Assembly: GCF_029853695.1 (NCBI RefSeq)
Contig: NZ_CP122537.1
Coordinates: forward strand, 1 to 64,000
Direction of reading: 5' to 3'
DNA: 64,000 nucleotides
Origin: Jannaschia sp. GRR-S6-38
GTDB lineage: Bacteria > Pseudomonadota > Alphaproteobacteria > Rhodobacterales > Rhodobacteraceae
In this document: positions 1 to 64,000 of the stretch, piece by piece
How positions within the stretch are numbered: position 1 is the first letter of the stretch
Layout of the letters: every line of letters begins with the position of its first letter
Position numbers and translations under genes: made by a program
The notes under the pieces: generated by a model
The model's database searches: none
The model's input: only the letters and a program-made list of their open reading frames with translations
What the model was told of the DNA's origin: nothing

Positions 1-527
1 CGATCGAAGCCATCGTCACGGACAAGATTGCGACCATTGGCGAGAACATGTCCGTGCGCCGCATGGCCAAACTCTCGGGCGATGCGGTGACGTCCTACGT
101 GCACAACGCCGCCGCCCCGGGCATGGGCAAGATCGGCGTTCTGGTCGCGCTGTCGAAGGCCGATGACGCCTTCGGCAAGCAGGTCGCCATGCATGTGGCC
201 GCCGTGAACCCGGCTTCACTCTCGGAGACCGATCTCGACCCGGCCATGGTCGAGAAGGAGCGTCAGGTCCAGATCGACATCGCCCGCGAGAGCGGCAAGC
301 CCGAGCAGGTCATCGAGAAGATGATCGAGGGCCGCATGAAGAAGTACATGTCCGAGGTCACGCTGCTGAACCAGCAATTCGTCGTGAACCCGGACCTGAC
401 CGTGGGCCAGGCCGCCACCGAGGCGGGCGTGGAGATCACGGGCTTCGTGCGCCTGGAAGTGGGCGAGGGCATCGAGAAGGTGCAGGAAGACTTCGCCGCC
501 GAAGTCGCCAAGGCCGCCAAGGGCTGA
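1..527 (+). CDS. tsf: Elongation factor Ts, C-terminal part
   Basis: This is the 3' part of the gene for the guanine-nucleotide exchange factor that recycles EF-Tu in the cytoplasm during translation. The reading frame is open from base 3 and the start lies left of the window. The internal ATG at 48 is not the real start because in-frame coding sequence precedes it. Residues such as [10 protein letters not shown] and the dimerisation-domain segment [10 protein letters not shown] are typical of EF-Ts, and the tail ending in EVAKAAKG is the usual Ala/Lys-rich end. It normally follows rpsB, which is not visible here. A strong terminator follows 20 bases after the stop. Confidence 0.95.
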
Positions 528-547
528 CCGCACCGAACTGAACGACG

Positions 548-577
548 AACGGCGCCGGAGGAAACTCCGGCGCCGTT
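548..577 (+). terminator. Terminator of tsf
   Basis: A perfect 13-bp stem (AACGGCGCCGGAG with its complement) closes on a GAAA tetraloop and is followed by GCGTTT. It sits 20 bases after the tsf stop codon and is a convincing intrinsic terminator, although the T tract is short. Beyond it, up to the luxR stop at 800, I see no gene. Confidence 0.85.
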
Positions 578-730
578 GCGTTTCGGGGCCCAGGTTTCGG
601 GGAGAGACGGGGCCCCGTGGCGCGGCCCCCGCGCAATACCGGGGACGCGCACCGTTTCCGAATTCATCGGACGAACCCGGCGCCATGCGGAAGAATGACA
701 TGCGCGACGGGCCCGATTAGTCCTTCGGCG

Positions 731-756
731 TAATTGCCGAGCTCACCGGACAATTA
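731..756. other. Inverted repeat TAATTG-N14-CAATTA between tsf and luxR
   Basis: Two 6-base arms in otherwise GC-rich DNA face each other across 14 bases in the convergent gap between tsf and the luxR-family gene. A second short repeat (GGTAAG at 783-788, CTTACC at 799-804) overlaps the luxR stop codon. These could be a weak terminator for the minus-strand operon or a protein site. Nothing here decides between them. Confidence 0.3.
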
Positions 757-799
757 CAGCCTGCCCCATTCGGGTGCCGTTAGGTAAGTCAGGGAAACC

Positions 800-1642
800 T
801 TACCCGCGCAGGCCCTTGTCGGCGTCGTAATGGAAGAATTGGTTCTGCGCCGTGGCCTTCATGATCGCCTGCGCGGTCGTTTCGACGTCCAGCGCCTCGC
901 GCGCCAGCCGCAGATGCTTTTCCACCGTGGCGGGCGTCAGCTCCATGATCATCGCCGCGTCGCCCACGGTCTTGCCGTCGGCCACCAGCTCCAGCACCTC
1001 GCGCTGCCGGTCGGTCAGCGGCCGGCCGTGCTCGCCGTAGGGCAGGGACAGGATCGTCAGGTGGGCCACGTGGTTCAGAAGCTCGATCTCGGGGCCCTTC
1101 TCCTGCCAGAGCGCATCGACCTCCGCCTGGTTCATTTGGGTGGAGGCGAGGCCGATCCCGTGCGCGGTCCGCGGCGAGACGCTGGGAAAGCTGATCCCAT
1201 AGCCCGCGTTGACGCCGTGGCGCTTGTTGAACTCCATCACCCGGAGCTCCGCCTGGCTCAGCCGGCCGGCCTTCGCATCCTCGAGGATCGCCGTCCAGCT
1301 GAGCGATCCGACATTCCGCGTGGCCCAGCGAACCAGCGGCGCGTCGCGGAACAGCCCGCCCTCGAGATAGGTTTCGGTGAAATCGGCGGGGTAGTTGGTC
1401 AGGACCAGCGCGTCGCGCATGTCGCCCATGCCGTTATCGGTCTTGAAGCGCGTCGCCGCATACATGATCCGGTCGAAGCCGTATCCGGCCATCCGGTCCT
1501 GATGCGCGGTCCACACGGCCTCGAGGCTGGTCATCCGCGTGAGGTCCAGCAGAAAGCGCTCGATCTCGGTCACGGCGAATTCCTGATCTTCGTTTGCTGA
1601 CGTTACGTAAACGAGGTTCGACCGACCTGTCGAGCCTGTCAT
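800..1642 (-). CDS. LuxR-family transcriptional regulator with autoinducer-binding-type domain
   Basis: This is a predicted cytoplasmic DNA-binding regulator of 280 residues. The first ~190 residues resemble the LuxR autoinducer-binding domain (TNYPADF, YLEGG, then a LSW motif). The last ~65 are a LuxR/FixJ helix-turn-helix starting at PLTDRQREVLELVADG. No luxI-type synthase is in the window, so it would be a 'solo' receptor. By eye, the position of the conserved Trp after TNYP is Phe, and the usual Asp-Pro pair is Ala-Pro (FRDAP), so binding of an ordinary acyl-homoserine lactone is doubtful. Its ATG overlaps the stop of the DUF2783 gene (ATGA), making it the last gene of the aromatic catabolic operon and a candidate for its regulation. 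Confidence 0.85.
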   Translation of the reverse strand: MTGSTGRSNLVYVTSANEDQEFAVTEIERFLLDLTRMTSLEAVWTAHQDRMAGYGFDRIMYAATRFKTDNGMGDMRDALVLTNYPADFTETYLEGGLFRDAPLVRWATRNVGSLSWTAILEDAKAGRLSQAELRVMEFNKRHGVNAGYGISFPSVSPRTAHGIGLASTQMNQAEVDALWQEKGPEIELLNHVAHLTILSLPYGEHGRPLTDRQREVLELVADGKTVGDAAMIMELTPATVEKHLRLAREALDVETTAQAIMKATAQNQFFHYDADKGLRG

Positions 1643-1827
1643 TCCGTCGCAGCGGCGATGGCCTGGGCCAAAAGATCGGGATCGCCCAGATGGTTGGCGA
1701 GGATCAGGACCAGTCGCGCGTTCAGGGCGTGGGACTCGCGCTCGTCGCGGCCCTCATGCGCGGCGACCAGCATCGCATAGGCCGCATCGGGGTCGGGCAG
1801 GTTGGGTTGCAGGATCAGTTCGGTCAT
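1639..1827 (-). CDS. DUF2783 small protein
   Basis: This 62-residue protein starts MTELILQPNLPDPDAAY and ends LAQAIAAATE. I placed the start at 1827 because that ATG overlaps the stop of the FAD monooxygenase gene by four bases (ATGA). The longer reading from 1890 adds only Arg-rich out-of-family sequence. It looks like the DUF2783 family, which I recall as a companion of FAD-dependent hydroxylases in Rhodobacterales; its biochemical role is unknown. A helical hairpin is likely from the composition. It may be an accessory to the neighbouring monooxygenase. Confidence 0.7.
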   Translation of the reverse strand: MTELILQPNLPDPDAAYAMLVAAHEGRDERESHALNARLVLILANHLGDPDLLAQAIAAATE

Positions 1828-3398
1828 TGCCCGCCTCCGGTGGCGGTCCGAAGAGCGCGGGCGACCTGCGCCGCGTCGGCCCCGGCCCATCGCGCGGCGA
1901 CGTGCTGGTCGGGCCGCACGAGGTAGAGGGCCCGAGGGGCCCCGCCCAGATACCGCGCTGCGAGCTCGGGGCCGGGATCGGCGACATGCAGGACGGGTAG
2001 GTCGGTGTCCGGCGCGTCGCAGGCCAGCGCCAGCAGGGCGAAGCCGCCGCCCAGCCGCGCGAGCAGCGTGCCGTTGCCCAGCGGCGCATCGGGGCAGGGG
2101 GCGCCGGGACGCGTGCGCGCGGGCCCGCCGGGCAGCGCGTCGGGTCCGTTCAGCGCCGAGCCGTCATAGGTCGCGGGCGTGGACAGGCGGCCGGAATTCA
2201 CCATGGCGCGGGCGAAGGGGTGCTTCGCCGCGAGATGCAGGGCGGCATCGCGCAACAGCCGGCTGCCGGGGGTCTTGGGGGTGATGAAATCCGTGGCGCG
2301 GGTCGAATGCAGGATGTTCTCGTCCGCCGCCGCCTCGCGCTCGGCCGCGTAGCTGTCGATCAGGCCGTCGGGGGCGCCGTCCAGAACGGCGGCCAGCTTC
2401 CAGGCCAGGTTCTCGGCATCCTGGATCCCGCTATTGGCGCCGCGCGCCCCGAAGGGCGAGACCTGGTGCGCGCTGTCGCCGGCGAAGACCACGCGGCCCG
2501 CGCGGAACCGCTCCATGCGCCGGCACTGGAAGGTGTAGATCGAGGTCCAGACCAGCTCGTACTCGGCGCCATCGCCCAGCATGGCGTCGATCCGGGCGCG
2601 GATGCGCGGCTCGGACAGCTCCGCCTCGCGGTCGATATCCCAGCCCAGCTGGAAGTCGATGCGCCAGATGTCGTCGGGCTGGCGGTGCAGCAGCGCCGAG
2701 GCGCCGGATCTGAAATGCGGCTCGAACCAGAACCAGCGCTCGGTAGGAAAATCGCCTGCCATCCGGACGTCGGCGATCAGGAAATTGTCTTCGAAGACGC
2801 GTCCCTCGAATCCGAGGCCCAGCATCCGGCGCAGGGGCGAGCGCGCGCCATCGGCCGCGACCAGCCAGTCGCAGCGCGCCGAATAAGGCCCGTCGGGGGT
2901 TTCGATGACGAGCTCGACGCGCTCGTCCTGCGCGAGCCCCGTCACCCGGTTGCCGCCGCGGATCTCGATCGGCGCGCCGCGGGCCTGCGCGACCCGGATC
3001 CGCGCGACCAGGAGCGCCTCGACCTCGGGCTGGCCGATATTGACGAAGGCCGGGGCCTTGTGGCCGCCCTCGGGCTGCAGGTCGAACTGGTAGAGGAGGC
3101 GGTCGTCGTGGAAGACCTTGCCGACCTTCCATTTCACGCCGCGCGCGCAAACCGCCTCGCCCAGCCCCAGCCGGTCGAAGATCTCGAGCGTGCGCTGCGC
3201 GAAACAGATCGCGCGCGAGCCTTCGCCCACGCCCTCCACCTCGTCGAGCAGCATGACCGGCACATCGCGCAGGCCAAGGTCCAGCGCGGTCGCCAGGCCC
3301 ACCGGCCCGCCGCCCACGACGATCACCGGATGATGCGCCACCCGGTCCTGGTCGGCAACGCGGGTGTAGGGATAGAGTTGAGCGGTCGTGTCCAGCAT
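1824..3398 (-). CDS. FAD-dependent aromatic-ring monooxygenase (MhpA/PheA/TfdB-like)
   Basis: This is a 524-residue class A flavoprotein monooxygenase, a cytoplasmic enzyme type that hydroxylates phenolic or aromatic compounds with NAD(P)H and O2. The FAD-binding GxGxxG region is VVGGGPVGLATALDLG near the N-terminus. The DG motif is VAADGARSPLRR, and the second FAD motif is FAGDSAHQVSPFGARG. The rest is a thioredoxin-like C-terminal domain seen in phenol-hydroxylase relatives. I start at 3398 (MLDTTAQLYP), two bases after the stop of the upstream MBL gene; the longer frame to 3485 is Arg-rich filler inside that gene. Being inside the homogentisate operon, it probably acts on a related phenolic acid, but the substrate cannot be read from sequence. 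Confidence 0.85.
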   Translation of the reverse strand: MLDTTAQLYPYTRVADQDRVAHHPVIVVGGGPVGLATALDLGLRDVPVMLLDEVEGVGEGSRAICFAQRTLEIFDRLGLGEAVCARGVKWKVGKVFHDDRLLYQFDLQPEGGHKAPAFVNIGQPEVEALLVARIRVAQARGAPIEIRGGNRVTGLAQDERVELVIETPDGPYSARCDWLVAADGARSPLRRMLGLGFEGRVFEDNFLIADVRMAGDFPTERWFWFEPHFRSGASALLHRQPDDIWRIDFQLGWDIDREAELSEPRIRARIDAMLGDGAEYELVWTSIYTFQCRRMERFRAGRVVFAGDSAHQVSPFGARGANSGIQDAENLAWKLAAVLDGAPDGLIDSYAAEREAAADENILHSTRATDFITPKTPGSRLLRDAALHLAAKHPFARAMVNSGRLSTPATYDGSALNGPDALPGGPARTRPGAPCPDAPLGNGTLLARLGGGFALLALACDAPDTDLPVLHVADPGPELAARYLGGAPRALYLVRPDQHVAARWAGADAAQVARALRTATGGGQ

Positions 3399-3399
3399 C

Positions 3400-4353
3400 T
3401 CAGCCCCCCTGCAGCGCGTCCCACATCGCCTTGTCGCGGGCGGCGGTCCAAATGCGGGGCGTGTCGATGTCGAGCGCTTCGTCATAGGCGCGGGCGACGT
3501 TGAAGGGCAGGCAGTGTTCGTAGATCGCGTAGTCGGCGAATTTCGGATCGCATTCGGCGCGGACCGCGTCCCAGGCTTCCTTCAGCGAGCCGCCGCGCAG
3601 CGCCACGCGGGCGGCGGGGCGGTAGGTCGAGCGCAGGAAATCCGCGGTGGAATCGAGGGCGCGGTTCACCGCCTCGGCGCCCTGCAACGCGCCGCCGCGC
3701 CCGGGCGCGATGGCGTCCAGATCGAACCGGCGGACCCGCTCCAGCGTGGCGGGCCAGTCGTGGAAATGCCCGTCGCCGCAATAGCAGGCCGAGCGGTCCT
3801 CGACGATGTCGCCGGTGAACATGGCGTTGGCGTCGGGCACGTAGATCACCGCGTCGCCCGCGGTATGGGCGCGGCCCAGCTGCATGATGTCGACCCGGCG
3901 GCGGCCCAGATAGACCGACATGCGGCCTTTGAAGGTGGTGGTGGGCCAGGTGAGGCCGGGGATCTCCTCGTGGCCCTGGAAGAGCCGGGGGAAGCGGTCG
4001 AACTCGCTCTCCCAATCCTCCTTGCCGCGCTCGGCCACCATGGCGCGGGCGGGCTCCGACATGATGATCTGCGGCGCGCCATAGGCCGAGGCGCCGAGGA
4101 CGCGGACAGCGTGGTAATGGGTCAGCGCCAGATGGGTGATCGGCTTGTCGGTCACGCCGCGGACGCAGTCGATCACCTTGCGGGCGAGCCGCGGCGTCGC
4201 CTGCGCTTCGACGACCATCACGCTGTCGTCGCCGATGATGACGCCCGAATTCGGATCGCCCTCGGCGGTGAAGGCCCAGAGGCCGTCGCCGATCTCGGTG
4301 AAGCTGGTCTGCTTTTCCGCCATGTCGCCGGCGGAGGCGAATTGCTTGCTCAT
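3400..4353 (-). CDS. MBL-fold hydrolase with degenerate metal motif
   Basis: This 317-residue protein has the metallo-beta-lactamase fold. Expected landmarks are present: N-terminal strands with SGVIIGDDSVMVVEAQ, a later His in GRAHTAGDAV and Asp in MFTGDIVED. The signature HxHxDH, however, reads THYHAVRVLG. The first two His remain while the Asp and third His are Val and Arg. This looks like a recognised MBL subfamily, so it may bind a single metal or act differently, and I would not call it a confirmed hydrolase. It overlaps the FAH gene stop upstream by four bases and is followed two bases later by the FAD monooxygenase. Confidence 0.8.
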   Translation of the reverse strand: MSKQFASAGDMAEKQTSFTEIGDGLWAFTAEGDPNSGVIIGDDSVMVVEAQATPRLARKVIDCVRGVTDKPITHLALTHYHAVRVLGASAYGAPQIIMSEPARAMVAERGKEDWESEFDRFPRLFQGHEEIPGLTWPTTTFKGRMSVYLGRRRVDIMQLGRAHTAGDAVIYVPDANAMFTGDIVEDRSACYCGDGHFHDWPATLERVRRFDLDAIAPGRGGALQGAEAVNRALDSTADFLRSTYRPAARVALRGGSLKEAWDAVRAECDPKFADYAIYEHCLPFNVARAYDEALDIDTPRIWTAARDKAMWDALQGG

Positions 4354-5297
4354 GCGGCGATGACCTCTTGTTCGATGATTCCGAAAAGACTTGCGTCGTC
4401 CGGGCCTTGCATGTCGATCTTCACGCGGTCGCCGGGAACCAGGAAGGGCGTCGCGGCGTCCCCGTGTAGGATCGTCTCGACGACGCGCTGTTCGGCGATG
4501 CAGTTATAGCCGCGCCCCCCTTCGGCGACCGGGCGCCCCGGCCCGCCATCCGCGTCGCGGTTCGACACGGTGCCCGAACCGATCACGGTGCCCGCAGGCA
4601 GGTCGCGGGTCGCGGCGGCATGGGTGATCAGATGCGGGAAGTCGAAGATCATGTCGACGCCCGCCTCGGCTCGCCCGAAAGGGGCACCGTTCAAGTCCAC
4701 GCGCAGCGTCCCGTGCAGCCGCGCACCATCCCAGCCCGGCAGCTCGTCGGGCGTCAGCGCGAGCGGCGACAGGGCCGATGCGGGCTTGCCGTGTACGAAG
4801 CCGAAGCCTTTCGCGAGCTCCGCCGGGATCAGGCCGCGCAGCGAGATGTCGTTCAGGAGGCAGATCAGCCGGATCGCCTTGGCGGCCTCGGCGGGCGAGG
4901 CGCCGCGCGGGACCGGGCCGGTGACGACCGCCACCTCCGCCTCGAGATCGGTGCCCCAACCGGGCTTCGACGGGATCGACGCGGTCGGCGGGGTGAAGAC
5001 CGAGAGCCCCTGATACATCAGCGGGTCGTGCCAGAACGACTCGGGCATCTCGGCCCCGCGGGCCCGGCGGACGAGCTCGACATGGTTCACGTAAGACGAG
5101 CCGTCGAGGAACTGCCAGCTGCGGGGCAGGGGCGCCAGCACGTCGCGGATGTCGAACGGCTCCGCCGCGCCGAGCGTCCCGTCTCCGCCGTCGAGCCAGG
5201 CCAGCATCGTGCCGCAGGCGAGCGGGCGGCAGCGGTCGCCCTCCACCGCGACGAGGCGGCCGTCGGGCGTGGGCCCGGGCAGGGTGGCGAGCTTCAT
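4350..5297 (-). CDS. Fumarylacetoacetate hydrolase family protein
   Basis: This 315-residue FAH-superfamily enzyme is a metal-dependent C-C bond hydrolase acting on acyl-pyruvate or acetoacetate products of aromatic ring cleavage. Metal-binding acidic residues are visible in WGTDLEAEVAVV and in the SLRGLIPAE region, and the C-terminal half has IGSGTVSNRD, the usual FAH core signature. The start at 5297 (MKLATLPGPT) is chosen because its ATG overlaps the stop of the small membrane protein gene. With hmgA in the same operon, fumarylacetoacetate is the likeliest substrate, the last step of homogentisate breakdown to fumarate and acetoacetate. No maleylacetoacetate isomerase gene is present in the window. 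Confidence 0.85.
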   Translation of the reverse strand: MKLATLPGPTPDGRLVAVEGDRCRPLACGTMLAWLDGGDGTLGAAEPFDIRDVLAPLPRSWQFLDGSSYVNHVELVRRARGAEMPESFWHDPLMYQGLSVFTPPTASIPSKPGWGTDLEAEVAVVTGPVPRGASPAEAAKAIRLICLLNDISLRGLIPAELAKGFGFVHGKPASALSPLALTPDELPGWDGARLHGTLRVDLNGAPFGRAEAGVDMIFDFPHLITHAAATRDLPAGTVIGSGTVSNRDADGGPGRPVAEGGRGYNCIAEQRVVETILHGDAATPFLVPGDRVKIDMQGPDDASLFGIIEQEVIAA

Positions 5298-5434
5298 TTC
5301 CCGTCCTTCCGGTCGCGCTTCCAGGGCCGCGTCCACATCTCGCGCAGAGCGCGCGGCAGGGTCGCCAGCGCGAAGACGAAAAGTACGAGGCAGGCCCAGC
5401 CGAACAGGCCAAGGGATGCGAGGAACTCGCTCAT
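5294..5434 (-). CDS. Small single-pass membrane protein of the homogentisate operon
   Basis: This 46-residue open frame lies exactly between the MBL and FAH genes, with four-base ATGA overlaps at both ends, which argues strongly that it is translated. The sequence begins [19 protein letters not shown] and has one hydrophobic helix (about residues 8-26). A basic tail follows (TRPWKRDRKDGK), consistent with an N-out/C-in inner-membrane peptide. I do not recognise the family. It may anchor or assist uptake or a membrane-associated pathway enzyme; that is inference from context only. Confidence 0.7.
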   Translation of the reverse strand: MSEFLASLGLFGWACLVLFVFALATLPRALREMWTRPWKRDRKDGK

Positions 5435-6303
5435 GCCGGCTGGCCCTCGGGCAGAAGCTCCATCCCATCATGGCCGATCAGCACGGGTCCGTCGAAATGC
5501 GGACGCACGGCGGCCAGCCAGTCGGCGGCGTGGATCCGCGGGTCGTCGGCCGGCACGAGATGGTGCAGCACCAGCCGCCCGACGCCCGCCTGCGCCGCGA
5601 TGCGGGCCGCGTCCGCCGCCTCGGTGTGGCTGGCCATGATATGCGCCTTCAGCCGCGCACCGTTGCCGGTCCGGGCGACCAGCCGGTCGACGCCGCGCTC
5701 CAGCATCGCGTCGTGCACGAGGATGCCCGCGCCGCGCGCGAACTCGGCAAGCGGCGGGAACCGGGCCGTGTCGGCAGAGAAGGCCACCGACCAGGCCGCG
5801 CCGTCGAAGCGCAAAGCGAAGCAGTCGGTGACCGGCGGATGGTTGACCCGCAGGGCCGAGACCGACAGGCCGGGCGCCTCGATCAGGCCTTCGCCGAACT
5901 CCCGGACGGTCACGAGATCGCGCAGGTCAGGCCGGCCCTCATCCGCGACGCGCAGGCCGATATCGAAGGCGAGCGAGGCGCGGAACCCGTCCCAAAGCGC
6001 CTGGATGCCGGGCGGGCCGAAGACAGTCACCGGGGTCTTCAGCCCGGAGGTCCAGGCGGTGTGCAGGAGCCCGCCCAGTTCCAGCACGTGATCGGAATGC
6101 AGATGCGTGACGAAGATCAGGTCCAGATCCTTCAGGTCTAGCCCCGCCTCGACCAGCGCGCGCGTCACGCCCAGCCCGCAATCGACGACGCAGGCGCGGC
6201 CATCGAGGATCAGCAGGCTGGCCGTCGGGTTCGGCCCGCCGCGCCGGATCGCGGGGCCGCCCTTGGTGCCCAGCAGGACGAGGCGGTCGGGCAAGGCGGT
6301 CAT
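5431..6303 (-). CDS. MBL-fold metallo-hydrolase (RNase Z/arylsulfatase-like)
   Basis: This 290-residue metallo-beta-lactamase-fold protein has an intact signature [13 protein letters not shown], so two zinc ions are expected. Further metal ligands sit in [11 protein letters not shown] and in [14 protein letters not shown]. It resembles the RNase Z-like branch ([14 protein letters not shown] near the start, VLHHLVP late) but is short of tRNA-processing features, so a small-molecule role in the aromatic pathway is more likely. The start at 6303 overlaps the hmgA stop (ATGA). The long frame reaching 6957 on this strand is only shadow sequence inside hmgA. Confidence 0.85.
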
Positions 6304-7646
6304 TTGCGCCCCGGCGTGCCGTCGAAGAGCTTGGGCAGATCGGCCCAGCAGTCGACATAATCGTCCTGCAGCGGCGCCTCGGTCGCGGCGAAGGGCGTCA
6401 AGTGCTGCGGGAATCGCGTCTCGAACATGAAGGACATCGTGTCCGCCAGCTTGTGCGGCGCGAGCTCGGCGTTCGAGGCGCCCTCGAATGCCTCGCGGTC
6501 GGGCCCGTGCGGCAGCATCATGTTGTGAAGCGACATCCCGCCCGGGACGAAGCCCTGCGGCTTGGCATCGTATTGGCCGTAGATGTTGCCCATCAGCTCC
6601 GACATGACGTTCTTGTGGTACCAGGGCGGGCGGAACGTATCCTCGGCCACCATCCAGCGGTCGCGGAACAGGACGAAATCGATATTGGCCGTGCCCGGCA
6701 CGCCCGAGGGGGCGGTCAGGACGGTGAAGATCGACGGATCCGGGTGGTCGAAGAGGATCGCACCCACCGGGCAATAGGTGTTCAGGTCGTATTTGCAGGG
6801 AGCGTAATTGCCGTGCCAGGCCACGACGTCCAGCGGGCTGTGCCCGATCTCGCATTCGTGGAAACTGCCGGCCCATTTGATGACCAGGCGCGACGGCGTC
6901 TCGCGATCCTCGAACCAGGCGGTGGGCGTCTTGAAGTCGCGCCGGTTGGCCATGCAATTGGCGCCGATGGGGCCGCGATCGGGCAGGGCGAATTTCTGGC
7001 CGTAATTCTCGCAGACGAAGCCGCGCGCCGGGCCGTCCAGCAGCTCCACGCGGTAGACGAGACCCCGCGGGATCAGCGCGATCTCCTGCGGGCCGATATC
7101 GATCACGCCCAGTTCGGTCGCAAAGCGCAGCCGGCCAGCCTGCGGAACGACCAGAAGCTCGCTGTCAGCGGAATAAAAGTATTCATCTTCCATGTCTTGC
7201 GTGACGAGGTAGATGTGGCTCGCCATGCCAATCTGCGTGTTCACGTCGCCCGCCGTGGTCATCGTCCGCATGCCGGTCAGCCAGGTCAGCGCCTCGTCCG
7301 AATGCGGCACCGGATCCCATCGGTACTGGCCCAGGCTGATGATGTCGGGATCGACGAGCGGCGCGGATTTCCAGTACGGCAGGTCGATCTTGCGGTAGCG
7401 GCCGGAATGCTTGACCGACGGGCGAATGCGGTAGCACCAGGTCCGTTCGTTCTGGCCCTGGGGCGCGGTGAAGGCCGTGCCGGAGAGCTGTTCGCCGTAG
7501 AGGCCGTAATTGCATTTCTGCGGCGAGTTCATGCCTTGCGGCAGAGCGTCGGGCAGCGCCTCGGTCTCGAAGTCATTGCCGAAGCCGGGCATGTAGCGCG
7601 CCTCGGCGGCCGCGGTCGCGGCGCTTCGGTCCAGCGGTCCGGTCAT
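6300..7646 (-). CDS. hmgA: Homogentisate 1,2-dioxygenase
   Basis: This 448-residue non-haem iron dioxygenase opens the ring of homogentisate to give maleylacetoacetate in tyrosine and phenylalanine breakdown. Hallmarks are [15 protein letters not shown] near the start and [13 protein letters not shown]. The iron-ligand regions are [14 protein letters not shown] (His and Glu) and [10 protein letters not shown] (His). Length matches the family. I start at 7646 because GGAGGA lies eight bases upstream of that ATG; the in-frame ATG at 7661 has no comparable ribosome site. It is the first gene of an eight-gene minus-strand operon whose members overlap or nearly abut. Confidence 0.95.
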
Positions 7647-7768
7647 GGCACGATCCTCCATCCGCGTCTGACGCAGGAAGGGGTAACCGTTGCAGGCACA
7701 ACGATCAAGCTTCGCGCCATCCGTATCATTTACATAATTCTGCTTATGGGACTCATGGGCCCGCCGGA
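7647..7768 (-). promoter_or_regulatory. hmgA promoter/leader region
   Basis: This 120-base gap between phoB and hmgA must hold the hmg operon promoter unless phoB transcripts read through. It contains an AT-rich island at about 7724-7746 (TATCATTTACATAATTC on the plus strand) in a GC-rich context, and an inverted GTTG-N6-CAAC at about 7689-7702 that could be an operator. I see no strong terminator for the pho operon here. Exact promoter elements are not clear. Confidence 0.45.
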
Positions 7769-8458
7769 TCAGCCCAGCGCGTAGCCCGCCCCGCGCACGG
7801 TCCGGATCGGGTCCGCGGCATCAGCCTCGCCGCGCAACGCCTTGCGAAGACGGCCGACATGGACATCCACCGTGCGGCTGTCGACATAGATGTCGCGGCC
7901 CCAGACGCGGTCGAGAAGCTGGTCGCGCGACCAGACGCGGCCCGGCCGTTCCATCATCGTGGTCAGCAAGCGGAACTCGGTCGGCCCCAGATGCAGCTCG
8001 CGCCCGGCCCGGAAGACGCGATGCTGGGCGGTGTCGACGGTGACGTCCTCATGGGTCAGCGTCTCGCCGATCGCGCCGGGACGCGTCCGGCGCAGCTGGG
8101 TGCGGATGCGGGCCATCAGCTCAACCACGCTGTAGGGCTTGACCATGTAGTCGTCCGCCCCGGTCTCGAGCCCCCTCACCCGGTCGACCTCCTCGGAACG
8201 CGCGGAGAGCATGATGACGGGGATCGCCCGCGTCTCGCTGCGCGCCTTCAGGCGGCGGCAGACCTCGATGCCCGAGACCTCGGGCAGCATCCAGTCGAGC
8301 AGGATCAAGTCCGGCGCCTCCGTTCGCGCCGCCTCCAGCGCCGCGTCGCCCGAGGCGGCCTGGCGCACGGCGTAGCCTTCCGCCTCGAGGTTGTAGACGA
8401 GGATCTCGCGCTGCGGCGCCTCGTCCTCGACCACCAGGACGATCGGCGGCACGCTCAT
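7769..8458 (-). CDS. phoB: Phosphate regulon response regulator PhoB
   Basis: This 229-residue OmpR-type response regulator is phosphorylated by PhoR at low phosphate and activates Pho-box promoters. The receiver domain (1-~120) shows the acidic pocket VVEDE, the phospho-Asp in [10 protein letters not shown] and the Lys in MVKPYS. The winged-helix domain (~130-229) has [14 protein letters not shown] and ends [10 protein letters not shown]. It follows phoU with one base between, the last gene of the pst operon, so the regulator is made under its own control. Confidence 0.95.
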
Positions 8459-8459
8459 C

Positions 8460-9179
8460 TCAGCCGACCGTGCCGCCCGCGGGACGGCTGGTGATATCGG
8501 CCTTGGTGCGATCCTCGTCCGGCATCTCGCCGGTCACCAGATAGATGACCTGCTCGGCGATGCCGGTGACCAGATCACCCATTCGTTCGATGTTCTTGGC
8601 CATGAAATGCAGGTGCATGCAGGCGGTGATGTTGCGCGGGTCTTCCATCATGTGGGTCAGGTATTCGCGGAACAGGCCGTTGTAGATCTGGTCGACCTCC
8701 TCGTCGCGGGCGCGCACGTCGGCGGCCAGCGCGGCGTCGCGCTGCACATAGGCGTCGAGTACGTCCTTGAGCATCATCCTGACCGCCCGCGACATCCGCT
8801 TGAGCGAGGCCGCACCGCCCTCCACCGGTTGAAGTTCCATAATGATTTCCGAGCGTTTCGCCATGTTCTTCGCGTAATCGCCGATGCGCTCCAGCGCGGC
8901 CGAGATGCGGAACACGGTCAGCACGGTGCGCAGGTCGGTGGCGATGGGCTGGCGCAGCGCGATGACGCGGGCGGCCTCCTCGTTGACGCGCAGTTCCATC
9001 GCGTCGATGGCCTTGTCGCCGTGGCGGACCTTGGCGGCCAGGTCGGCGTCGCCTTCGGCCAGCGCTTCGGCGGCCTGGGCGATGGCCTCCTCGACCTGGC
9101 CGCCCATCTTCATGATCAGGCTTTCGATCATCTCGAGGTCGCGGTCGAAGGCGGTGGCGATATGGGTGCTGGTGATCAT
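8460..9179 (-). CDS. phoU: Phosphate transport regulator PhoU
   Basis: This 239-residue all-helical protein links the PstSCAB transporter to PhoR and keeps the Pho regulon off when phosphate is plentiful. It contains two tandem three-helix PhoU repeats. Metal-binding E/D-rich motifs are visible, for example LRTVLTVFRISAALERIGDYA in repeat one and HFMAKNIERMGDL in repeat two. It lies 11 bases after pstB and one base before phoB. Confidence 0.95.
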   Translation of the reverse strand: MITSTHIATAFDRDLEMIESLIMKMGGQVEEAIAQAAEALAEGDADLAAKVRHGDKAIDAMELRVNEEAARVIALRQPIATDLRTVLTVFRISAALERIGDYAKNMAKRSEIIMELQPVEGGAASLKRMSRAVRMMLKDVLDAYVQRDAALAADVRARDEEVDQIYNGLFREYLTHMMEDPRNITACMHLHFMAKNIERMGDLVTGIAEQVIYLVTGEMPDEDRTKADITSRPAGGTVG

Positions 9180-9190
9180 GGGCTCTCTCC

Positions 9191-9985
<795 letters not shown>

Positions 9986-9999
9986 GGCGGTCCCCTCGC

Positions 10000-11346
10000 C
10001 TACCAGCGCCGCTCGAACCGCCGGCGCAGGAAGATCGCCGTCAGGTTCATGACCAGGAGGAAGGCCAGCAGCACGATGATCGCACCGGAGGCCCGTTCGA
10101 CAAAGGCCGGATCGGAACGCTGGGTGAAGTTGTAGATCTGGACCGGCAGCGCGGTCGCCGGGTCGAAGAAGCCCTCTGGCGGGGCCGCAGGGTATTCGCG
10201 CACGAAGGCCACCATGCCGATCAGCAGGAGCGGCGCCGTCTCGCCCAGGGCCTGCGCCAGGCCGATGATGGTGCCGGTCAGGATGCCGGGCATGGCGAGC
10301 GGCAGGACGTGGTGGAACACGGCCTGCATCCGGCTTGCGCCCAGGCCCAGGGCCGCGTCGCGGATCGAGGGCGGCACCGATTTCAGCGAGGCCCGGGTGG
10401 CGATGATGATCGTGGGCAGCGTCATCAGCGTCAGGACCAGCCCGCCCACGATCGGCGCCGATTGCGGCAGGCCCATGAAGTTGATGAAGATCGCGAGGCC
10501 CAGGATCCCGAAGACGATGGACGGCACGGCGGCGAGGTTCGAGATGTTCACCTCGATCAGGTCGGTCAGGCGGTTCTGCGGCGCGAATTCCTCGAGATAG
10601 ATCGAGGCCGCGACCCCGATCGGCAGCGCCAGCGCCAGGACCACCAGCATCATGTAGAGCGAGCCCAGGATCGCCACGCCCAGGCCCGCCGCCTCGGGGC
10701 GGGTGTCGGAGGCGTCGGGGGCGGTCAGGAAGCGCCAGTTGAAGCCGGTCCGCAGCAGCTCCGCCTCTTCCAGCGCCTCGGCCAGCTGCAGCTGTTCGGG
10801 CGAGACGTTGTTGTCGAGCTCCGCCGTCGCGTAGGTCACGCGGCCCTTGAAGAACCCGTCGATGCGGCCATTGGCCAGCACCTCGACCGGGATCGTCTGG
10901 CCGATGACGTCGGGGTTGGCGAGCACGAAGCTGCGAAGCTGCGCCACGCTCTCGTCCGAGATCAGCCCGGCCGCGTCCTTTGCCGACAGCGCGGTTTCGA
11001 TCCCCTCGGCCTCCAGCGTCGCCATCAGCCCGTCGCGCAGCAGGGGCGCGTAGTCGAAGGTCGTGACCTTGGCCATCACTTCTGGATCGCGGGTGCCGGA
11101 CTTGTCGAGCTTGTCCTCGGGCAGCGCGACCATGATGTCGATGGTCGTCTGCCGGAAGGCCGACAGGCCGTTGGTCAGGACCGAGGTGAGCAGGATCACC
11201 AGGGCCAGCAGGCCCACGCAGATCGCGGTCAACCCGTAGGCCTTGAAGCGCGCCTCGGCGGCGTTGCGGCGGGTGGTTCGGCGGTCGGGGGCCATCAGCG
11301 ACCCCTGCCCCGCGCCGGTCTTCGTCTGGGCGGTCGCGTCGGTCAT
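10000..11346 (-). CDS. pstA: Phosphate ABC transporter permease PstA, enlarged
   Basis: This is an inner-membrane permease subunit. The C-terminal ~240 residues hold the conserved permease core, with the EAA-type loop [27 protein letters not shown]. The protein is 448 residues against roughly 280-300 for the classic PstA. The extra length is an N-terminal transmembrane helix followed by about 150 residues (roughly 60-205) predicted to face the periplasm. Such enlarged forms occur in alphaproteobacteria. Its ATG overlaps the pstC stop. Confidence 0.93.
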
Positions 11347-12782
11347 TCGTACTGCTCCCGGTAGCGGCGCACGATATAGAGCGCGAGCACGTTCAGCCCC
11401 AGCGTGATGACGAAGAGCGTCAAGCCCAGGGCGAAGGCGACCAGCGTCTCGGGCGAGGCGAAATCGGTGTCGCCGGTCAGCTGGCTGACGATCTTGACGG
11501 TGACGGTGGTCATCGCCTCGAACGGGTTCAGGTCGAGCCGGGCCGCGGCCCCCGCCCCCAGCACCACGATCATCGTCTCGCCGATGGCCCGGCTGGCGGC
11601 CAGCAGCACGGCGCCGACGATGCCCGGAAGGGCCGCGGGCACGATGACCTGGCGCACCGTCTCGGACCGGGTCGCGCCGAGGCCGAGTGAGCCGTCGCGC
11701 ATCGCCTGCGGCACGGCGTTGATAATATCGTCGGACAGCGAGGAGACGAAGGGGATCAGCATGATCCCCATGACCAGCCCCGCCGTCATCACCGAGGAAG
11801 CGGAATTCCCGAGGCCCAGCGGCTGTGCCAAGGCGTCGCGCAGGAACGGGCCCACCGTCACCAGCGCGAAGAGGCCGTAGACGATGGTCGGGATGCCGGC
11901 CAACACCTCGAGCATGGGCTTCACGATCCCGCGGAAGCGCTTGCCGGCATATTCCGACAGGTAGATCGCCGCGAAGAGGCCCACCGGCACGGCGACCAGG
12001 AGGGCGATGAAGCTGATATAAAGCGTGCCCCAGAGCAGCGGCAGGATGCCCAGCTCGGACGCCCCGCCGCGGCCCGAGAAGCTCGGCGCCCAGTTCGTCG
12101 AGAAGAAGAACTCGGCCGCGGGGTATTGGCGGAAGAAGTTGAGCGACTCGAAGAGCAGCGACAGCACGATCGCCAGCGTTGTCAGGATAGCGACCGAGGC
12201 CGCGGCGCCCAGCATTACCAGAACCACGCGCTCGACGACGTTGCGCGCGCGGAAGGCACCGTCGGAGCGGCGCAGCGCCCAGGCCGCGCCCGCGAGCGCG
12301 AGGAGCAGCACGACGGCCGTCATCGCCATGTTCCCGGTCGCGCGCCCCTCGCGATAGGCGATGGCCGCGGCCAGGACCGCGTCGGACAATTCGGCCCCGA
12401 GCGCCGTGCCGCCGGCGGCCAGCGCCGCGTCGACCTCGGCCGAGCCGGCCTCGCCATCGCGGCCCAACGCATCGAGCCCGTCCGCCACGCGGCGCACATC
12501 GGCTAGGACCAGGCTCAGGGTGCCGCCCTCGGGAATGGCGGCCTCGGGGAAGTCGGCGGCCGCGCCCCGGTCCAGCACCATGGGCTGGACCAGCAGCCAG
12601 AGCACCAGCACGCCGAGCGCGGGGATCAGCGCCGTGAGAAGGCCGTTCAGCCCGTAATAGACCGGCAGCGAATGCAGCCGCCGCGCGTCGCCGCCGACCG
12701 AGGCCAGCGCCCGGCGCCGGGCCAGGACGAACGCGACCGCCCCGAGGGCGGCCAGCGCGAGGATGATCCAGGACAGCGGCAT
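11343..12782 (-). CDS. pstC: Phosphate ABC transporter permease PstC, enlarged
   Basis: This 479-residue permease partner of PstA has its core in the C-terminal half, with [16 protein letters not shown] and the coupling loop [21 protein letters not shown]. The N-terminal ~190 residues add two or three further membrane helices around a soluble segment, again longer than the ~320-residue classic form. I set the start at 12782 ([13 protein letters not shown]); the long frame to 13508 is a shadow inside pstS. Four-base overlap with pstA follows. Confidence 0.93.
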
Positions 12783-12829
12783 CGGCGTCTCGTCAGTGGT
12801 TCGGATCGTAAGCGGTTCGGATCGTGCGG

Positions 12830-12856
12830 GGCCGGGACGCGCAGGGCGCCCCGGCC
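12830..12856 (-). promoter_or_regulatory. Hairpin between pstS and pstC
   Basis: In the 83-base gap between pstS and pstC, a 7-bp stem (GGCCGGG/CCCGGCC) encloses a 13-base loop beginning ten bases after the pstS stop. Such a structure can protect the pstS transcript end and lower transporter-subunit expression relative to the binding protein. Closer to pstC a 12-base direct repeat, GGTTCGGATCGT, occurs at 12798-12809 and again at 12814-12825. Confidence 0.5.
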
Positions 12857-12865
12857 AGCCGGCTC

Positions 12866-13894
12866 TTACTGCATCGCCTGCTCGTCGGCCACCTTGGCCT
12901 GCGTCTCGGCCAGCTCCGGATCGGCGACGAGGCCGTAATCGGCCAGCGGCCCGTCGGGTCCGGCGATGTCGTCGAGCACGAAGAACTCGGCGAATTCCTT
13001 CAGGCCGGGGATCGCGCCGAGATGGGCCTTCTTGATGTAAAAGTAGAGCGGGCGCGACACCGGGTATTCGCCCGACGAGATTGTCTCGGTCGACGGCGTG
13101 ACGCCGTTCATCGTGGCGACCTTCAGGACGGCGGTGTTGTTCTCGTAGAAGGAAAGGCCGAACACGCCCACGCCGTCGGGGTCGCTTTCGATCCGGGCCA
13201 GCGTCTCGGTGTAGTCGCCGTCGATATCGACCGCCGCGCCGTCGTCGCGGATCGACATGCAGGCATCCTCGGCGGCGTCCTCGTCCAGGCCGGCCGCCAT
13301 CATGCGCTCCATCGCGCCGGTATCCTCGCAGCCCTGCAGGACGACCTTCTCCTCGAAGACCTCGCGGGTGCCGTGCTTGGTGCCGGGGATGAAGGCCAGG
13401 ATCTCGACATCGGGCAGCGACGCGTCGATCTGCGACCAGGTGGTGTTGGGATTGGCGGCCATCGTCCCATCCTCGCCCGGAATCTCCTTGGCCATGGCCA
13501 GGTACCACTGGGCGGGTGTGAAATCGGTGAAGTCCGGCCCGTCCTGCCGCGAGGCGAAGACGATGCCGTCATAGCCGATGCGGACCTCGATGATATCGGT
13601 CACGCCGGCTTCGGCGCAGGCCGCGCGCTCGGCGTCGCGGATGGCGCGCGAGGCGTTGGCGATGTCGATCGTGTTCTCGCCCACGCCCTCGCAGAAGCGC
13701 TTGAGCCCGGCGGAGGAGCCGCCCGACTCGACCACCGGGGTCGGGAAGTCGAAATTCTCGCCGAAGGCTTCGGCGACGATGGAGGCATAAGGCAGGACGG
13801 TCGAGGATCCGGCGATCTGGACCTGGTCACGGGCCTGCGCGGCGGTGGCGGCGAGGCCGATGGCGGCGGCCGTGGCGGTGAGGCGAAGGGACAT
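12866..13894 (-). CDS. pstS: Periplasmic phosphate-binding protein PstS
   Basis: This 342-residue solute-binding protein captures phosphate in the periplasm for PstCAB. It has a signal peptide (MSLRLTATAAAIGLAATAAQA, cleavage before RDQV). The phosphate-binding motifs are IAGSSTVLPYA near the N-terminus, ESGGSSAGLKRFCEG, and the GTKHGTREVFE loop. AGGAG about six bases before the ATG supports the start. It is the first gene behind the Pho box at 13983-14011. Confidence 0.95.
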   Translation of the reverse strand: MSLRLTATAAAIGLAATAAQARDQVQIAGSSTVLPYASIVAEAFGENFDFPTPVVESGGSSAGLKRFCEGVGENTIDIANASRAIRDAERAACAEAGVTDIIEVRIGYDGIVFASRQDGPDFTDFTPAQWYLAMAKEIPGEDGTMAANPNTTWSQIDASLPDVEILAFIPGTKHGTREVFEEKVVLQGCEDTGAMERMMAAGLDEDAAEDACMSIRDDGAAVDIDGDYTETLARIESDPDGVGVFGLSFYENNTAVLKVATMNGVTPSTETISSGEYPVSRPLYFYIKKAHLGAIPGLKEFAEFFVLDDIAGPDGPLADYGLVADPELAETQAKVADEQAMQ

Positions 13895-13982
13895 GGGACA
13901 GGCTCCTGTCTCGATCTCGGTTCGATGGACGCCCCCCTGGCGCCCATTCGCGACCCGCCTACGCGCGAGTTGCTGGGCTTTT

Positions 13983-14011
13983 GTGACAGTCGCGTAACGG
14001 TTTTATGACAG
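13983..14011 (-). promoter_or_regulatory. Pho box of the pst operon (three repeats)
   Basis: Read on the minus strand this is CTGTCAT-AAAA-CCGTTAC-GCGA-CTGTCAC, three 7-base units at an exact 11-base period. The PhoB recognition site is defined as tandem CTGTCAC-like units on that spacing. The outer two units match well and the middle one partly. It lies about 90 bases upstream of pstS and directly after the phoR stop, so pst-phoU-phoB has its own phosphate-controlled promoter. Confidence 0.88.
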
Positions 14012-14027
14012 CGCCCGTCCCGTGGCG

Positions 14028-15056
14028 TCACGCCGCCGGAAGGATCACCGAGACGCGGGTCCCCTCCCCCGGCGCGCTTTCGATCCTCAGCCGCCCGCGA
14101 TGGCGGTTGACGATGTGCTTCACGATGGAGAGGCCCAGCCCCGTGCCGCCCTGCGCTCGCGACCGGCCGGTGTCGACGCGGTAGAAGCGCTCGGTCAGCC
14201 GCGGGACGTGTTCGGGCGCGATGCCGGGCCCGTCATCGGCCACCTCCAGGCGCCAGGCCCGGGCGCGCAGCACCGGCTCGCGCGCGACGGGCTGCAGCGT
14301 CAGGGTCACGCGCCCGGGCCGGGCGCCGTATTTCACCGCGTTCTCGATCAGGTTGGACAGGACCTGCATCAGCTGGTCCCGGTCGCCCTGCACCGGGGCC
14401 GCTTCGGGCAGGTCGAGCGCGATCCGCACGCCCTCCGCCTCCGCGCCCGGCCGCAGGAGGCCCGCGGCCTCCGACGCCAGCGCGGCCAGGTCGAGCCGGT
14501 CCGTCGGACGCCGCCGCGCCTGCCCTTCCAAGCGACTGAGCGAGAGCAGGTCCGAGACCAGCCGGTCCATGCGCGCGACCTCCTGCGCCATCATCGCGAG
14601 AAAGCGCCCGCGCGCGGCCGGATCGTCGCGCGCGGGGCCCTGCAGCGTCTCGATGAACCCGGCGATGGCGGTCAGCGGGGTCTTCAGCTCATGGCTGACA
14701 TTGGCGACGAAATCGCGCCGTTGCGACGCCCCCGCTTGCGCTTCTGTCAGGTCCCGGAAGACCAGCAGCACGGTGCCGTCGAGCGGCGTGATGCGGACCT
14801 CGTAGGCGGCCTCGACCGCGCCGGAGCTGTGGGTGATGCGCGCCCGCCCCTCGATGCCGCCGGCCAGCGCGTCCTCGACCGGGCTGACCAGCGCCGGCTG
14901 GCGCAGCACCGCCATGTGGGGCTGCCCGACGATCCAGGCGCCGAGCACGTCGCGCGCCGCCGGATTGGCCAGCGCCACGCGACCCGCGCGATCCAGCAGC
15001 AGCGCCGGCTCGACAAGCGCGTCGAGGACCGGCGCGACCTGCGCGGGATCGGTCAG
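14028..15056 (-). CDS. phoR: Phosphate regulon sensor histidine kinase PhoR, no visible membrane segment
   Basis: This is a histidine kinase of about 342 residues with an N-terminal PAS-like domain (~15-110). The dimerisation/phosphoacceptor helix is [19 protein letters not shown]. The ATPase domain has N ([11 protein letters not shown]), G1 ([12 protein letters not shown]), and [13 protein letters not shown]. No ATG fits: upstream sequence in this frame is shadow of proA. The most economical start is CTG at 15056, overlapping the proA stop as CTGA ([11 protein letters not shown]). No transmembrane helix is seen, unlike classic PhoR. Position before the Pho box and pst operon supports the name. 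Confidence 0.82.
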
Positions 15057-16312
15057 GGCCGGACCGCGCCGTCCGCGGTGACGAGATACTTGAACGAGCA
15101 GAGCTGCTCGGCGCCCACGGGCCCGCGCGCATGCATCTTGCCGGTGGCGATGCCGATCTCGGCGCCCATCCCGAACTCGGCGCCATCGGCGAACTGGGTC
15201 GAGGCGTTGTGCATCAGGATCGCGCTGTCGAGCCCGCCGAAGAACCGCGCGACCGGCGCGGCGTCCTCGGCGATGATGCAATCGGTGTGGTCCGAGCCGT
15301 AGCGCCGGATATGCGCGATGGCATCGTCAACGTCTTCAACGACTTTCGCGGCGATCTTCATGTCGAGGAACTCGGTCCCCCAATCGTCCTCGCGCGCTTC
15401 CCGCGTGCCGCGAAGGCCCGCGCCGGCGCGAACCTCGACCCCGGCCTCCATCAGCATGTCGCAGACCTGCTGGCCCAGGCCCGCGGCGATGTCGCGGTGG
15501 ATCAGAAGGCATTCCGCCGAGCCGCAGATACCGGTGCGCCGGGTCTTGGCGTTCAGCACGATGGCCCGCGCCTTTTCGGGGTCGGCGGAGGCGTCGAGAT
15601 AGACATGCACGATGCCTTCGAGATGGGCGAAGACCGGCACCCGCGCCTCGCGCTGGACGAGGCCCACGAGCCCCTTTCCGCCGCGCGGCACGATCACGTC
15701 GATATGGTCGGTCGCGGTCAGCATGGCCTGCACGGCGGCGCGGTCGCGCGTCGGCACGAGCTGGATTGCCTCGGCGGGAAGGCCCGCCGCCTCCAGCCCC
15801 GCGACCATCGCGGCGTGGATGCTGCGCGAGGAATGGAAGCCCTCGGACCCGCCGCGCAGGATCACCGCGTTGCCGGATTTCAGGCAGAGCGCGCCGGCAT
15901 CGGCGGTCACGTTGGGGCGACTTTCGTAGATCACGCCGACCACGCCCAGGGGCGTGCGCACACGGCGGATATGAAGGCCGTTGGGCCGGTCCCACTCGGC
16001 CAGCACCGCGCCCACCGGGTCGGGCTGCTCGGCGATGGCGCGCAGGCTGTCGACGATGTCGCGGATGCGGTCCTCGTCGAGCCGAAGCCGGTCCATCATC
16101 GCGGCGCTCAGCCCCTTGTCGCGGCCGTATTCCATGTCCCGCGCATTGGCCGCCAGGACGGCGTCGCGGTCGCGCCACAGCGCCTCGGCCGCCCCGATCA
16201 GGGCGGCGTGCTTGCGCTCCGCCGAGGCCTGCGCCAGTACCGTGGCCGCCGCGCGCGCGGCCTCGCCCATGGCGCGCATCAGAGCGGGGATGTCGTGGCT
16301 CAGGTCCTTCAT
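15053..16312 (-). CDS. proA: Gamma-glutamyl phosphate reductase
   Basis: This 419-residue cytoplasmic enzyme of proline synthesis reduces gamma-glutamyl phosphate to glutamate semialdehyde with NADPH. The catalytic Cys lies in [15 protein letters not shown]. The cofactor region includes [15 protein letters not shown], and the C-terminal part has [23 protein letters not shown] split across the conserved GAE motif. Nine bases separate it from the upstream proB, and its stop overlaps the putative phoR start. Confidence 0.96.
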
Positions 16313-16321
16313 GGGTTCGCC

Positions 16322-18476
<2,155 letters not shown>

Positions 18477-18482
18477 TTACGC

Positions 18483-18518
18483 CCGCCGCGACGGCGGCTC
18501 AACCCGGCCCGATCGGGC
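18483..18518 (-). other. Small hairpins between GNAT and obgE
   Basis: In the 59-base gap there is a 6-bp hairpin (CCGCCG-CGA-CGGCGG, 18483-18497) followed by a 12-base perfect palindrome GCCCGATCGGGC (18507-18518). They may damp read-through or form an mRNA-processing site. Neither has a T tract. Confidence 0.3.
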
Positions 18519-18526
18519 GCAGCCCG

Positions 18527-19096
18527 TCAGCCGCCCATCTGCCGGATATAGGTCCATTGCGGCACCACCGCGCCCCGCGCGACGCAGAAGGCCTCGGCGT
18601 CGCCGATATAGTCGAAGCCGGCATTGGTCAGCACGCGGGCCGAGGCCGGGTTGTCCTGGAACACCTTGCCGAAGACCTGGCTGTTGCCCAGCGGATTGGC
18701 GTCCATCAGCCCGCGCAGCGCCTCAGTCGCGAGGCCGGTGTTCCAGACGACCGGCGCCACCCAATAGCCGATCTCGGCCTGGCCGCGATCCATCGTCTCG
18801 AGGCTCATCAGGCCGACCAGCTCGCCCAGGCCCGCCTCGGTCGCATCCATCGCCCAGACGGTCTCGTCGCGCACGCCGTTCAGGCAACGGGTGACGAACG
18901 CATCGGCCGCGCCCGGCGGCAACGGGTGCGGGATCGAGGTGGTCATGCCGGCGACGCGCTTGTCGCCGGTGTAATGCTCGATCAGGCCCATATCGGCCCG
19001 GCGGACGGGCCGCAGCGTCAGGCGTCCGGTCCGGATTACGGCCTGGTCGCGCGACGCCTCGGGGTCGATGCGAACGGGTGCTTTCTGGGGTGTCAT
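18527..19096 (-). CDS. GNAT-family N-acetyltransferase
   Basis: This 189-residue acetyl-CoA-dependent acyltransferase is of the RimJ/RimL type that acetylates protein N-termini or small molecules. It starts with the family-typical pattern RTGRLTLRPVRRADM. It contains the acceptor-domain strand AEIGYWVAPVVWNTGLATEA and ends with NPASARVLTNAGF, the conserved C-terminal motif. The ATG at 19096 overlaps the LysE stop (ATGA). The substrate is unknown. Its place between a LysE exporter and obgE recurs in Rhodobacterales genomes as far as I recall. Confidence 0.88.
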   Translation of the reverse strand: MTPQKAPVRIDPEASRDQAVIRTGRLTLRPVRRADMGLIEHYTGDKRVAGMTTSIPHPLPPGAADAFVTRCLNGVRDETVWAMDATEAGLGELVGLMSLETMDRGQAEIGYWVAPVVWNTGLATEALRGLMDANPLGNSQVFGKVFQDNPASARVLTNAGFDYIGDAEAFCVARGAVVPQWTYIRQMGG

Positions 19097-19695
19097 GCCG
19101 GTCCTCCTCCGAACAGGACGAAAAGGACGGAGGCGACGGTCAGCGCCGCCAGCGTCCACATCAGGTATTTCTCGGTCGGCCGGCCCCGCAGGTGCCGCGC
19201 GACCAGCGCGCCCGCCATGGTCCAGAGCGGGTGCATCGCCAGCTGGCAGAGCAGCAGGACCGCCGCGATCGTGGCCGTCGCCTCCAGCGCCGGGGTGCCC
19301 GGCGCGGTGAAGGCGGTGAAGCCGCCGGTGATCATCGCCCAGGCCTTCGGGTTGAGCGGGTGCACGATCAGCCCGGCCAGAAAACCAGGCGCCGGAGCCG
19401 TGCCCGCCTGGCCCAGGCGCATGTTCGCCACGCGCCAGGCCAACCAGATGATATAGGCGGCCGAGGCCCATTTCAGCGCCGCGAAGGCCCAGGGTGCGCG
19501 GTCCGCGAGCTCCATCAGGCCGAAGCCCACGGGCCAGATGATGAATTGCTTGCCCAGGACCACGCCCGCCACGAAGGGCAGCGCGCCGCGCAGCCCGAAG
19601 CGCGCACCGGTGGCCATCAGCGCCATGTTGGCCGGCCCCGGCGTGCCGACCTGGCTGGCGGCGAAGGCGGCGAAGGGAAGGACGGCGACGGACAG
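19093..19695 (-). CDS. LysE/RhtB-family amino-acid exporter, CTG start
   Basis: This is an inner-membrane exporter of about 200 residues with five to six hydrophobic helices. The conserved LysE N-terminal motif TPGPANMALMATGA spans the first ATG at 19626, so that ATG cannot be the real start. In frame upstream there is no ATG, GTG or TTG before a stop. A CTG at 19695 lies seven bases after a perfect GGAGG, and starting there gives the normal family length. A one-base change from ATG or a sequence error is the alternative. The stop overlaps the GNAT start. Confidence 0.8.
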   Translation of the reverse strand: MSVAVLPFAAFAASQVGTPGPANMALMATGARFGLRGALPFVAGVVLGKQFIIWPVGFGLMELADRAPWAFAALKWASAAYIIWLAWRVANMRLGQAGTAPAPGFLAGLIVHPLNPKAWAMITGGFTAFTAPGTPALEATATIAAVLLLCQLAMHPLWTMAGALVARHLRGRPTEKYLMWTLAALTVASVLFVLFGGGPA

Positions 19696-19733
19696 GGCAC
19701 GGCCTCCGGGACATGGCAGGGTTCAGAAACGAG

Positions 19734-19766
19734 GAAGGGGGACCGGCCTGCCGCCGGTCCCCCTTC
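19734..19766 (-). terminator. Terminator after rpmA
   Basis: A perfect 14-bp stem (GAAGGGGGACCGGC with its complement) around a 5-base loop lies 22 bases downstream of the rpmA stop. On the minus strand it is followed by CTCGTTTC, a weak U tract. It should end the rplU-rpmA transcript and isolate it from lysE. Confidence 0.82.
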
Positions 19767-19788
19767 GGTTCGGGATATGCGGGGGCGC

Positions 19789-20058
19789 TTACTCGGCGGC
19801 CTCGGCCTCGGGGAGCACGCTGATATAGGTGCGCCCCTTGAAGCCCTTGCGGAAGGTCACGGCGCCATCGGTGGTCGCGAAGATCGTGTGGTCACGACCC
19901 AGGCCCACGCCCTCGCCCGGCCACCACTTGGTGCCGCGCTGGCGCACGATGATGTTGCCCGCGATGGCCTTCTGGCCACCGAACAGCTTGACGCCCAGGC
20001 GACGACCCGCGGAGTCGCGGCCGTTGCGGGACGAACCACCGGCTTTCTTGTGTGCCAT
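19789..20058 (-). CDS. rpmA: 50S ribosomal protein L27
   Basis: This is an 89-residue large-subunit protein whose N-terminus reaches the peptidyl-transferase centre. It begins [20 protein letters not shown], the universal L27 start, and contains [15 protein letters not shown] sequence ([16 protein letters not shown]). It lies six bases after rplU and before a strong terminator. Confidence 0.98.
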
Positions 20059-20064
20059 CGGTCC

Positions 20065-20823
20065 TTACTCCTTCTCTGCGGCGAATTGCGTCGCCTGGTC
20101 GATCCAGTTGTCGCGGGCGATGCGGCCCTTGAACGACAGACGGTCATCCATATAGGCAACCTCGGCCTCGCCCCAAGCGGCGATCTGGTCGAAATGGAAG
20201 ACGCCGTTCTCGTTCAACAGACCTTCCAGCTTCGGACCCACGCCCGAGATCTTCTTCAGGTCGTCGGCCTTGCCGTCGCGCGGCGCGTCCAGCAGGTTAC
20301 CGGGCCGGGTGCCGGCGGTCGCGGCCTCGGCCACCTTGTCGGCATCGCTCGAGGTCGCGGGCGCGGGATCGGCGGCCTTCTTCGGCGCGGCCTTCTTGGG
20401 CGCGGCGGCCTTCTTCGGCGCGGCCTTGGCGGCCGGCGCGGCGGCGGCCAGCGCGGCCCCCGAGACCGAGCCCGAACCCACCGCTTCCTTGACGCCCGAC
20501 TTGTCGGCGCCCGAGGTCAGGATGTCTGTGACGCGCAGCAGGGTCAGCTTCTGGCGGTGGCCCTTCGTGCGCTTCGACGAGTGCTTCCGGCGGCGCTTAA
20601 CGAAGTGAATGAGCTTCTCGCCCTTGATCTGGTCGATCACGTCGGCCTGCACGGCGGCACCGTCCACGGTGGGCGTGCCCAGCGTGACGTTATCGCCACC
20701 CAGCATCAGCACCTCGTTGAACTGGACCTTCTCACCGGCCTCGGCGGCCAAACGTTCGACCCGCAGCACGTCGCCCGCGGCGACCCGGTACTGCTTGCCC
20801 CCGGTTTTCAGAACGGCAAACAT
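20065..20823 (-). CDS. rplU: 50S ribosomal protein L21 with C-terminal helix-hairpin-helix extension
   Basis: Residues 1-~103 are ordinary L21 ([20 protein letters not shown], then [20 protein letters not shown]), which binds 23S rRNA. The protein then runs on to 252 residues. An Ala/Lys/Pro-rich linker (~115-165, with [18 protein letters not shown]) leads to a compact domain (~185-250) carrying [19 protein letters not shown]. That motif is a helix-hairpin-helix, also found at the end of some Rhodobacter NuoE proteins. I start at 20823 because AGGAGAG lies just upstream. The extension seems shared among Rhodobacterales; its job is unknown. Confidence 0.95.
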
Positions 20824-21000
20824 CCGCTCTCTCCTGTTTCCATCGCGCCCTGCGGTGCCCTTGCGGGTCTTCCCGGCCCCTTTCGGCGCCACCTCGGACA
20901 GCGTGCCCATCGAAGGGCAGGTCAAATTGATAAGGGCCGCGGAAGAAACCACGACCCGGGCGCGCCTATCCCATGCGGGCGCGAGGGTGTCAAGCGAGGC

Positions 21001-21882
21001 TCAGGCGTCTTCGTGCGTCATGAACTCCGCCGCCGCACGGCCCAGATCGTAGGAGGTCGCCTCGAAGACGCGGCCGAAGCCCTGGAACATCGCCGCCATG
21101 TAGCGCCGCCCGGGCGCGGAGCGGGTGAAGGCCAGGTATTCGCGCAGATCCGTATCCGAAAGCGGGGCATAGGCCAGCGTGAGGTAATCCTGAAGCCAGG
21201 CGCCCACGGCGGTGCGCAGTTCGGCCTCCTGCCCGCGCACGATGGCCAGCATCTCGGCATCGGTCATCCCGTCGCGCAGGCCGCCGCCATCGCCGAGACC
21301 CTTGTAGAAGGCATAGTTGGCGTTCATTCCGCCCGAGACGTTGATCGTCACTAGGTCCAGCGTCTCGATCATCTCCGCGATCAGCGCGCCGCGCGGGCCC
21401 TCGGGCTCCGCCTCCGCCACGCGCTGCGCCTCGGCCTCGGCCTCGGATGGCACGTCCAGGAGCGCGCGGCGCGCCTCCAATTCGCGCGCGACCACGCGGG
21501 CGCCGACTGGGCCGGAAAGGAACTCGCGGATCGCATCCGCATCCGCGGGCGACAGCTCCTGCCGGAGCGCCTCCGCGAGATGGCCCATCAGGCGCTCGGG
21601 CGCCTGGATGACCGACACGCGCCGCGCCCAGCCCGCGCCCCCGCGCCCGGGAAAGAGCGCGGCCTCCAGGCCCATCCCGTGGCGGGCGCCCTCGGTGGCG
21701 ATCACCTGCATCAGCGCATCGGCCTTCGCCGCCGCCATGAGCGCGCCATGCGCGTCCGGCGCGACGGTCTCGGATTGCTCGGATTTTGCGGTGCCGGGGC
21801 CGGTCGACCCGGCCCAGGCGGCCGCCCCCGCGAGCGCCGCCCCGCACAGGACGACCGCGAAGATCCTAATGCTCTTCTTCAT
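21001..21882 (-). CDS. Exported DUF2059 protein
   Basis: This 293-residue protein has a clear signal peptide (MKKSIRIFAVVLCGAALAGAA, cleavage near AWAGS), so it is periplasmic or secreted. The C-terminal third holds the DUF2059-like helical segment: LREYLAFTRSAPGRRYMAAM, followed by FQGFGRVFEAT. I start at 21882 rather than 21909 because the signal peptide begins there. Function is not known. It stands alone between the ribosomal operon and tRNA-Ser. Confidence 0.75.
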   Translation of the reverse strand: MKKSIRIFAVVLCGAALAGAAAWAGSTGPGTAKSEQSETVAPDAHGALMAAAKADALMQVIATEGARHGMGLEAALFPGRGGAGWARRVSVIQAPERLMGHLAEALRQELSPADADAIREFLSGPVGARVVARELEARRALLDVPSEAEAEAQRVAEAEPEGPRGALIAEMIETLDLVTINVSGGMNANYAFYKGLGDGGGLRDGMTDAEMLAIVRGQEAELRTAVGAWLQDYLTLAYAPLSDTDLREYLAFTRSAPGRRYMAAMFQGFGRVFEATSYDLGRAAAEFMTHEDA

Positions 21883-21985
21883 CTCACTGCTCCAACTGCC
21901 TCGCGGCAAGTGAACACCGCGGGGTCGGGCATGTGAAGCCGAAAGGGGGCCGCACGGGTCATCGCCGAAATCAAGCGTGATCCAC

Positions 21986-22014
21986 TTGCACAGCCCGCGC
22001 GACCTGCCTAAAGA
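21986..22014 (+). promoter_or_regulatory. Promoter of tRNA-Ser
   Basis: TTGCAC and TAAAGA are separated by exactly 17 bases, and the tRNA begins 19 bases after the -10 element. This is a good sigma-70-type promoter reading and agrees with an independently transcribed tRNA. Confidence 0.7.
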
Positions 22015-22032
22015 CGCGCCACCACGAGGTGC

Positions 22033-22122
22033 GGAGAGGTGCCGGAGTGGTCGAACGGGACGGTTTCGAAAACCGTTGTGGATTAACGTCTACCCAGGGT
22101 TCGAATCCCTGTCTCTCCGCCA
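22033..22122 (+). tRNA. tRNA-Ser (anticodon CGA)
   Basis: The 90-base gene folds as a class II tRNA. It has a 7-bp acceptor stem (GGAGAGG pairing with TCTCTCC, one G-U), and anticodon stem ACGGT/ACCGT around loop TTCGAAA (anticodon CGA). A long variable arm follows, then the T-loop GGTTCGAATCC, and CCA is encoded at the 3' end. It reads UCG serine codons. Confidence 0.96.
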
Positions 22123-22181
22123 ATCCCCACCATCTTCCCACCGCAACCGGGCCGCGGACGTCGGACCACCGGCTCGACGCG

Positions 22182-23834
22182 TCAGCTTGCCGCCGCGGCC
22201 TGCTCGCCGGAGGCGGTCTTGTGCCGGCTGGACCGGTCGACGCGGGCCAGTTCCGCTTCGATCGTGTCGGCCAGGCGATGCGACAGGGCGATCGCGGTTA
22301 GCGTCACCATATCGTTGCCCACCGTCGGATAGACCGAAGACCCCGCCATATAGAGGTTGCGCATGCCGAAGACGCGGTTGTTCGGATCGACCACACCGGA
22401 CGCGGGCGTGGCGCTCATCCGGGTCGTGCCCATGTGGTGGCGGACCCAGCTGACGCGCGAGCCCTTCTCGCCCTCGGACGTCCAGGGCGCGACGGTCACC
22501 GTGTGGCCCTGGCCGCGCAGATGCTGCGCCAGGATCTCCTGCGTCCGGCGGAACGTCCGCCGCGTGACATCCTCGATGCGCCAGTCGAGCGAGACGCGGC
22601 GCACCCCCAGGGCATCGCGGCGGCGCGAAAGCCAAACGCGGCTGTCCGGGTTCGGCGCCTGCTCGAAGATCGAATTGAAACCGAACGCCGTCGTCTTCAG
22701 CCGGGCCCTCGCCGGACCCTTGTAGAACCGCAGCGCCCGGAGGCTGTCGACAGGGTTCAGTGCCATGGTCGAGAAGGCGCGGACGGGATGCGGCGGCCAC
22801 CGGCCCTTCGCGATCCAGAACCCCGCCTCGCGCAGCGCCACGGCGCCCGCGCCCTCCCCGGCTTGCGGAATGGGCTGCAGCCAGGTGCGGGAGTCGAGCA
22901 AACCCTCGCGCTCGCGCAACTCGCGCGAGAGAACGAGGCCCTTGCGCAGTCGCGCCACGAGATCCGAGGGTAGCTCCTCCCCGGTGCGGTTGATATGCGA
23001 GGGGTCGAGATCGACCAACTCGCCGCCATCCGGGCCGACGACCATGTGGCCCCATCTCAGCCGCGGGTGCTCCATGAAGAAGCGGCCGACGAGATCGCGC
23101 TCGTTGCCGATCCCGTTCCGATGCACGCTGTCGGAGACGAGCAGCATCCGGGCGTTCTCGATGCCGCCGAGGGCGAGGACGAGGATCCTGGCCTCGACGC
23201 GTCGCTGCTGCTGTCCGTCGGTGAAGGCGATCGCGCTGACGGTCTCCGCATTGCCCTCGGTCAGGATTTCGGTTGCCGTTGCGTTGTAGACCACGGTCAG
23301 GTTCTTCGCATCGGCATCCGCCAGATCCCGCCAGCCATCCGCGAAGTCCTTCATCGGGGCGAGAAAGGCGTGCTCGATGCCGACATCGCAGCCGCGCTCG
23401 GCCGGCTTCTGGAACCATTCGCCGGAGTCGAGACCGTCGAAGCGGCATGTCTCGAAAGCCTTGCGGTAATGCGGCTTCATCTCCTCGAAGGTCACGGGCC
23501 AGCCGCTGTGGGGGATGTGCGGCCGCGCTTCGAAATCCTCGGGCCGCAGCGTCTTGCACCAGCCGCCCCAGCCGCGCCGCCCCGTCGAGCCGCCCATTCG
23601 GCGCACGCGGCAGACGTGAAGGGGTTCGTAAGGCATCCCCACGATCTCGCCGCGGGACGGCGCCTGGGACTTGGCCGCGAATTTGAGGTCACCGCTCTCG
23701 AGTACGATGACGCGATGCGGCCCGCCGGACAGCCGCTCGGCCAGGGTCAGACCGGATGGGCCGGAGCCCACGATACAGATATCGCATGTCAAGGCTTGCT
23801 GGTCGTCGAGAGTCCGCGCGTCCAATTGCTGCAT
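22182..23834 (-). CDS. GMC-family FAD oxidoreductase
   Basis: This 550-residue flavoenzyme is of the glucose-methanol-choline type and oxidises alcohol or sugar hydroxyls. The FAD-binding motif is CIVGSGPSGLTLAERL at residues ~18-33. The conserved C-terminal region has WVRHHMGTTRMS and NLYMAGSSVYPTVGNDMVTLT, with active-site His candidates. It is similar to GMC proteins found in exopolysaccharide clusters, and it borders the locus here, so a sugar-modifying role is plausible. It reads toward tRNA-Ser; no signal peptide is evident. Confidence 0.85.
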   Translation of the reverse strand: MQQLDARTLDDQQALTCDICIVGSGPSGLTLAERLSGGPHRVIVLESGDLKFAAKSQAPSRGEIVGMPYEPLHVCRVRRMGGSTGRRGWGGWCKTLRPEDFEARPHIPHSGWPVTFEEMKPHYRKAFETCRFDGLDSGEWFQKPAERGCDVGIEHAFLAPMKDFADGWRDLADADAKNLTVVYNATATEILTEGNAETVSAIAFTDGQQQRRVEARILVLALGGIENARMLLVSDSVHRNGIGNERDLVGRFFMEHPRLRWGHMVVGPDGGELVDLDPSHINRTGEELPSDLVARLRKGLVLSRELREREGLLDSRTWLQPIPQAGEGAGAVALREAGFWIAKGRWPPHPVRAFSTMALNPVDSLRALRFYKGPARARLKTTAFGFNSIFEQAPNPDSRVWLSRRRDALGVRRVSLDWRIEDVTRRTFRRTQEILAQHLRGQGHTVTVAPWTSEGEKGSRVSWVRHHMGTTRMSATPASGVVDPNNRVFGMRNLYMAGSSVYPTVGNDMVTLTAIALSHRLADTIEAELARVDRSSRHKTASGEQAAAAS

Positions 23835-24168
23835 CGCTTAACCCACCCAAACGCAAAACGCGGCCGAACACATGGCCGCTTGGGGAGGATAACCGGCTAA
23901 CGATTGATTTTCCACTGAAAGGAGTCCCCGCGGCCACCAGCTTTCCGTCGCCATCTACGCGCGTGATTCCGATGCGATCGCACTAATTCTCAACAGACCG
24001 TTTCGCCCGGATCACGGCCCGCGTTCCGCGGATTGCCATGCGCGACCGTATTAGGGCCGCGCACGCCTTTGATGCGGTTTTCGAAACAATGGAATTCTTG
24101 ACGCTGAAACGTCTCCGAAATCGAAGCAGTTATTGCGAAGTCGCATTCGCCCACGACAATCCCTGAAT
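23835..24168 (-). promoter_or_regulatory. 334-base leader/intergenic region before the GMC gene
   Basis: No gene is seen here and base composition is less GC-rich. A 6-bp hairpin GCGGCC-N8-GGCCGC at 23860-23879 is followed on the minus strand by GTTTTGCGTTT just before the GMC start, which looks like a terminator or attenuator. A GACG-N6-CGTC inverted repeat lies at 24100-24113. On the minus strand TAATAC near 24048 could be a -10 element, but no matching -35 is clear. Confidence 0.45.
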
Positions 24169-25359
24169 TCAGATTGCGCGCACGGCCTCCGTCGTCTCCG
24201 CCGACGCAGCGTACAGGATCGGCATCGCGGCGGCGATCAGATCGTCGATTCCGGCGAGGCTCCAGGTTGGATCGACGAGAAAGGCGAGGCTCGTTTCGCC
24301 CAATTCCCGCGCGACCGGCAAAGGCTCCGCCGGCCTGTTCGCGCCGTCGAAGGTCTTTTCGAGATAGATTTCCGAGCAGCTTCCCGAGAATGCCGGAAAC
24401 CCAGCGGCATTGATTTCAGCGACGATCCGGTCGCGGCTCCAGCCGTCGGCGAGCCGCTCGGGGCGGACATAGGTATAGAAGCGGTACCAGGCATGGGTCA
24501 GCCCGGCCCGGGGCATCGGCGTGCGCAGCAGCGGCGATGGCGCGAAGGCGCGGGCGAGCCGCGCGGCGTTGCGCGCCCGGTCGCGATGCCAGTCCGGAAG
24601 CCGGCGCAGCTGGATCCGGCCCAGGGCGGCACAGGTCCCGGGCATCCGGAGATTGGTTCCGGGATGCGCGTGCAGCCAGCGGAACCCCGGCGGATGATCC
24701 TCGGCGAACACCGTCGCGTGGTCCTTGCCGTGGTCCTTGTAGCTCCACGCCCTGCGCCACAGCGCCTCGTCCGAGACCGCCAGCAGGCCCCCTTCCCCGC
24801 CGGTGCTGAGGATCTTGTCCTGGCAGAAGGAGAAGGAGGCGAAATCGCCGAAACTGCCCACGGGCCGGCCGTCGATCATCGCGCCATGCGCCTGCGCGCA
24901 ATCCTCGACGACCCAGAGGCCCCGCGCCCGCGCCAGCGCCATGATCGCGGGCATGTCGCAGGGCCAGCCGCCCAGATGCACGGGGATGATGCCTTTCGTG
25001 CGCGGCGTGATCCGCTCGGCGATCGTCTCGGGCGTGATGTTGCCGCTGTCGCGGTCGATCTCGGCAAAGACAGGGGTCGCGCCGAACAGCAGCACGCAGG
25101 AAGCGGAGGCCACGAAGCTGCGCGGCGTGACGATAACCTCGTCGCCCGGGGACAGGTCCAGCGCCGCGAGGGCCGCGTTGAGCGAGACGCTGCCATTGGC
25201 GAAGGCGATGGCATGCGCCACGCCGAGGTGGTCGGCATATTCGGCCTCGAACGCGTTCACGTCGGGTCCGGTCCAGGCATTCACCTTCCCCGACCTCAGG
25301 ACATCCGCCACCGCGGCGATCTGCTCCTCGTCGAAAACGGGCCAACGTTGTGCGGGCAT
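24169..25359 (-). CDS. DegT/DnrJ/EryC1/StrS sugar aminotransferase
   Basis: This 396-residue PLP enzyme transfers an amino group to a nucleotide-keto-sugar. The PLP-stacking region is FANGSVSLNAALAALDL, with VVEDCAQAHGA (cofactor Asp) and the internal-aldimine Lys in SFCQDKILSTGGEGG. It is the last gene of a minus-strand run with a phosphoglycosyltransferase, formyltransferase and PIG-L deacetylase. It would make the amino sugar that these modify. Confidence 0.92.
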   Translation of the reverse strand: MPAQRWPVFDEEQIAAVADVLRSGKVNAWTGPDVNAFEAEYADHLGVAHAIAFANGSVSLNAALAALDLSPGDEVIVTPRSFVASASCVLLFGATPVFAEIDRDSGNITPETIAERITPRTKGIIPVHLGGWPCDMPAIMALARARGLWVVEDCAQAHGAMIDGRPVGSFGDFASFSFCQDKILSTGGEGGLLAVSDEALWRRAWSYKDHGKDHATVFAEDHPPGFRWLHAHPGTNLRMPGTCAALGRIQLRRLPDWHRDRARNAARLARAFAPSPLLRTPMPRAGLTHAWYRFYTYVRPERLADGWSRDRIVAEINAAGFPAFSGSCSEIYLEKTFDGANRPAEPLPVARELGETSLAFLVDPTWSLAGIDDLIAAAMPILYAASAETTEAVRAI

Positions 25360-25370
25360 GGCGCGCCTCC

Positions 25371-26057
25371 TCAGGCTGCGTGACGGATGAGAACGAAGGC
25401 TTCGCAGGCGGCCCGGTGGACCGTCCCGCCGCGAAGGGTGGCGAGGGCGCGGATCGTCTCGATCGAGCGTTCGTGCGGGGCCGCGCGGACCTGACTTTCG
25501 AACATCGCGAAGGCCTCGAGCTTGCGGTCGATCGTCTGCGTGATGTCGGCGAAGACCTGCGGAAGGAAGCCCGGCGACAGGTAGGGCGCGTTCCAGTTGG
25601 TCTCGGACAGCGTTTCGTAGGCGAGGATCGTGGCGGGGTAATCCGCCTGATGCGGGCGGGCCGCCACGAGCGAGGACAGGAAGATAAGCTGGTGGTCGAG
25701 ATGGATGTCCCCCACATGGGGCACCAGCATCAGCCCGGGCGCGACGTCGCGGACCAGCGCCCCGATCTTGGCGTTGACCTCGCCGTGCGGCACCTCACCC
25801 AGCCGGGCCGCGGGCAGGTCCAGCCAGTGGGTCTCGGTGACTCCCAGATGCGCATGGGCGCGCCGGGCCTCGGCCCGGACGGTTTCGATCAGGCTGTCGG
25901 GAAAGTCGGGCGCCATCCCGCGCGTGACGACCGCCACATGGACCGCGCGCCCCGCATCCGCCAGCCGGGCCATCAGGCCGCCCGCGCCCAGCACCTCGTC
26001 GTCGGGATGTGGCGCGACCACGAGGACCGGGCGATCCGAGGCGAAGAAATCTTGCAT
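25371..26057 (-). CDS. PIG-L/LmbE-type deacetylase
   Basis: This 228-residue zinc-dependent N-deacetylase has the AHPDDE-type motif APHPDDEVLGAGG (residues ~15-27) and the third zinc ligand in GDIHLDHQ. Members remove acetyl groups from N-acetyl sugars. Twelve bases separate it from the formyltransferase and 11 from the DegT gene. Together they suggest that a sugar amine is deacetylated, created or re-acylated within this operon. Confidence 0.9.
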   Translation of the reverse strand: MQDFFASDRPVLVVAPHPDDEVLGAGGLMARLADAGRAVHVAVVTRGMAPDFPDSLIETVRAEARRAHAHLGVTETHWLDLPAARLGEVPHGEVNAKIGALVRDVAPGLMLVPHVGDIHLDHQLIFLSSLVAARPHQADYPATILAYETLSETNWNAPYLSPGFLPQVFADITQTIDRKLEAFAMFESQVRAAPHERSIETIRALATLRGGTVHRAACEAFVLIRHAA

Positions 26058-26069
26058 TGCGTCGAAGTC

Positions 26070-26978
26070 CTAGCTGAATGTCTCGTGCAGTTTCGGGCGC
26101 CAATCCGACGGGGCCCAGGCCCCCACCTTCAGGCAGGCGCCGTCGCCGCACATCACCGAAAACCCGTCCTCGTCGATCGCCTGGACCTGCCCCGGCAGCC
26201 CGATGAAGCGGTGCCCGTCCGGATCGGGGCCGGCCGCGAGCAGCTGGATCGCCTGCGCGTCCGTGCCGGCTGTCGCGAAGGCGCCCGGATAGGGCGGGCC
26301 GACGGCACGAACCAGGCGGTCGATCTCGGCCAGAGGGCGGTGCCAGTCGATGCGGCCATCGGCGGGGCGGCGGCGGGCGCAGATGGTCGCCTGCGCGTGA
26401 TCTTGCGGCTGGCGTGGAACGTCACCCGAGCCGATCCGGTCCAGCAGCGGCGGCAGCATCTTCGTGAGCGCCGCGAGTTGCCGGTCGTAGAGGCTGCGTG
26501 CGGTCTCGGCCGCGGGATCGATGGCGAAGATTTCCTGCGCGGCGATGTCGCCCGTATCGGTACCCGCATCGAGCCAGAAGAGCGAGGCGCCGGCCTGCTG
26601 TTCGCCCAGAAGGATCGTCCAGGGGATCACCGCGCGCCCTCGCAGCCGCGGCAGGGCCGACGGGTGAAACCCGAGGCAGCCCAGCCGGGGGATGTCGCGA
26701 AACTCCGCGCCGCAGATCTGCGACCAGCCGATGACGAGGACGAGATCCGGCGCGAGCGCGCGCAGCCGCGCGAGCGTCTCGGGCCCGTCCGAGCGCTCGG
26801 TCCGGAAAAGCGCGACGCCGGCCGCATCCGCGGGCCCGGCCAGATCGACGAAATCCGAGTGCCGCCGCGACAGCTCGCTCGGCAGCGTGACCAGAAGGTC
26901 CGGGGCGTGATCCGAGGCGACCATGGCGTCGAGGGCGGCGCGCGTGCTGTCCACCGCCCCGACGAGAACCGTCTTCAT
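26070..26978 (-). CDS. Formyltransferase (Fmt/ArnA-like) of the polysaccharide locus
   Basis: This 302-residue protein has the formyltransferase N-terminal domain. It would transfer formyl from N10-formyl-tetrahydrofolate to a sugar amine. Motifs are GFHPSALPRLRGRAVIPWTI and LFWLDAGTDTGDIAAQEIF. The catalytic Asn of the classic Asn-x-His triad reads Gly (GFH), while the His and the Asp (DTGDI) remain; I recall a subfamily with this pattern. The start at 26978 overlaps the preceding stop by four bases. The C-terminal domain ends at LHETFS. Confidence 0.85.
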   Translation of the reverse strand: MKTVLVGAVDSTRAALDAMVASDHAPDLLVTLPSELSRRHSDFVDLAGPADAAGVALFRTERSDGPETLARLRALAPDLVLVIGWSQICGAEFRDIPRLGCLGFHPSALPRLRGRAVIPWTILLGEQQAGASLFWLDAGTDTGDIAAQEIFAIDPAAETARSLYDRQLAALTKMLPPLLDRIGSGDVPRQPQDHAQATICARRRPADGRIDWHRPLAEIDRLVRAVGPPYPGAFATAGTDAQAIQLLAAGPDPDGHRFIGLPGQVQAIDEDGFSVMCGDGACLKVGAWAPSDWRPKLHETFS

Positions 26979-27571
26979 GGCTCGGCCGCCTTCGGCCAGC
27001 GCGAGATGGCCATCGCCTGCTTGAGCCGTGCGGCGTTGCGCCGTTCGCCCTGCAGGATCACGAGGACGGTTTCGAGGAGGATCCGCAGGTCGAGCAAGAA
27101 GCTGCGATGATCGACATACCAGAGGTCGAGCGCGAATTTCTCGTCCTCGCTCAGCTTGGTGTTGCCGCTGATCTGCGCCCAGCCGGTCATGCCCGGGCGG
27201 ACGCGCGAACGGCGCTCGCCGCGCGCCCCGGCCTTCGCGATGGTGTCGGGACGAAGCGGCCGCGGCCCCACCAGCGCCATGTCGCGCCGCAAGATATTCA
27301 GAAGCTGCGGGGTTTCGTCCAGCCGGGTCCGGCGCAGCAGCCGGGTCACCGCGGTCTGCCGCGAATCGTCGGGCAGAAGCTCGCCGCGCGCATCGCGCGC
27401 ATCGGTCATCGAGCGGAACTTCCAGACCCGAAAGGGGCGCCCGCCCTGCCCGGCCCGGGTCTGCGATCCGAGCTGCCACCGGACGACGAGAGCGACCACG
27501 ATCATCGGAAGCGCGCACAGAAGAAATGCGATCCCGATAAGCAGCAACTCGAAAACACGCGGCATCCACAC
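26975..27571 (-). CDS. Small phosphoglycosyltransferase (PglC/WcaJ-catalytic-core type)
   Basis: This 198-residue initiating transferase attaches the first sugar-phosphate to undecaprenyl phosphate at the inner membrane. It has one N-terminal re-entrant hydrophobic segment (residues ~6-32). The core motifs are FRVWKFRSM, LDETPQLLNILRRDM, LVGPRPL and RPGMTGWAQISGN. It lacks the extra five helices of WcaJ-type enzymes, resembling PglC. It is the first gene of the minus-strand sugar-modification operon and reads away from the kinase/lyase fusion gene. Confidence 0.92.
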   Translation of the reverse strand: MWMPRVFELLLIGIAFLLCALPMIVVALVVRWQLGSQTRAGQGGRPFRVWKFRSMTDARDARGELLPDDSRQTAVTRLLRRTRLDETPQLLNILRRDMALVGPRPLRPDTIAKAGARGERRSRVRPGMTGWAQISGNTKLSEDEKFALDLWYVDHRSFLLDLRILLETVLVILQGERRNAARLKQAMAISRWPKAAEP

Positions 27572-27824
27572 CCCCGACAGAAAGACATTGTCGTCCGCAA
27601 CCTCTCCGACAGGACAATACGGTCGCCCTTGGGATCAAGTGTTTTTTCGGTGATCAGTCTGTCCCGCGCGCCATGACGGCGAGAACGTAGATTAGTGGTG
27701 CATTTTGTGTCAGTCCTGAAAAAAGACGCGTCGGCTTTCCACTCGCCGCCTCGGCGGCAATCCCGTCGCGCCACCGATTTTTTGTGTTTTGCGGCTCGAT
27801 CCCGGGCCCGAGTGTGCGAGGTGA
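27572..27824. promoter_or_regulatory. Divergent promoter region of the exopolysaccharide locus
   Basis: This 253-base gap separates the PGT operon (minus) from the kinase/lyase gene (plus). It is clearly AT-richer than its surroundings (AGTGTTTTTTCGGTGATCAG, ATTTTGTGTCAGTCC) and must hold promoters in both directions. I cannot fix -35/-10 pairs with confidence. Confidence 0.5.
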
Positions 27825-30800
27825 ATGGTGAGCAATCTGGATCGGGACTCCGAGGGCGCGGGGCGCGCCCAGCATCGTCATCAACTCCGCGGTTCCTACG
27901 AGGATCACGCGGCGATCGGCCGGGTCGGCCTGTCCGATCTTCCGGGACTGCTGTTGCGCAACGCAACGCGGATCGCCGTGTTCGTCGCCGTCGGAATGGC
28001 GCTCGTCGCCGCCGCGCTCTTCTCGATGGAGAAGCAATACACCGCGACCGCCGTGCTCGTCCTCGAGCCCGGCAGCACAAGCTTCGACACCGTGACCTCG
28101 CGCCTGCGGGCCGTGGATCCGGCCGTCGCGCAGACCGAGGTCGAAGTCCTGCGATCCCGGCGCTTCGCGGAAGCCGTCGCCGAGCAGATGGATCTCTTCA
28201 GCGACCCGACATTCAACGGCGCGCTGGGCGAGCCGTCGTTCTTCGGTCGTTTGGCGAACCTCTTCGGCGGCGACGATCCGGTGGCCCCCGATACCCTGTC
28301 CGCGGCCCCCGAGGGTGACGGTACGGCACCTGTCGAGATGGCCGCCGAAACCGCGCCGGACGCGCCGCAACAGCCGGTGCCGGCCAGCCTGCAGCCACAG
28401 CCCAACGGCGAGGCAAGCGGCGACCTGACGGCCCCGCTCGGCTCCGAGGAGGCGCAGCTCCGGGAAGCCGTGATCGACAAGCTTCTGGCCTCCTACACGG
28501 TGCGCCATGCAGGGCAGAGCCTCGCGATCCATCTCGAGGCGACGCATCCTGACCCCGAGCTCGCGGCCCGCATCGTGAACACGATGGCCGAGCACTACAT
28601 CCGCGAATCCCTGCGCAGCCAGCGCGGCGGCATCGAGGATGCGATCGACTTCCTCGACCGCCGGTCCGACCTGGCGCTGGAGCGTCTGTCGTCGCTGCAG
28701 ACGGAGCTGGTGACGCTGATCCGCCTGAACGCGCTCGACGATGCGGACAAGACCCCGACCATGCTGGCCGAGCTCAACAGCCTCCGCGCGATTTCGGAGC
28801 TGGGCGAGGACGCCGGAAGCCGCGATCTCGCCAGCCGGATCCAGCAGAAGACCGAGGCGCTTCGCGAGCGGACCAACGCGGAGTTGGAGCGCGCGCAGCT
28901 CGAACTGGCCCTGCAGATCGAACGGCAGCGGCTGCAATCCATCTCGGAGCGGCTGAGCGAGTACGAGGCGCAGCGGGACTCGCTGACACCGACGGCGCGG
29001 CTGATCACCTATGCCCAGACGCCGAACGAGCCCACGGCACCGCAAACCAACCTCGCGCTCGCTATCGCCTTCGCCGCGCTTCTCAGCCTGGCCCTCGTGC
29101 TGGCGCTGATCCGCGAGGGTCTCGACACCCGCATCTGGAGCAGCGAGGACGCGGAAGGTGCGACCGGCGTTCCCAATATCGGAGAGCTTCCACTTCTGTC
29201 GAAGCGCGGCCTCGACACCCGCAGCGGCCTTCTGCAGCATCTCGCGCGGACGCCCTATTCCAGCTTCGGCCAGGCGACCCGGGCCCTGATCGCCGCCGCG
29301 CTGGCGCAAGGGACGGGCAAGCACGGCAACGTCGTCATGCTGCTGAGCGCGATGCCGAAAGAGGGCAAGTCGACCCTGGCCGCCGCGGCCGGGATTTGCG
29401 CGGCCCAGGACGGGCTGCGCGTGCTGCTGATCGATCTGGACGTGCAGGATTACGGCGCCAGCCGCATGCTGGGCGCGCGCCGCTCCTCACAGCGTCTGCA
29501 GGATGCGCTCGAGGATCCGGCGGCCTTCGAAGCGGGGATCAGCAAGAATTGCGGCCTCAACGGGCTCGACGTGATCAACTTCAGCCCGGATTCGCATTTC
29601 GGCCGAAAGCTCGGCCAGACCACCGCCAGCGAAGATGCGATCGCCGAGGAACTGCGGGTGGATTACGATCTGATCCTGATCGACACGCCCTCCTACCTCG
29701 CCTCCGACCACGCCAACCGCCTGGTCCGGCTCGTGGACGCGGCCGTGCTGCTGGCGCGCTGGGGTCGCACCAAGGCGGAGAGCCTGCGCGACGCGGCTGC
29801 CCTGTGTCGCCGCAACCGGCTTCCGGTCCTGGGCGTCGCGATCAACGCGGTCGATCCGCGCAAGAAGGAGCGCTTCGCGCGCGGCGGAATGGGGTATCGC
29901 GACATGTCGGATTTGCGCCCGGCCCGCGCCGCGATGCGCGTCTCGGCGGTGCTCCTGGCCAGCCTGGTCGCGGTCAGCCCCGGCGGGGCCCGGGCGGAGG
30001 CGCTCGCGTTCCCCGGCGCCTTCGGGTTCGGCGCGGGCGCGACCGGCTGGCGCGGCGGCGAAATCATTACCGTCCGCAATCTCGACGATTCCGGCCCCGG
30101 AAGCCTGCGCGACTGCGTCGAACGCCGCGGTCCGCGTGTCTGCGTCTTCGCCACCAGCGGGACGATCGATCTCGACAGCGAACTGATGGTCGCGCCGAAT
30201 GTCTACGTGGCCGGGCAGACGGCGCCGGGCGACGGCATCCAGCTTCGACTGCGGGAGGGGTTCCGCTCACCTCTGCTGATCAAGAACACCAACGATGTCG
30301 TCCTGCGCTTCCTCAAGGTCCGGCCGGGCCCCGGAAGCCAGCCCAGCCCAGCTGTCGACGCAGTCACGATTGAGAACGCGCAGCGCGTCTATCTCGACCA
30401 TCTCTCCATGATGTTCGCCTCGGACGAGAACCTTAACATCCATGTCAGCAGCGGGATCAGCGCCGACGTCACGGTGGCGAACAACATCATCGCGTTCGGA
30501 CTTCGCAATTCGAACCACCCGAAGGGCGCGCATTCGAAAGGCGCACTCATCTGCTCCAGCGAGGGCGACGGAAACGAATGCGGCCGGATCACCCTCGCCC
30601 GGAACCTGTTCGCCCATAACCGAGACCGGAACCCGGACCTCAAGGCCACCGATATCGGGCCCATCGAGGTCATCAACAACCTCTTCTACAATTTCGGGAG
30701 CCAGAACGGGGAGGTCTACAACCACCTCGGAAATCTTCGCATCAACTACGCGGGCAACGTCGCGATCGCGGGCCCGAACACGATCCGGCCGCGGCCCGAA

Positions 30801-31298
30801 ATGATCCAGGCCTTCATGCTCGATGCCACGAACGGCCTGCAGATCTTCGAAGAGGACAACTTCACCCGCGAATGCGCGCGCGACAGCCGCCACGACGTCC
30901 TCGACCCCGTCGCGCGGGCCGCCCGCGTTCCGAACCGTGTCGATCCCTTCGTGAGCCCGGTCTTGCCGGCCACCGACCTGCGCGAACACGTGATGGCGAA
31001 TGCGGGCGACCGGATCCCGGGGCGGCGTCCGCCCGATCCGCTCGACGCGCTCGTGCTGACTCATCTCGAGACCTGCGGCGGTCTTCTGATCGACGCGGTC
31101 AAGGAACTTGGCGGCTGGCCGCGCATCGCGACGATGGCGGTTGACGCCGACAGCGACGGCGATGGCCTCCCCGACCCATGGGAGCGGACGCGCCCTTGGC
31201 TGGATCCCGGCGATCCGGGGGATGCCTGGCGCCTGATGCCCGGCACGCGGATCTCGAGCATCGAGGCCTATCTCGCTGAGCTGGCAGGCGATTTCTGA
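27825..31298 (+). CDS. Wzc-like chain-length/tyrosine kinase fused to a pectate-lyase-like domain
   Basis: One uninterrupted 1157-residue frame. Residues ~1-430 form a Wzz-type polysaccharide co-polymerase: helix ~49-67, a periplasmic coiled-coil region, and helix ~410-428. Residues ~440-690 are a BY-kinase domain with Walker A AMPKEGKST (~509), Walker A' LLIDLDVQDYG (~534) and Walker B LILIDTPS (~616). It lacks the usual Tyr-rich tail. After GMGYRD, residues 704-724 form an internal signal-peptide-like helix (MRVSAVLLASLVAVSPGG, then ARA). From 725 a PL1-type right-handed beta-helix follows (SGTIDL, YLDHLSMMFASDEN, NLFAHNRDRNPDL), ending with a DxDxDG motif. No stop codon occurs in any frame around the join. 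Translation from ATG 29904 or 29934 as a separate gene cannot be excluded. Confidence 0.8.
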   Translation: MVSNLDRDSEGAGRAQHRHQLRGSYEDHAAIGRVGLSDLPGLLLRNATRIAVFVAVGMALVAAALFSMEKQYTATAVLVLEPGSTSFDTVTSRLRAVDPAVAQTEVEVLRSRRFAEAVAEQMDLFSDPTFNGALGEPSFFGRLANLFGGDDPVAPDTLSAAPEGDGTAPVEMAAETAPDAPQQPVPASLQPQPNGEASGDLTAPLGSEEAQLREAVIDKLLASYTVRHAGQSLAIHLEATHPDPELAARIVNTMAEHYIRESLRSQRGGIEDAIDFLDRRSDLALERLSSLQTELVTLIRLNALDDADKTPTMLAELNSLRAISELGEDAGSRDLASRIQQKTEALRERTNAELERAQLELALQIERQRLQSISERLSEYEAQRDSLTPTARLITYAQTPNEPTAPQTNLALAIAFAALLSLALVLALIREGLDTRIWSSEDAEGATGVPNIGELPLLSKRGLDTRSGLLQHLARTPYSSFGQATRALIAAALAQGTGKHGNVVMLLSAMPKEGKSTLAAAAGICAAQDGLRVLLIDLDVQDYGASRMLGARRSSQRLQDALEDPAAFEAGISKNCGLNGLDVINFSPDSHFGRKLGQTTASEDAIAEELRVDYDLILIDTPSYLASDHANRLVRLVDAAVLLARWGRTKAESLRDAAALCRRNRLPVLGVAINAVDPRKKERFARGGMGYRDMSDLRPARAAMRVSAVLLASLVAVSPGGARAEALAFPGAFGFGAGATGWRGGEIITVRNLDDSGPGSLRDCVERRGPRVCVFATSGTIDLDSELMVAPNVYVAGQTAPGDGIQLRLREGFRSPLLIKNTNDVVLRFLKVRPGPGSQPSPAVDAVTIENAQRVYLDHLSMMFASDENLNIHVSSGISADVTVANNIIAFGLRNSNHPKGAHSKGALICSSEGDGNECGRITLARNLFAHNRDRNPDLKATDIGPIEVINNLFYNFGSQNGEVYNHLGNLRINYAGNVAIAGPNTIRPRPEMIQAFMLDATNGLQIFEEDNFTRECARDSRHDVLDPVARAARVPNRVDPFVSPVLPATDLREHVMANAGDRIPGRRPPDPLDALVLTHLETCGGLLIDAVKELGGWPRIATMAVDADSDGDGLPDPWERTRPWLDPGDPGDAWRLMPGTRISSIEAYLAELAGDF

Positions 31299-31509
31299 CG
31301 CCAAGCCGTGCCGCGTCACCCCCGGTTTACGAATCAGGCAGAGGCGATTCGAGCCTGCCTCGACGACACTCCCTCCCCGGTTGTGCCGGGCGCTGCCGGC
31401 GGTTCGCCGCATCTAACCTCCGAAACGCGATGCCGACCCAAGACCTAGATCGCGGCGCGCAAACCCTACACAACATCATGGCGCTGTCAGGTGCCGCGGC
31501 GAAGCTTCT

Positions 31510-31537
31510 TTGACCTTTCGAAAAGCTGGCGTAAGCT
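31510..31537 (+). promoter_or_regulatory. Promoter of the FlaA1-type gene
   Basis: TTGACC (31510-31515), a 16-base spacer and TAAGCT (31532-31537) form a reasonable sigma-70 promoter. It would start transcription near 31544, just before the structured leader. The remaining gap from 31299 to here shows no gene. Confidence 0.6.
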
Positions 31538-31548
31538 GCCTGTGTCTG

Positions 31549-31616
31549 CTGGGGGGCAAAGACGTTTCGGTTTCGCAATCTTCGCGAATCCTCGCGCAAT
31601 TCGCGTGGCCCCCCAG
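31549..31616 (+). promoter_or_regulatory. Structured 5' leader with nested inverted repeats
   Basis: An outer 9-base inverted repeat (CTGGGGGGC at 31549-31557, GCCCCCCAG at 31608-31616) encloses an inner 7-bp hairpin (CGCGAAT at 31583-31589, ATTCGCG at 31599-31605). It follows the predicted transcription start and ends 43 bases before the start codon at 31659. It could be a regulatory RNA element or a protein-binding leader; it matches no riboswitch that I recognise. Confidence 0.5.
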
Positions 31617-31658
31617 ATCGACCCTGTGTTTTAAGTGGTTTGCCATTGGGGGCGTGTA

Positions 31659-33821
31659 ATGTTGAGGATTGGGGCAGGCGTATTCCGTCTTAAAGGGACG
31701 GAACGGGACGAAACTCACGAAACGGAAATCGGCGTCGCGGCGCGCCTTCAGGCACATGTCCGGAGGATGCTGGGCGAAGTCCGCTCGCAGAAGCGGCTCT
31801 TCGTATGCGACCAGGCGATCGTCGCCTTCTCCTTCGGCATCGCCGCGCTGCTGCAGATCGGATGGCCCGCGACCGCCGCGGCCGCGTTGCCGATCCTGGG
31901 CTTCGTCCTCTGCGCGATGGTCAGCGCCGCCCTGCTCTTCCCGCCGGCCGGCATGTACCGGCGCCACCTCGGGACCGCGTCGATCCCGGATGTCGCGATC
32001 TCGTTGGCGGCGGTGGTGATGGTCATCGTCGCCGTGGCGATCCTGTCCCTGGTCGGGCTGACCGGGGCCTCGGTGCCGGTGGGCGTGTTCATCGTCGCCG
32101 TCTTCGTCGCCCCGCCGCTCCTTCTGGGCGCGCGGCTTGCGCGGCGGATCAACGACAGCTTCGTCGGCAGCCTTCTGGGCGGCGGGCGCAGCCTGGCGCC
32201 CACCGGGACGCCGATCCTTCTGGTCGGCACGGGAACGGCATGCGACCTGTTCCTCCGCGCGCTGCGCAACGAGGCCGGATCGGCCTATCGCCCGGTCGCG
32301 ATCGTCGACGATGTCCGCGACACGAACGGCCTCTATTTCCACGATGTGCCGATCATCGGCTCGATCCTCGACATCGACCAGATCAAGGACTGGTTCACAA
32401 CGCGCGAGCTTCCGGGACACCTCGTCCTGACCGAGCCGCCGGAGCATTTCGACGACCCGTCGATCCGTGGGCTGATCGCCTGGGCCGAAGACGAGGGGGT
32501 CGACGTTCGCCGCCTGCCCGGCCTGTGCGAGACATACGGGCTGGACCAGCCGCTCGCGACGGTGGAGCTCGATCTCGACGACCTCCTGCCGCGGCCCTGC
32601 CGTTCGAGCGATAGGCAACGGCTCGCTCGCCTGGTCGCCGGTCGCCGCATCGCCGTGACGGGCGCGGGCGGCTCGATCGGCTCGGAACTCGTGCGCCAGG
32701 TCGCGGCGAACGGGCCCGAGAGCCTGCTGCTGATCGACCACTCGGAGTTCAATCTCTACTCGATCGGCCAGGAGCTGGCACGTCTGCACCCGACGGTCGA
32801 GAACCGCTGCGAGATCTGCGACATCCGCGAGCGCACGCGCGTGGATGACCTCTTCGACAGCTACCAGCCCGAGATCGTCCTGCATGCTGCGGCGCTCAAG
32901 CACGTCCCGATCGTCGAGGCCAATCCCTGCGAGGGGGTGCTCACCAATGTCGTCGGCACGCGCAACGTCGCGGATGCCGCGCGGCGGGTCGGGGCCTCAG
33001 CGATGGTCCAGATCTCGACCGACAAGGCGGTGAACGCGACCTCGGTGATGGGCGCGACGAAGCGCATCGCGGAGCTTTATTGCGGGGCGCTCGACCGCGC
33101 GTCCGAAACCGGTTCCACCCGTTTCATGACGGTCCGGTTCGGCAACGTCCTGGGCTCCTCGGGCTCGCTCATCCCGCTCTTCAAGGAGCAGATCGCGAAT
33201 GGTGGCCCGCTGACCGTGACCGACCCGCGCATGGAGCGGTTCTTCATGACGATCCGCGAGGCGGTGGAGCTGACGCTCATGGCCTCCGCACACGGGATCG
33301 AGCGCAAGACCGACCGGGGCGCGATCTTCGTGCTGGATATGGGCGAGCCGGTGAAGATCATCGACCTCGCCGAGCGGATGATCCGTCTGTCCGGGCTGGA
33401 ACCCGGCCGGGATATCGGGATCGAGATCATCGGCTCGCGCCCGGGTGAGAAGCTGTTCGAGGAGCTGTTCGACACGCTCGAGACCCGCGCCCCGAGCGGC
33501 CTGAGCGGCGTCCTGTCGGCGACCTCGGCGGATGTCCCGCTGGACCGGCTCGTGCTGTGGGCCAACCGGCTGGAAGCCTTCGCCCGGCTCAACGACGCGC
33601 CGATGGTCCTGGATACGCTGCACGACGTCGTTCCCGGCTACCGCGAGGCCGCCCAGGAAGCCGCCAACGAGAGCTGGAACCCGCCGGTCAAGCTGGAGCC
33701 CAAGTCGCGTGTCCGCGAGGAGCCGGCCGCGACCGGCCTCAAGGCCCGCTGGACGAAGAACTCCGGCGCGACGGCGGCGGGGCGCGGGGCCGACAGCGTC
33801 ATCATTCTGCCGGGGACATGA
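31659..33821 (+). CDS. Membrane-bound NDP-sugar 4,6-dehydratase (FlaA1/CapD/WbpM type)
   Basis: This 720-residue protein has four or five N-terminal membrane helices (~25-150), a Rossmann-like linker domain (~165-300) and a C-terminal dehydratase/epimerase domain. NAD binding is shown by VTGAGGSIGSELV. The active-site segment is STDKAVNATSVMGATKR, with Met in place of the usual Tyr, as in WbpM-like enzymes. ISTDK and RFGNVLGSSGSLIPLF are family hallmarks. It should convert UDP-GlcNAc to a 4-keto-6-deoxy sugar, precursor for the DegT aminotransferase. I prefer ATG 31659 to the upstream GTG at 31635. Confidence 0.92.
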   Translation: MLRIGAGVFRLKGTERDETHETEIGVAARLQAHVRRMLGEVRSQKRLFVCDQAIVAFSFGIAALLQIGWPATAAAALPILGFVLCAMVSAALLFPPAGMYRRHLGTASIPDVAISLAAVVMVIVAVAILSLVGLTGASVPVGVFIVAVFVAPPLLLGARLARRINDSFVGSLLGGGRSLAPTGTPILLVGTGTACDLFLRALRNEAGSAYRPVAIVDDVRDTNGLYFHDVPIIGSILDIDQIKDWFTTRELPGHLVLTEPPEHFDDPSIRGLIAWAEDEGVDVRRLPGLCETYGLDQPLATVELDLDDLLPRPCRSSDRQRLARLVAGRRIAVTGAGGSIGSELVRQVAANGPESLLLIDHSEFNLYSIGQELARLHPTVENRCEICDIRERTRVDDLFDSYQPEIVLHAAALKHVPIVEANPCEGVLTNVVGTRNVADAARRVGASAMVQISTDKAVNATSVMGATKRIAELYCGALDRASETGSTRFMTVRFGNVLGSSGSLIPLFKEQIANGGPLTVTDPRMERFFMTIREAVELTLMASAHGIERKTDRGAIFVLDMGEPVKIIDLAERMIRLSGLEPGRDIGIEIIGSRPGEKLFEELFDTLETRAPSGLSGVLSATSADVPLDRLVLWANRLEAFARLNDAPMVLDTLHDVVPGYREAAQEAANESWNPPVKLEPKSRVREEPAATGLKARWTKNSGATAAGRGADSVIILPGT

Positions 33822-33828
33822 TCCTGTA

Positions 33829-33862
33829 GGCGGGCCGGCCCGGTCGTCCGGGCCGGCCCGCC
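33829..33862 (+). terminator. GC-rich hairpin after the FlaA1-type gene
   Basis: A perfect 15-bp stem (GGCGGGCCGGCCCGG with its complement) around loop TCGT begins eight bases after the stop codon. It has no T tract. It may be a terminator or an attenuator that sets expression of the downstream glycosyltransferase run. Confidence 0.7.
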
Positions 33863-33933
33863 GCCATACGGACGAACGCGTTTTCGGGCGGCGCCCATCC
33901 CGGAATTGAGCCGGGCCACGGAAGGGAATTGCG

Positions 33934-35124
33934 ATGAAGGTTTTGCATTGTGTCACGAGCACCGGGCTCGGCGGTGCGCAGGTCATGCTCCTGCGATACC
34001 TCGCCGCCCTCGGGGAGCGCGCGCGGGACCACACGGTCGTCTCGCTCATGCCCCGGGGTTCGATCGGCGACGAGATCGCGGCGCTGGGCGTCTCCGTCCT
34101 CTCGGCCGACATGCAGCAGGGATCGTGGTCCCCGATGGCGCTGCTGCGCCTGCGGCGTCTGATCCGCGAGGCGCGGCCGGACCTCATTCACGGCTGGATG
34201 TATCACGGCAATCTCGCCGCCTGGCTCGCCACGCTCGGTCCGGGCAATTGGCCGCCGGTGGTCTGGGCGGTGCATCATTCGCTGCAGGATATCCGCAACG
34301 AGGGCCGGTCGACCCGGCTCGTAATCCGGGCCAGCGCCCGGGCCTCGCGCCGCGTCGCGGGCATTACCTATTGCTCGCGCATCTCGGCCGACCAGCACGA
34401 GGCACAGGGCTTCAGCGCGCAGAACCGCTGCGTCATCCCCAACGGGATCGACACCTCGGAATTCGACATCGACCCCAAGGCCCGTGCCTGGCTGGGTGAC
34501 CTGATCGGCGTCCCGCCCGAGCGGACCATCGTCGGCAATGTCGGACGTGACCATCCGATGAAGGACCAGGGGCGCATGGTCGCGACCGTGGCGAAGATGC
34601 TGGAGGCCGGGCACGACGTGCAGGCGGTCCTCGTCGGCGAGGGGCAGGAGACCGGGCGCGCCCGGGATGCCGCCGTCGAGCTGGGCATCGAAGATCGCGT
34701 CACCTCGCTCGCCCAGCGCCGCGACATTCCGCGCCTCGTCGCTGGGTTCGACATCTTCCTGCTGCCCTCCGCCTGGGGCGAGGCCTTCCCCCTCGCCGTC
34801 TGCGAGGCGATGGCCTCAGGCATCCCGGCGGTCGTCACCGATGTGGGCGACAGCCGCTGGATCGTGGGCGACACCGGCGTGGTCGTGCCGCCTGCCGATA
34901 CCGACGCACAGGTCGAGGGCCTCTCCCGCCTCATGGCGCGCAGCCCCGACGAACGCCGCGCGCTGGGCGCGCGGGCGCGCGAACGGATCTGCGAGAATTT
35001 CTCGATGACCCATTACATCGACGCCCATGACGCCTTCTACCGCACGACGCTGGAGAAGGTGGGCGTGCGTTCGCCGGGCGAAACAGCGCCGACGCCCCGC
35101 CCGTCATCGGATCCGGTGGCGTGA
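33934..35124 (+). CDS. Glycosyltransferase, GT4 family
   Basis: This 396-residue retaining glycosyltransferase has the GT-B fold. The N-terminal domain begins MKVLHCVTSTGLGGAQVMLL. The C-terminal domain has IPNGIDTSEFD, VGNVGRDHPMKDQG and the E-x7-E region GEAFPLAVCEAMASGIPAV. It would add one sugar to the lipid-linked repeat unit on the cytoplasmic side. GGAAGGGA precedes the ATG, and its stop overlaps the next gene. Confidence 0.93.
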   Translation: MKVLHCVTSTGLGGAQVMLLRYLAALGERARDHTVVSLMPRGSIGDEIAALGVSVLSADMQQGSWSPMALLRLRRLIREARPDLIHGWMYHGNLAAWLATLGPGNWPPVVWAVHHSLQDIRNEGRSTRLVIRASARASRRVAGITYCSRISADQHEAQGFSAQNRCVIPNGIDTSEFDIDPKARAWLGDLIGVPPERTIVGNVGRDHPMKDQGRMVATVAKMLEAGHDVQAVLVGEGQETGRARDAAVELGIEDRVTSLAQRRDIPRLVAGFDIFLLPSAWGEAFPLAVCEAMASGIPAVVTDVGDSRWIVGDTGVVVPPADTDAQVEGLSRLMARSPDERRALGARARERICENFSMTHYIDAHDAFYRTTLEKVGVRSPGETAPTPRPSSDPVA

Positions 35125-36302
35125 TGCGATCCGTCGGCGCCCCCCGTCACGTGGTTCTGATCAGCAGCTACGCGCCCAGCCTCGTGACCTTTCGCCTCGA
35201 CCTGATCCGCGCACTTGTCGCGGAAGGCCACAGCGTGACCGCTTTAGCCCCCGAAGCGGATCGCGCTGTGGCCGACACCCTTGCCCGGAACGGCTGCGCC
35301 TTCGAGGTGCTGCCGATGGCGCGCACGGGCACGAATCCCTTCGCGGATATGGTGCTGCTGGCGCGGATGATCCGGTGCCTGCGGCGGCTGAAGCCCGATG
35401 TCGTGCTTCCCTACACGATGAAGCCCGTGATCTACGGCGGGATCGCGGCGCGCCTTCTGGGGGTTCCAGGCCGACACGCGCTGATGACCGGTCTGGGCTA
35501 TGTCTTCTCGGACCCCGATCCGCGGGGCAAGCGGCGCCTGATCCGCGACGCGTCGGTCCGCCTCTACCGTTCGGCGCTGAAGGGCGTGGGCCGCGTCTTC
35601 GTCTATAACGGCGCGGACGAGGCCGATATCCGGCGCTTCGGGATGGTCGCGGACGATGTCCCGCTGATCCGCGTGGCGGGAACCGGCGTCAACCTGGACC
35701 GCTACGCGCAAAGCCCCCTGCCCGACGGCCCGCCGCGCTTCCTCCTGATCGCGCGGCTTCTCTCGGCCAAGGGCGTCCGCGAATTCGTCACTGCCGCCGA
35801 ACGGCTCAAGCCCGACTGGCCCGAGGCGCAGTTCCGCATCCTCGGCGCGCCCGACCCCAATCCCGACGGCATCGGCGCCGAGGAGATCGCCGCCTGGAAG
35901 CGCAGCGGCGTGGTCGACTACCTCGGACGGACGGATGACGTGCGCCCCTTTCTCGACGACGCGTCGGTCTTCGTCCTGCCGTCCTACTACCGCGAAGGCA
36001 TCCCGCGTTCGATCCTCGAGGCGATGGCCAAGGGGCGGCCGGTCATCACCACCGATCTGCCGGGCTGCGGCGACACGGTCGAGGACGGGATCTCGGGCTA
36101 TCTCGTCGCGCCGCGCGACACCGAAGCCCTGACCGCCGCGATGCTGCGCTTCCTGGAGGCCCCCGAGACGATCGCGGCCATGGGCGCCGCCGCACGAACC
36201 CGCGCCGAAGAGGTGTTCGACATCCACAAGGTCAACGACCACCTGCTGACCGAGATGGGCCTGATGCGGCGCGACCGCTCCGTCGCCTCGGAAGCGGCCT
36301 GA
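35121..36302 (+). CDS. Glycosyltransferase, GT4 family
   Basis: This 393-residue GT-B glycosyltransferase is similar to PglA/WbpX-type enzymes. It shows SSYAPSLVTFRLDLIRALVA at the start, the donor-site motif VAGTGVNLDRY, LLIARLLSAKGVREF and the E-x7-E region REGIPRSILEAMAKGRPVI. The four-base overlap (GTGATG) with the previous GT gene suggests translational coupling. Sugar specificity is not readable. Confidence 0.93.
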   Translation: MMRSVGAPRHVVLISSYAPSLVTFRLDLIRALVAEGHSVTALAPEADRAVADTLARNGCAFEVLPMARTGTNPFADMVLLARMIRCLRRLKPDVVLPYTMKPVIYGGIAARLLGVPGRHALMTGLGYVFSDPDPRGKRRLIRDASVRLYRSALKGVGRVFVYNGADEADIRRFGMVADDVPLIRVAGTGVNLDRYAQSPLPDGPPRFLLIARLLSAKGVREFVTAAERLKPDWPEAQFRILGAPDPNPDGIGAEEIAAWKRSGVVDYLGRTDDVRPFLDDASVFVLPSYYREGIPRSILEAMAKGRPVITTDLPGCGDTVEDGISGYLVAPRDTEALTAAMLRFLEAPETIAAMGAAARTRAEEVFDIHKVNDHLLTEMGLMRRDRSVASEAA

Positions 36303-36307
36303 GCGGA

Positions 36308-37645
36308 ATGGCCGTGATCCGCGCGCTCCACAAATTCATCTACTTCGATGAACTGGTGCCGCGCATCTTCCGAAACGTGGCGATCCTGGTGTCCAGCACC
36401 ACCGTCGTCGCGGTCCTCGGCCTGGTCACGCTCGCGCTCACGGCGCGCGCGCTGGGCCCGGCGGGCGTGGGCATCTTGGCACTGGTCGAAGCCTATATCC
36501 GAACCGTCGATCTGCTGACGCGGCTTCAACCGACGCAGGCGCTGATCAAACACGGCGCCGACGCGTTGGAAGCGGGCGATGGCGCGCGCTTCGGCCGGCT
36601 GGTGAAACTCTCCATGCTGATCGATCTCGCCGGCGGGATCGTCGCGGGCTCGATCGCGATCGCGCTGGGCTTCTGGGTCGCGCCGCTGATCGGGCTGGGC
36701 CCGGACGGCTACGACTACATCCTGCTGGTCGCGCTGGCGATGTTCGTGTCCTTCCGCCCGACCGGGATCGCGGTGCTGCGCCTCTTCGACAGGTTCGGCG
36801 TTCTGGCGCTGTCCGACGCGGCCGTCGCGCTGCTGCGCCTGGCCATTGCCGCCACGGCCCTGGCGCTCGACCTCGGCATCTGGGCGTTCATCGCCATGCT
36901 GTTCGTGCATTCCCTTCTCGACGGCCTGGTGGCCTTTGGCTTCGCCGTGCGCGAACTGGTCCGGCGCGGCCATGGCGGCTTCTGGCGGGCGGCGGGACGC
37001 CACGCCTTCGGCGAAAACCCGGGCTTCACGCGTCTGTTGTGGAACTCGAATTTCAACCAGATCCTCCGAAATGCGACCCAGCGGTTCGACGTGCTGGCGC
37101 TCGGCGCGCTGGTCAGCCCCGCGACGGTCGGTCTGTACCAGGTCGCCAAGCGGTCGGGCAAAGCGCTCCTCCGATTGGGACGAACCTTCACGCAGGTCCT
37201 CTTCCCCGAGCTCGCGAAGCTCTGGGGCCGGGGCGACCAGGCCCGCTTCGGCAGGTTGATCCGGCGCGCGACGGGACTGACCTTCGCGCTCAGCATGGCG
37301 CTCTTCGTGCCGCTGGCCTTCGTGGTCCCGTCGCTGGTCGACCTCGCCTTCGGCGCCGAGTTCAGCCCCGCCGTGCCCCTGATCTTCGTGCAAGGCGTCG
37401 CCATTATCCTCAATCTCACCGGGCTGGCCTTCAATCCGGCACTGATGAGCATGGGGCTGGACCGGCAATTGCTGACGATCACCTTCATCGGGGCGGTGGC
37501 CTTCGCGCTTGCCTTCGTGCCCGCCGTCATGGTCGGCTCGGCGCTGGGCGCGATGGTCTGCCATGTCCTTTTCAGCTTGATCTGGTTCATCGGATGCGGC
37601 TGGCTTCTGATGCGGCACGCGGATCGACGGGAGACGACGGGGTGA
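36308..37645 (+). CDS. Wzx-type polysaccharide flippase
   Basis: This 445-residue inner-membrane protein of the MATE/MOP superfamily has about 12 hydrophobic helices. It moves lipid-linked repeat units across the membrane. The N-terminal half begins FRNVAILVSSTTVVAVLGLV and includes the typical ALTARALGPAGVGILALVEA. It lies five bases after the second GT4 gene and overlaps the Wzy-type gene. Assigning it as Wzx relies on helix pattern and context. Confidence 0.9.
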   Translation: MAVIRALHKFIYFDELVPRIFRNVAILVSSTTVVAVLGLVTLALTARALGPAGVGILALVEAYIRTVDLLTRLQPTQALIKHGADALEAGDGARFGRLVKLSMLIDLAGGIVAGSIAIALGFWVAPLIGLGPDGYDYILLVALAMFVSFRPTGIAVLRLFDRFGVLALSDAAVALLRLAIAATALALDLGIWAFIAMLFVHSLLDGLVAFGFAVRELVRRGHGGFWRAAGRHAFGENPGFTRLLWNSNFNQILRNATQRFDVLALGALVSPATVGLYQVAKRSGKALLRLGRTFTQVLFPELAKLWGRGDQARFGRLIRRATGLTFALSMALFVPLAFVVPSLVDLAFGAEFSPAVPLIFVQGVAIILNLTGLAFNPALMSMGLDRQLLTITFIGAVAFALAFVPAVMVGSALGAMVCHVLFSLIWFIGCGWLLMRHADRRETTG

Positions 37646-38877
37646 CGGTCACTAGCTTCGGGGATTACGGCGTCGCGACCGACCGCGAACCGGCTTCCAT
37701 CCGGCTGGAGATGGCGCTGGCCACGGCGACGGTCGCGCTGGCGCCGATGAACTACTTCCGCCTCGAATGGCTCTACTTCACGGCGGCCGACCTGTGCGGA
37801 CTTGCGACGCTGCTCGTGATGCTCGTCAATCGCCGGATCGACCTGCGCTTCTACGGCCCCGCGACGCCGCTATGGCTGATCTCATGCGTGCTGTTCCTCG
37901 GCGGGCTCGTCCTCGGCGCTGTGGTCAATGGCGACCCAATGGCGGGGCTCGTCGTCTTCGTGCAGTACCTGTACTCGCTCCTCGTGATCCCGATCGTCGT
38001 CGCCGGCCGCCGGCTGGACCAGACGCTATTCCTGATCAAGGTCTTCGTGGTCTCGGTCGCGGTCGTGATGCTGCATGGCGCCTATCTCGTGCATCTCGCG
38101 GACAATCCCGACACCCGGCTTCTGTCGCCCAGCGGGCGGCTCCGCTCGCTGATCGAGCGGGAGAACGCCGCCGGAGCCATCGCCGCCATCGCGATCACCT
38201 TCAGCATCTTCCTCTACGTCGAAGGCCGGCTGCGTCTCGGGGCGTTCCTCGCGCTGCTGGGTATCCTGTTCTATGGCGTCCTGCTGACCGGCTCGAACAG
38301 CGCGACGGCGGCCGCGTTCATCGGCGCGGTGCTCTTCTTGCTGTTCAGCGGACGCGTCCGGATCCTTCTCGTGGCTCTGCCGGTCCTCGCCGCCGGCGGT
38401 GCGTTGCTGCTGCGCTTCGGGGAGGATCTCCTGCCGGAGGTCTTCCGTCGCCGCGTCTTCCAGGCCCTGGCGTCCGGCGATATCGAACAGGCCGGCACCT
38501 TCTCGGACCGGTTCCTGCTTCTCAAGGAAGCGCTCGGCATCGCCGACGGCACGGCCTTTCTGGGTCTCGGTGCCGACCAGTATCAGGAGCTCAGCGAATT
38601 CGGCGCGCCGGTCCACAACACCTATCTCCTGGTGCTCTCCGAAGGTGGGATCCTGTCGCTGCTGGGGCTGTTCGGCCTGCTTCTGACGGGGATCTATCTG
38701 GGCGCGCGGATGCTGGCAGACCGGGCCGCGGTCTCGCGCGCGGCGCTGACATTGGCGACGATCATCTTCTTCGCGTTGCTGATCAATGTCTTCGCGCATG
38801 TCTATGCGCGGTTCTGGCATGTCCCGCTCGCACTTGCGCTCAGTCTCAGTCTTCGGCGCGGCGATCAGTTCAGATAG
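37642..38877 (+). CDS. Wzy-type polymerase / O-antigen ligase-like membrane protein
   Basis: This 411-residue protein has about ten membrane helices, with a large periplasmic loop between helices in the second half (RVFQALASGDIEQAGTFSDR) and a HNTYLLVLSEGG motif of the O-antigen ligase/polymerase family. It starts at GTG 37642, whose TGA overlap with the flippase stop mirrors the operon pattern. In a locus with Wzx, Wzc-like and Wza/ExoF-like genes a repeat-unit polymerase is the best guess; a ligase is the alternative. Confidence 0.85.
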   Translation: MTVTSFGDYGVATDREPASIRLEMALATATVALAPMNYFRLEWLYFTAADLCGLATLLVMLVNRRIDLRFYGPATPLWLISCVLFLGGLVLGAVVNGDPMAGLVVFVQYLYSLLVIPIVVAGRRLDQTLFLIKVFVVSVAVVMLHGAYLVHLADNPDTRLLSPSGRLRSLIERENAAGAIAAIAITFSIFLYVEGRLRLGAFLALLGILFYGVLLTGSNSATAAAFIGAVLFLLFSGRVRILLVALPVLAAGGALLLRFGEDLLPEVFRRRVFQALASGDIEQAGTFSDRFLLLKEALGIADGTAFLGLGADQYQELSEFGAPVHNTYLLVLSEGGILSLLGLFGLLLTGIYLGARMLADRAAVSRAALTLATIIFFALLINVFAHVYARFWHVPLALALSLSLRRGDQFR

Positions 38878-39761
38878 CCGTAATCCGTGAGCTGGCGCCG
38901 CGCGGCCAGGACGACAGTCCGCTGGGCGGCTTCCGACATCTTCCGGGTCCAGCCATCATCGAAGCGCAGCTCGACCGGACCGCGCATGCGGATCCGGCTG
39001 CCGGCCATCTGGTGATGCGGCGCGATCTTCGCGCCATCCGCGATCGCCGCGACGATCGGGGCGAGGTCAATATCGACCGCGCGGGCGATGCGCGCCATCT
39101 CACCGGCCGTATCGCGGGTGAAATCCTCGTAACGGACGCGCACGAAAGCGTCGCGCGGGACGCTCCGGCGTAGGCGTTCGACCATGGTGTTGTACATCCG
39201 CCAACGCAGCGCTGTGCGCAGGGGCGAGCGCGGGACGATCTTCTTCTGCACGCCCTTCTCGACATCCAGCGGAATCGCGCGGTTCATGGCATGCGCCACG
39301 GCGCGCGCATCACGCACGAGATGGATCACGCGCAGATCGACCTCCGGATCCCGCGCGAGCGCCAGGGCCCGGCCCGGCGCCTTCGAGGAGTCGAGGATCA
39401 CCGGGGCCCCGCTGACCTGCCGGATCGCGTCGAACATCGCGCGCGTCTGCGCCTGGTAGGCGGCCAGCTTCCCTCCTCCGAAGATCCGGGCGGGCGCGAG
39501 AAGCGGCTCGATGGTGCGCTGCAGTGCGAAGTACTCTTCGGGATCGTACGACTTGCCCCAGGCCGCCATGATCGGTCCCCAGACCGTGCAGTCCCGAATT
39601 CGGGCCCCGCAGGCGCAAAGCTCGTTCTCGCGCCAGACATGCCGACACATCGCCGATATCTCGCCGGATCCGAAGATGTCGGGATGCTGGCCCAGCGCCA
39701 TGTCCAGCAGCGTCGATCCGCTGCGACCGTAGCCGGCGATATAGATAATCCGATTGCGCAT
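38865..39761 (-). CDS. Sulfotransferase (PAPS-dependent type)
   Basis: This 298-residue P-loop sulfotransferase has a 5'-phosphosulfate loop GYGRSGSTLLDMAL at the start and a 3'-phosphate motif HLVRDARAVAHAM. A Cys cluster (ENELCACGARIRDC) near residues 45-60 may bind metal. It is convergent with the Wzy-type gene, with 13 bases of shared 3' end, and would sulfate the polysaccharide or a related glycan. It is one of two in the locus. Confidence 0.85.
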   Translation of the reverse strand: MRNRIIYIAGYGRSGSTLLDMALGQHPDIFGSGEISAMCRHVWRENELCACGARIRDCTVWGPIMAAWGKSYDPEEYFALQRTIEPLLAPARIFGGGKLAAYQAQTRAMFDAIRQVSGAPVILDSSKAPGRALALARDPEVDLRVIHLVRDARAVAHAMNRAIPLDVEKGVQKKIVPRSPLRTALRWRMYNTMVERLRRSVPRDAFVRVRYEDFTRDTAGEMARIARAVDIDLAPIVAAIADGAKIAPHHQMAGSRIRMRGPVELRFDDGWTRKMSEAAQRTVVLAARRQLTDYGYLN

Positions 39762-39899
39762 ACGCGGCCTCCATGGCGTAGACAGATAGGTCAGGCGCGG
39801 ATATGTTTTTCAAGTTCAAAGCCGTAATGGGGCCATCCCGGCCGAATGATTTCCGGGATGGGTCCGCAAGGCCCGGGTTCCCGGTTGCGGGGTGTTTAA
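39762..39899. promoter_or_regulatory. Divergent promoter gap between sulfotransferase and export gene
   Basis: This 138-base intergenic stretch serves the minus-strand sulfotransferase and the plus-strand ExoF-like operon. It includes an AT-richer patch (TATGTTTTTCAAGTTCAAAG) but no clear promoter pair. No further gene is seen. Confidence 0.4.
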
Positions 39900-41132
39900 A
39901 TGGTACGATTTCAGGCGGTCCTTGTCGGTCTCGCGTTCAAACTGCTTCTTGCGACAACGGCGATGGCGGACGGCTATGCCTTCGATGCCGGCGACCGGAT
40001 CGCGATCCGGGCCGGCTGGTGGGACTACACATCCTCCGAATTCAAGAATTGGGACGGCGTCAGCGGCGAGTACCTGATCGCGCGCGACGGCACGATCCAG
40101 GTTCCGTTGGCCGGCACCGTCGAGGCCGCGGGCCAGGATGCCGCCTCGCTGGCGGTCGCGCTGTCGAACCAAATCCAGCGGCGCATCGGTCTGAGCGCCG
40201 TGCCCGAAGTCGCCGTCGAGATCGTGTCGCATGTCCCGATCTACGTCGCCGGGGCCGTCTCGGCGCCGGGCGAATACAGCTTCCGCCACGGCCTGACCGT
40301 CCAGCAGGCGCTGGCGCTCGCCGGCGGGCTGGGCGCGGCGGATGATCCGGCGACCGGCGACAGCGCCGAGCGAGACCGGATGCGCTACGAAGGCCAGATC
40401 AACGTTCTGACCGCGCGGATCGAGACGCATGAGGCGGAAGAGGCCCGCCTCACGGCCGAGATCGCCGCGCTGGACGTCCAGACCGTCGGCGGCAACGACG
40501 CCCGGATCGAGAAGCTCAGCTGGGGCATCGAGAGCGAGCTGTTCGACGCGCGGCAACGCTCGATCGACACGCGGCAGGCCAACATCCTCGAATTGCAATC
40601 GGTCGTGCGCGAACGGCTTTCGCGGCTGGAAGAGCAGATCGCGCTTCGCATGCGCCAGCTCGAGACTGCCCGCGAAGACGTCGCCGCGATGGAGGATCTC
40701 AAGGAACGCGGTCTCGCCGTCCGCTCCAGCGAGACCGCCGCGCTGTCGAATGTCGCGAATCTCGAGGCGCAGATCATCCAACTCGACGTCGCACGGCTCG
40801 AAGCGGAACAGCAGCTCAACCTCGCCAATCGCGACGAGATCACCCTCTACGACGAAGCCCGGCTCGGGCGCCTGTCGCAGCTCAAGGAGGTCAGGCTGGA
40901 GCTCGCGACCGATCGCGCCCAGCTCGAGACGGCCCGCAAGCTCTATTCTGAGGCCGTCGCCCGGAGCGGGCATATCGGAACCGAGGTCGGGGACGCGGTG
41001 CTCAGCTACGTCGTGACCCGGACCGACGGCGACGAGACCGATCGGTTCCCTGCCGACCTACTGACGCGGCTGGAACCGGGCGACACGCTGGAAGTCGAGA
41101 TCGAGCCCTTCGCCGGGACGGTGAGCCAGTAG
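39900..41132 (+). CDS. ExoF/Wza-like polysaccharide export protein
   Basis: This 410-residue exported protein has signal peptide MVRFQAVLVGLAFKLLLATT, cleaved near AMADG. A PES domain follows (YAFDAGDRIAIRAGWW, RDGTIQVPLAGTVEAAG), then an SLBB-like segment (PIYVAGAVSAPGEYSF). A long coiled coil (~165-350) and a final beta segment complete it. It has no lipobox Cys, so unlike Wza it is not a lipoprotein; it resembles rhizobial ExoF. It should form or assist the periplasmic/outer-membrane export channel together with the Wzc-like protein. Confidence 0.88.
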   Translation: MVRFQAVLVGLAFKLLLATTAMADGYAFDAGDRIAIRAGWWDYTSSEFKNWDGVSGEYLIARDGTIQVPLAGTVEAAGQDAASLAVALSNQIQRRIGLSAVPEVAVEIVSHVPIYVAGAVSAPGEYSFRHGLTVQQALALAGGLGAADDPATGDSAERDRMRYEGQINVLTARIETHEAEEARLTAEIAALDVQTVGGNDARIEKLSWGIESELFDARQRSIDTRQANILELQSVVRERLSRLEEQIALRMRQLETAREDVAAMEDLKERGLAVRSSETAALSNVANLEAQIIQLDVARLEAEQQLNLANRDEITLYDEARLGRLSQLKEVRLELATDRAQLETARKLYSEAVARSGHIGTEVGDAVLSYVVTRTDGDETDRFPADLLTRLEPGDTLEVEIEPFAGTVSQ

Positions 41133-42405
41133 ATGCAACAAGCCGTCAGAGAGGCGACATCGGAGGCGGCCGCCGCCATCCGGCCCGGCGCGACGCGGCC
41201 GATCCGCATCCTGTTCCCCTTCATCGACGGCCCCTCGATGGGCGGCAGCCACATCTCCGCGCTCAAGCTCGTCGCGTCGCTCGACGCGGATCGTTTCACA
41301 CCGATCATCGTCCTGCACGACCTCGACGGTACCGGGCCGGGTGCCATCGCCCGGCACATCGCGGAGCTGGGCCTGCGCTACGAGACCATCAAGGATCTGC
41401 CCATCATGGCGCCCACCGCGCGCCGGATCGCGAACACGGCGTCGCCGCTGATCTTCCTGACCCGGACCCTGCCGCGAATGCGGCGGATCCTGAAGGAGAA
41501 GGCCATCGATATCGTCCACACGAATGACGGGCGGATGCATGTGAACTGGGGCATCGCCGCACGCATCGCGGGCTGCCGGCTTCTCTGGCACCATCGCGAA
41601 GACCCACGAAGCCGCGGGGGTGAACACGCTCGGGCCGTTCCTGGCCGACCGGATCGCCACCGTTTCGCAATTCGCGCGCCCCGCACGACCGCTGCTGCCG
41701 GTCGCGAAGCGCACGCATGTGATCCACAGCCCGTTCGAATTCCCGCCGAGCCCGGACAGGGACGCGGCGCGGGCGGAGCTACTCGACGAGATCGGTGCGG
41801 GCGAGGCCCCGCTGCTGCTCGGCTATTTCGGCGCGCTCGTGCCGCGAAAACGCCCGCTCGACTTCGTGCGCGCCGTGGCGGCGACCGCGAAGGCGCTGCC
41901 CGACCGCGATGTCCGGGGGCTGCTGTTCGGCCTGGCGATCCTCCCGAACAAGCCGCTGGACCACGACGCCAAGGCGCTTGCCGAGGATCTCGGGATCGGC
42001 GACCAGATCCACCTGATGGGCTTTCGCAATCCGATCGCGGGCCCGATGGCGGCCATGGACACGATGCTGGTGCCGGCCGAGAACGAACCCTTCGGGCGCA
42101 CCCTGATCGAGACGATGCATCTTGGCACGCCGGTCATCGCGACCCGCCACGGCGGCAATATCGAGGCGATCGAGGATGGCGTCACCGGCCGGCTCGTTCC
42201 GCTCGGCGACCCGGAGGCCATGGCCGGCGCCGTGATCCAGCTCGAACGCGACCCGGACCTGCGCGCCCGCATCGTGGCCGCCGCCCGATCCGGGCTGGAG
42301 GAGCGCTACGGGACGGCCCGCCATGTCCGGCTGATCAGTGCGCTCTACGAAGACCTCGTTCCCGCCCACCGGCGCCGCGGAGACCTGCGCCCCGCCCTGG
42401 CCTGA
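41133..42405 (+). pseudogene. Glycosyltransferase, GT4 family, interrupted by a one-base frameshift
   Basis: The first part (41133-~41605; PIRILFPFIDGPSMGGSHIS, DIVHTNDGRMHVNWG, LLWHHREDP) is an ordinary GT4 N-terminal domain. The second (from ~41608; GVNTLGPFLADRIATVSQFA, LGYFGALVPRKRPLDF, ENEPFGRTLIETMHLGTPVI) completes it in another frame. Removing one base from GACCCACGAAGCC at 41601-41613 gives a continuous HHREDPEAAGVNT. The start ATG directly follows the export gene's stop. Both halves are well conserved, so a recent mutation or a sequence error is likely. If real, the sugar it adds would be missing. Confidence 0.87.
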
Positions 42406-42463
42406 GCCGCGCCGGAAGGCCCCCGCACCGGCTCGAATGTGACGCCCCCTACTGGAGTTCCAC

Positions 42464-43294
42464 TTGGATCGCCCCGACATAGACTTCCTGATCATCGGCG
42501 CCGCGAAATGCTCGACCACCTGGCTTCACGCCTCGCTCCAGCAATCTCCGAACGTCTTCATGGCCGACGGGGAGCCGCATTTCTTCTCGCGATATTACGA
42601 CCGCGGCTTCGACTGGTACGCGGAGCAATTCCCGGAGAAGCGCTCGGGCCTGCTCTTCGGCGAGAAGTCGAACTCCTACATGTCGGAGCCGGAGGCCGCC
42701 CGGCGCATCCATGACGCCTATCCGCAGGCCCGGCTCGTCGCGCTCCTGCGCAATCCGACGGCACGGGCCTATTCCGACTACTGCATGCTCTACCGGCGCG
42801 GGACCGTCGGGGCCGAGATCGACGACTATCTCGACCCCGACCGCGCCGAATTCCGGCGTTTCATCGATGACGGGCTCTACGCGCGGCAGCTCGCGCGCTT
42901 CCTCGAGCTCTTCCCGCGCGAACAGCTCCTGATCCTCATCTTCGAGGAATTCCGCCGCGACCCCCAGCCCGGCCTCGACCGCCTCGCGCGGCACCTGGGC
43001 CAGCCGGACGGGAGCTTCGCGCCGTTCGAGGGCAAGGTGAAGGACCGCGCGGCCGCGATGGTGCCCCGCCCGATCCGGGCCGCGCTCAAGCCGCTGCGGC
43101 CGATCCTCGACCCGATCCGGGCCACCGGGCCGATCAAGGCACTTCGCGGCCTCGTCGCGCGGCAAGTCAGCTACCCGCCGTTCAAGCCCGAGCTCGCGCG
43201 GCGCCTCGACGCCTATTACGCCGCCGACATCCGGGATCTCGAAGCGCTTTGCGGGCGGCGGATCGACGGCTGGCACGATGCCGCCACCGTCTGA
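42464..43294 (+). CDS. Sulfotransferase (heparan-sulfotransferase-like)
   Basis: This 276-residue PAPS-dependent sulfotransferase has a 5'-phosphosulfate loop IIGAAKCSTTWLHASL and a 3'-phosphate motif LVALLRNPTARAYSDY. The intervening EPHFFSRYYDRG is typical of carbohydrate sulfotransferases. It starts at TTG 42464, seven bases after GGAG; no ATG fits. It lies between the frameshifted GT4 and the metallophosphoesterase and supports a sulfated polysaccharide. Confidence 0.88.
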   Translation: MDRPDIDFLIIGAAKCSTTWLHASLQQSPNVFMADGEPHFFSRYYDRGFDWYAEQFPEKRSGLLFGEKSNSYMSEPEAARRIHDAYPQARLVALLRNPTARAYSDYCMLYRRGTVGAEIDDYLDPDRAEFRRFIDDGLYARQLARFLELFPREQLLILIFEEFRRDPQPGLDRLARHLGQPDGSFAPFEGKVKDRAAAMVPRPIRAALKPLRPILDPIRATGPIKALRGLVARQVSYPPFKPELARRLDAYYAADIRDLEALCGRRIDGWHDAATV

Positions 43295-43301
43295 GGCCGC
43301 G

Positions 43302-44093
43302 ATGCCCGCGAGCGCGCGCAGGATCGCCGTACTCTCGGATATCCACGGCAATGCCGACGCGCTCCGCGTCGCGCTCGACGCGGCGCAGGCCGCCGCGCCC
43401 GATCTGACCGTCATCCTGGGCGACCTGCTGACCTACGGCGCCCAGCCCCTCGAGGTGCTCGACCTGCTGGACGGTTTCGCCGCCAGCGCGCATCCGCAGG
43501 CCTTCATTAGCGGCAATCACGACGAGTTCTACTTCCGGCTCCAGGCCGGCGCCGAGGCCCTGCCCTACCGCCTGGCGCTCTTCGTCGAGGAGTCGGTCCA
43601 TTGGACGCGTGACCGGATCGCGGCGCAGCCGGCGCTCGCAGGCCGGTATCCCTGGCGGCATCGTCACGTGGACGGTCCGGTCCTTTTCTCCCATGCGAAC
43701 CCCTACGAATACGGCGATTGGAGCTACGTCGCGAATGACGAGGCCTGCCGGAAAGCGGCGCAGACCTTGCGGGCGGGCGGGCACCGGCTGGGCGTCTTCG
43801 GGCATTCTCACCGCGCCTTCGCTGCGAAGGTGTCGCCTGGGGGCGTCATGCCCCTGCCGCAGCGCAGCTGGCAGGAGATCGCCGCGGAGGAGACCGTGAT
43901 CATCAACCCCGGCGCGGTCGGCCAGCCGCGCGGGACCGGGCTGTCCTATCTGATCCTCGATCTGGACGGGCCGCGCATCCGCGCCGACATCCGCCCTATC
44001 GAGATTGACCTAACCGCGCAAAGACGGGCCATTGCGGCCGCGGCGCTGACCGCGCAGACCAAGGACAGGCTTCTGTCCTACCTGGAGGGCTGA
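43302..44093 (+). CDS. Metallophosphoesterase (calcineurin-like)
   Basis: This 263-residue two-metal phosphoesterase has motifs VLSDIHGNADAL, ILGDLLTYGA, SGNHDEFY, LFSHANPYEYG and FGHSHRAF, in the usual order. I prefer ATG 43302, which has GAGG six bases upstream, to ATG 43278, which overlaps the previous gene and has no ribosome site. It belongs to the YfcE/YmdB-like branch; the substrate is unknown. Two bases after its stop the ATP-grasp gene begins. Confidence 0.85.
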   Translation: MPASARRIAVLSDIHGNADALRVALDAAQAAAPDLTVILGDLLTYGAQPLEVLDLLDGFAASAHPQAFISGNHDEFYFRLQAGAEALPYRLALFVEESVHWTRDRIAAQPALAGRYPWRHRHVDGPVLFSHANPYEYGDWSYVANDEACRKAAQTLRAGGHRLGVFGHSHRAFAAKVSPGGVMPLPQRSWQEIAAEETVIINPGAVGQPRGTGLSYLILDLDGPRIRADIRPIEIDLTAQRRAIAAAALTAQTKDRLLSYLEG

Positions 44094-44094
44094 G

Positions 44095-45129
44095 ATGGTA
44101 ACGGTATTGGTCACGGGGGCGGGCGGCGGCGTCGGCCAGGGAGTCATCAAGTCGCTCCGGCTCATCCCGGACCTGCCGCTACGCATCATCGGCGCCGACA
44201 TGAGCGCGAAGGCCGCCGGCCTCTATGCCTGCGACGCGGCCCATCTCGTCGAGAGGTCCGACGCGCCCGGCTATCTCGACTCCCTCGCGCGGATCTTCGC
44301 GGCCGAGGATGTCGACTATTACCTGCCCGGAACGGATGTCGAGCTGTCGCTTTGCGCCGCGCGGAAGGCGGAGATCAAGGACCGCTTCGGCGTCACGGTC
44401 GTCGTCAACCCGGCCTCGGTCGTGCGGATCGCTGACGACAAAGCCGAGACGGCGGCCTTTCTCGCCAGCGAAGGTTTGCCGCATCCCGCCACGATGACCC
44501 TGGCGCAGGCGCGCGCGACGCCGGACCTGCGCTTTCCGGTCATCGTCAAACCCGCAATCGGCTTCCGCTCCATCGGGGTGGAACGCGCCGAGAGCCATGA
44601 CGACCTGTTGCGCTACCCGGGGCCGCCCGACGGCATCATCGTGCAGGAGCTCGTGGGCGACGACAGCACCGAATATACCTGCACCATCGTCGGCCATGGC
44701 GGGACGTTGTCGCCGGTGCTGGCCCTGCGCCGCGACCTGCGGTCGGGCGACACCTATCGCGCCTATCCCGAACGCCATCCGCAGATCGACGCCTATGTCG
44801 CCGACGTGGCCGCGCGGCTGGGGATCGACGGCTCGTGCAATTTCCAGCTGCGGCTCGACCGGGATGGGGTGCCGAAGCTCTTCGAGATTAACGCCCGGTT
44901 CTCGGGGACGACGCCGCTCTGCGCGCAGCTCGGCTTCAACCCGGTCGAATTCTACCTCAAGCGCGATCTCGGCCTGGCTTACGAGCCCCGCATCGCCTGG
45001 GACCGGGCCATCCTGCGGTTCTGGAGCGAGGCGGTCCTGCCCCTCGAAGCCCTGTCTGAGCTGGAACGCGCCGGGACGCTGACGCCGGACCCGGCACCGC
45101 AATTCAACCTGTTCGGGCGCCGAACTTGA
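44095..45129 (+). CDS. ATP-grasp protein (carbamoyl-phosphate-synthase-like)
   Basis: This 344-residue protein has an N-terminal Rossmann-like domain (VTVLVTGAGGGVGQGVIKSL) and an ATP-grasp domain. ATP and metal ligands are visible in VIVKPAIGFRSIGVERAES, IIVQELVGDD and KLFEINARFSGTTPL. Such proteins ligate an acid to an amine or other nucleophile. Within polysaccharide loci they may add an amino acid or similar group to a sugar, but that is inference. Its stop overlaps the epimerase start (TTGA). Confidence 0.85.
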   Translation: MVTVLVTGAGGGVGQGVIKSLRLIPDLPLRIIGADMSAKAAGLYACDAAHLVERSDAPGYLDSLARIFAAEDVDYYLPGTDVELSLCAARKAEIKDRFGVTVVVNPASVVRIADDKAETAAFLASEGLPHPATMTLAQARATPDLRFPVIVKPAIGFRSIGVERAESHDDLLRYPGPPDGIIVQELVGDDSTEYTCTIVGHGGTLSPVLALRRDLRSGDTYRAYPERHPQIDAYVADVAARLGIDGSCNFQLRLDRDGVPKLFEINARFSGTTPLCAQLGFNPVEFYLKRDLGLAYEPRIAWDRAILRFWSEAVLPLEALSELERAGTLTPDPAPQFNLFGRRT

Positions 45130-45995
45130 AGCTCGCCGTCACCGGCGCCAACGGTCTCTTCGGCCGCCATCTCTGCGCGCTTCTGGAGGCGAAAGGGATC
45201 GCCCATCGCCCGCTGACGCGCGCGGATTGGGATCTTCGCGACTGGGCGGCGCCGGAGCGGCTGGACGCGCTGACAGCCGGTGCCGACACCCTCGTCCACG
45301 CCGCCGCGCGCCTTCCGTCGGAGCCCTCCGCGCGCGAGCTGTTCGACACCAACGTACGGGCCACGCTCAATCTCGCGGACTGGGCCCGGCAGCGCGGCAT
45401 CCACATGATCCACCTGTCCAGCGGATCGGTCTACGCAGACCCCTATGCCGACGCCATCACCGAGGACGCCCCGATGGGGCCGGGGCCGCTCGGCGGCGTC
45501 TACGCGCAGAGCAAGCGGCTGGCCGAGATGGCGCTCGCCGATTGCCGGTCGATGGGGCTGAAGCTGACCGTGCTGCGGCCTTCGTCGGTCTATGGCGCGG
45601 GGCTGAACGCCGAACAGCTCGTCGCGCGGCTACTCGCGGAGGCGGAAAGCGGCGGGCCCGTGACCGTGACCGGCGGCGCGAGCCGCATCAACTTTCTCCA
45701 CATCCACGATCTCGCGCGGGCCGCGATCATGGCGGCGGAGCGCGGGGCGACCGGCCTATTCAACATCGCGGGCGACGCGCCGACCCGGCTCGTCGATCTC
45801 GCGCAAGCCATCGCCGATCTCGTCGGGGTGACCGCGGAAGACGCGCCACCCAAAGCGGGCGCGCCGCCCTTCACGCTCTTCGATCTCGACACCCGGGCCG
45901 CGCGCGACCGGCTGGGCTTCGCCCCGTCAATCCCGCTGGCCACGGGCCTCGCGATGATGCGCGCAGGCGCGCTCCTGCCCGCGGACCAAACGTGA
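45126..45995 (+). CDS. NAD-dependent epimerase/dehydratase (extended SDR)
   Basis: This 289-residue sugar-nucleotide-modifying SDR has NAD motif VTGANGLFGRHL and the catalytic YxxxK in GGVYAQSKRLAEMA, preceded by HLSSGSVY. It starts at TTG 45126, overlapping the ATP-grasp stop by four bases; the aligned N-terminus (MKLAVTGANG) supports this. It is the last plus-strand gene of the exopolysaccharide locus. Confidence 0.9.
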   Translation: MKLAVTGANGLFGRHLCALLEAKGIAHRPLTRADWDLRDWAAPERLDALTAGADTLVHAAARLPSEPSARELFDTNVRATLNLADWARQRGIHMIHLSSGSVYADPYADAITEDAPMGPGPLGGVYAQSKRLAEMALADCRSMGLKLTVLRPSSVYGAGLNAEQLVARLLAEAESGGPVTVTGGASRINFLHIHDLARAAIMAAERGATGLFNIAGDAPTRLVDLAQAIADLVGVTAEDAPPKAGAPPFTLFDLDTRAARDRLGFAPSIPLATGLAMMRAGALLPADQT

Positions 45996-46053
45996 TCGCC
46001 GGTCCCATCCGGGCCCCGCGCCCTCCCCTGCGCGGAGCCCCGGCGACGGCGCG

Positions 46054-46866
46054 TCAGTCGAACATGTCCGGCTGATCCTCGACGAGCTGGTTCCAGATCG
46101 TCTGGAAATGCAGCCAGCCGATATAGTCGCTCCCGACATGCTCGCGGCTGTAGCGCGCCCGATCGGCGGGGATTCGGATCGGCTCGATCCCCGAGGCGGC
46201 GATGGCGAGCTGCTGCTGGCAGCACCGCTCCAGCGCGATGAACCAGAAGGCGGCCGACTCGATCGAGTGGCGGCTCGCCGTCAGCAGGCCGTGGTTCTGG
46301 TGCAGCGCCGCCTTCACCCCCTTGAAGGCCTTCGCCACGTCCGAGCCGGCATGGTTCTCGACGGCGACCTGACCGCCCTGCTCGCCGATCACGACGTGAT
46401 CCTCGAAGAAGGCGCAGGCGTCCTGCGTGATCGGGTCGATCGGCCGCCCCGTGGCGCACCAGGCCGTGCCGTAGGTCGTGTGGGCGTGGCACATGGCGAT
46501 GATATCGGGATGCGCCTCGTGGACATTGGCGTGCAGCACGAAACCCGCGCGGTTCACGGCATAGTCGCCCTCGACCACTTTCCCCGCGTGATCGACGAGG
46601 ATCAGGTTCGACACCTTCACCTTGTCGAAATGCACGCACATCGGGTTCGTCCAGTAGAGCTCCGGCCGCTCCGGGTCGCGCACGGTCAGGTGACCGGCGA
46701 AGCCGTAATCGAAGCCCTGCTGCGCAAAGGCGCGGCAGGCGGCCACGAGTCGTTCCTTGCGGTGACGGCGCTCCTCCTCGAAGGACGCGAATTCCGGCAG
46801 TTCGGGAAAGATCAGGTCGTCCTGTTCGGGCTGGTAGATCGAGACGCGGTTTCCGAGATCGAGCAT
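46054..46866 (-). CDS. Class II aldolase/adducin family protein
   Basis: This 270-residue zinc enzyme-like protein has metal ligands in CHAHTTYGTAW and HQNHGLLT. The general base region follows SNLILVDHAGKV. Similar proteins are annotated as aldolases or decarboxylases of unknown substrate; some are in fact adducin-like and non-enzymatic. It is transcribed away from the adjacent LysR gene, which probably controls it. AAGGGAAC precedes its ATG. Confidence 0.85.
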   Translation of the reverse strand: MLDLGNRVSIYQPEQDDLIFPELPEFASFEEERRHRKERLVAACRAFAQQGFDYGFAGHLTVRDPERPELYWTNPMCVHFDKVKVSNLILVDHAGKVVEGDYAVNRAGFVLHANVHEAHPDIIAMCHAHTTYGTAWCATGRPIDPITQDACAFFEDHVVIGEQGGQVAVENHAGSDVAKAFKGVKAALHQNHGLLTASRHSIESAAFWFIALERCCQQQLAIAASGIEPIRIPADRARYSREHVGSDYIGWLHFQTIWNQLVEDQPDMFD

Positions 46867-46966
46867 GGGGTTCCCTTTCGACAGGATGGCAGGGCGAGCG
46901 GGTCTCGCGCCCCGCCGGGTGGCCGAAGAATGCGGGGACCGGGCTCATGGGGCAATGCAATGGGCG

Positions 46967-46981
46967 CAATAGCTGTTATTG
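46967..46981. promoter_or_regulatory. Candidate LysR operator CAATA-N5-TATTG
   Basis: A perfect 5-base inverted repeat (CAATAGCTGTTATTG) sits in the 144-base gap between the aldolase and LysR genes, 30 bases upstream of the LysR start. GCAAT also repeats nearby. LysR-type regulators typically bind interrupted A/T dyads at such divergent promoters. Confidence 0.5.
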
Positions 46982-47010
46982 TCAGGAGGGATGAAGAGGG
47001 GCGCGCGGCG

Positions 47011-47937
47011 ATGAAGGACGATCGGCTGCTTGAAATGCGGGTTTTCGCCGCGGTCGTCGAGGCGGGGGCCTTCACCGCGGCGGCGCAGGGGCTCGGGGTC
47101 AGCCAGCCCTTCGTCAGCCAGACGCTCCAACGGCTTGAGGCCCGGTTGGGCTGCAAGCTGCTCCACCGCACGACGCGCGGGCACCGCCTGACGCCCGAGG
47201 GCGAGACCTTCCTGAACGCGGCCCGGCGGGCCGTCGCTGCGGTCGAGGCGGCGGAGGCCGAGCTGCAGCAGAGCGACGAGCAGATCTCCGGCCCCCTGCG
47301 GATCTCGGCGCCGATCGCCTTCGGTCTCGACCGCATCACCCCGCTGATGCCCGCCTTCCTGGCGCGGTATCCCAGCATCGCGCTGGACCTGCGGCTGACC
47401 GACGATACCGAGAACCTGATCGAGGACCGGATCGACGTCGCCATCCGCATGGGGCGGCTGCCCGATTCCGGCCTGATGCAGCGGCGGCTCTGCGACCTGC
47501 GCCGGATCGTCGTCGCCGCCCCGGCGCTGCTCGCCGCGCATGGCAAGCCGGACACGCCCGACGCGCTCGGGGCGCTGCCCTGCCTGGCCTGGGACGGCAG
47601 CCGCGACCATCTCAACCGCTGGCCCTTCACCGTCGCCGGCGCGCCGGTCATCCTGCGCGCCGAGAGCCGGTTCCGCAGCAACCAGGGCATGTCGCTGGTG
47701 GAGATGTGCCTGGCCGGCTTCGGCGTGATGCGGATGGCCGAGCACCTCGCCCGGCCCGCCATCGCCGAGGGGCGGCTCGTCCAGTTGCTGGCCCGGGAGA
47801 CGGTCGCCGATGACGGTGCGATCGCCGCGGTCTTCCTGCCGGAACGTCACCTGGTGCCGCGCATCCGCGTCTTCGTGGATTTCTTGGTCGAAGCCTTCCG
47901 CGATCCCGACTGGGACGACGCGCCGCGCCCGGACTGA
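47011..47937 (+). CDS. LysR-family transcriptional regulator
   Basis: This 308-residue regulator has an N-terminal winged helix-turn-helix (AAVVEAGAFTAAAQGLGVSQ, FVSQTLQRLEARLG) and a periplasmic-binding-protein-like effector domain (~90-300). It belongs to the branch with GPLRISAPIAFG and HLVPRIRVFVDFL, common in proteobacteria. It lies divergent from the aldolase and upstream of paoABC, either of which could be its target. The long frame starting at 46108 is a shadow; I start at 47011. Confidence 0.9.
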   Translation: MKDDRLLEMRVFAAVVEAGAFTAAAQGLGVSQPFVSQTLQRLEARLGCKLLHRTTRGHRLTPEGETFLNAARRAVAAVEAAEAELQQSDEQISGPLRISAPIAFGLDRITPLMPAFLARYPSIALDLRLTDDTENLIEDRIDVAIRMGRLPDSGLMQRRLCDLRRIVVAAPALLAAHGKPDTPDALGALPCLAWDGSRDHLNRWPFTVAGAPVILRAESRFRSNQGMSLVEMCLAGFGVMRMAEHLARPAIAEGRLVQLLARETVADDGAIAAVFLPERHLVPRIRVFVDFLVEAFRDPDWDDAPRPD

Positions 47938-47980
47938 TCGCGTCGCCCGCCGGCCGCCGGGATCGCGGGTCGGGCAGCCC

Positions 47981-48000
47981 CTCGCGCGACTTCGCGCGAG
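47981..48000 (+). terminator. Hairpin after the LysR gene
   Basis: An 8-bp perfect stem CTCGCGCG-ACTT-CGCGCGAG lies 44 bases after the LysR stop, in the 196-base gap before paoA. There is no T tract, so it is a possible rather than certain terminator. The rest of the gap should contain the pao promoter, which I cannot pinpoint. Confidence 0.45.
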
Positions 48001-48133
48001 TGTCCGGAAGGGCGTTCGCCTCCCGGTTGCCGTGCCGTCGGAACGCGACGTCTCGCCGCAGATAGTTCTGGATCGGACCCGACCCGGGCCTACCCTTCGA
48101 GCCATCAAGATCAGCCCGTTGCGAGGTAGCGCC

Positions 48134-48745
48134 ATGTCCGACACGCCCCCCATCCTCACCCGGCCCGGCGTCTCGCGACGCGGGTTCTTGCAGGGCTCCT
48201 CGGTCGTCGCCGGCTCGCTCGGCGTCGCCGTCGGCGCGGCGCAGGCGCAGGAGGGCGCGGATGTCAGCGCCGAGACCCGGACGATCGAACTGATCGTCAA
48301 TGGCACCCCGCGCCACGTCGCGGTCGCGCCCCGCACGACCCTGGTCGAGGCGCTGCGCGACGGGCTGGGGCTGGTCGGCACCAAGATCGGCTGCAACCAG
48401 GGCCAGTGCGGCGCCTGCACCGTCCTGATGGACGGCGCGCGGATCAATTCCTGCCTGACGCTTGCCGTCATGGCCCAGGGCGCCGAGATCGTGACGGTCG
48501 AGGGGCTGGCCGATCCTGAAGGGGCGCTGCACCCGATGCAGGCCGCCTTCGCCGAGAACGACGCCTTCCAATGCGGCTATTGCACGCCGGGGCAGATCCT
48601 CTCGGCCATCGCCTGCATCGAGGAGGGCCACGCCCGCGACGCCGACGAGATCCGAGAGTACATGTCCGGCAATCTTTGCCGGTGCGGTGCCTATCCCAAC
48701 ATCGTGGCTGCCGTCGAGCAGGTCCGCGACCAACAGCAAGGCTGA
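48134..48745 (+). CDS. paoA: Aldehyde oxidoreductase iron-sulfur subunit
   Basis: This 203-residue subunit carries two [2Fe-2S] clusters. It has a Tat signal (SRRGFLQGSSVVAGSLGVAV), so the complex is exported folded to the periplasm. The plant-type cluster motif is GCNQGQCGACTVLMDG, and the second cluster is in FQCGYCTPGQI and GNLCRCGAYPNI. I start at ATG 48134, preceded by GAGGT. With the next two genes it forms a molybdenum aldehyde oxidoreductase of the PaoABC type. Confidence 0.9.
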   Translation: MSDTPPILTRPGVSRRGFLQGSSVVAGSLGVAVGAAQAQEGADVSAETRTIELIVNGTPRHVAVAPRTTLVEALRDGLGLVGTKIGCNQGQCGACTVLMDGARINSCLTLAVMAQGAEIVTVEGLADPEGALHPMQAAFAENDAFQCGYCTPGQILSAIACIEEGHARDADEIREYMSGNLCRCGAYPNIVAAVEQVRDQQQG

Positions 48746-48749
48746 GCGC

Positions 48750-49748
48750 ATGAAGAATTTCGCATATACCCGCGCGGGCAGCCTGAGCGCGGCGGCCGAG
48801 GCCGCCAGCGCCGAGGGCGCCGACATCATCGCCGGCGGCACGACGATGGTCGATCTGATGAAGATCGGCGTCCGCAATCCCGATGCCCTCGTCGACATCT
48901 CCGGGCTCTCCGAGCTGGAGGGACACGAGATCGGCGCCGACCGCATCCGCCTCGGCGCGCTGGCCCGCATGTCCACCGTGGCCGACGACCCCGACGTTAT
49001 CGCGGCCTTCCCGGCGCTGAGCGAGTCGCTCTGGAAAGCTGCCAGCCCGCAGCTGCGCAACGCGGCCACGCTGGGCGGCAACATCCTGCAGCGCACCCGC
49101 TGCCCCTATTTCCGCGACACCGCCTACAGCCAGTGCAACAAGCGCAACCCGGGCTCGGGCTGCGCCGCGCTGGACGGCGGAGAAACCACGCTGCACGCGA
49201 TCTTCGGCGGCTCCGAGGCCTGCGTGGCGATGTATCCGGGTGACCTCGCCGCCACCCTGGTGGCCTTCGACGCCACGGTCGCGACGCGCGGGCCGGGCGG
49301 CACGCGCACCATCCCCTTCGCCGAGCTGCACGTCCTGCCGGGCGACACGCCCGAGATCGAGACGGTGCTGGAGCCCGGCGAGATCGTCACCGCGATCGAA
49401 CTGCCCGTCGTGCCCGCGATGCGCGCGAGCCACTACCTGAAGGCCCGCGACCGCGAGAGCTACGCTTTCGCCGCCGCCTCCGCCGCCGTGGGGCTGGAGA
49501 TGGACGGCGACACCGTGCGCGACGTGCGGATCGGCCTGGGCGGTGTCGCCGCCGTGCCCTGGCGCGCGACCGCGGCCGAGGACAGCCTGCGCGGCAGCCC
49601 GCTGACCGAGGCCACCGCGCGCGAGGCCGGGCGGATCGCCTTTGCCGATGCCCAGCCGCTGGAAGGCTCGGCCTACAAGATCGCACTGGGCGCCGACGTC
49701 GTCGCCGGCGCGTTGCTGCAAGCGAAATCCCGCATGGGAGGCGAATGA
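48750..49748 (+). CDS. paoB: Aldehyde oxidoreductase FAD subunit
   Basis: This 332-residue FAD-binding subunit passes electrons from the iron-sulfur subunit. FAD motifs are IIAGGTTMVDLMKIG and ATLGGNILQRTRC. The Cys set RCPYFRDTAYSQCNKRNPGS with a further Cys matches the extra [4Fe-4S] site known in PaoB. The start at 48750 is four bases after the paoA stop. No Tat signal is needed if it is exported with PaoA. Confidence 0.9.
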   Translation: MKNFAYTRAGSLSAAAEAASAEGADIIAGGTTMVDLMKIGVRNPDALVDISGLSELEGHEIGADRIRLGALARMSTVADDPDVIAAFPALSESLWKAASPQLRNAATLGGNILQRTRCPYFRDTAYSQCNKRNPGSGCAALDGGETTLHAIFGGSEACVAMYPGDLAATLVAFDATVATRGPGGTRTIPFAELHVLPGDTPEIETVLEPGEIVTAIELPVVPAMRASHYLKARDRESYAFAAASAAVGLEMDGDTVRDVRIGLGGVAAVPWRATAAEDSLRGSPLTEATAREAGRIAFADAQPLEGSAYKIALGADVVAGALLQAKSRMGGE

Positions 49749-52012
49749 TGGCCCAGACGATCAACACCGCGGTCACCCGCACCGACGCCCGCCGCAAGGT
49801 CACCGGCGCGGCCACCTATGCCGCCGACGTCATGCCCGCGGGCATGCTGCACGGCGCGTTGCATTGCTCGGCCATCGCCGTGGGACGGGTCGTGTCGCTC
49901 GACACCAGGCGCGCCGCGGCCGAGCCGGGCGTCGTCGCGATCTACACGCACGAGACCCTGCCCGACTATCAGAGCGTGAAGGGCTTCTATTCGGGCGGGC
50001 CGGGCTCGGCCTCGTTCTGGCCGATGGAGGGGACGGAGATCCGCTATTCCGGCCAGCCGCTCGCCTATGTCGTGGCCGAGACGGCCGCCGCCGCAAGGCG
50101 CGCGTCCGATCTGATCGAGGTTGAATACGCCGAGGAGCCCGCGATCATCCACATGGATCCCGAGGAAAGCTTCGTGATCGGGGCCACCGATGACAGCCCC
50201 GGCATGGTAACCACGAAGGGCGATTTGCAGGCCGGGCTCGACGCCGCGGCGAAGACCGTCGCGATGGAATTCGTCACGCCCTTCCAGCACCACAACCCGA
50301 TGGAGATGTTCTCGGCCACCGCGGAATGGCGCGGCGACCGGCTGACCGTCTGGATGCCCTCGCAATCGGTTCGCACCCTGCGCGGCGGGATCGCCAAGGC
50401 TTACGGCCTGCCCGAGACCAGCGTGCGCGTGATCTCGCCCTTCGTGGGCGGCGCCTTTGGCTCGAAGGCGGGCATCACGCCCTATGCCATGCTGACCATC
50501 GCCGCAGCGAAGGCCGTCGGCGCACCGGTCCGCCTGCTGGTCACGCGGCCGCAGATGTACACCGTCGCGACCTTCCGCCCGGAGGCGGTCCAGAAATTCC
50601 GCCTGGGCGCCGATGCGGAGGGCCGTCTCACGGCTTTCGAGCATATCGAGATCTCGCAAACCTCGCGCTTCGACAATGTCGTCAATCCGGGCACGCATAT
50701 CACCCGGGCGATGTATGCCTGTCCCAACATCCACACCGAGCAGCGCCTGTCGCCCTCCGACACCAATACCGGCGGCTTCATGCGCGCGCCCAACGAGATG
50801 CAGACCTTCTTCGGGCTGGAATCGGCGATGGACGTGCTGGCGCATGACCTCGGGATCGACCCGGTCGAGATGCGCCGCGTCAACGACACCAAGACCCACC
50901 CGGTCGAGGGCGTCCCCTTCTCGTCGCGCTCGCTGATGGAAAGCTACGACGCCGTCTCGGAAAGTTTCGGCTGGGCCGATCGCAACACCGAGATCGGGTC
51001 GATGACCGATGGCGACTGGCTCGTGGGCTACGGCTGTGCCACCGCGACCTACCCGACCAATATCCTCGCCTCGAACGCGCGGGTGCGGATGCAGGCCTCG
51101 GGCAACGCCTATGTCGAACTCGCCGCCCATGACGTGGGTACGGGCACCTACACGATCATGGCGCAGATCGCCGCCGCGCGGCTGGGCCTGCCGGTCAAGG
51201 CGGTGGATGTCGTGATGGGCGAGGCGGACCTTCCGGTCGCGCCGATCTCGGGCGGCTCGACCACCGCGGCCTCGGCCGGCTCGGCGGTGCATGATGCCTG
51301 CCTTCGGATCGGGCGGCAGGTCGCCGCCACGGTCGCCGCGCAGTCCGAGGGTCCGCTCGCCGGGCTCGACCCGGCGTCGATCACGCTCGATGACGGGGTG
51401 TTGCGCGGCCCGAACGGCGAAAGCCAGAGCCTGCAGGAGGCGCTCGCCGCCACGCCCGAGGGCGAGGTCGAGATGGTCGGCGAATTCCGCCATCCGGCCC
51501 TGACTGACAAGCTGATCCGCGCGACCTTCGCGGGCGGCTACGGCACGGCCGGGCCGGTCACGCCGGAGTTCGCCATGTTCGCCTTCGGCGCCGAGATGGT
51601 CGAGGTGCGCATCCACCGCTTCACCCACGAGATCCGCGTGCCCCGCCTGCACGGCGCCTTCGCCGCGGGCACTTGGCTCAATCGCAAGACCGCGCATAGC
51701 CAGCTCATGGGCGGCATGATCTGGGGCATCGGCTCGGCGCTGCACGAGGTGACGGAGACCGACAAGCCGCGTGCGCGGTTCCTCAACGCCAATATCGCGG
51801 AATACCTCGTCCCCGTGAACGCCGATATCCGCGAGATCCGGGTTGAGATGCTCGAGGAGCAGGACGATTACGTGAACCCGCTGGGCGTGAAGGGCATCGG
51901 CGAGATCGGCATCGTCGGGACCGCCGCGGCCATCGCCAACGCGATCCACCACGCCACCGGCAAGCGGCTGACGCGGCTTCCGCTGAAGATGGCGGACCTG
52001 CTCGAAACCTGA
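49745..52012 (+). CDS. paoC: Aldehyde oxidoreductase molybdopterin subunit
   Basis: This 755-residue large subunit binds the molybdenum cofactor and oxidises aldehydes to acids in the periplasm. It has the xanthine-oxidase-family core: RRKVTGAATYAADV near the N-terminus, SPFVGGAFGSKAG in the centre and a C-terminal GVKGIGEIGIVGTAAAIANA with the catalytic Glu. Its ATGATG start overlaps the paoB stop. A paoD-like maturation gene is not in the window. Confidence 0.92.
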   Translation: MMAQTINTAVTRTDARRKVTGAATYAADVMPAGMLHGALHCSAIAVGRVVSLDTRRAAAEPGVVAIYTHETLPDYQSVKGFYSGGPGSASFWPMEGTEIRYSGQPLAYVVAETAAAARRASDLIEVEYAEEPAIIHMDPEESFVIGATDDSPGMVTTKGDLQAGLDAAAKTVAMEFVTPFQHHNPMEMFSATAEWRGDRLTVWMPSQSVRTLRGGIAKAYGLPETSVRVISPFVGGAFGSKAGITPYAMLTIAAAKAVGAPVRLLVTRPQMYTVATFRPEAVQKFRLGADAEGRLTAFEHIEISQTSRFDNVVNPGTHITRAMYACPNIHTEQRLSPSDTNTGGFMRAPNEMQTFFGLESAMDVLAHDLGIDPVEMRRVNDTKTHPVEGVPFSSRSLMESYDAVSESFGWADRNTEIGSMTDGDWLVGYGCATATYPTNILASNARVRMQASGNAYVELAAHDVGTGTYTIMAQIAAARLGLPVKAVDVVMGEADLPVAPISGGSTTAASAGSAVHDACLRIGRQVAATVAAQSEGPLAGLDPASITLDDGVLRGPNGESQSLQEALAATPEGEVEMVGEFRHPALTDKLIRATFAGGYGTAGPVTPEFAMFAFGAEMVEVRIHRFTHEIRVPRLHGAFAAGTWLNRKTAHSQLMGGMIWGIGSALHEVTETDKPRARFLNANIAEYLVPVNADIREIRVEMLEEQDDYVNPLGVKGIGEIGIVGTAAAIANAIHHATGKRLTRLPLKMADLLET

Positions 52013-52023
52013 GACCACGCACC

Positions 52024-52052
52024 TGGACGGGCCGCAGCGCGCGGCCCGTCCA
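52024..52052 (+). terminator. Terminator after paoC
   Basis: A perfect 12-bp stem (TGGACGGGCCGC with its complement) around AGCGC begins 11 bases after the paoC stop. It lacks a T run. The following 272 bases up to glgC hold no recognisable gene; a strong GGAGGAG ribosome site lies at their end. Confidence 0.7.
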
Positions 52053-52324
52053 CCACGTCCGGCGGCCGGTCGCGCGTCGCGGGCGGGTCGCCCGACCCCT
52101 TTGACTGGGCCCGGGGGCATTCCCCCCTCGCTTGACCGCCCCACCCCGCATCGTATGCTTCCGCACATGGTCGCGCGCGATGCCCGCCCTCCGCAGCTGT
52201 CCCGAACGCGGAGAGCGGCGGCCCGGGCCGGATCCCCATCGCCGACGAACCGCAGACCGGGGCAGCCCGGCAGCCGCGCGCCGCGGGAGGGTGCGCGCGG
52301 TCCATTACAGGGGAGGAGAACCCG

Positions 52325-53590
52325 ATGGCAGGACCATCCCAACGCCTGACGAGCCGCACCATGGCCTTCGTCCTGGCCGGCGGCCGCGGCAGCCGCCTGA
52401 AGGAGCTGACCGATATCCGCGCCAAGCCCGCCGTCTATTTCGGCGGCAAGACCCGGATCGTCGATTTCGCGCTGTCGAACGCGCTCAATTCCGGCATCCG
52501 CAAGATGGCCATCGCCACGCAATACAAGGCCCACAGCCTGATCCGGCACTGCCAGCGCGGCTGGAACTTCTTCCGGGCCGAGCGCAACGAATATCTCGAC
52601 ATCCTGCCCGCCTCGCAGCGCGTGGACGAGGTGCACTGGTACCAGGGCACCGCCGACGCCGTGTTCCAGAATATCGACATCGTGGACAGCTACGATGTCA
52701 ATTACGTCGTGATCCTCGCGGGCGATCACATCTACAAGATGGATTACGAGGTCATGCTGCGCGAACATGTCGAAAGCGGCGCGGACGTGACCGTGGGCTG
52801 CCTGACCGTCCCGCGGATGGAGGCCACGGCCTTCGGCGTGATGGCCATCGACGCGTCCGACCGCATCACCAGCTTCCTCGAAAAACCTGCCGATCCGCCC
52901 GGCACGCCCGACGATCCCGCCGTCGCGCTGGCCTCGATGGGGATCTACGTCTTCCGCTGGGATTTCCTGCGCGACCTGCTGCGCCAGGATGCCGAGACCG
53001 CGGACAGCAAGCACGATTTCGGCGGCGACCTGATCCCGCATATCGTCAAGAACGGAAAGGCCATGGCGCATCGGTTCAGCGAAAGCTGCGTGCGTCACGA
53101 CCCCGCGGCGCCGGCCTATTGGCGCGACGTCGGCACGGTCGACGCCTATTGGCGGGCCAATATCGACCTGACGGACTTCACGCCGGATCTTGACCTCTGG
53201 GACCAGAGCTGGCCGATCTGGACCTATTCCGAGAGCGTCCCGCCCGCCAAGTTCATCCATGACGAGGCCGAGCGCCGCGGCAGCGCGATCAGCTCGATGG
53301 TGTCGGGGGGCTGCATCATCTCGGGCACGGAGGTGCGCGAGTCGCTTCTCCACACCGGCGTGCACACGAATTCCTATGCCTCGCTCCACCGCGTCGTGGC
53401 CCTGCCGAAGGTCGTGGTCGGGCGGCACGCGAAGCTGCGCGACTGCGTGCTGGACCGCGGGGTGCTAGTGCCCGAAGGCCTCGTCGTGGGCGAGGACCCG
53501 GAGGAGGACGCGAAGTGGTTCCGCGTGACCGAAAGCGGCGTGACGCTGATCACGCAGCCGATGCTCGACCGGCGCGCCGCCGCGAAATGA
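52325..53590 (+). CDS. glgC: Glucose-1-phosphate adenylyltransferase
   Basis: This 421-residue enzyme makes ADP-glucose from glucose-1-phosphate and ATP, the committed step of glycogen synthesis. Motifs are [20 protein letters not shown], the allosteric and substrate regions [31 protein letters not shown] and [12 protein letters not shown]. The C-terminal part is a left-handed beta-helix. GGAGGAG precedes the ATG and its stop overlaps glgA. Confidence 0.96.
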
Positions 53591-54990
53591 CGCGCGTCCT
53601 CTCGGTCGCGTCCGAATGCGCGCCGCTCGTCAAGACCGGCGGGCTGGCGGATGTGGCGGGCGCCCTGCCTGGCGCGCTCGCGCCGCTGGGCGTGCATATC
53701 CGGACCTTGCTGCCGGGCTACCCCGCGGTGATGGCCAAGCTCGACGGCGCGCGGGAGGTCCTGCGCGACGGCGATCTCTTCGGCGGGCCGGGGCGCGTCC
53801 TCGCCGCATCCCACGCGGGGCTGGACCTGCTGGTGCTGGACGCGCCGCATCTCTTCGACCGGGAGGGCTCCATCTACCTCGGACCGAACGGCTCCGACTG
53901 GCCCGACAACCCCGCGCGCTACGCCGCGCTTTGCTGGGTCGCGGCGCGGATCGCGGGCGAAGGCCTGGATGGCTGGCACCCCGAGGTGCTGCATTGCCAT
54001 GACTGGCAGGCCGGCTTCGCACCGGTCTACCTGCGGGACCGCTGGCCGGATGCCGAAGCGGGCGCCGTCATCACGATCCACAACGTGGCCTTCCAGGGTC
54101 TCGCCGCCGCCGACCGGCTTTCGGCCCTGCGCCTGCCGCCATCGGGGATGCAGCCCGACGGTTTCGAATATTGGGGCCGCATCAGCGCGCTGAAGGCCGG
54201 GCTCGTCTGGTCCGACCGCATCACCACTGTCAGCCCCACCTATGCGGACGAGCTTTTGACGCCCGAATTCGGGACTGGGCTGGACGGGGTGCTGCGCGCC
54301 CATGCGGAGAAGTTGACGGGCATCCTGAACGGCGTCGATCTCGAGGAATGGACGCCGCCCTATCGGAGCCTCGAAGGCAAGGCCGGTCCCAAGGCCGAGC
54401 TGCAACGCGAGCTGGGTCTGGGCCGCGCCGACGGCCCGCTCTGCGTCGTCGTCTCGCGCCTGACCGAGCAGAAGGGCATGGACCTGCTGCTGGAGGCCCT
54501 GCCCCACCTGCTGGCGGGGGGCGGGCAACTGGCGCTCCTGGGCTCGGGCGAGCCCGCGCTCGAGGACGGGCTGCGCCACGCCGCCCGGGACCCAAACGTC
54601 GCCGTCCGGATCGGCTATGACGAGGGGCTCGCCCGCCGGCTGATCACCGGCGGCGACGCGATCCTCGTCCCCTCGCGTTTCGAGCCCTGCGGCCTGACCC
54701 AGCTTTACGGGCTGCGCTTCGGCACGCTGCCGGTCGTCACCCTGACCGGCGGGCTGGCCGACACGGTGATCCCCGCCACGCCCGCCGGGCTCTGGGCCGG
54801 GGTCGCCACGGGGTTGCAGGTCCATCCCATCGAGCCGGGCGCGCTGGCCCGCGCCTTCGACCGGCTCTGCGCGCTCTGGCGGGAGCCCGAGACCTGGGCA
54901 CAGATGGCCCGCAACGCGATGCGCCATCCCGTCGGCTGGGACCGCTCCGCCGCCGAATACGCCGCGCTCTACCGCGAGGTCGCGGGATGA
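53587..54990 (+). CDS. glgA: Glycogen synthase (ADP-glucose)
   Basis: This 467-residue GT5 enzyme elongates alpha-1,4-glucan. The ADP-glucose loop is [17 protein letters not shown]. Other motifs are [38 protein letters not shown] and [20 protein letters not shown]. The four-base ATGA overlap with glgC shows coupling. glgB, glgX and glgP are not adjacent. Confidence 0.95.
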
Positions 54991-56105
54991 GGATCGACCC
55001 GTTCGGCGTCGAGCAATGGATGAACGCGCATGAGGACCACTGCCGCTTCAACATCGCCGAAACCTGCGTCGACAGCCTGACCGTCGGCGGCCTGCTGGAG
55101 CTCGCCGGGCGCAATGACGACCTCTCGGCGCTGGCGCCCACGCGGCTGGGCTACGGCGCGATCCCGGGCTCGAACCGGCTGCGCGACGCGATCGCCGCGC
55201 TCTACCGCGGCCGCAGCCGCGAGGACGTGCTGGTCGCGCATGGCACCGCCGGAGCGAACGCGCTGGTCTGGCAGGCGCTGGCCGGGCCCGGCCACCGGGT
55301 GGTCAGCCTGGTGCCGACCTACCAGCAGCACCTGTCGATCCCCGAAAGCCTCGGCGCCGAGGTCGTCCGGGTGCCGCTCAGCGCGGCGGAGGGCTGGCTG
55401 CCCGACTGGGACGCGGTGGCCCGGGCCGTCACGCCCGGCACGAAGCTCGTCGCGCTGACCAATCCCAACAACCCGACCAGCAGCCTGATCGACGCGGAAG
55501 GCTTGTCGCGACTGGTCGAGATCGCGCGCGCGGTCGGCGCGGACCTGCTGGTGGACGAGGTCTATCGCAACACCGCGCAGGAAGGCGACGGCGCGACGCC
55601 CTCAATCGCCGACCTCTACGAGCGCGGGATCGCCACATGCGGGATGTCCAAGGCCTATTCGCTCGCCGGGCTGCGGCTGGGCTGGATCGTCGGCCCGCCC
55701 GACGTTCTGGAGGCGGTGGCGCTGCATCGCGACTACACCACGATCTCGGTCGGGGTCCTGGACGACCACCTCGCGGCCACCGCGCTGGAGGCACCCGAGC
55801 GCATCCTCGCACGAACGCGCGCGATCACCCGCCGCAACCTCGCGCTGATCGACGACTGGATCGCGACCGAGCCGCGGGTCGACTGGGTGCGGCCGCGCGC
55901 GGGAACGACTGGCCTGCTTCGCTACGGGATCGAAATGGGCTCCGAAGCGCTCTGCCTCGCGCTGCTGGAGGAGGAGGGCGTCCTGCTGACGCCGGGCGGC
56001 GTGATGGGGGCGGAAGGATATCTGCGGATCGGTTTCGGGAACGCGACCGAAATTCTACAGGCCGCCCTGCCCCGCCTCTCGGCTTTCCTCGCACGGCAGG
56101 ATTAG
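54987..56105 (+). CDS. Class I/II PLP-dependent aminotransferase
   Basis: This 372-residue fold-type I aminotransferase has LTNPNNPTSSLID, VDEVYRNTAQE and the PLP Lys in GMSKAYSLAGLRLGW. It ends with GAEGYLRIGFGNATE. Its ATG overlaps the glgA stop (ATGA), which is unusual because glgX or pgm normally sits here. Substrate is unknown; relatives are annotated as aspartate-like transaminases. It converges on the PelE-like gene with 12 bases between. Confidence 0.9.
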   Translation: MRIDPFGVEQWMNAHEDHCRFNIAETCVDSLTVGGLLELAGRNDDLSALAPTRLGYGAIPGSNRLRDAIAALYRGRSREDVLVAHGTAGANALVWQALAGPGHRVVSLVPTYQQHLSIPESLGAEVVRVPLSAAEGWLPDWDAVARAVTPGTKLVALTNPNNPTSSLIDAEGLSRLVEIARAVGADLLVDEVYRNTAQEGDGATPSIADLYERGIATCGMSKAYSLAGLRLGWIVGPPDVLEAVALHRDYTTISVGVLDDHLAATALEAPERILARTRAITRRNLALIDDWIATEPRVDWVRPRAGTTGLLRYGIEMGSEALCLALLEEEGVLLTPGGVMGAEGYLRIGFGNATEILQAALPRLSAFLARQD

Positions 56106-56117
56106 GGGCGTCCGGGC

Positions 56118-56699
56118 TCAGACCCGGAGGCCATGATTGCCCCGTGTCGGGGCGCTCGCCTGAATGCGGACGATCAGGGATGCGGCCTGGCTGCGAATGA
56201 TGGTGTCGTCGCAGCGCATCGCTTGTTTCAGCAGCTCCTGCAGCGAAGGGTCCTTGCGCCGCGCGATCCACAGCAGCACGCGCTGCCGGTCCCGGAACGA
56301 TCCGTGCCGGAAAATCTCGACCGCCGAGCGCATGCGTTTGCAGGATTGCGGCCTCACACGGCCCGCAACGGCGTCGCTGGCGAGCGTGTCGGACCGAAAC
56401 GCGCTTCGCCCCCGAAGCTCGTCGTACCAGTCCTCCCGCTCGCTGTCCTCCAGCGTCGAAAGCGACCGGGTGAGGTAGGTCGTCAGGGCCGCGGGCACGC
56501 CGAGCGGCCCCAGAAGACAGATCGGAAGGAGATACCAATCGATGCCATCCTGCCTGCCCGCGAGCAATCGCGTGAGACCGGCCAGGACCACGATCCCCGC
56601 GTGAACCACGGCCGCCTGAGCCACGTCATCGGCGGCGGCGAATGTCGCGGCCCAGAGACCCCCGCTCACGACGATGAAGGCCGGAGCCGCCCAGGTCAT
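56118..56699 (-). CDS. PelE-like membrane protein
   Basis: This 193-residue protein has three hydrophobic helices in the first ~85 residues (MTWAAPAFIVVSGGLWAAT, VHAGIVVLAGLTRLLAG, LLPICLLGPLGVPAALTTYL). A cytoplasmic helical tail follows (DRQRVLLWIARRKDPSLQEL and DTIIRSQAASLIVRIQA), resembling a short helical-repeat segment. In Pseudomonas PelE is longer (~330 residues), with a membrane part and TPRs, and is encoded just after pelD. The four-base overlap with the PelD-like gene and the pel genes nearby are the main reason for the call. Direct similarity is weak. Confidence 0.55.
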   Translation of the reverse strand: MTWAAPAFIVVSGGLWAATFAAADDVAQAAVVHAGIVVLAGLTRLLAGRQDGIDWYLLPICLLGPLGVPAALTTYLTRSLSTLEDSEREDWYDELRGRSAFRSDTLASDAVAGRVRPQSCKRMRSAVEIFRHGSFRDRQRVLLWIARRKDPSLQELLKQAMRCDDTIIRSQAASLIVRIQASAPTRGNHGLRV

Positions 56700-57613
56700 G
56701 CGACCGCTCGGGGCCGTCGCCTTCTTCGCCCCGCGGGGACGAGTTTCGGAGCCTGCGCGTCGATCGCGCGCGCGATCTCGGGCAGATAATCGGCGAGATC
56801 CTCGGCAGCCGCCGGGCGCGCGGTCGCAACACCGATGACGAGGCCCGAACGGTCGCTGACCCGGCAGGCCGCGACGATCGTGCCCTTCGCTTCGTCACCG
56901 TCCGCGGGATCGAGTGTCATCACGTCCTCGGCCGCACCGGGAACGAGGCTGCGCATCGATGCGAGGGTTGCCTCCGAAATGGCCGCGGAGGACGAAACGA
57001 CGGCGCCGTCGCTCGCCAATAGCGCGTACTCGGCATCCGGCGCCACCAGCCGCAGGAGTTGCGACAGGTTCTTCTCGAAGTCGGATCTGGTGCCGTGGGT
57101 CAGCCGCTCGAGCGCCTTGAGGACGTAAAGCGGGCTGATCTCCTGGCGCATCGCGATCTGCGCCTCGTTCTGCTTGAGCGCCGCGAGCGCGGCATCGGAG
57201 ACGTCCAGCACGGATTCGACCTCGAGCCTGAGCTGCTCGATCTTGCGCCGCGCGTCCGCGAGCTGATTCTCGCGCAGGTCTCGGAAGCTCCCGAGGACCA
57301 GCACGGCGACCCCCGACAGCGCGGGCCAGAAGAGGACCTCCAGGGAATAGGATTGGAACGGCTCGTCGATCCCGCGGGCATGGAGGTCGAACCCGACCAA
57401 GGGAACCAGCGCGAGCGCGAGCGCCGTCAATCCGACGGCGACCCCGTAATAGGCGGCCATAACCGTGCAGATGATGACCATCGGATGGATGGTCGCGGCA
57501 CCGAAGCCGACCTGTCCCGACAGAAACCAGGATGACCCGTAAAGGATCACCAAGGCCGGAACACAATACTGGACAGCGCAGGATAAATACCTGCGAGAAC
57601 TCGTAAAAAACAT
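56696..57613 (-). CDS. PelD-like membrane GAF protein lacking the GGDEF domain
   Basis: This 305-residue protein has about four N-terminal membrane helices (~12-105). A short coiled coil follows (LRENQLADARRKIEQLRLEV), then a GAF-type domain (~150-285; FEKNLSQLLRLVAPDAEYAL). This matches the membrane-plus-GAF layout of PelD, the inner-membrane scaffold of Pel secretion. Pseudomonas PelD has ~455 residues, with a degenerate GGDEF domain that binds c-di-GMP; that domain is absent here. A lone RVSD (251-254) fits RxxD in letters but sits at the end of the GAF domain. It is divergent from the deacetylase gene. Confidence 0.65.
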   Translation of the reverse strand: MFFTSSRRYLSCAVQYCVPALVILYGSSWFLSGQVGFGAATIHPMVIICTVMAAYYGVAVGLTALALALVPLVGFDLHARGIDEPFQSYSLEVLFWPALSGVAVLVLGSFRDLRENQLADARRKIEQLRLEVESVLDVSDAALAALKQNEAQIAMRQEISPLYVLKALERLTHGTRSDFEKNLSQLLRLVAPDAEYALLASDGAVVSSSAAISEATLASMRSLVPGAAEDVMTLDPADGDEAKGTIVAACRVSDRSGLVIGVATARPAAAEDLADYLPEIARAIDAQAPKLVPAGRRRRRPRAVA

Positions 57614-57690
57614 GACCGCACCCCCAGGCGCAAGCTAGAGTGTTCGACGAATCGTTTATGATTTCAAGGATTTTCTTGTACGAGGGAGCT
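57614..57690. promoter_or_regulatory. Divergent promoter gap of the pel-like locus
   Basis: This 77-base AT-rich gap (TTTATGATTTCAAGG, TTTTCTTGTACG) lies between the PelD-like gene and the deacetylase gene and must drive both. On the minus strand TTGAAA with a 17-base spacer reaches AACACT, a weak match. The plus-strand deacetylase has a good GAGGGAG ribosome site. Confidence 0.45.
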
Positions 57691-59931
57691 ATGAGACGTC
57701 TCGTCGGAAGGCTCCACCGATTGGCCTTTCTCATCGTCCTTCTGCGACGGATACCCCGGGTGCTCCTGGCAGTCGGCGCATCGGTCTGGATCCCTCTCGC
57801 AGCCGCGGCCCAGCCTGTGGCCAGGGACGTCCTCGCGCTTTTCGACAGCACGACCGACGAGAGCGTCGTCGTCTCGCAGCTCCACCGATTCGTCGAGTTT
57901 CCGCTGAACCACATGGGGATGCGCGTGTCCTACTGGGATGTCGCCGAAGGGATGCCGGACTGGGCGAATGTGGACCCCGATTTCGTCGTCTCCTGGTTCC
58001 AAGCGCCGGTCCCCGACCCCGACGCCTATCTCGCTTGGATGCAGGAGGCGCGGGGCCGCGAGATCCTTATCGCGACGATCGGCGTTTCCGGGCTGCCCTA
58101 TGGGGACGACGAGACCGGGGCCGATGGCGTTCTCGAAATCCACGGACTGTCCTCGGTGGGCTTTGTCCCGGTCACGTTCGGGGCCGAGATCGTCGATATG
58201 GACAGCGACGTCGTCGGCTTCGAATGCACTCCGGACGCCGTTCTCCCGCCCTTCCCCGTCCTCGTTCCGAGACGTCAGGACATCACGAGCCACCTCACGG
58301 TGCGGCCGAACCTGCCGCGCTTTCAGGGCGAAACCAGCCTCGTCACGACCAGCGATGCGGGTGGATTCGTCGCCTTCGGATTCGCGCTCTGCCGTTTGCC
58401 CGAAACCGAGACGGTTCAATGGCTCATCGACCCCTTCACCTTCTTCTCGCGGGCCTTCGATCTCGGCCGCTGGCCGGTTCCCGATACCACGACGCTGTCG
58501 GGACGGCGCCTCTATTTCAGCCATATCGACGGTGACGGCTGGAACAATGTGTCCGAGATCCCGCTTCCGTGGGACGAGAGACCCTTGTCGGCGGAGGTCA
58601 TCAACGAGCGTATCCTGAAGGCCTACCCCGCGTTCCCCGTGGGCGTCGGCCTCATCGGCGGCGACGTCGATCCGACGCTCGGGGCCCCTGACGCGGGCGC
58701 GCGCCTGGCGCGCGACGCCTTCGCGCTGCCGAATGTCGAAATCGGCGTGCACGGATACACTCATCCTTTCCTCTGGTGGTATTATGAGGATTACGATCGG
58801 CAGGCCGAATTGGATCTCATCGCCGAACAGCGCGGTGACCCGGACGCGACGCCGCTCGATCGGTTCCTTCGCCGCGTCAGGGGCGAGAACGACTCCTCGC
58901 GCATGTCGGTCAATTACGGGCTCATGCTCCCGCGGGCCCATGCGCAGCGGCCATTCTCGCTCGAGGAGGAGATCGACGAGGCGATCGCCGTCGCCAATGC
59001 CATCGCCCCGGAAGGCAAGACCGCGCAGGCCTTCTATTGGACAGGCGACACGCGGCCCTTCCCGGAAGCGATCGCAGCGACGGTTGCCGCAGGCGTGCGC
59101 AACATCAACGGCGGAGACAGCCGGTTCGACAGCGTCTACCCCTCCATGGCCTACCTCTCGCCGCTCGGCCTGAAGGTCGGGGCGCACCGGCAGATCTACA
59201 CGGCCAATGCCAACGACAATATCTATACCTCCGGCTGGACGCGGGACTTCCACGGAATGCGACTGGTCGCGGAGACGGTCGAGCGCACGGGGTCCCCACG
59301 CCGATTGAAGCCGTTCAATCTCTACTACCACACATTCGCGGGCGAGAGGTTCGCAAGCCTCGAAGCGCTGTTCTTCCTCCATGAGCTTGCCGCCTCCGAG
59401 GAGTTCATTCGCGTCTTCCCGTCCCGCTACATCGACACCGTGACGGGCTTCTTTTCGGCCGAGATCGAGCAGATCGGAGAAAACGCGTGGGCCATCCGCG
59501 ACCGCGGCGATCTGCAGACGCTGCGCATCGATCGGCTCGGCTCCCTCTCGGTGGATTTCGGCGCGAGTTCAGGCGTGATCGGCCAGCGCCGGTTCGGCGA
59601 CGCTCTCTATGTCAGCCTCGATCCGGCCGACGCCGCGCCGGTCCTGCGGCTTGCAGCGGAGCCGGAGCCCGCGATCCATCTCGTCGAGGCGAGCTGGGAG
59701 ATCACGCGCTTCGCCGTCGACGATTGCAGCCTGGCGGTCGATGCCGAAGGGTTCGGCGAGGGTCGTATCCGCATCGCCGGCATCGACGCCAAACGCGTCG
59801 AAATCGTCGCGCATCGTGACGGTATGATCATCTTCGACGGGGACGTCCCGGTCGAAGACGGCCAGCTCGATATCGGGCTTCCCGAGGCCGTCGACGAGGC
59901 GACACGCCTCGACATCAGATGTCGGCGCTAG
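57691..59931 (+). CDS. PelA-type polysaccharide deacetylase, stand-alone
   Basis: This 746-residue exported protein has a signal peptide in the first ~45 residues, ending WIPLAAAA. Residues ~50-260 look like the Rossmann-like middle domain of PelA. A CE4-like deacetylase domain follows, with metal/catalytic Asp in YFSHIDGDGWNN (D280, D282) and the HxxxH pair in VHGYTHPF (H354, H358). A C-terminal beta-rich region completes it. Pseudomonas PelA joins this to an N-terminal glycoside hydrolase; here that part is the separate gene at 60809. It would partly deacetylate Pel in the periplasm. I start at 57691 because GAGGGAG precedes that ATG. Confidence 0.78.
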   Translation: MRRLVGRLHRLAFLIVLLRRIPRVLLAVGASVWIPLAAAAQPVARDVLALFDSTTDESVVVSQLHRFVEFPLNHMGMRVSYWDVAEGMPDWANVDPDFVVSWFQAPVPDPDAYLAWMQEARGREILIATIGVSGLPYGDDETGADGVLEIHGLSSVGFVPVTFGAEIVDMDSDVVGFECTPDAVLPPFPVLVPRRQDITSHLTVRPNLPRFQGETSLVTTSDAGGFVAFGFALCRLPETETVQWLIDPFTFFSRAFDLGRWPVPDTTTLSGRRLYFSHIDGDGWNNVSEIPLPWDERPLSAEVINERILKAYPAFPVGVGLIGGDVDPTLGAPDAGARLARDAFALPNVEIGVHGYTHPFLWWYYEDYDRQAELDLIAEQRGDPDATPLDRFLRRVRGENDSSRMSVNYGLMLPRAHAQRPFSLEEEIDEAIAVANAIAPEGKTAQAFYWTGDTRPFPEAIAATVAAGVRNINGGDSRFDSVYPSMAYLSPLGLKVGAHRQIYTANANDNIYTSGWTRDFHGMRLVAETVERTGSPRRLKPFNLYYHTFAGERFASLEALFFLHELAASEEFIRVFPSRYIDTVTGFFSAEIEQIGENAWAIRDRGDLQTLRIDRLGSLSVDFGASSGVIGQRRFGDALYVSLDPADAAPVLRLAAEPEPAIHLVEASWEITRFAVDDCSLAVDAEGFGEGRIRIAGIDAKRVEIVAHRDGMIIFDGDVPVEDGQLDIGLPEAVDEATRLDIRCRR

Positions 59932-59939
59932 GCTGAGCG

Positions 59940-60680
59940 ATGCGGTTCACTGGCGGGTTCATGGTTTCGGTCTTGGCAGTCGTCCTTCTGGCGGCGGCCG
60001 TCCTGCTGGTGCCCAGCCGCGCCGACGAGGCGACGCTGCTCCTCCGGGATGGAAAGGCACGCCTGGCACTTTCAGTCGCGGAAGACGCGATCGAGGCCGA
60101 TCCCGCGGACGAGCGCGCGCTGCGCATCCTCGCGCAGACCCAGATGCATTTGGGTCGCACGCGCGCTGCCGAGACGACGTTGCGACGCCGCATGGACGTC
60201 ACCGGCCCCACGCATCTCGCCCTTCTCGATCTTGGGCGCCTCTATCGCTCTCTCGGGCGGCCGCAGGACGCAGCCGCGTACTTCCTGGAGCTGCCGGCCG
60301 AGACGCTCACACAAGGTGAACAGGCCTATGTCGCGGGCTGGCTTCGGCGCGCTCGCGACCCGGAGACGGAACGCGCCTTTCTCGCGGCGGTCTTGCGCGG
60401 CGGCAATCTGGATCAGGCGGGAACACAGCGTTATGCGGAGCTCCTCGCCGCCAGCGGGCAATCGCGCGAAAGCCTCGAGGTTTTCCGTGCCCTCGATCAG
60501 AAGGGCGAGCTCGATCACCGCGGGATGCTGCAATTCTACGGCGTCCTGCTCGCGTCCGGGTCTGTGCAGGAAGCGGCCGAGCGGGCGGCCGCGTGGGCGG
60601 CGGGCCCGGGGTCAGAACAGCTGGTCGAAGGGATCGCGCAGCTCGATGTTGCCTTTGCCCGGGAAGAAGCGCGAAATTGA
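59940..60680 (+). CDS. TPR protein of the pel-like locus
   Basis: This 246-residue protein has an N-terminal membrane helix or uncleaved signal (FMVSVLAVVLLAAAVLLVPS) and then tetratricopeptide-type helices across most of its length (DEATLLLRDGKARLALSVAE, ALRILAQTQMHLGRTRAAET, LALLDLGRLYRSLGRPQDAA). In the Pel system the periplasmic TPR part of PelB binds PelA and guides the polymer to the outer-membrane barrel. This may be its counterpart without a barrel. It lies eight bases after the deacetylase gene. Confidence 0.65.
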   Translation: MRFTGGFMVSVLAVVLLAAAVLLVPSRADEATLLLRDGKARLALSVAEDAIEADPADERALRILAQTQMHLGRTRAAETTLRRRMDVTGPTHLALLDLGRLYRSLGRPQDAAAYFLELPAETLTQGEQAYVAGWLRRARDPETERAFLAAVLRGGNLDQAGTQRYAELLAASGQSRESLEVFRALDQKGELDHRGMLQFYGVLLASGSVQEAAERAAAWAAGPGSEQLVEGIAQLDVAFAREEARN

Positions 60681-60808
60681 TGCGTGCTGGCACATTTCCG
60701 CCGGTTTGGATCGCTCGTGCCGCCCGGCGTTTCAAAGCCTTTGTGACGAACGATCATGGATCGGCACTGGACCACGCGCTCAGGCCCCAAATGCCCGGAG
60801 ATAGGCCC

Positions 60809-61846
60809 ATGCCTTGGACTGCGACTCGAACAGGATCCATCGCAGCGAAATGGCGGCGAGCCCTGGTGCTTTTGGCCGCGTCGTTCTTTTTCGTCATTTG
60901 CGCGGCCTGCGTGCAATCGCCGAGCGCGTCCCCGATCCCCGACGCGCAATCCGCCCGGAACAGTTCAGGAAGCGCTTCGCCGGCATCGCCTAGCCTCAGG
61001 TTCGAGATCCGCCAGTTCTCGGTCAAGCTGACCCATACCGGGGTTTCGGAAGTCGACCGATCGGATACCGACTTCGTCATCATCGACCCGACCGGATTGG
61101 ATCGTCAGGAAGTCGCCCGCCTGAAGACCAGACCCGACGGCGCGCGGCGTGTCGTCGTCGCCTACATCAACATCGCGGAGGCGGAGACCTACCGCGACTA
61201 TTGGCGAACGGCCTGGAACGCGACCCCGCCGCGCTGGCTCGGGGCCGCCAACCCCGACTGGGCCAACCATTACTACACGGCCTATTGGGACCCGCAGTGG
61301 CAGAGGATCCTCTTCGGCAGCCCCGCTTCGAAGCTCGACCGGATCGTTGCCGCCGGCTTCGACGGCGTGTTCATGGACGGCGTCGACAAATACGCCGTCT
61401 GGCCCGGTCGGCGCGCGCAGTCCGAGCGCGACATGTATACGCTCGTGGATCGGATCGCCAATTACGCGCGGGCCCGCACGCCGGGCTTTCTCATCATCCC
61501 GAACAACGCCGAAGCGCTGCTCGACAACCCGCGCTACCGGTCGACGATCGATGCCATCGTCAAAGAGGATCTTTTCTTCGGGGTCGGCGGCGACGGCCGC
61601 CCGAACAGTCTCAGCCTCGTGAGCTGGTCGCTCAGACAGCTGCGACTTGCCACAAATGACGATTTGCCCGTGCTCGTGGTCGAGTACGTGTCGGACGCGG
61701 GCAAGAGGGACTACACCGTACGACAGCTTCGCGCGAACGGGCTGCTCGGAACATTCGGGCGGCGGGACCTCGCGCGGCTCACGCTGCCGATCCCGGCCGG
61801 CGCGGGCTCGGTCAATCAGCTGCGCCGGCTCCCGAGGATGGATTGA
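60809..61846 (+). CDS. GH114-type (endo-alpha-1,4-polygalactosaminidase-like) hydrolase
   Basis: This 345-residue exported protein begins with a strongly hydrophobic segment ending VICAACVQS, so it may be a lipoprotein, though the lipobox is imperfect. The (beta/alpha)8 TM1410-like domain shows VVVAYINIAEAETYRDYW, GFDGVFMDGVDKYAVW (D185, D190) and IVKEDLFFG with a candidate acid E253. The N-terminal hydrolase domain of PelA is of this kind and cuts partly deacetylated Pel. Here it is a separate gene 128 bases after the TPR gene. Its 3' end overlaps pelG on the other strand by 31 bases. Confidence 0.82.
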   Translation: MPWTATRTGSIAAKWRRALVLLAASFFFVICAACVQSPSASPIPDAQSARNSSGSASPASPSLRFEIRQFSVKLTHTGVSEVDRSDTDFVIIDPTGLDRQEVARLKTRPDGARRVVVAYINIAEAETYRDYWRTAWNATPPRWLGAANPDWANHYYTAYWDPQWQRILFGSPASKLDRIVAAGFDGVFMDGVDKYAVWPGRRAQSERDMYTLVDRIANYARARTPGFLIIPNNAEALLDNPRYRSTIDAIVKEDLFFGVGGDGRPNSLSLVSWSLRQLRLATNDDLPVLVVEYVSDAGKRDYTVRQLRANGLLGTFGRRDLARLTLPIPAGAGSVNQLRRLPRMD

Positions 61847-63234
61847 AGCCGACCGGCGGCGATCATGAAGATGTGCTCGTTCAAGCGCGCCAGAACCGAT
61901 TGCGTGGCAATCGCGGCGACGATAGCGCCGACCGATGCGCCGACGAGGTAGCCGACGCCGAACCACCGCTCCCCGAATTCGAGCAGCCCGGCCGAAGCCG
62001 CGACCGTCGCGAGAAGAAAGGCGCCCTGGACAAGGCAGAACAGGCGCCGTGCATCGAGGTAGATCAAGACGACGCTCGAGAGGATCACGATGAGATGCAT
62101 GACCGAGCCCATCGCGGTGATCTGCATCACCGAGACCTGGCTCGATTGCAGGATATTCGCCTCCGCGGCGAGCGGGGCCGCCGCGACGAACGCGATCGCG
62201 GTCAGGATCTGCGCTGCCACGAGCGTCACGGCGCTTCGCGCGACCAATGACGTCAGACGCGCCGCGGATGCTTGGAGCTGCTTCAGCGAGCCATGCTGCT
62301 CGATCAGGTCGTGATGGCGTCGGAGACCTCTGAACAGGGTCGTCTCGAAAAACACGATCAACAGGGCAAAGCCCGGCACAAGCGCCAGAAGCCCGAAGAA
62401 ATGCGGCGTGTCGTAGAGTTCGGCGGCCCGGAATCCGGAGGCATTGGTTTCGCCGAACGCGGACAGCCAGACGACCAAGGTGCTCGCCCAGATCGCGAGC
62501 GCCCCCATGAAGGCGCCGAAGGATAGGTACGCGAATTTCGAGAGACTTCTCAGGACCCCGCGAATGGCCGATGTGGCCGACCGGATCGGAAACGGAAATG
62601 ACGACAGAAAGACCGGGATCAGGGCACCGAGGCTGACCGCGAGCCCCGCGGCATAGGCCATCGCCATGACCCAGGCGATGCCGGTCTGAATTCCGGCGAT
62701 GACGGCGGCGACGAGGCCGATCAACGTGCCTGTGAAATAGGCGGCCAGAACTGCGCGCACGGCGAAGATCGCGCTGCAGAACGTCGACGCCGTCCAAATC
62801 ATCGCGACGAGGGTCGAAAACGTCACGCCCGTGAGAATGATCGCGATCGGCTGATCGAGGACGATTCCGAAGACGACAAGGGCCAGAGCGGCGGCTGCCA
62901 ATCCGGCGACCGCGAAGCATGCGAAGAGAAGGGCCGGCGCCTTCTCCGGCTGTCGCTTGTAGAGCGCATCCGAGAACCGCCGCGTGGCGGGCAGCAGGAT
63001 GGCCGCGCTGCCGATCGAGGCTATCGCGAAGGAGTAGATCGCGATGAGGCGGAAGTCTTCCGAGACCGGCGCCGTGACCGAGATGCGGGAGACCGCGCTG
63101 ACCAGGCCGATCCCGAAGATCGTCAGCAACCAATGGCCCGAGGCGACGAGGGCGCCGGTGAAGACCGCCACGAGCCCCCCTGCCAACCCACCCTCGACCG
63201 CAAGGCGTTCGAGCCTGAACCCAATTCCCGCCAC
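61816..63234 (-). CDS. pelG: Pel polysaccharide inner-membrane transporter PelG
   Basis: This 472-residue MOP-superfamily protein has about 12 hydrophobic helices. The N-terminus after the GTG start reads VAGIGFRLERLAVEGG, a close match to the characteristic PelG opening, and the size agrees with ~456 in Pseudomonas. PelG moves the growing polymer across the inner membrane and works with PelD, PelE and PelF. GTG 63234 lies one base after the pelF stop, so the two are coupled. Longer frames to 63339 lie inside pelF. Confidence 0.87.
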   Translation of the reverse strand: MAGIGFRLERLAVEGGLAGGLVAVFTGALVASGHWLLTIFGIGLVSAVSRISVTAPVSEDFRLIAIYSFAIASIGSAAILLPATRRFSDALYKRQPEKAPALLFACFAVAGLAAAALALVVFGIVLDQPIAIILTGVTFSTLVAMIWTASTFCSAIFAVRAVLAAYFTGTLIGLVAAVIAGIQTGIAWVMAMAYAAGLAVSLGALIPVFLSSFPFPIRSATSAIRGVLRSLSKFAYLSFGAFMGALAIWASTLVVWLSAFGETNASGFRAAELYDTPHFFGLLALVPGFALLIVFFETTLFRGLRRHHDLIEQHGSLKQLQASAARLTSLVARSAVTLVAAQILTAIAFVAAAPLAAEANILQSSQVSVMQITAMGSVMHLIVILSSVVLIYLDARRLFCLVQGAFLLATVAASAGLLEFGERWFGVGYLVGASVGAIVAAIATQSVLARLNEHIFMIAAGRLQSILGSRRS

Positions 63235-63235
63235 G

Positions 63236-64000
63236 CTATGCCTCCGAGACGTCCGGAAGCGCCTCGCGCCCCGAATGGGCCTCGTAGAGGTCGGCATAGG
63301 CCCTGCACATCTTCTCGAGACCGAATTGATCGCGGACACGGGCCTTCAACGCCGCACCCCGTCTGCGCGCTTCCTCAGGATCGTTGAGAAGCTTCATGAT
63401 CGCCTCGGCCGTTCCCTGAGGCGACATCAGCTCCGTGATGTAGCCACCGGGCGTCTCGTCCGAGGGGCCATCGCCGAATCCCTCGATGATATCGCGGCAG
63501 CTGCCGACATCCGTCGCCACGCATGGAAGCCCCGCGGCCCCCGCTTCGAGGAGGGTCAGCGGCTGGCCCTCGCTGAGGCTTGTCAGAACGATCATGTCGA
63601 CCTGCGCGATGATCTTCGCCACGTCGCGCATCCCGAGGAATTTCAGCTGACTGCCGATGCCGAGTGACGCCACCGTCTCGTGGCATTTGCGCGCGTATTC
63701 CGGTTCCTCGTCTTCGGGGCCCACGATCCATCCCTCGGCATCCGGATGCGCCTGGAACACGATGTCCATGGCGCGGATGAAGGTGTCGACATCCTTGATG
63801 GATACGACCCGGCCGATGAAGGCCACGACCTTCCCGGATCGCGGCCCTTTCAACTGGATGCCCGAAAACCGTTCGAGGTCGATCCCGTTGGCGATGACCT
63901 GCGTCTTCTCCGGGGCGGCCCCAAGGCGATGCTGCGCGGCCTGCGCGCTTCGAGACAGGCTCGTGATACGGCTGCTGCTGTCGTAGCAGAGCCTGCCCAT
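63236..64000 (-). CDS. pelF: Pel glycosyltransferase PelF, 3' part
   Basis: These are the C-terminal ~254 residues of a GT4 glycosyltransferase whose start lies beyond the right edge. It has VIANGIDLERF, VVAFIGRVVSIKDVDTFI, the segment WIVGPEDEEPEYARKC and the E-x7-E region SEGQPLTLLEAGAAGLPCVA. The VVSIKD and GPEDEEP patterns and adjacency to pelG point to PelF, the cytosolic enzyme that builds the amino-sugar polymer from UDP-sugars. Confidence 0.82.
   Translation of the reverse strand: MGRLCYDSSSRITSLSRSAQAAQHRLGAAPEKTQVIANGIDLERFSGIQLKGPRSGKVVAFIGRVVSIKDVDTFIRAMDIVFQAHPDAEGWIVGPEDEEPEYARKCHETVASLGIGSQLKFLGMRDVAKIIAQVDMIVLTSLSEGQPLTLLEAGAAGLPCVATDVGSCRDIIEGFGDGPSDETPGGYITELMSPQGTAEAIMKLLNDPEEARRRGAALKARVRDQFGLEKMCRAYADLYEAHSGREALPDVSEA

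Follow-up and report, generated by a model that had tools for sequence, protein, structure and literature searches.

This locus raises the question of whether one open reading frame, running from a Wzc-like co-polymerase into a lyase, is a genuine gene, and, if so, how such an arrangement arose and how its product would be used. The window, that is, the whole stretch of DNA that was analysed, covers the first 64 kb of a single 3,320,675-base contig. The strain that carries the frame is an alphaproteobacterium. The ORF consists of a Wzz/BY-kinase-like co-polymerase joined in frame to a PL1-type lyase, and its parts are as follows.

27825..31298, + strand: fused ORF of 1157 amino acids, with a co-polymerase/BY-kinase-like part and a lyase part (open reading frame, Pfam)
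27825..29903, + strand: Wzz/PCP-2a and BY-kinase-like part, residues 1–693 (Pfam, motifs, Wzc matches)
29862..29903, + strand: eroded kinase tail, residues 680–693, with one Tyr (Y691); region where relatives carry the kinase tail and stop
29904..29906, + strand: candidate ancestral or internal start ATG, M694 (MSD), matching the MSD start of the separate lyase of Ruegeria sp. B32
29934..29996, + strand: signal-peptide-like segment M704–A724, with the short hydrophobic core VSAVLLASLVAVS and then PGGARA (hydropathy)
29997..31295, + strand: PL1-type (Pectate_lyase_4) lyase part (Pfam, phmmer, alignment)

All 1157 codons of the frame 27825–31298 (+) are free of stops. Searches in Pfam identified a Wzz domain (PF02706) at residues 36–121, with 27.9 bits against a cut-off of 25.5; a P-loop kinase-type domain (AAA_31/CbiA) at about 513–682, which exceeds its cut-off; and a Pectate_lyase_4 domain (PF00544) at 818–973, with 27.5 bits against a cut-off of 24 when the whole ORF was searched and 29.9 bits when the lyase part was searched by itself. 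An earlier note, made from the letters of this DNA, had described a single open frame with a Wzz/BY-kinase protein followed by a PL1-type lyase, and both descriptions were borne out. The best NCBIfam matches were under the family cut-offs: the kinase part scored 124.4 bits with the exopolysaccharide transport family TIGR01005 (curated cut-off 411.7), and the lyase part 130.6 bits with the PelZ equivalog NF041900, far under its cut-off of 840.

The kinase part shares with Wzc, a PCP-2a tyrosine autokinase, the Wzz domain, two transmembrane helices and the P-loop kinase domain, and residues 215–687 match solved Wzc chains (7nhr and others; phmmer 1.9e-13). The two helices are the hydrophobic peaks at 50–68 and 411–429, with hydropathy of 2.5 and 2.9; an additional hydrophobic peak, at 518–536, sits within the P-loop domain. 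Walker A (EGKS, 513–516), Walker A' (D537/D539) and Walker B (D620) are invariant in all 14 aligned kinases, including the fusion. Unlike Wzc, the fusion has no Tyr-rich tail, and its C-terminus continues into the lyase. Since only one Tyr is found in the 20 residues N674–D693, this part is labelled here only as BY-kinase-like, or non-canonical. The absence of the tail had been pointed out in the earlier note and is confirmed, but it is no evidence for the fusion, because the closest unfused relative also lacks it: the Ruegeria kinase ends in NAVGKR. The loss of the tail as an effect of the fusion is rejected on the same grounds. The tails of 18 relatives hold from 0 to 8 Tyr, with none in four of them.

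Wzc has been described as an octamer that cycles as its Tyr-rich tail is phosphorylated (PMC11986026). Co-polymerase partners that lack such a tail also exist and are thought to work by contact rather than phosphorylation (PMC12004946), so a tail-less kinase part may still serve. The non-canonical BY pseudokinases EcpK and HfsB lack the Tyr tail, as the fusion does, but they stand alone and are without catalytic motifs, which the fusion retains (PMC12004946). The tail-less kinase part of the fusion is probably a non-canonical (structural) co-polymerase.

The lyase part is related to PfPL1 (9buj, PL1_2; phmmer 1.9e-22) and to VexL (6fi2, PL1_13; phmmer 1.3e-11), and 9buj is a solved beta-helix lyase whose fold the lyase part may share. 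An alignment of 35 lyases, the fusion included, has 31 invariant columns, among them the Arg at residue 935 of the fusion (R232 of the lyase part, P0002). In the phmmer alignment this residue is paired with chain position 220 of 9buj; Arg220, in the numbering of the recombinant chain, is the catalytic Arg reported for PfPL1, with a second Arg at 235 (PMC11229556). Only Arg220, and not Arg235, could be placed in the lyase part. VexL depolymerises the Vi antigen and comes from Achromobacter denitrificans, itself a Vi producer (PMC9597891); because a related lyase thus degrades the polymer of its own species, the lyase of the fusion may act on its own species' polymer as well. VexL is a separate protein, whereas the lyase part studied here is joined to a kinase.

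The fusion lies in a Wzx/Wzy-type exopolysaccharide cluster, which has its counterpart in Ruegeria sp. B32.

24169..27571, − strand: upstream cluster genes, encoding a DegT aminotransferase, a PIG-L deacetylase, a formyltransferase and a sugar transferase (54–74% identity to Ruegeria B32)
31635..38877, + strand: downstream cluster genes, encoding an epimerase/dehydratase, two glycosyltransferases, a flippase and an O-antigen ligase-like protein (58–73% identity, in the order of Ruegeria B32)

Downstream, the order is the same in both strains for the epimerase (66%), the glycosyltransferases (63% and 73%), the flippase (66%), the ligase (58%) and a sulfotransferase (61%, cut), and a second Ruegeria B32 sulfotransferase matches 42476–43282 of the window. 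Upstream, the order is kept for the PIG-L deacetylase (70%), the formyltransferase (55%) and the sugar transferase (54%), while the DegT gene (74%) is placed elsewhere in the Ruegeria B32 cluster. In this comparison of the two clusters, the pyruvyl transferase was without a match. Among plasmid records, the best lyase match is that of Ruegeria sp. B32 (54% over 92% of the query). On its plasmid, the kinase and the lyase (WP_170442410.1 and WP_260066581.1), with 51% and 59–60% identity to the fusion, are two genes, annotated as AAA family ATPase and hypothetical protein; the kinase has a stop, and the genes overlap by 4 bases. The lyase tree has 29 rows (the fusion lyase, 18 paired, 7 unpaired and 3 distant lyases; L188 and L192, two of the nine lyase loci without a same-strand kinase, were left out), and it places the fusion lyase as sister to that of Ruegeria with a support of 99/97, several deeper forks being weakly supported.

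Homology with the Ruegeria kinase stops at 29861; between this point and the signal-like segment all three plus frames are open, and the only Tyr is Y691. The earlier note had stated that 29880–29960 is free of stops in all three plus frames. This proved correct, and in a stronger form: beyond the join, the two other plus frames run on to stops at 30184 and 30371. A single frame error would therefore not end the kinase at the join, which weakens a sequencing frame error as the full explanation. The third-position GC content across the join peaks in the fused frame (0.87–1.0 for counting windows centred from 29826 to 30006); at the centre 30096, the fused frame ties with another frame.

The hydrophobic stretch of the join, within residues 700–724 approximately, is weaker than the two transmembrane helices. 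It has a short core (residues 706–718) followed by PGGARA, and it ends in ARA, an AxA site identified by eye. A cleaved signal fits the join better than a membrane anchor, because the core is weaker (hydropathy of about 1.5–1.6 against 2.5–2.9) and ends in AxA. The export signal that the earlier note had proposed inside the chain is supported; it would bring the lyase to the periplasm and carries a candidate cleavage site for signal peptidase.

The organization of the same genes in other genomes bears on the origin of the frame. Thirty lyase loci were searched for a same-strand kinase, which was present in 21 and absent from the examined stretch in nine. Three repeats were removed (L046=L181, L047=L183, L170=L174), leaving 18 distinct pairs: G366, G125, G116, G598, G555, G462, G461 (Palleronia sp. 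THAF1), G456, G696, G620, G591, G703, G592, G691 (one of two loci), G630, Ruegeria B32, Labrenzia THAF187b and Leisingera S132. The kinase directly upstream is fused to the lyase in none of these 18 loci. In every pair a stop of its own ends the kinase, and the lyase is read in a different phase, which is +1 relative to the kinase in 16 pairs and +2 in two (Ruegeria and Leisingera). A candidate in-frame start of the lyase precedes the kinase stop in 18 of 18 pairs, and in several relatives the codons for the Tyr-rich tail contain the candidate ATG in the other phase. By annotation, the overlap is of 8 bases in Palleronia THAF1 and 11 in Labrenzia, in addition to that of Ruegeria, and Leisingera has a 14-base gap.

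A fused ORF was absent from 203 other loci (205 scanned, minus L001 and L032, which are copies from the own genome); 49 of the 205 contain a kinase ORF together with a lyase ORF, and some loci repeat others. A recurrent fusion was not found among the matches in 100 relatives, 394 genomes of the family, 20 of the genus, 14 of the genus of G125, 390 of the order and 385 of the class; these sets overlap, and the own genome is in all of them except the 14. A scan of the whole fused protein against genome contigs was without a match, and a scan with the lyase alignment revealed no fusion among the best 80 of at least 572 matches. Long frames in the match tables were checked in part. The very long lyase frames of G544 (1971 and 1338 codons) have no kinase inside and are not fusions, nor are the long kinase frames of G010 and G456 kinase–lyase fusions; the long N-terminal extensions of some distant lyases gave no kinase match. 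The lyase is rare. Of the 394 genomes of the family, 8 have a match, two of which are weak and partial; the genus gives 1 of 20, the order sample 24 of 390 and the class sample 12 of 385, and the own genome is part of each count. A partial coverage of the literature yielded no title on the kinase–lyase fusion or on the gene pair.

The fusion was therefore observed in one genome only, against 203 other loci and the match tables, where the earlier note had asked whether it recurs. By the note's own account, the fusion would be refuted if close relatives had two separate genes with the kinase stop at the join. Such relatives exist, and the open frame of this strain stands all the same. Because close relatives have two genes with a stop near the join, the fusion is best seen as a derived event; on this evidence, it is a single event on one branch and not a recurrent architecture.

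Based on these comparisons, the ORF may be explained as two genes that have merged in frame, a derived state, with a product that would be split again by signal peptidase; we give this reading an even chance. The ancestral state would be a tight, mostly overlapping, out-of-phase pair of kinase and lyase genes in exopolysaccharide clusters. A phase change near the join, together with the loss of the kinase stop, would have allowed translation of the kinase to continue into the lyase, and the ribosome would now make one chain. Helices 1 and 2 would put the kinase in the cytoplasm, and the lyase's own signal peptide would act as an internal export signal. Signal peptidase I would cut after ARA-724, as we infer for an internal signal peptide behind a cytoplasmic domain; the cut would free the lyase to the periplasm, where, or in the matrix, it probably trims or clears polymer, and would leave the kinase with a short hydrophobic tail. 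The two resulting proteins would be approximately those that the two-gene relatives make, with synthesis now forced to 1:1. A membrane protein and an exported protein are parted at an internal signal peptide in FbcH, the cytochrome b/c1 polyprotein of Bradyrhizobium. FbcH would be a functional parallel if the present reading is right; the proteins are unrelated, and for the fusion the cleavage is a prediction.

A functional link between kinase and lyase, as claimed before, is supported by their being neighbours in 18 distinct loci of relatives. On the other hand, the idea that the fusion is a design feature, which ties assembly and trimming of the polymer to one product, finds no support in an architecture seen in one genome.

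The most probable alternative is an error in base calling or assembly, or else a new mutation in a locus under decay, so that there would be two genes now or until very recently and the fused frame would be meaningless. We consider this unlikely, if by no means negligible. It agrees with the two-gene state of 18 of 18 pairs in relatives and with a frame break in the same cluster, 12 kb away, where the reading frame of a glycosyltransferase gene (41133 to about 42405) shifts near 41600; the halves of this gene match two GT domains in different frames, the N-terminal half being under the Pfam cut-off. Because this gene is broken, local decay or an assembly indel may be involved. Frame changes without a stop were flagged by two crude scans of 464 kb of the genome, at 4 of 183 junctions in the first and, depending on the gap limit, at 2 of 189 or 4 of 235 in the second. 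The 4 of 235 include the glycosyltransferase break, which the first scan had missed and the wider scan caught. Together, the scans flagged six different places, two of them shared, and flags need not be errors. Nevertheless, six flags in 464 kb do not describe an assembly riddled with breaks, the remaining cluster genes with Ruegeria protein matches align as single pieces, and an error at the join would need a further change to give the kinase a stop before 30184.

It is quite unlikely that the frame is fused as read and the lyase comes mainly from internal initiation, at the ATG at 29904 (the likely ancestral one) or at 29934, with read-through as a minor route. The residues M694-S-D do match the start of the separate Ruegeria lyase, a G-rich stretch, GGAATGGGG (29886–29894), ends 9 bases 5′ of the ATG at 29904, and the mostly overlapping genes of relatives make translational coupling probable there. 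However, this ribosome-binding-like stretch is weak, and with no stop in the kinase frame, coupling by termination and restart is lost; nor did a scan with a simple consensus detect a plus-strand promoter-like site in 27500–31700. That the chain stays whole, with the lyase tethered at the periplasmic mouth of the co-polymerase and trimming polymer during assembly, is permitted by topology and by the joint encoding of both proteins in the 18 relative loci, but it is improbable given the short hydrophobic core and AxA site at the join, the separate lyases of relatives with their own signal-like N-terminus, and a fusion that was not found again.

To return to the merger of two genes, the fusion is most likely real and derived, and it is probably an accident that works. 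It is possible, though doubtful, that it amounts to a polyprotein in which only signal peptidase would part the co-polymerase from the lyase, with release of the latter at 1:1 with insertion, or in which the lyase would remain anchored to the ring.

More general than the fusion is the conserved two-gene pair behind it. Genes for a Wzc-like co-polymerase and a PL1-like lyase, mostly overlapping, are conserved in exopolysaccharide clusters of Rhodobacterales and on a Labrenzia plasmid, and the lyase is annotated as a hypothetical protein in the four annotated records examined. This conserved pair suggests a coupling of polymer assembly and trimming, and the fused strain offers a natural test of whether a tail-less co-polymerase with an altered C-terminus still works.

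Three features bear on the kinase part of the fusion, its genome and its exopolysaccharide cluster:

Fusion residues 145-207, at about 28257-28445 of the window: insertion rich in Ala and Pro within the periplasmic part, seen in the kinase alignment.
G000:C1:265601-267019 (own genome), minus strand: second Wzz/BY-kinase-like gene, with 30% identity over the matched stretch.
Window 41133-42405, plus strand: glycosyltransferase gene of the same cluster, whose coding frame shifts near 41600.

The Ala/Pro-rich insertion is shorter in Ruegeria and mostly missing from most of the other aligned kinases, and in the second kinase-like gene Tyr is sparse among the final residues. The N half of the glycosyltransferase presented a match to Glyco_transf_4, with a score under the cut-off, and its C half matched Glycos_transf_1 in a different frame; this change of frame represents either a broken gene or an assembly indel.

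Among the relatives, the kinase/co-polymerases adjoining a lyase at loci L169, L171, L172 and L190 each have no tail Tyr. In Labrenzia, a further gene annotated as a tyrosine autokinase is located directly upstream, and Leisingera has, farther upstream, an AAA family ATPase that is an additional match to the kinase. Very long frames of genome G544 hold, on their N-terminal side, the distant lyases L226 and L227 (35% identity); these frames carry long C-terminal extensions and, on checking, proved not to be kinases.

At L040, L041, L042 and other kinase/lyase loci of the relatives, a candidate lyase ATG is found within the codons of the kinase Tyr-rich tail, in the +1 phase, where the Tyr codon TAT followed by G provides the ATG. 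Since these codons yield a candidate start in this way, a single stretch of the tail may, as judged from its codons, serve both the kinase and the lyase in these relatives.
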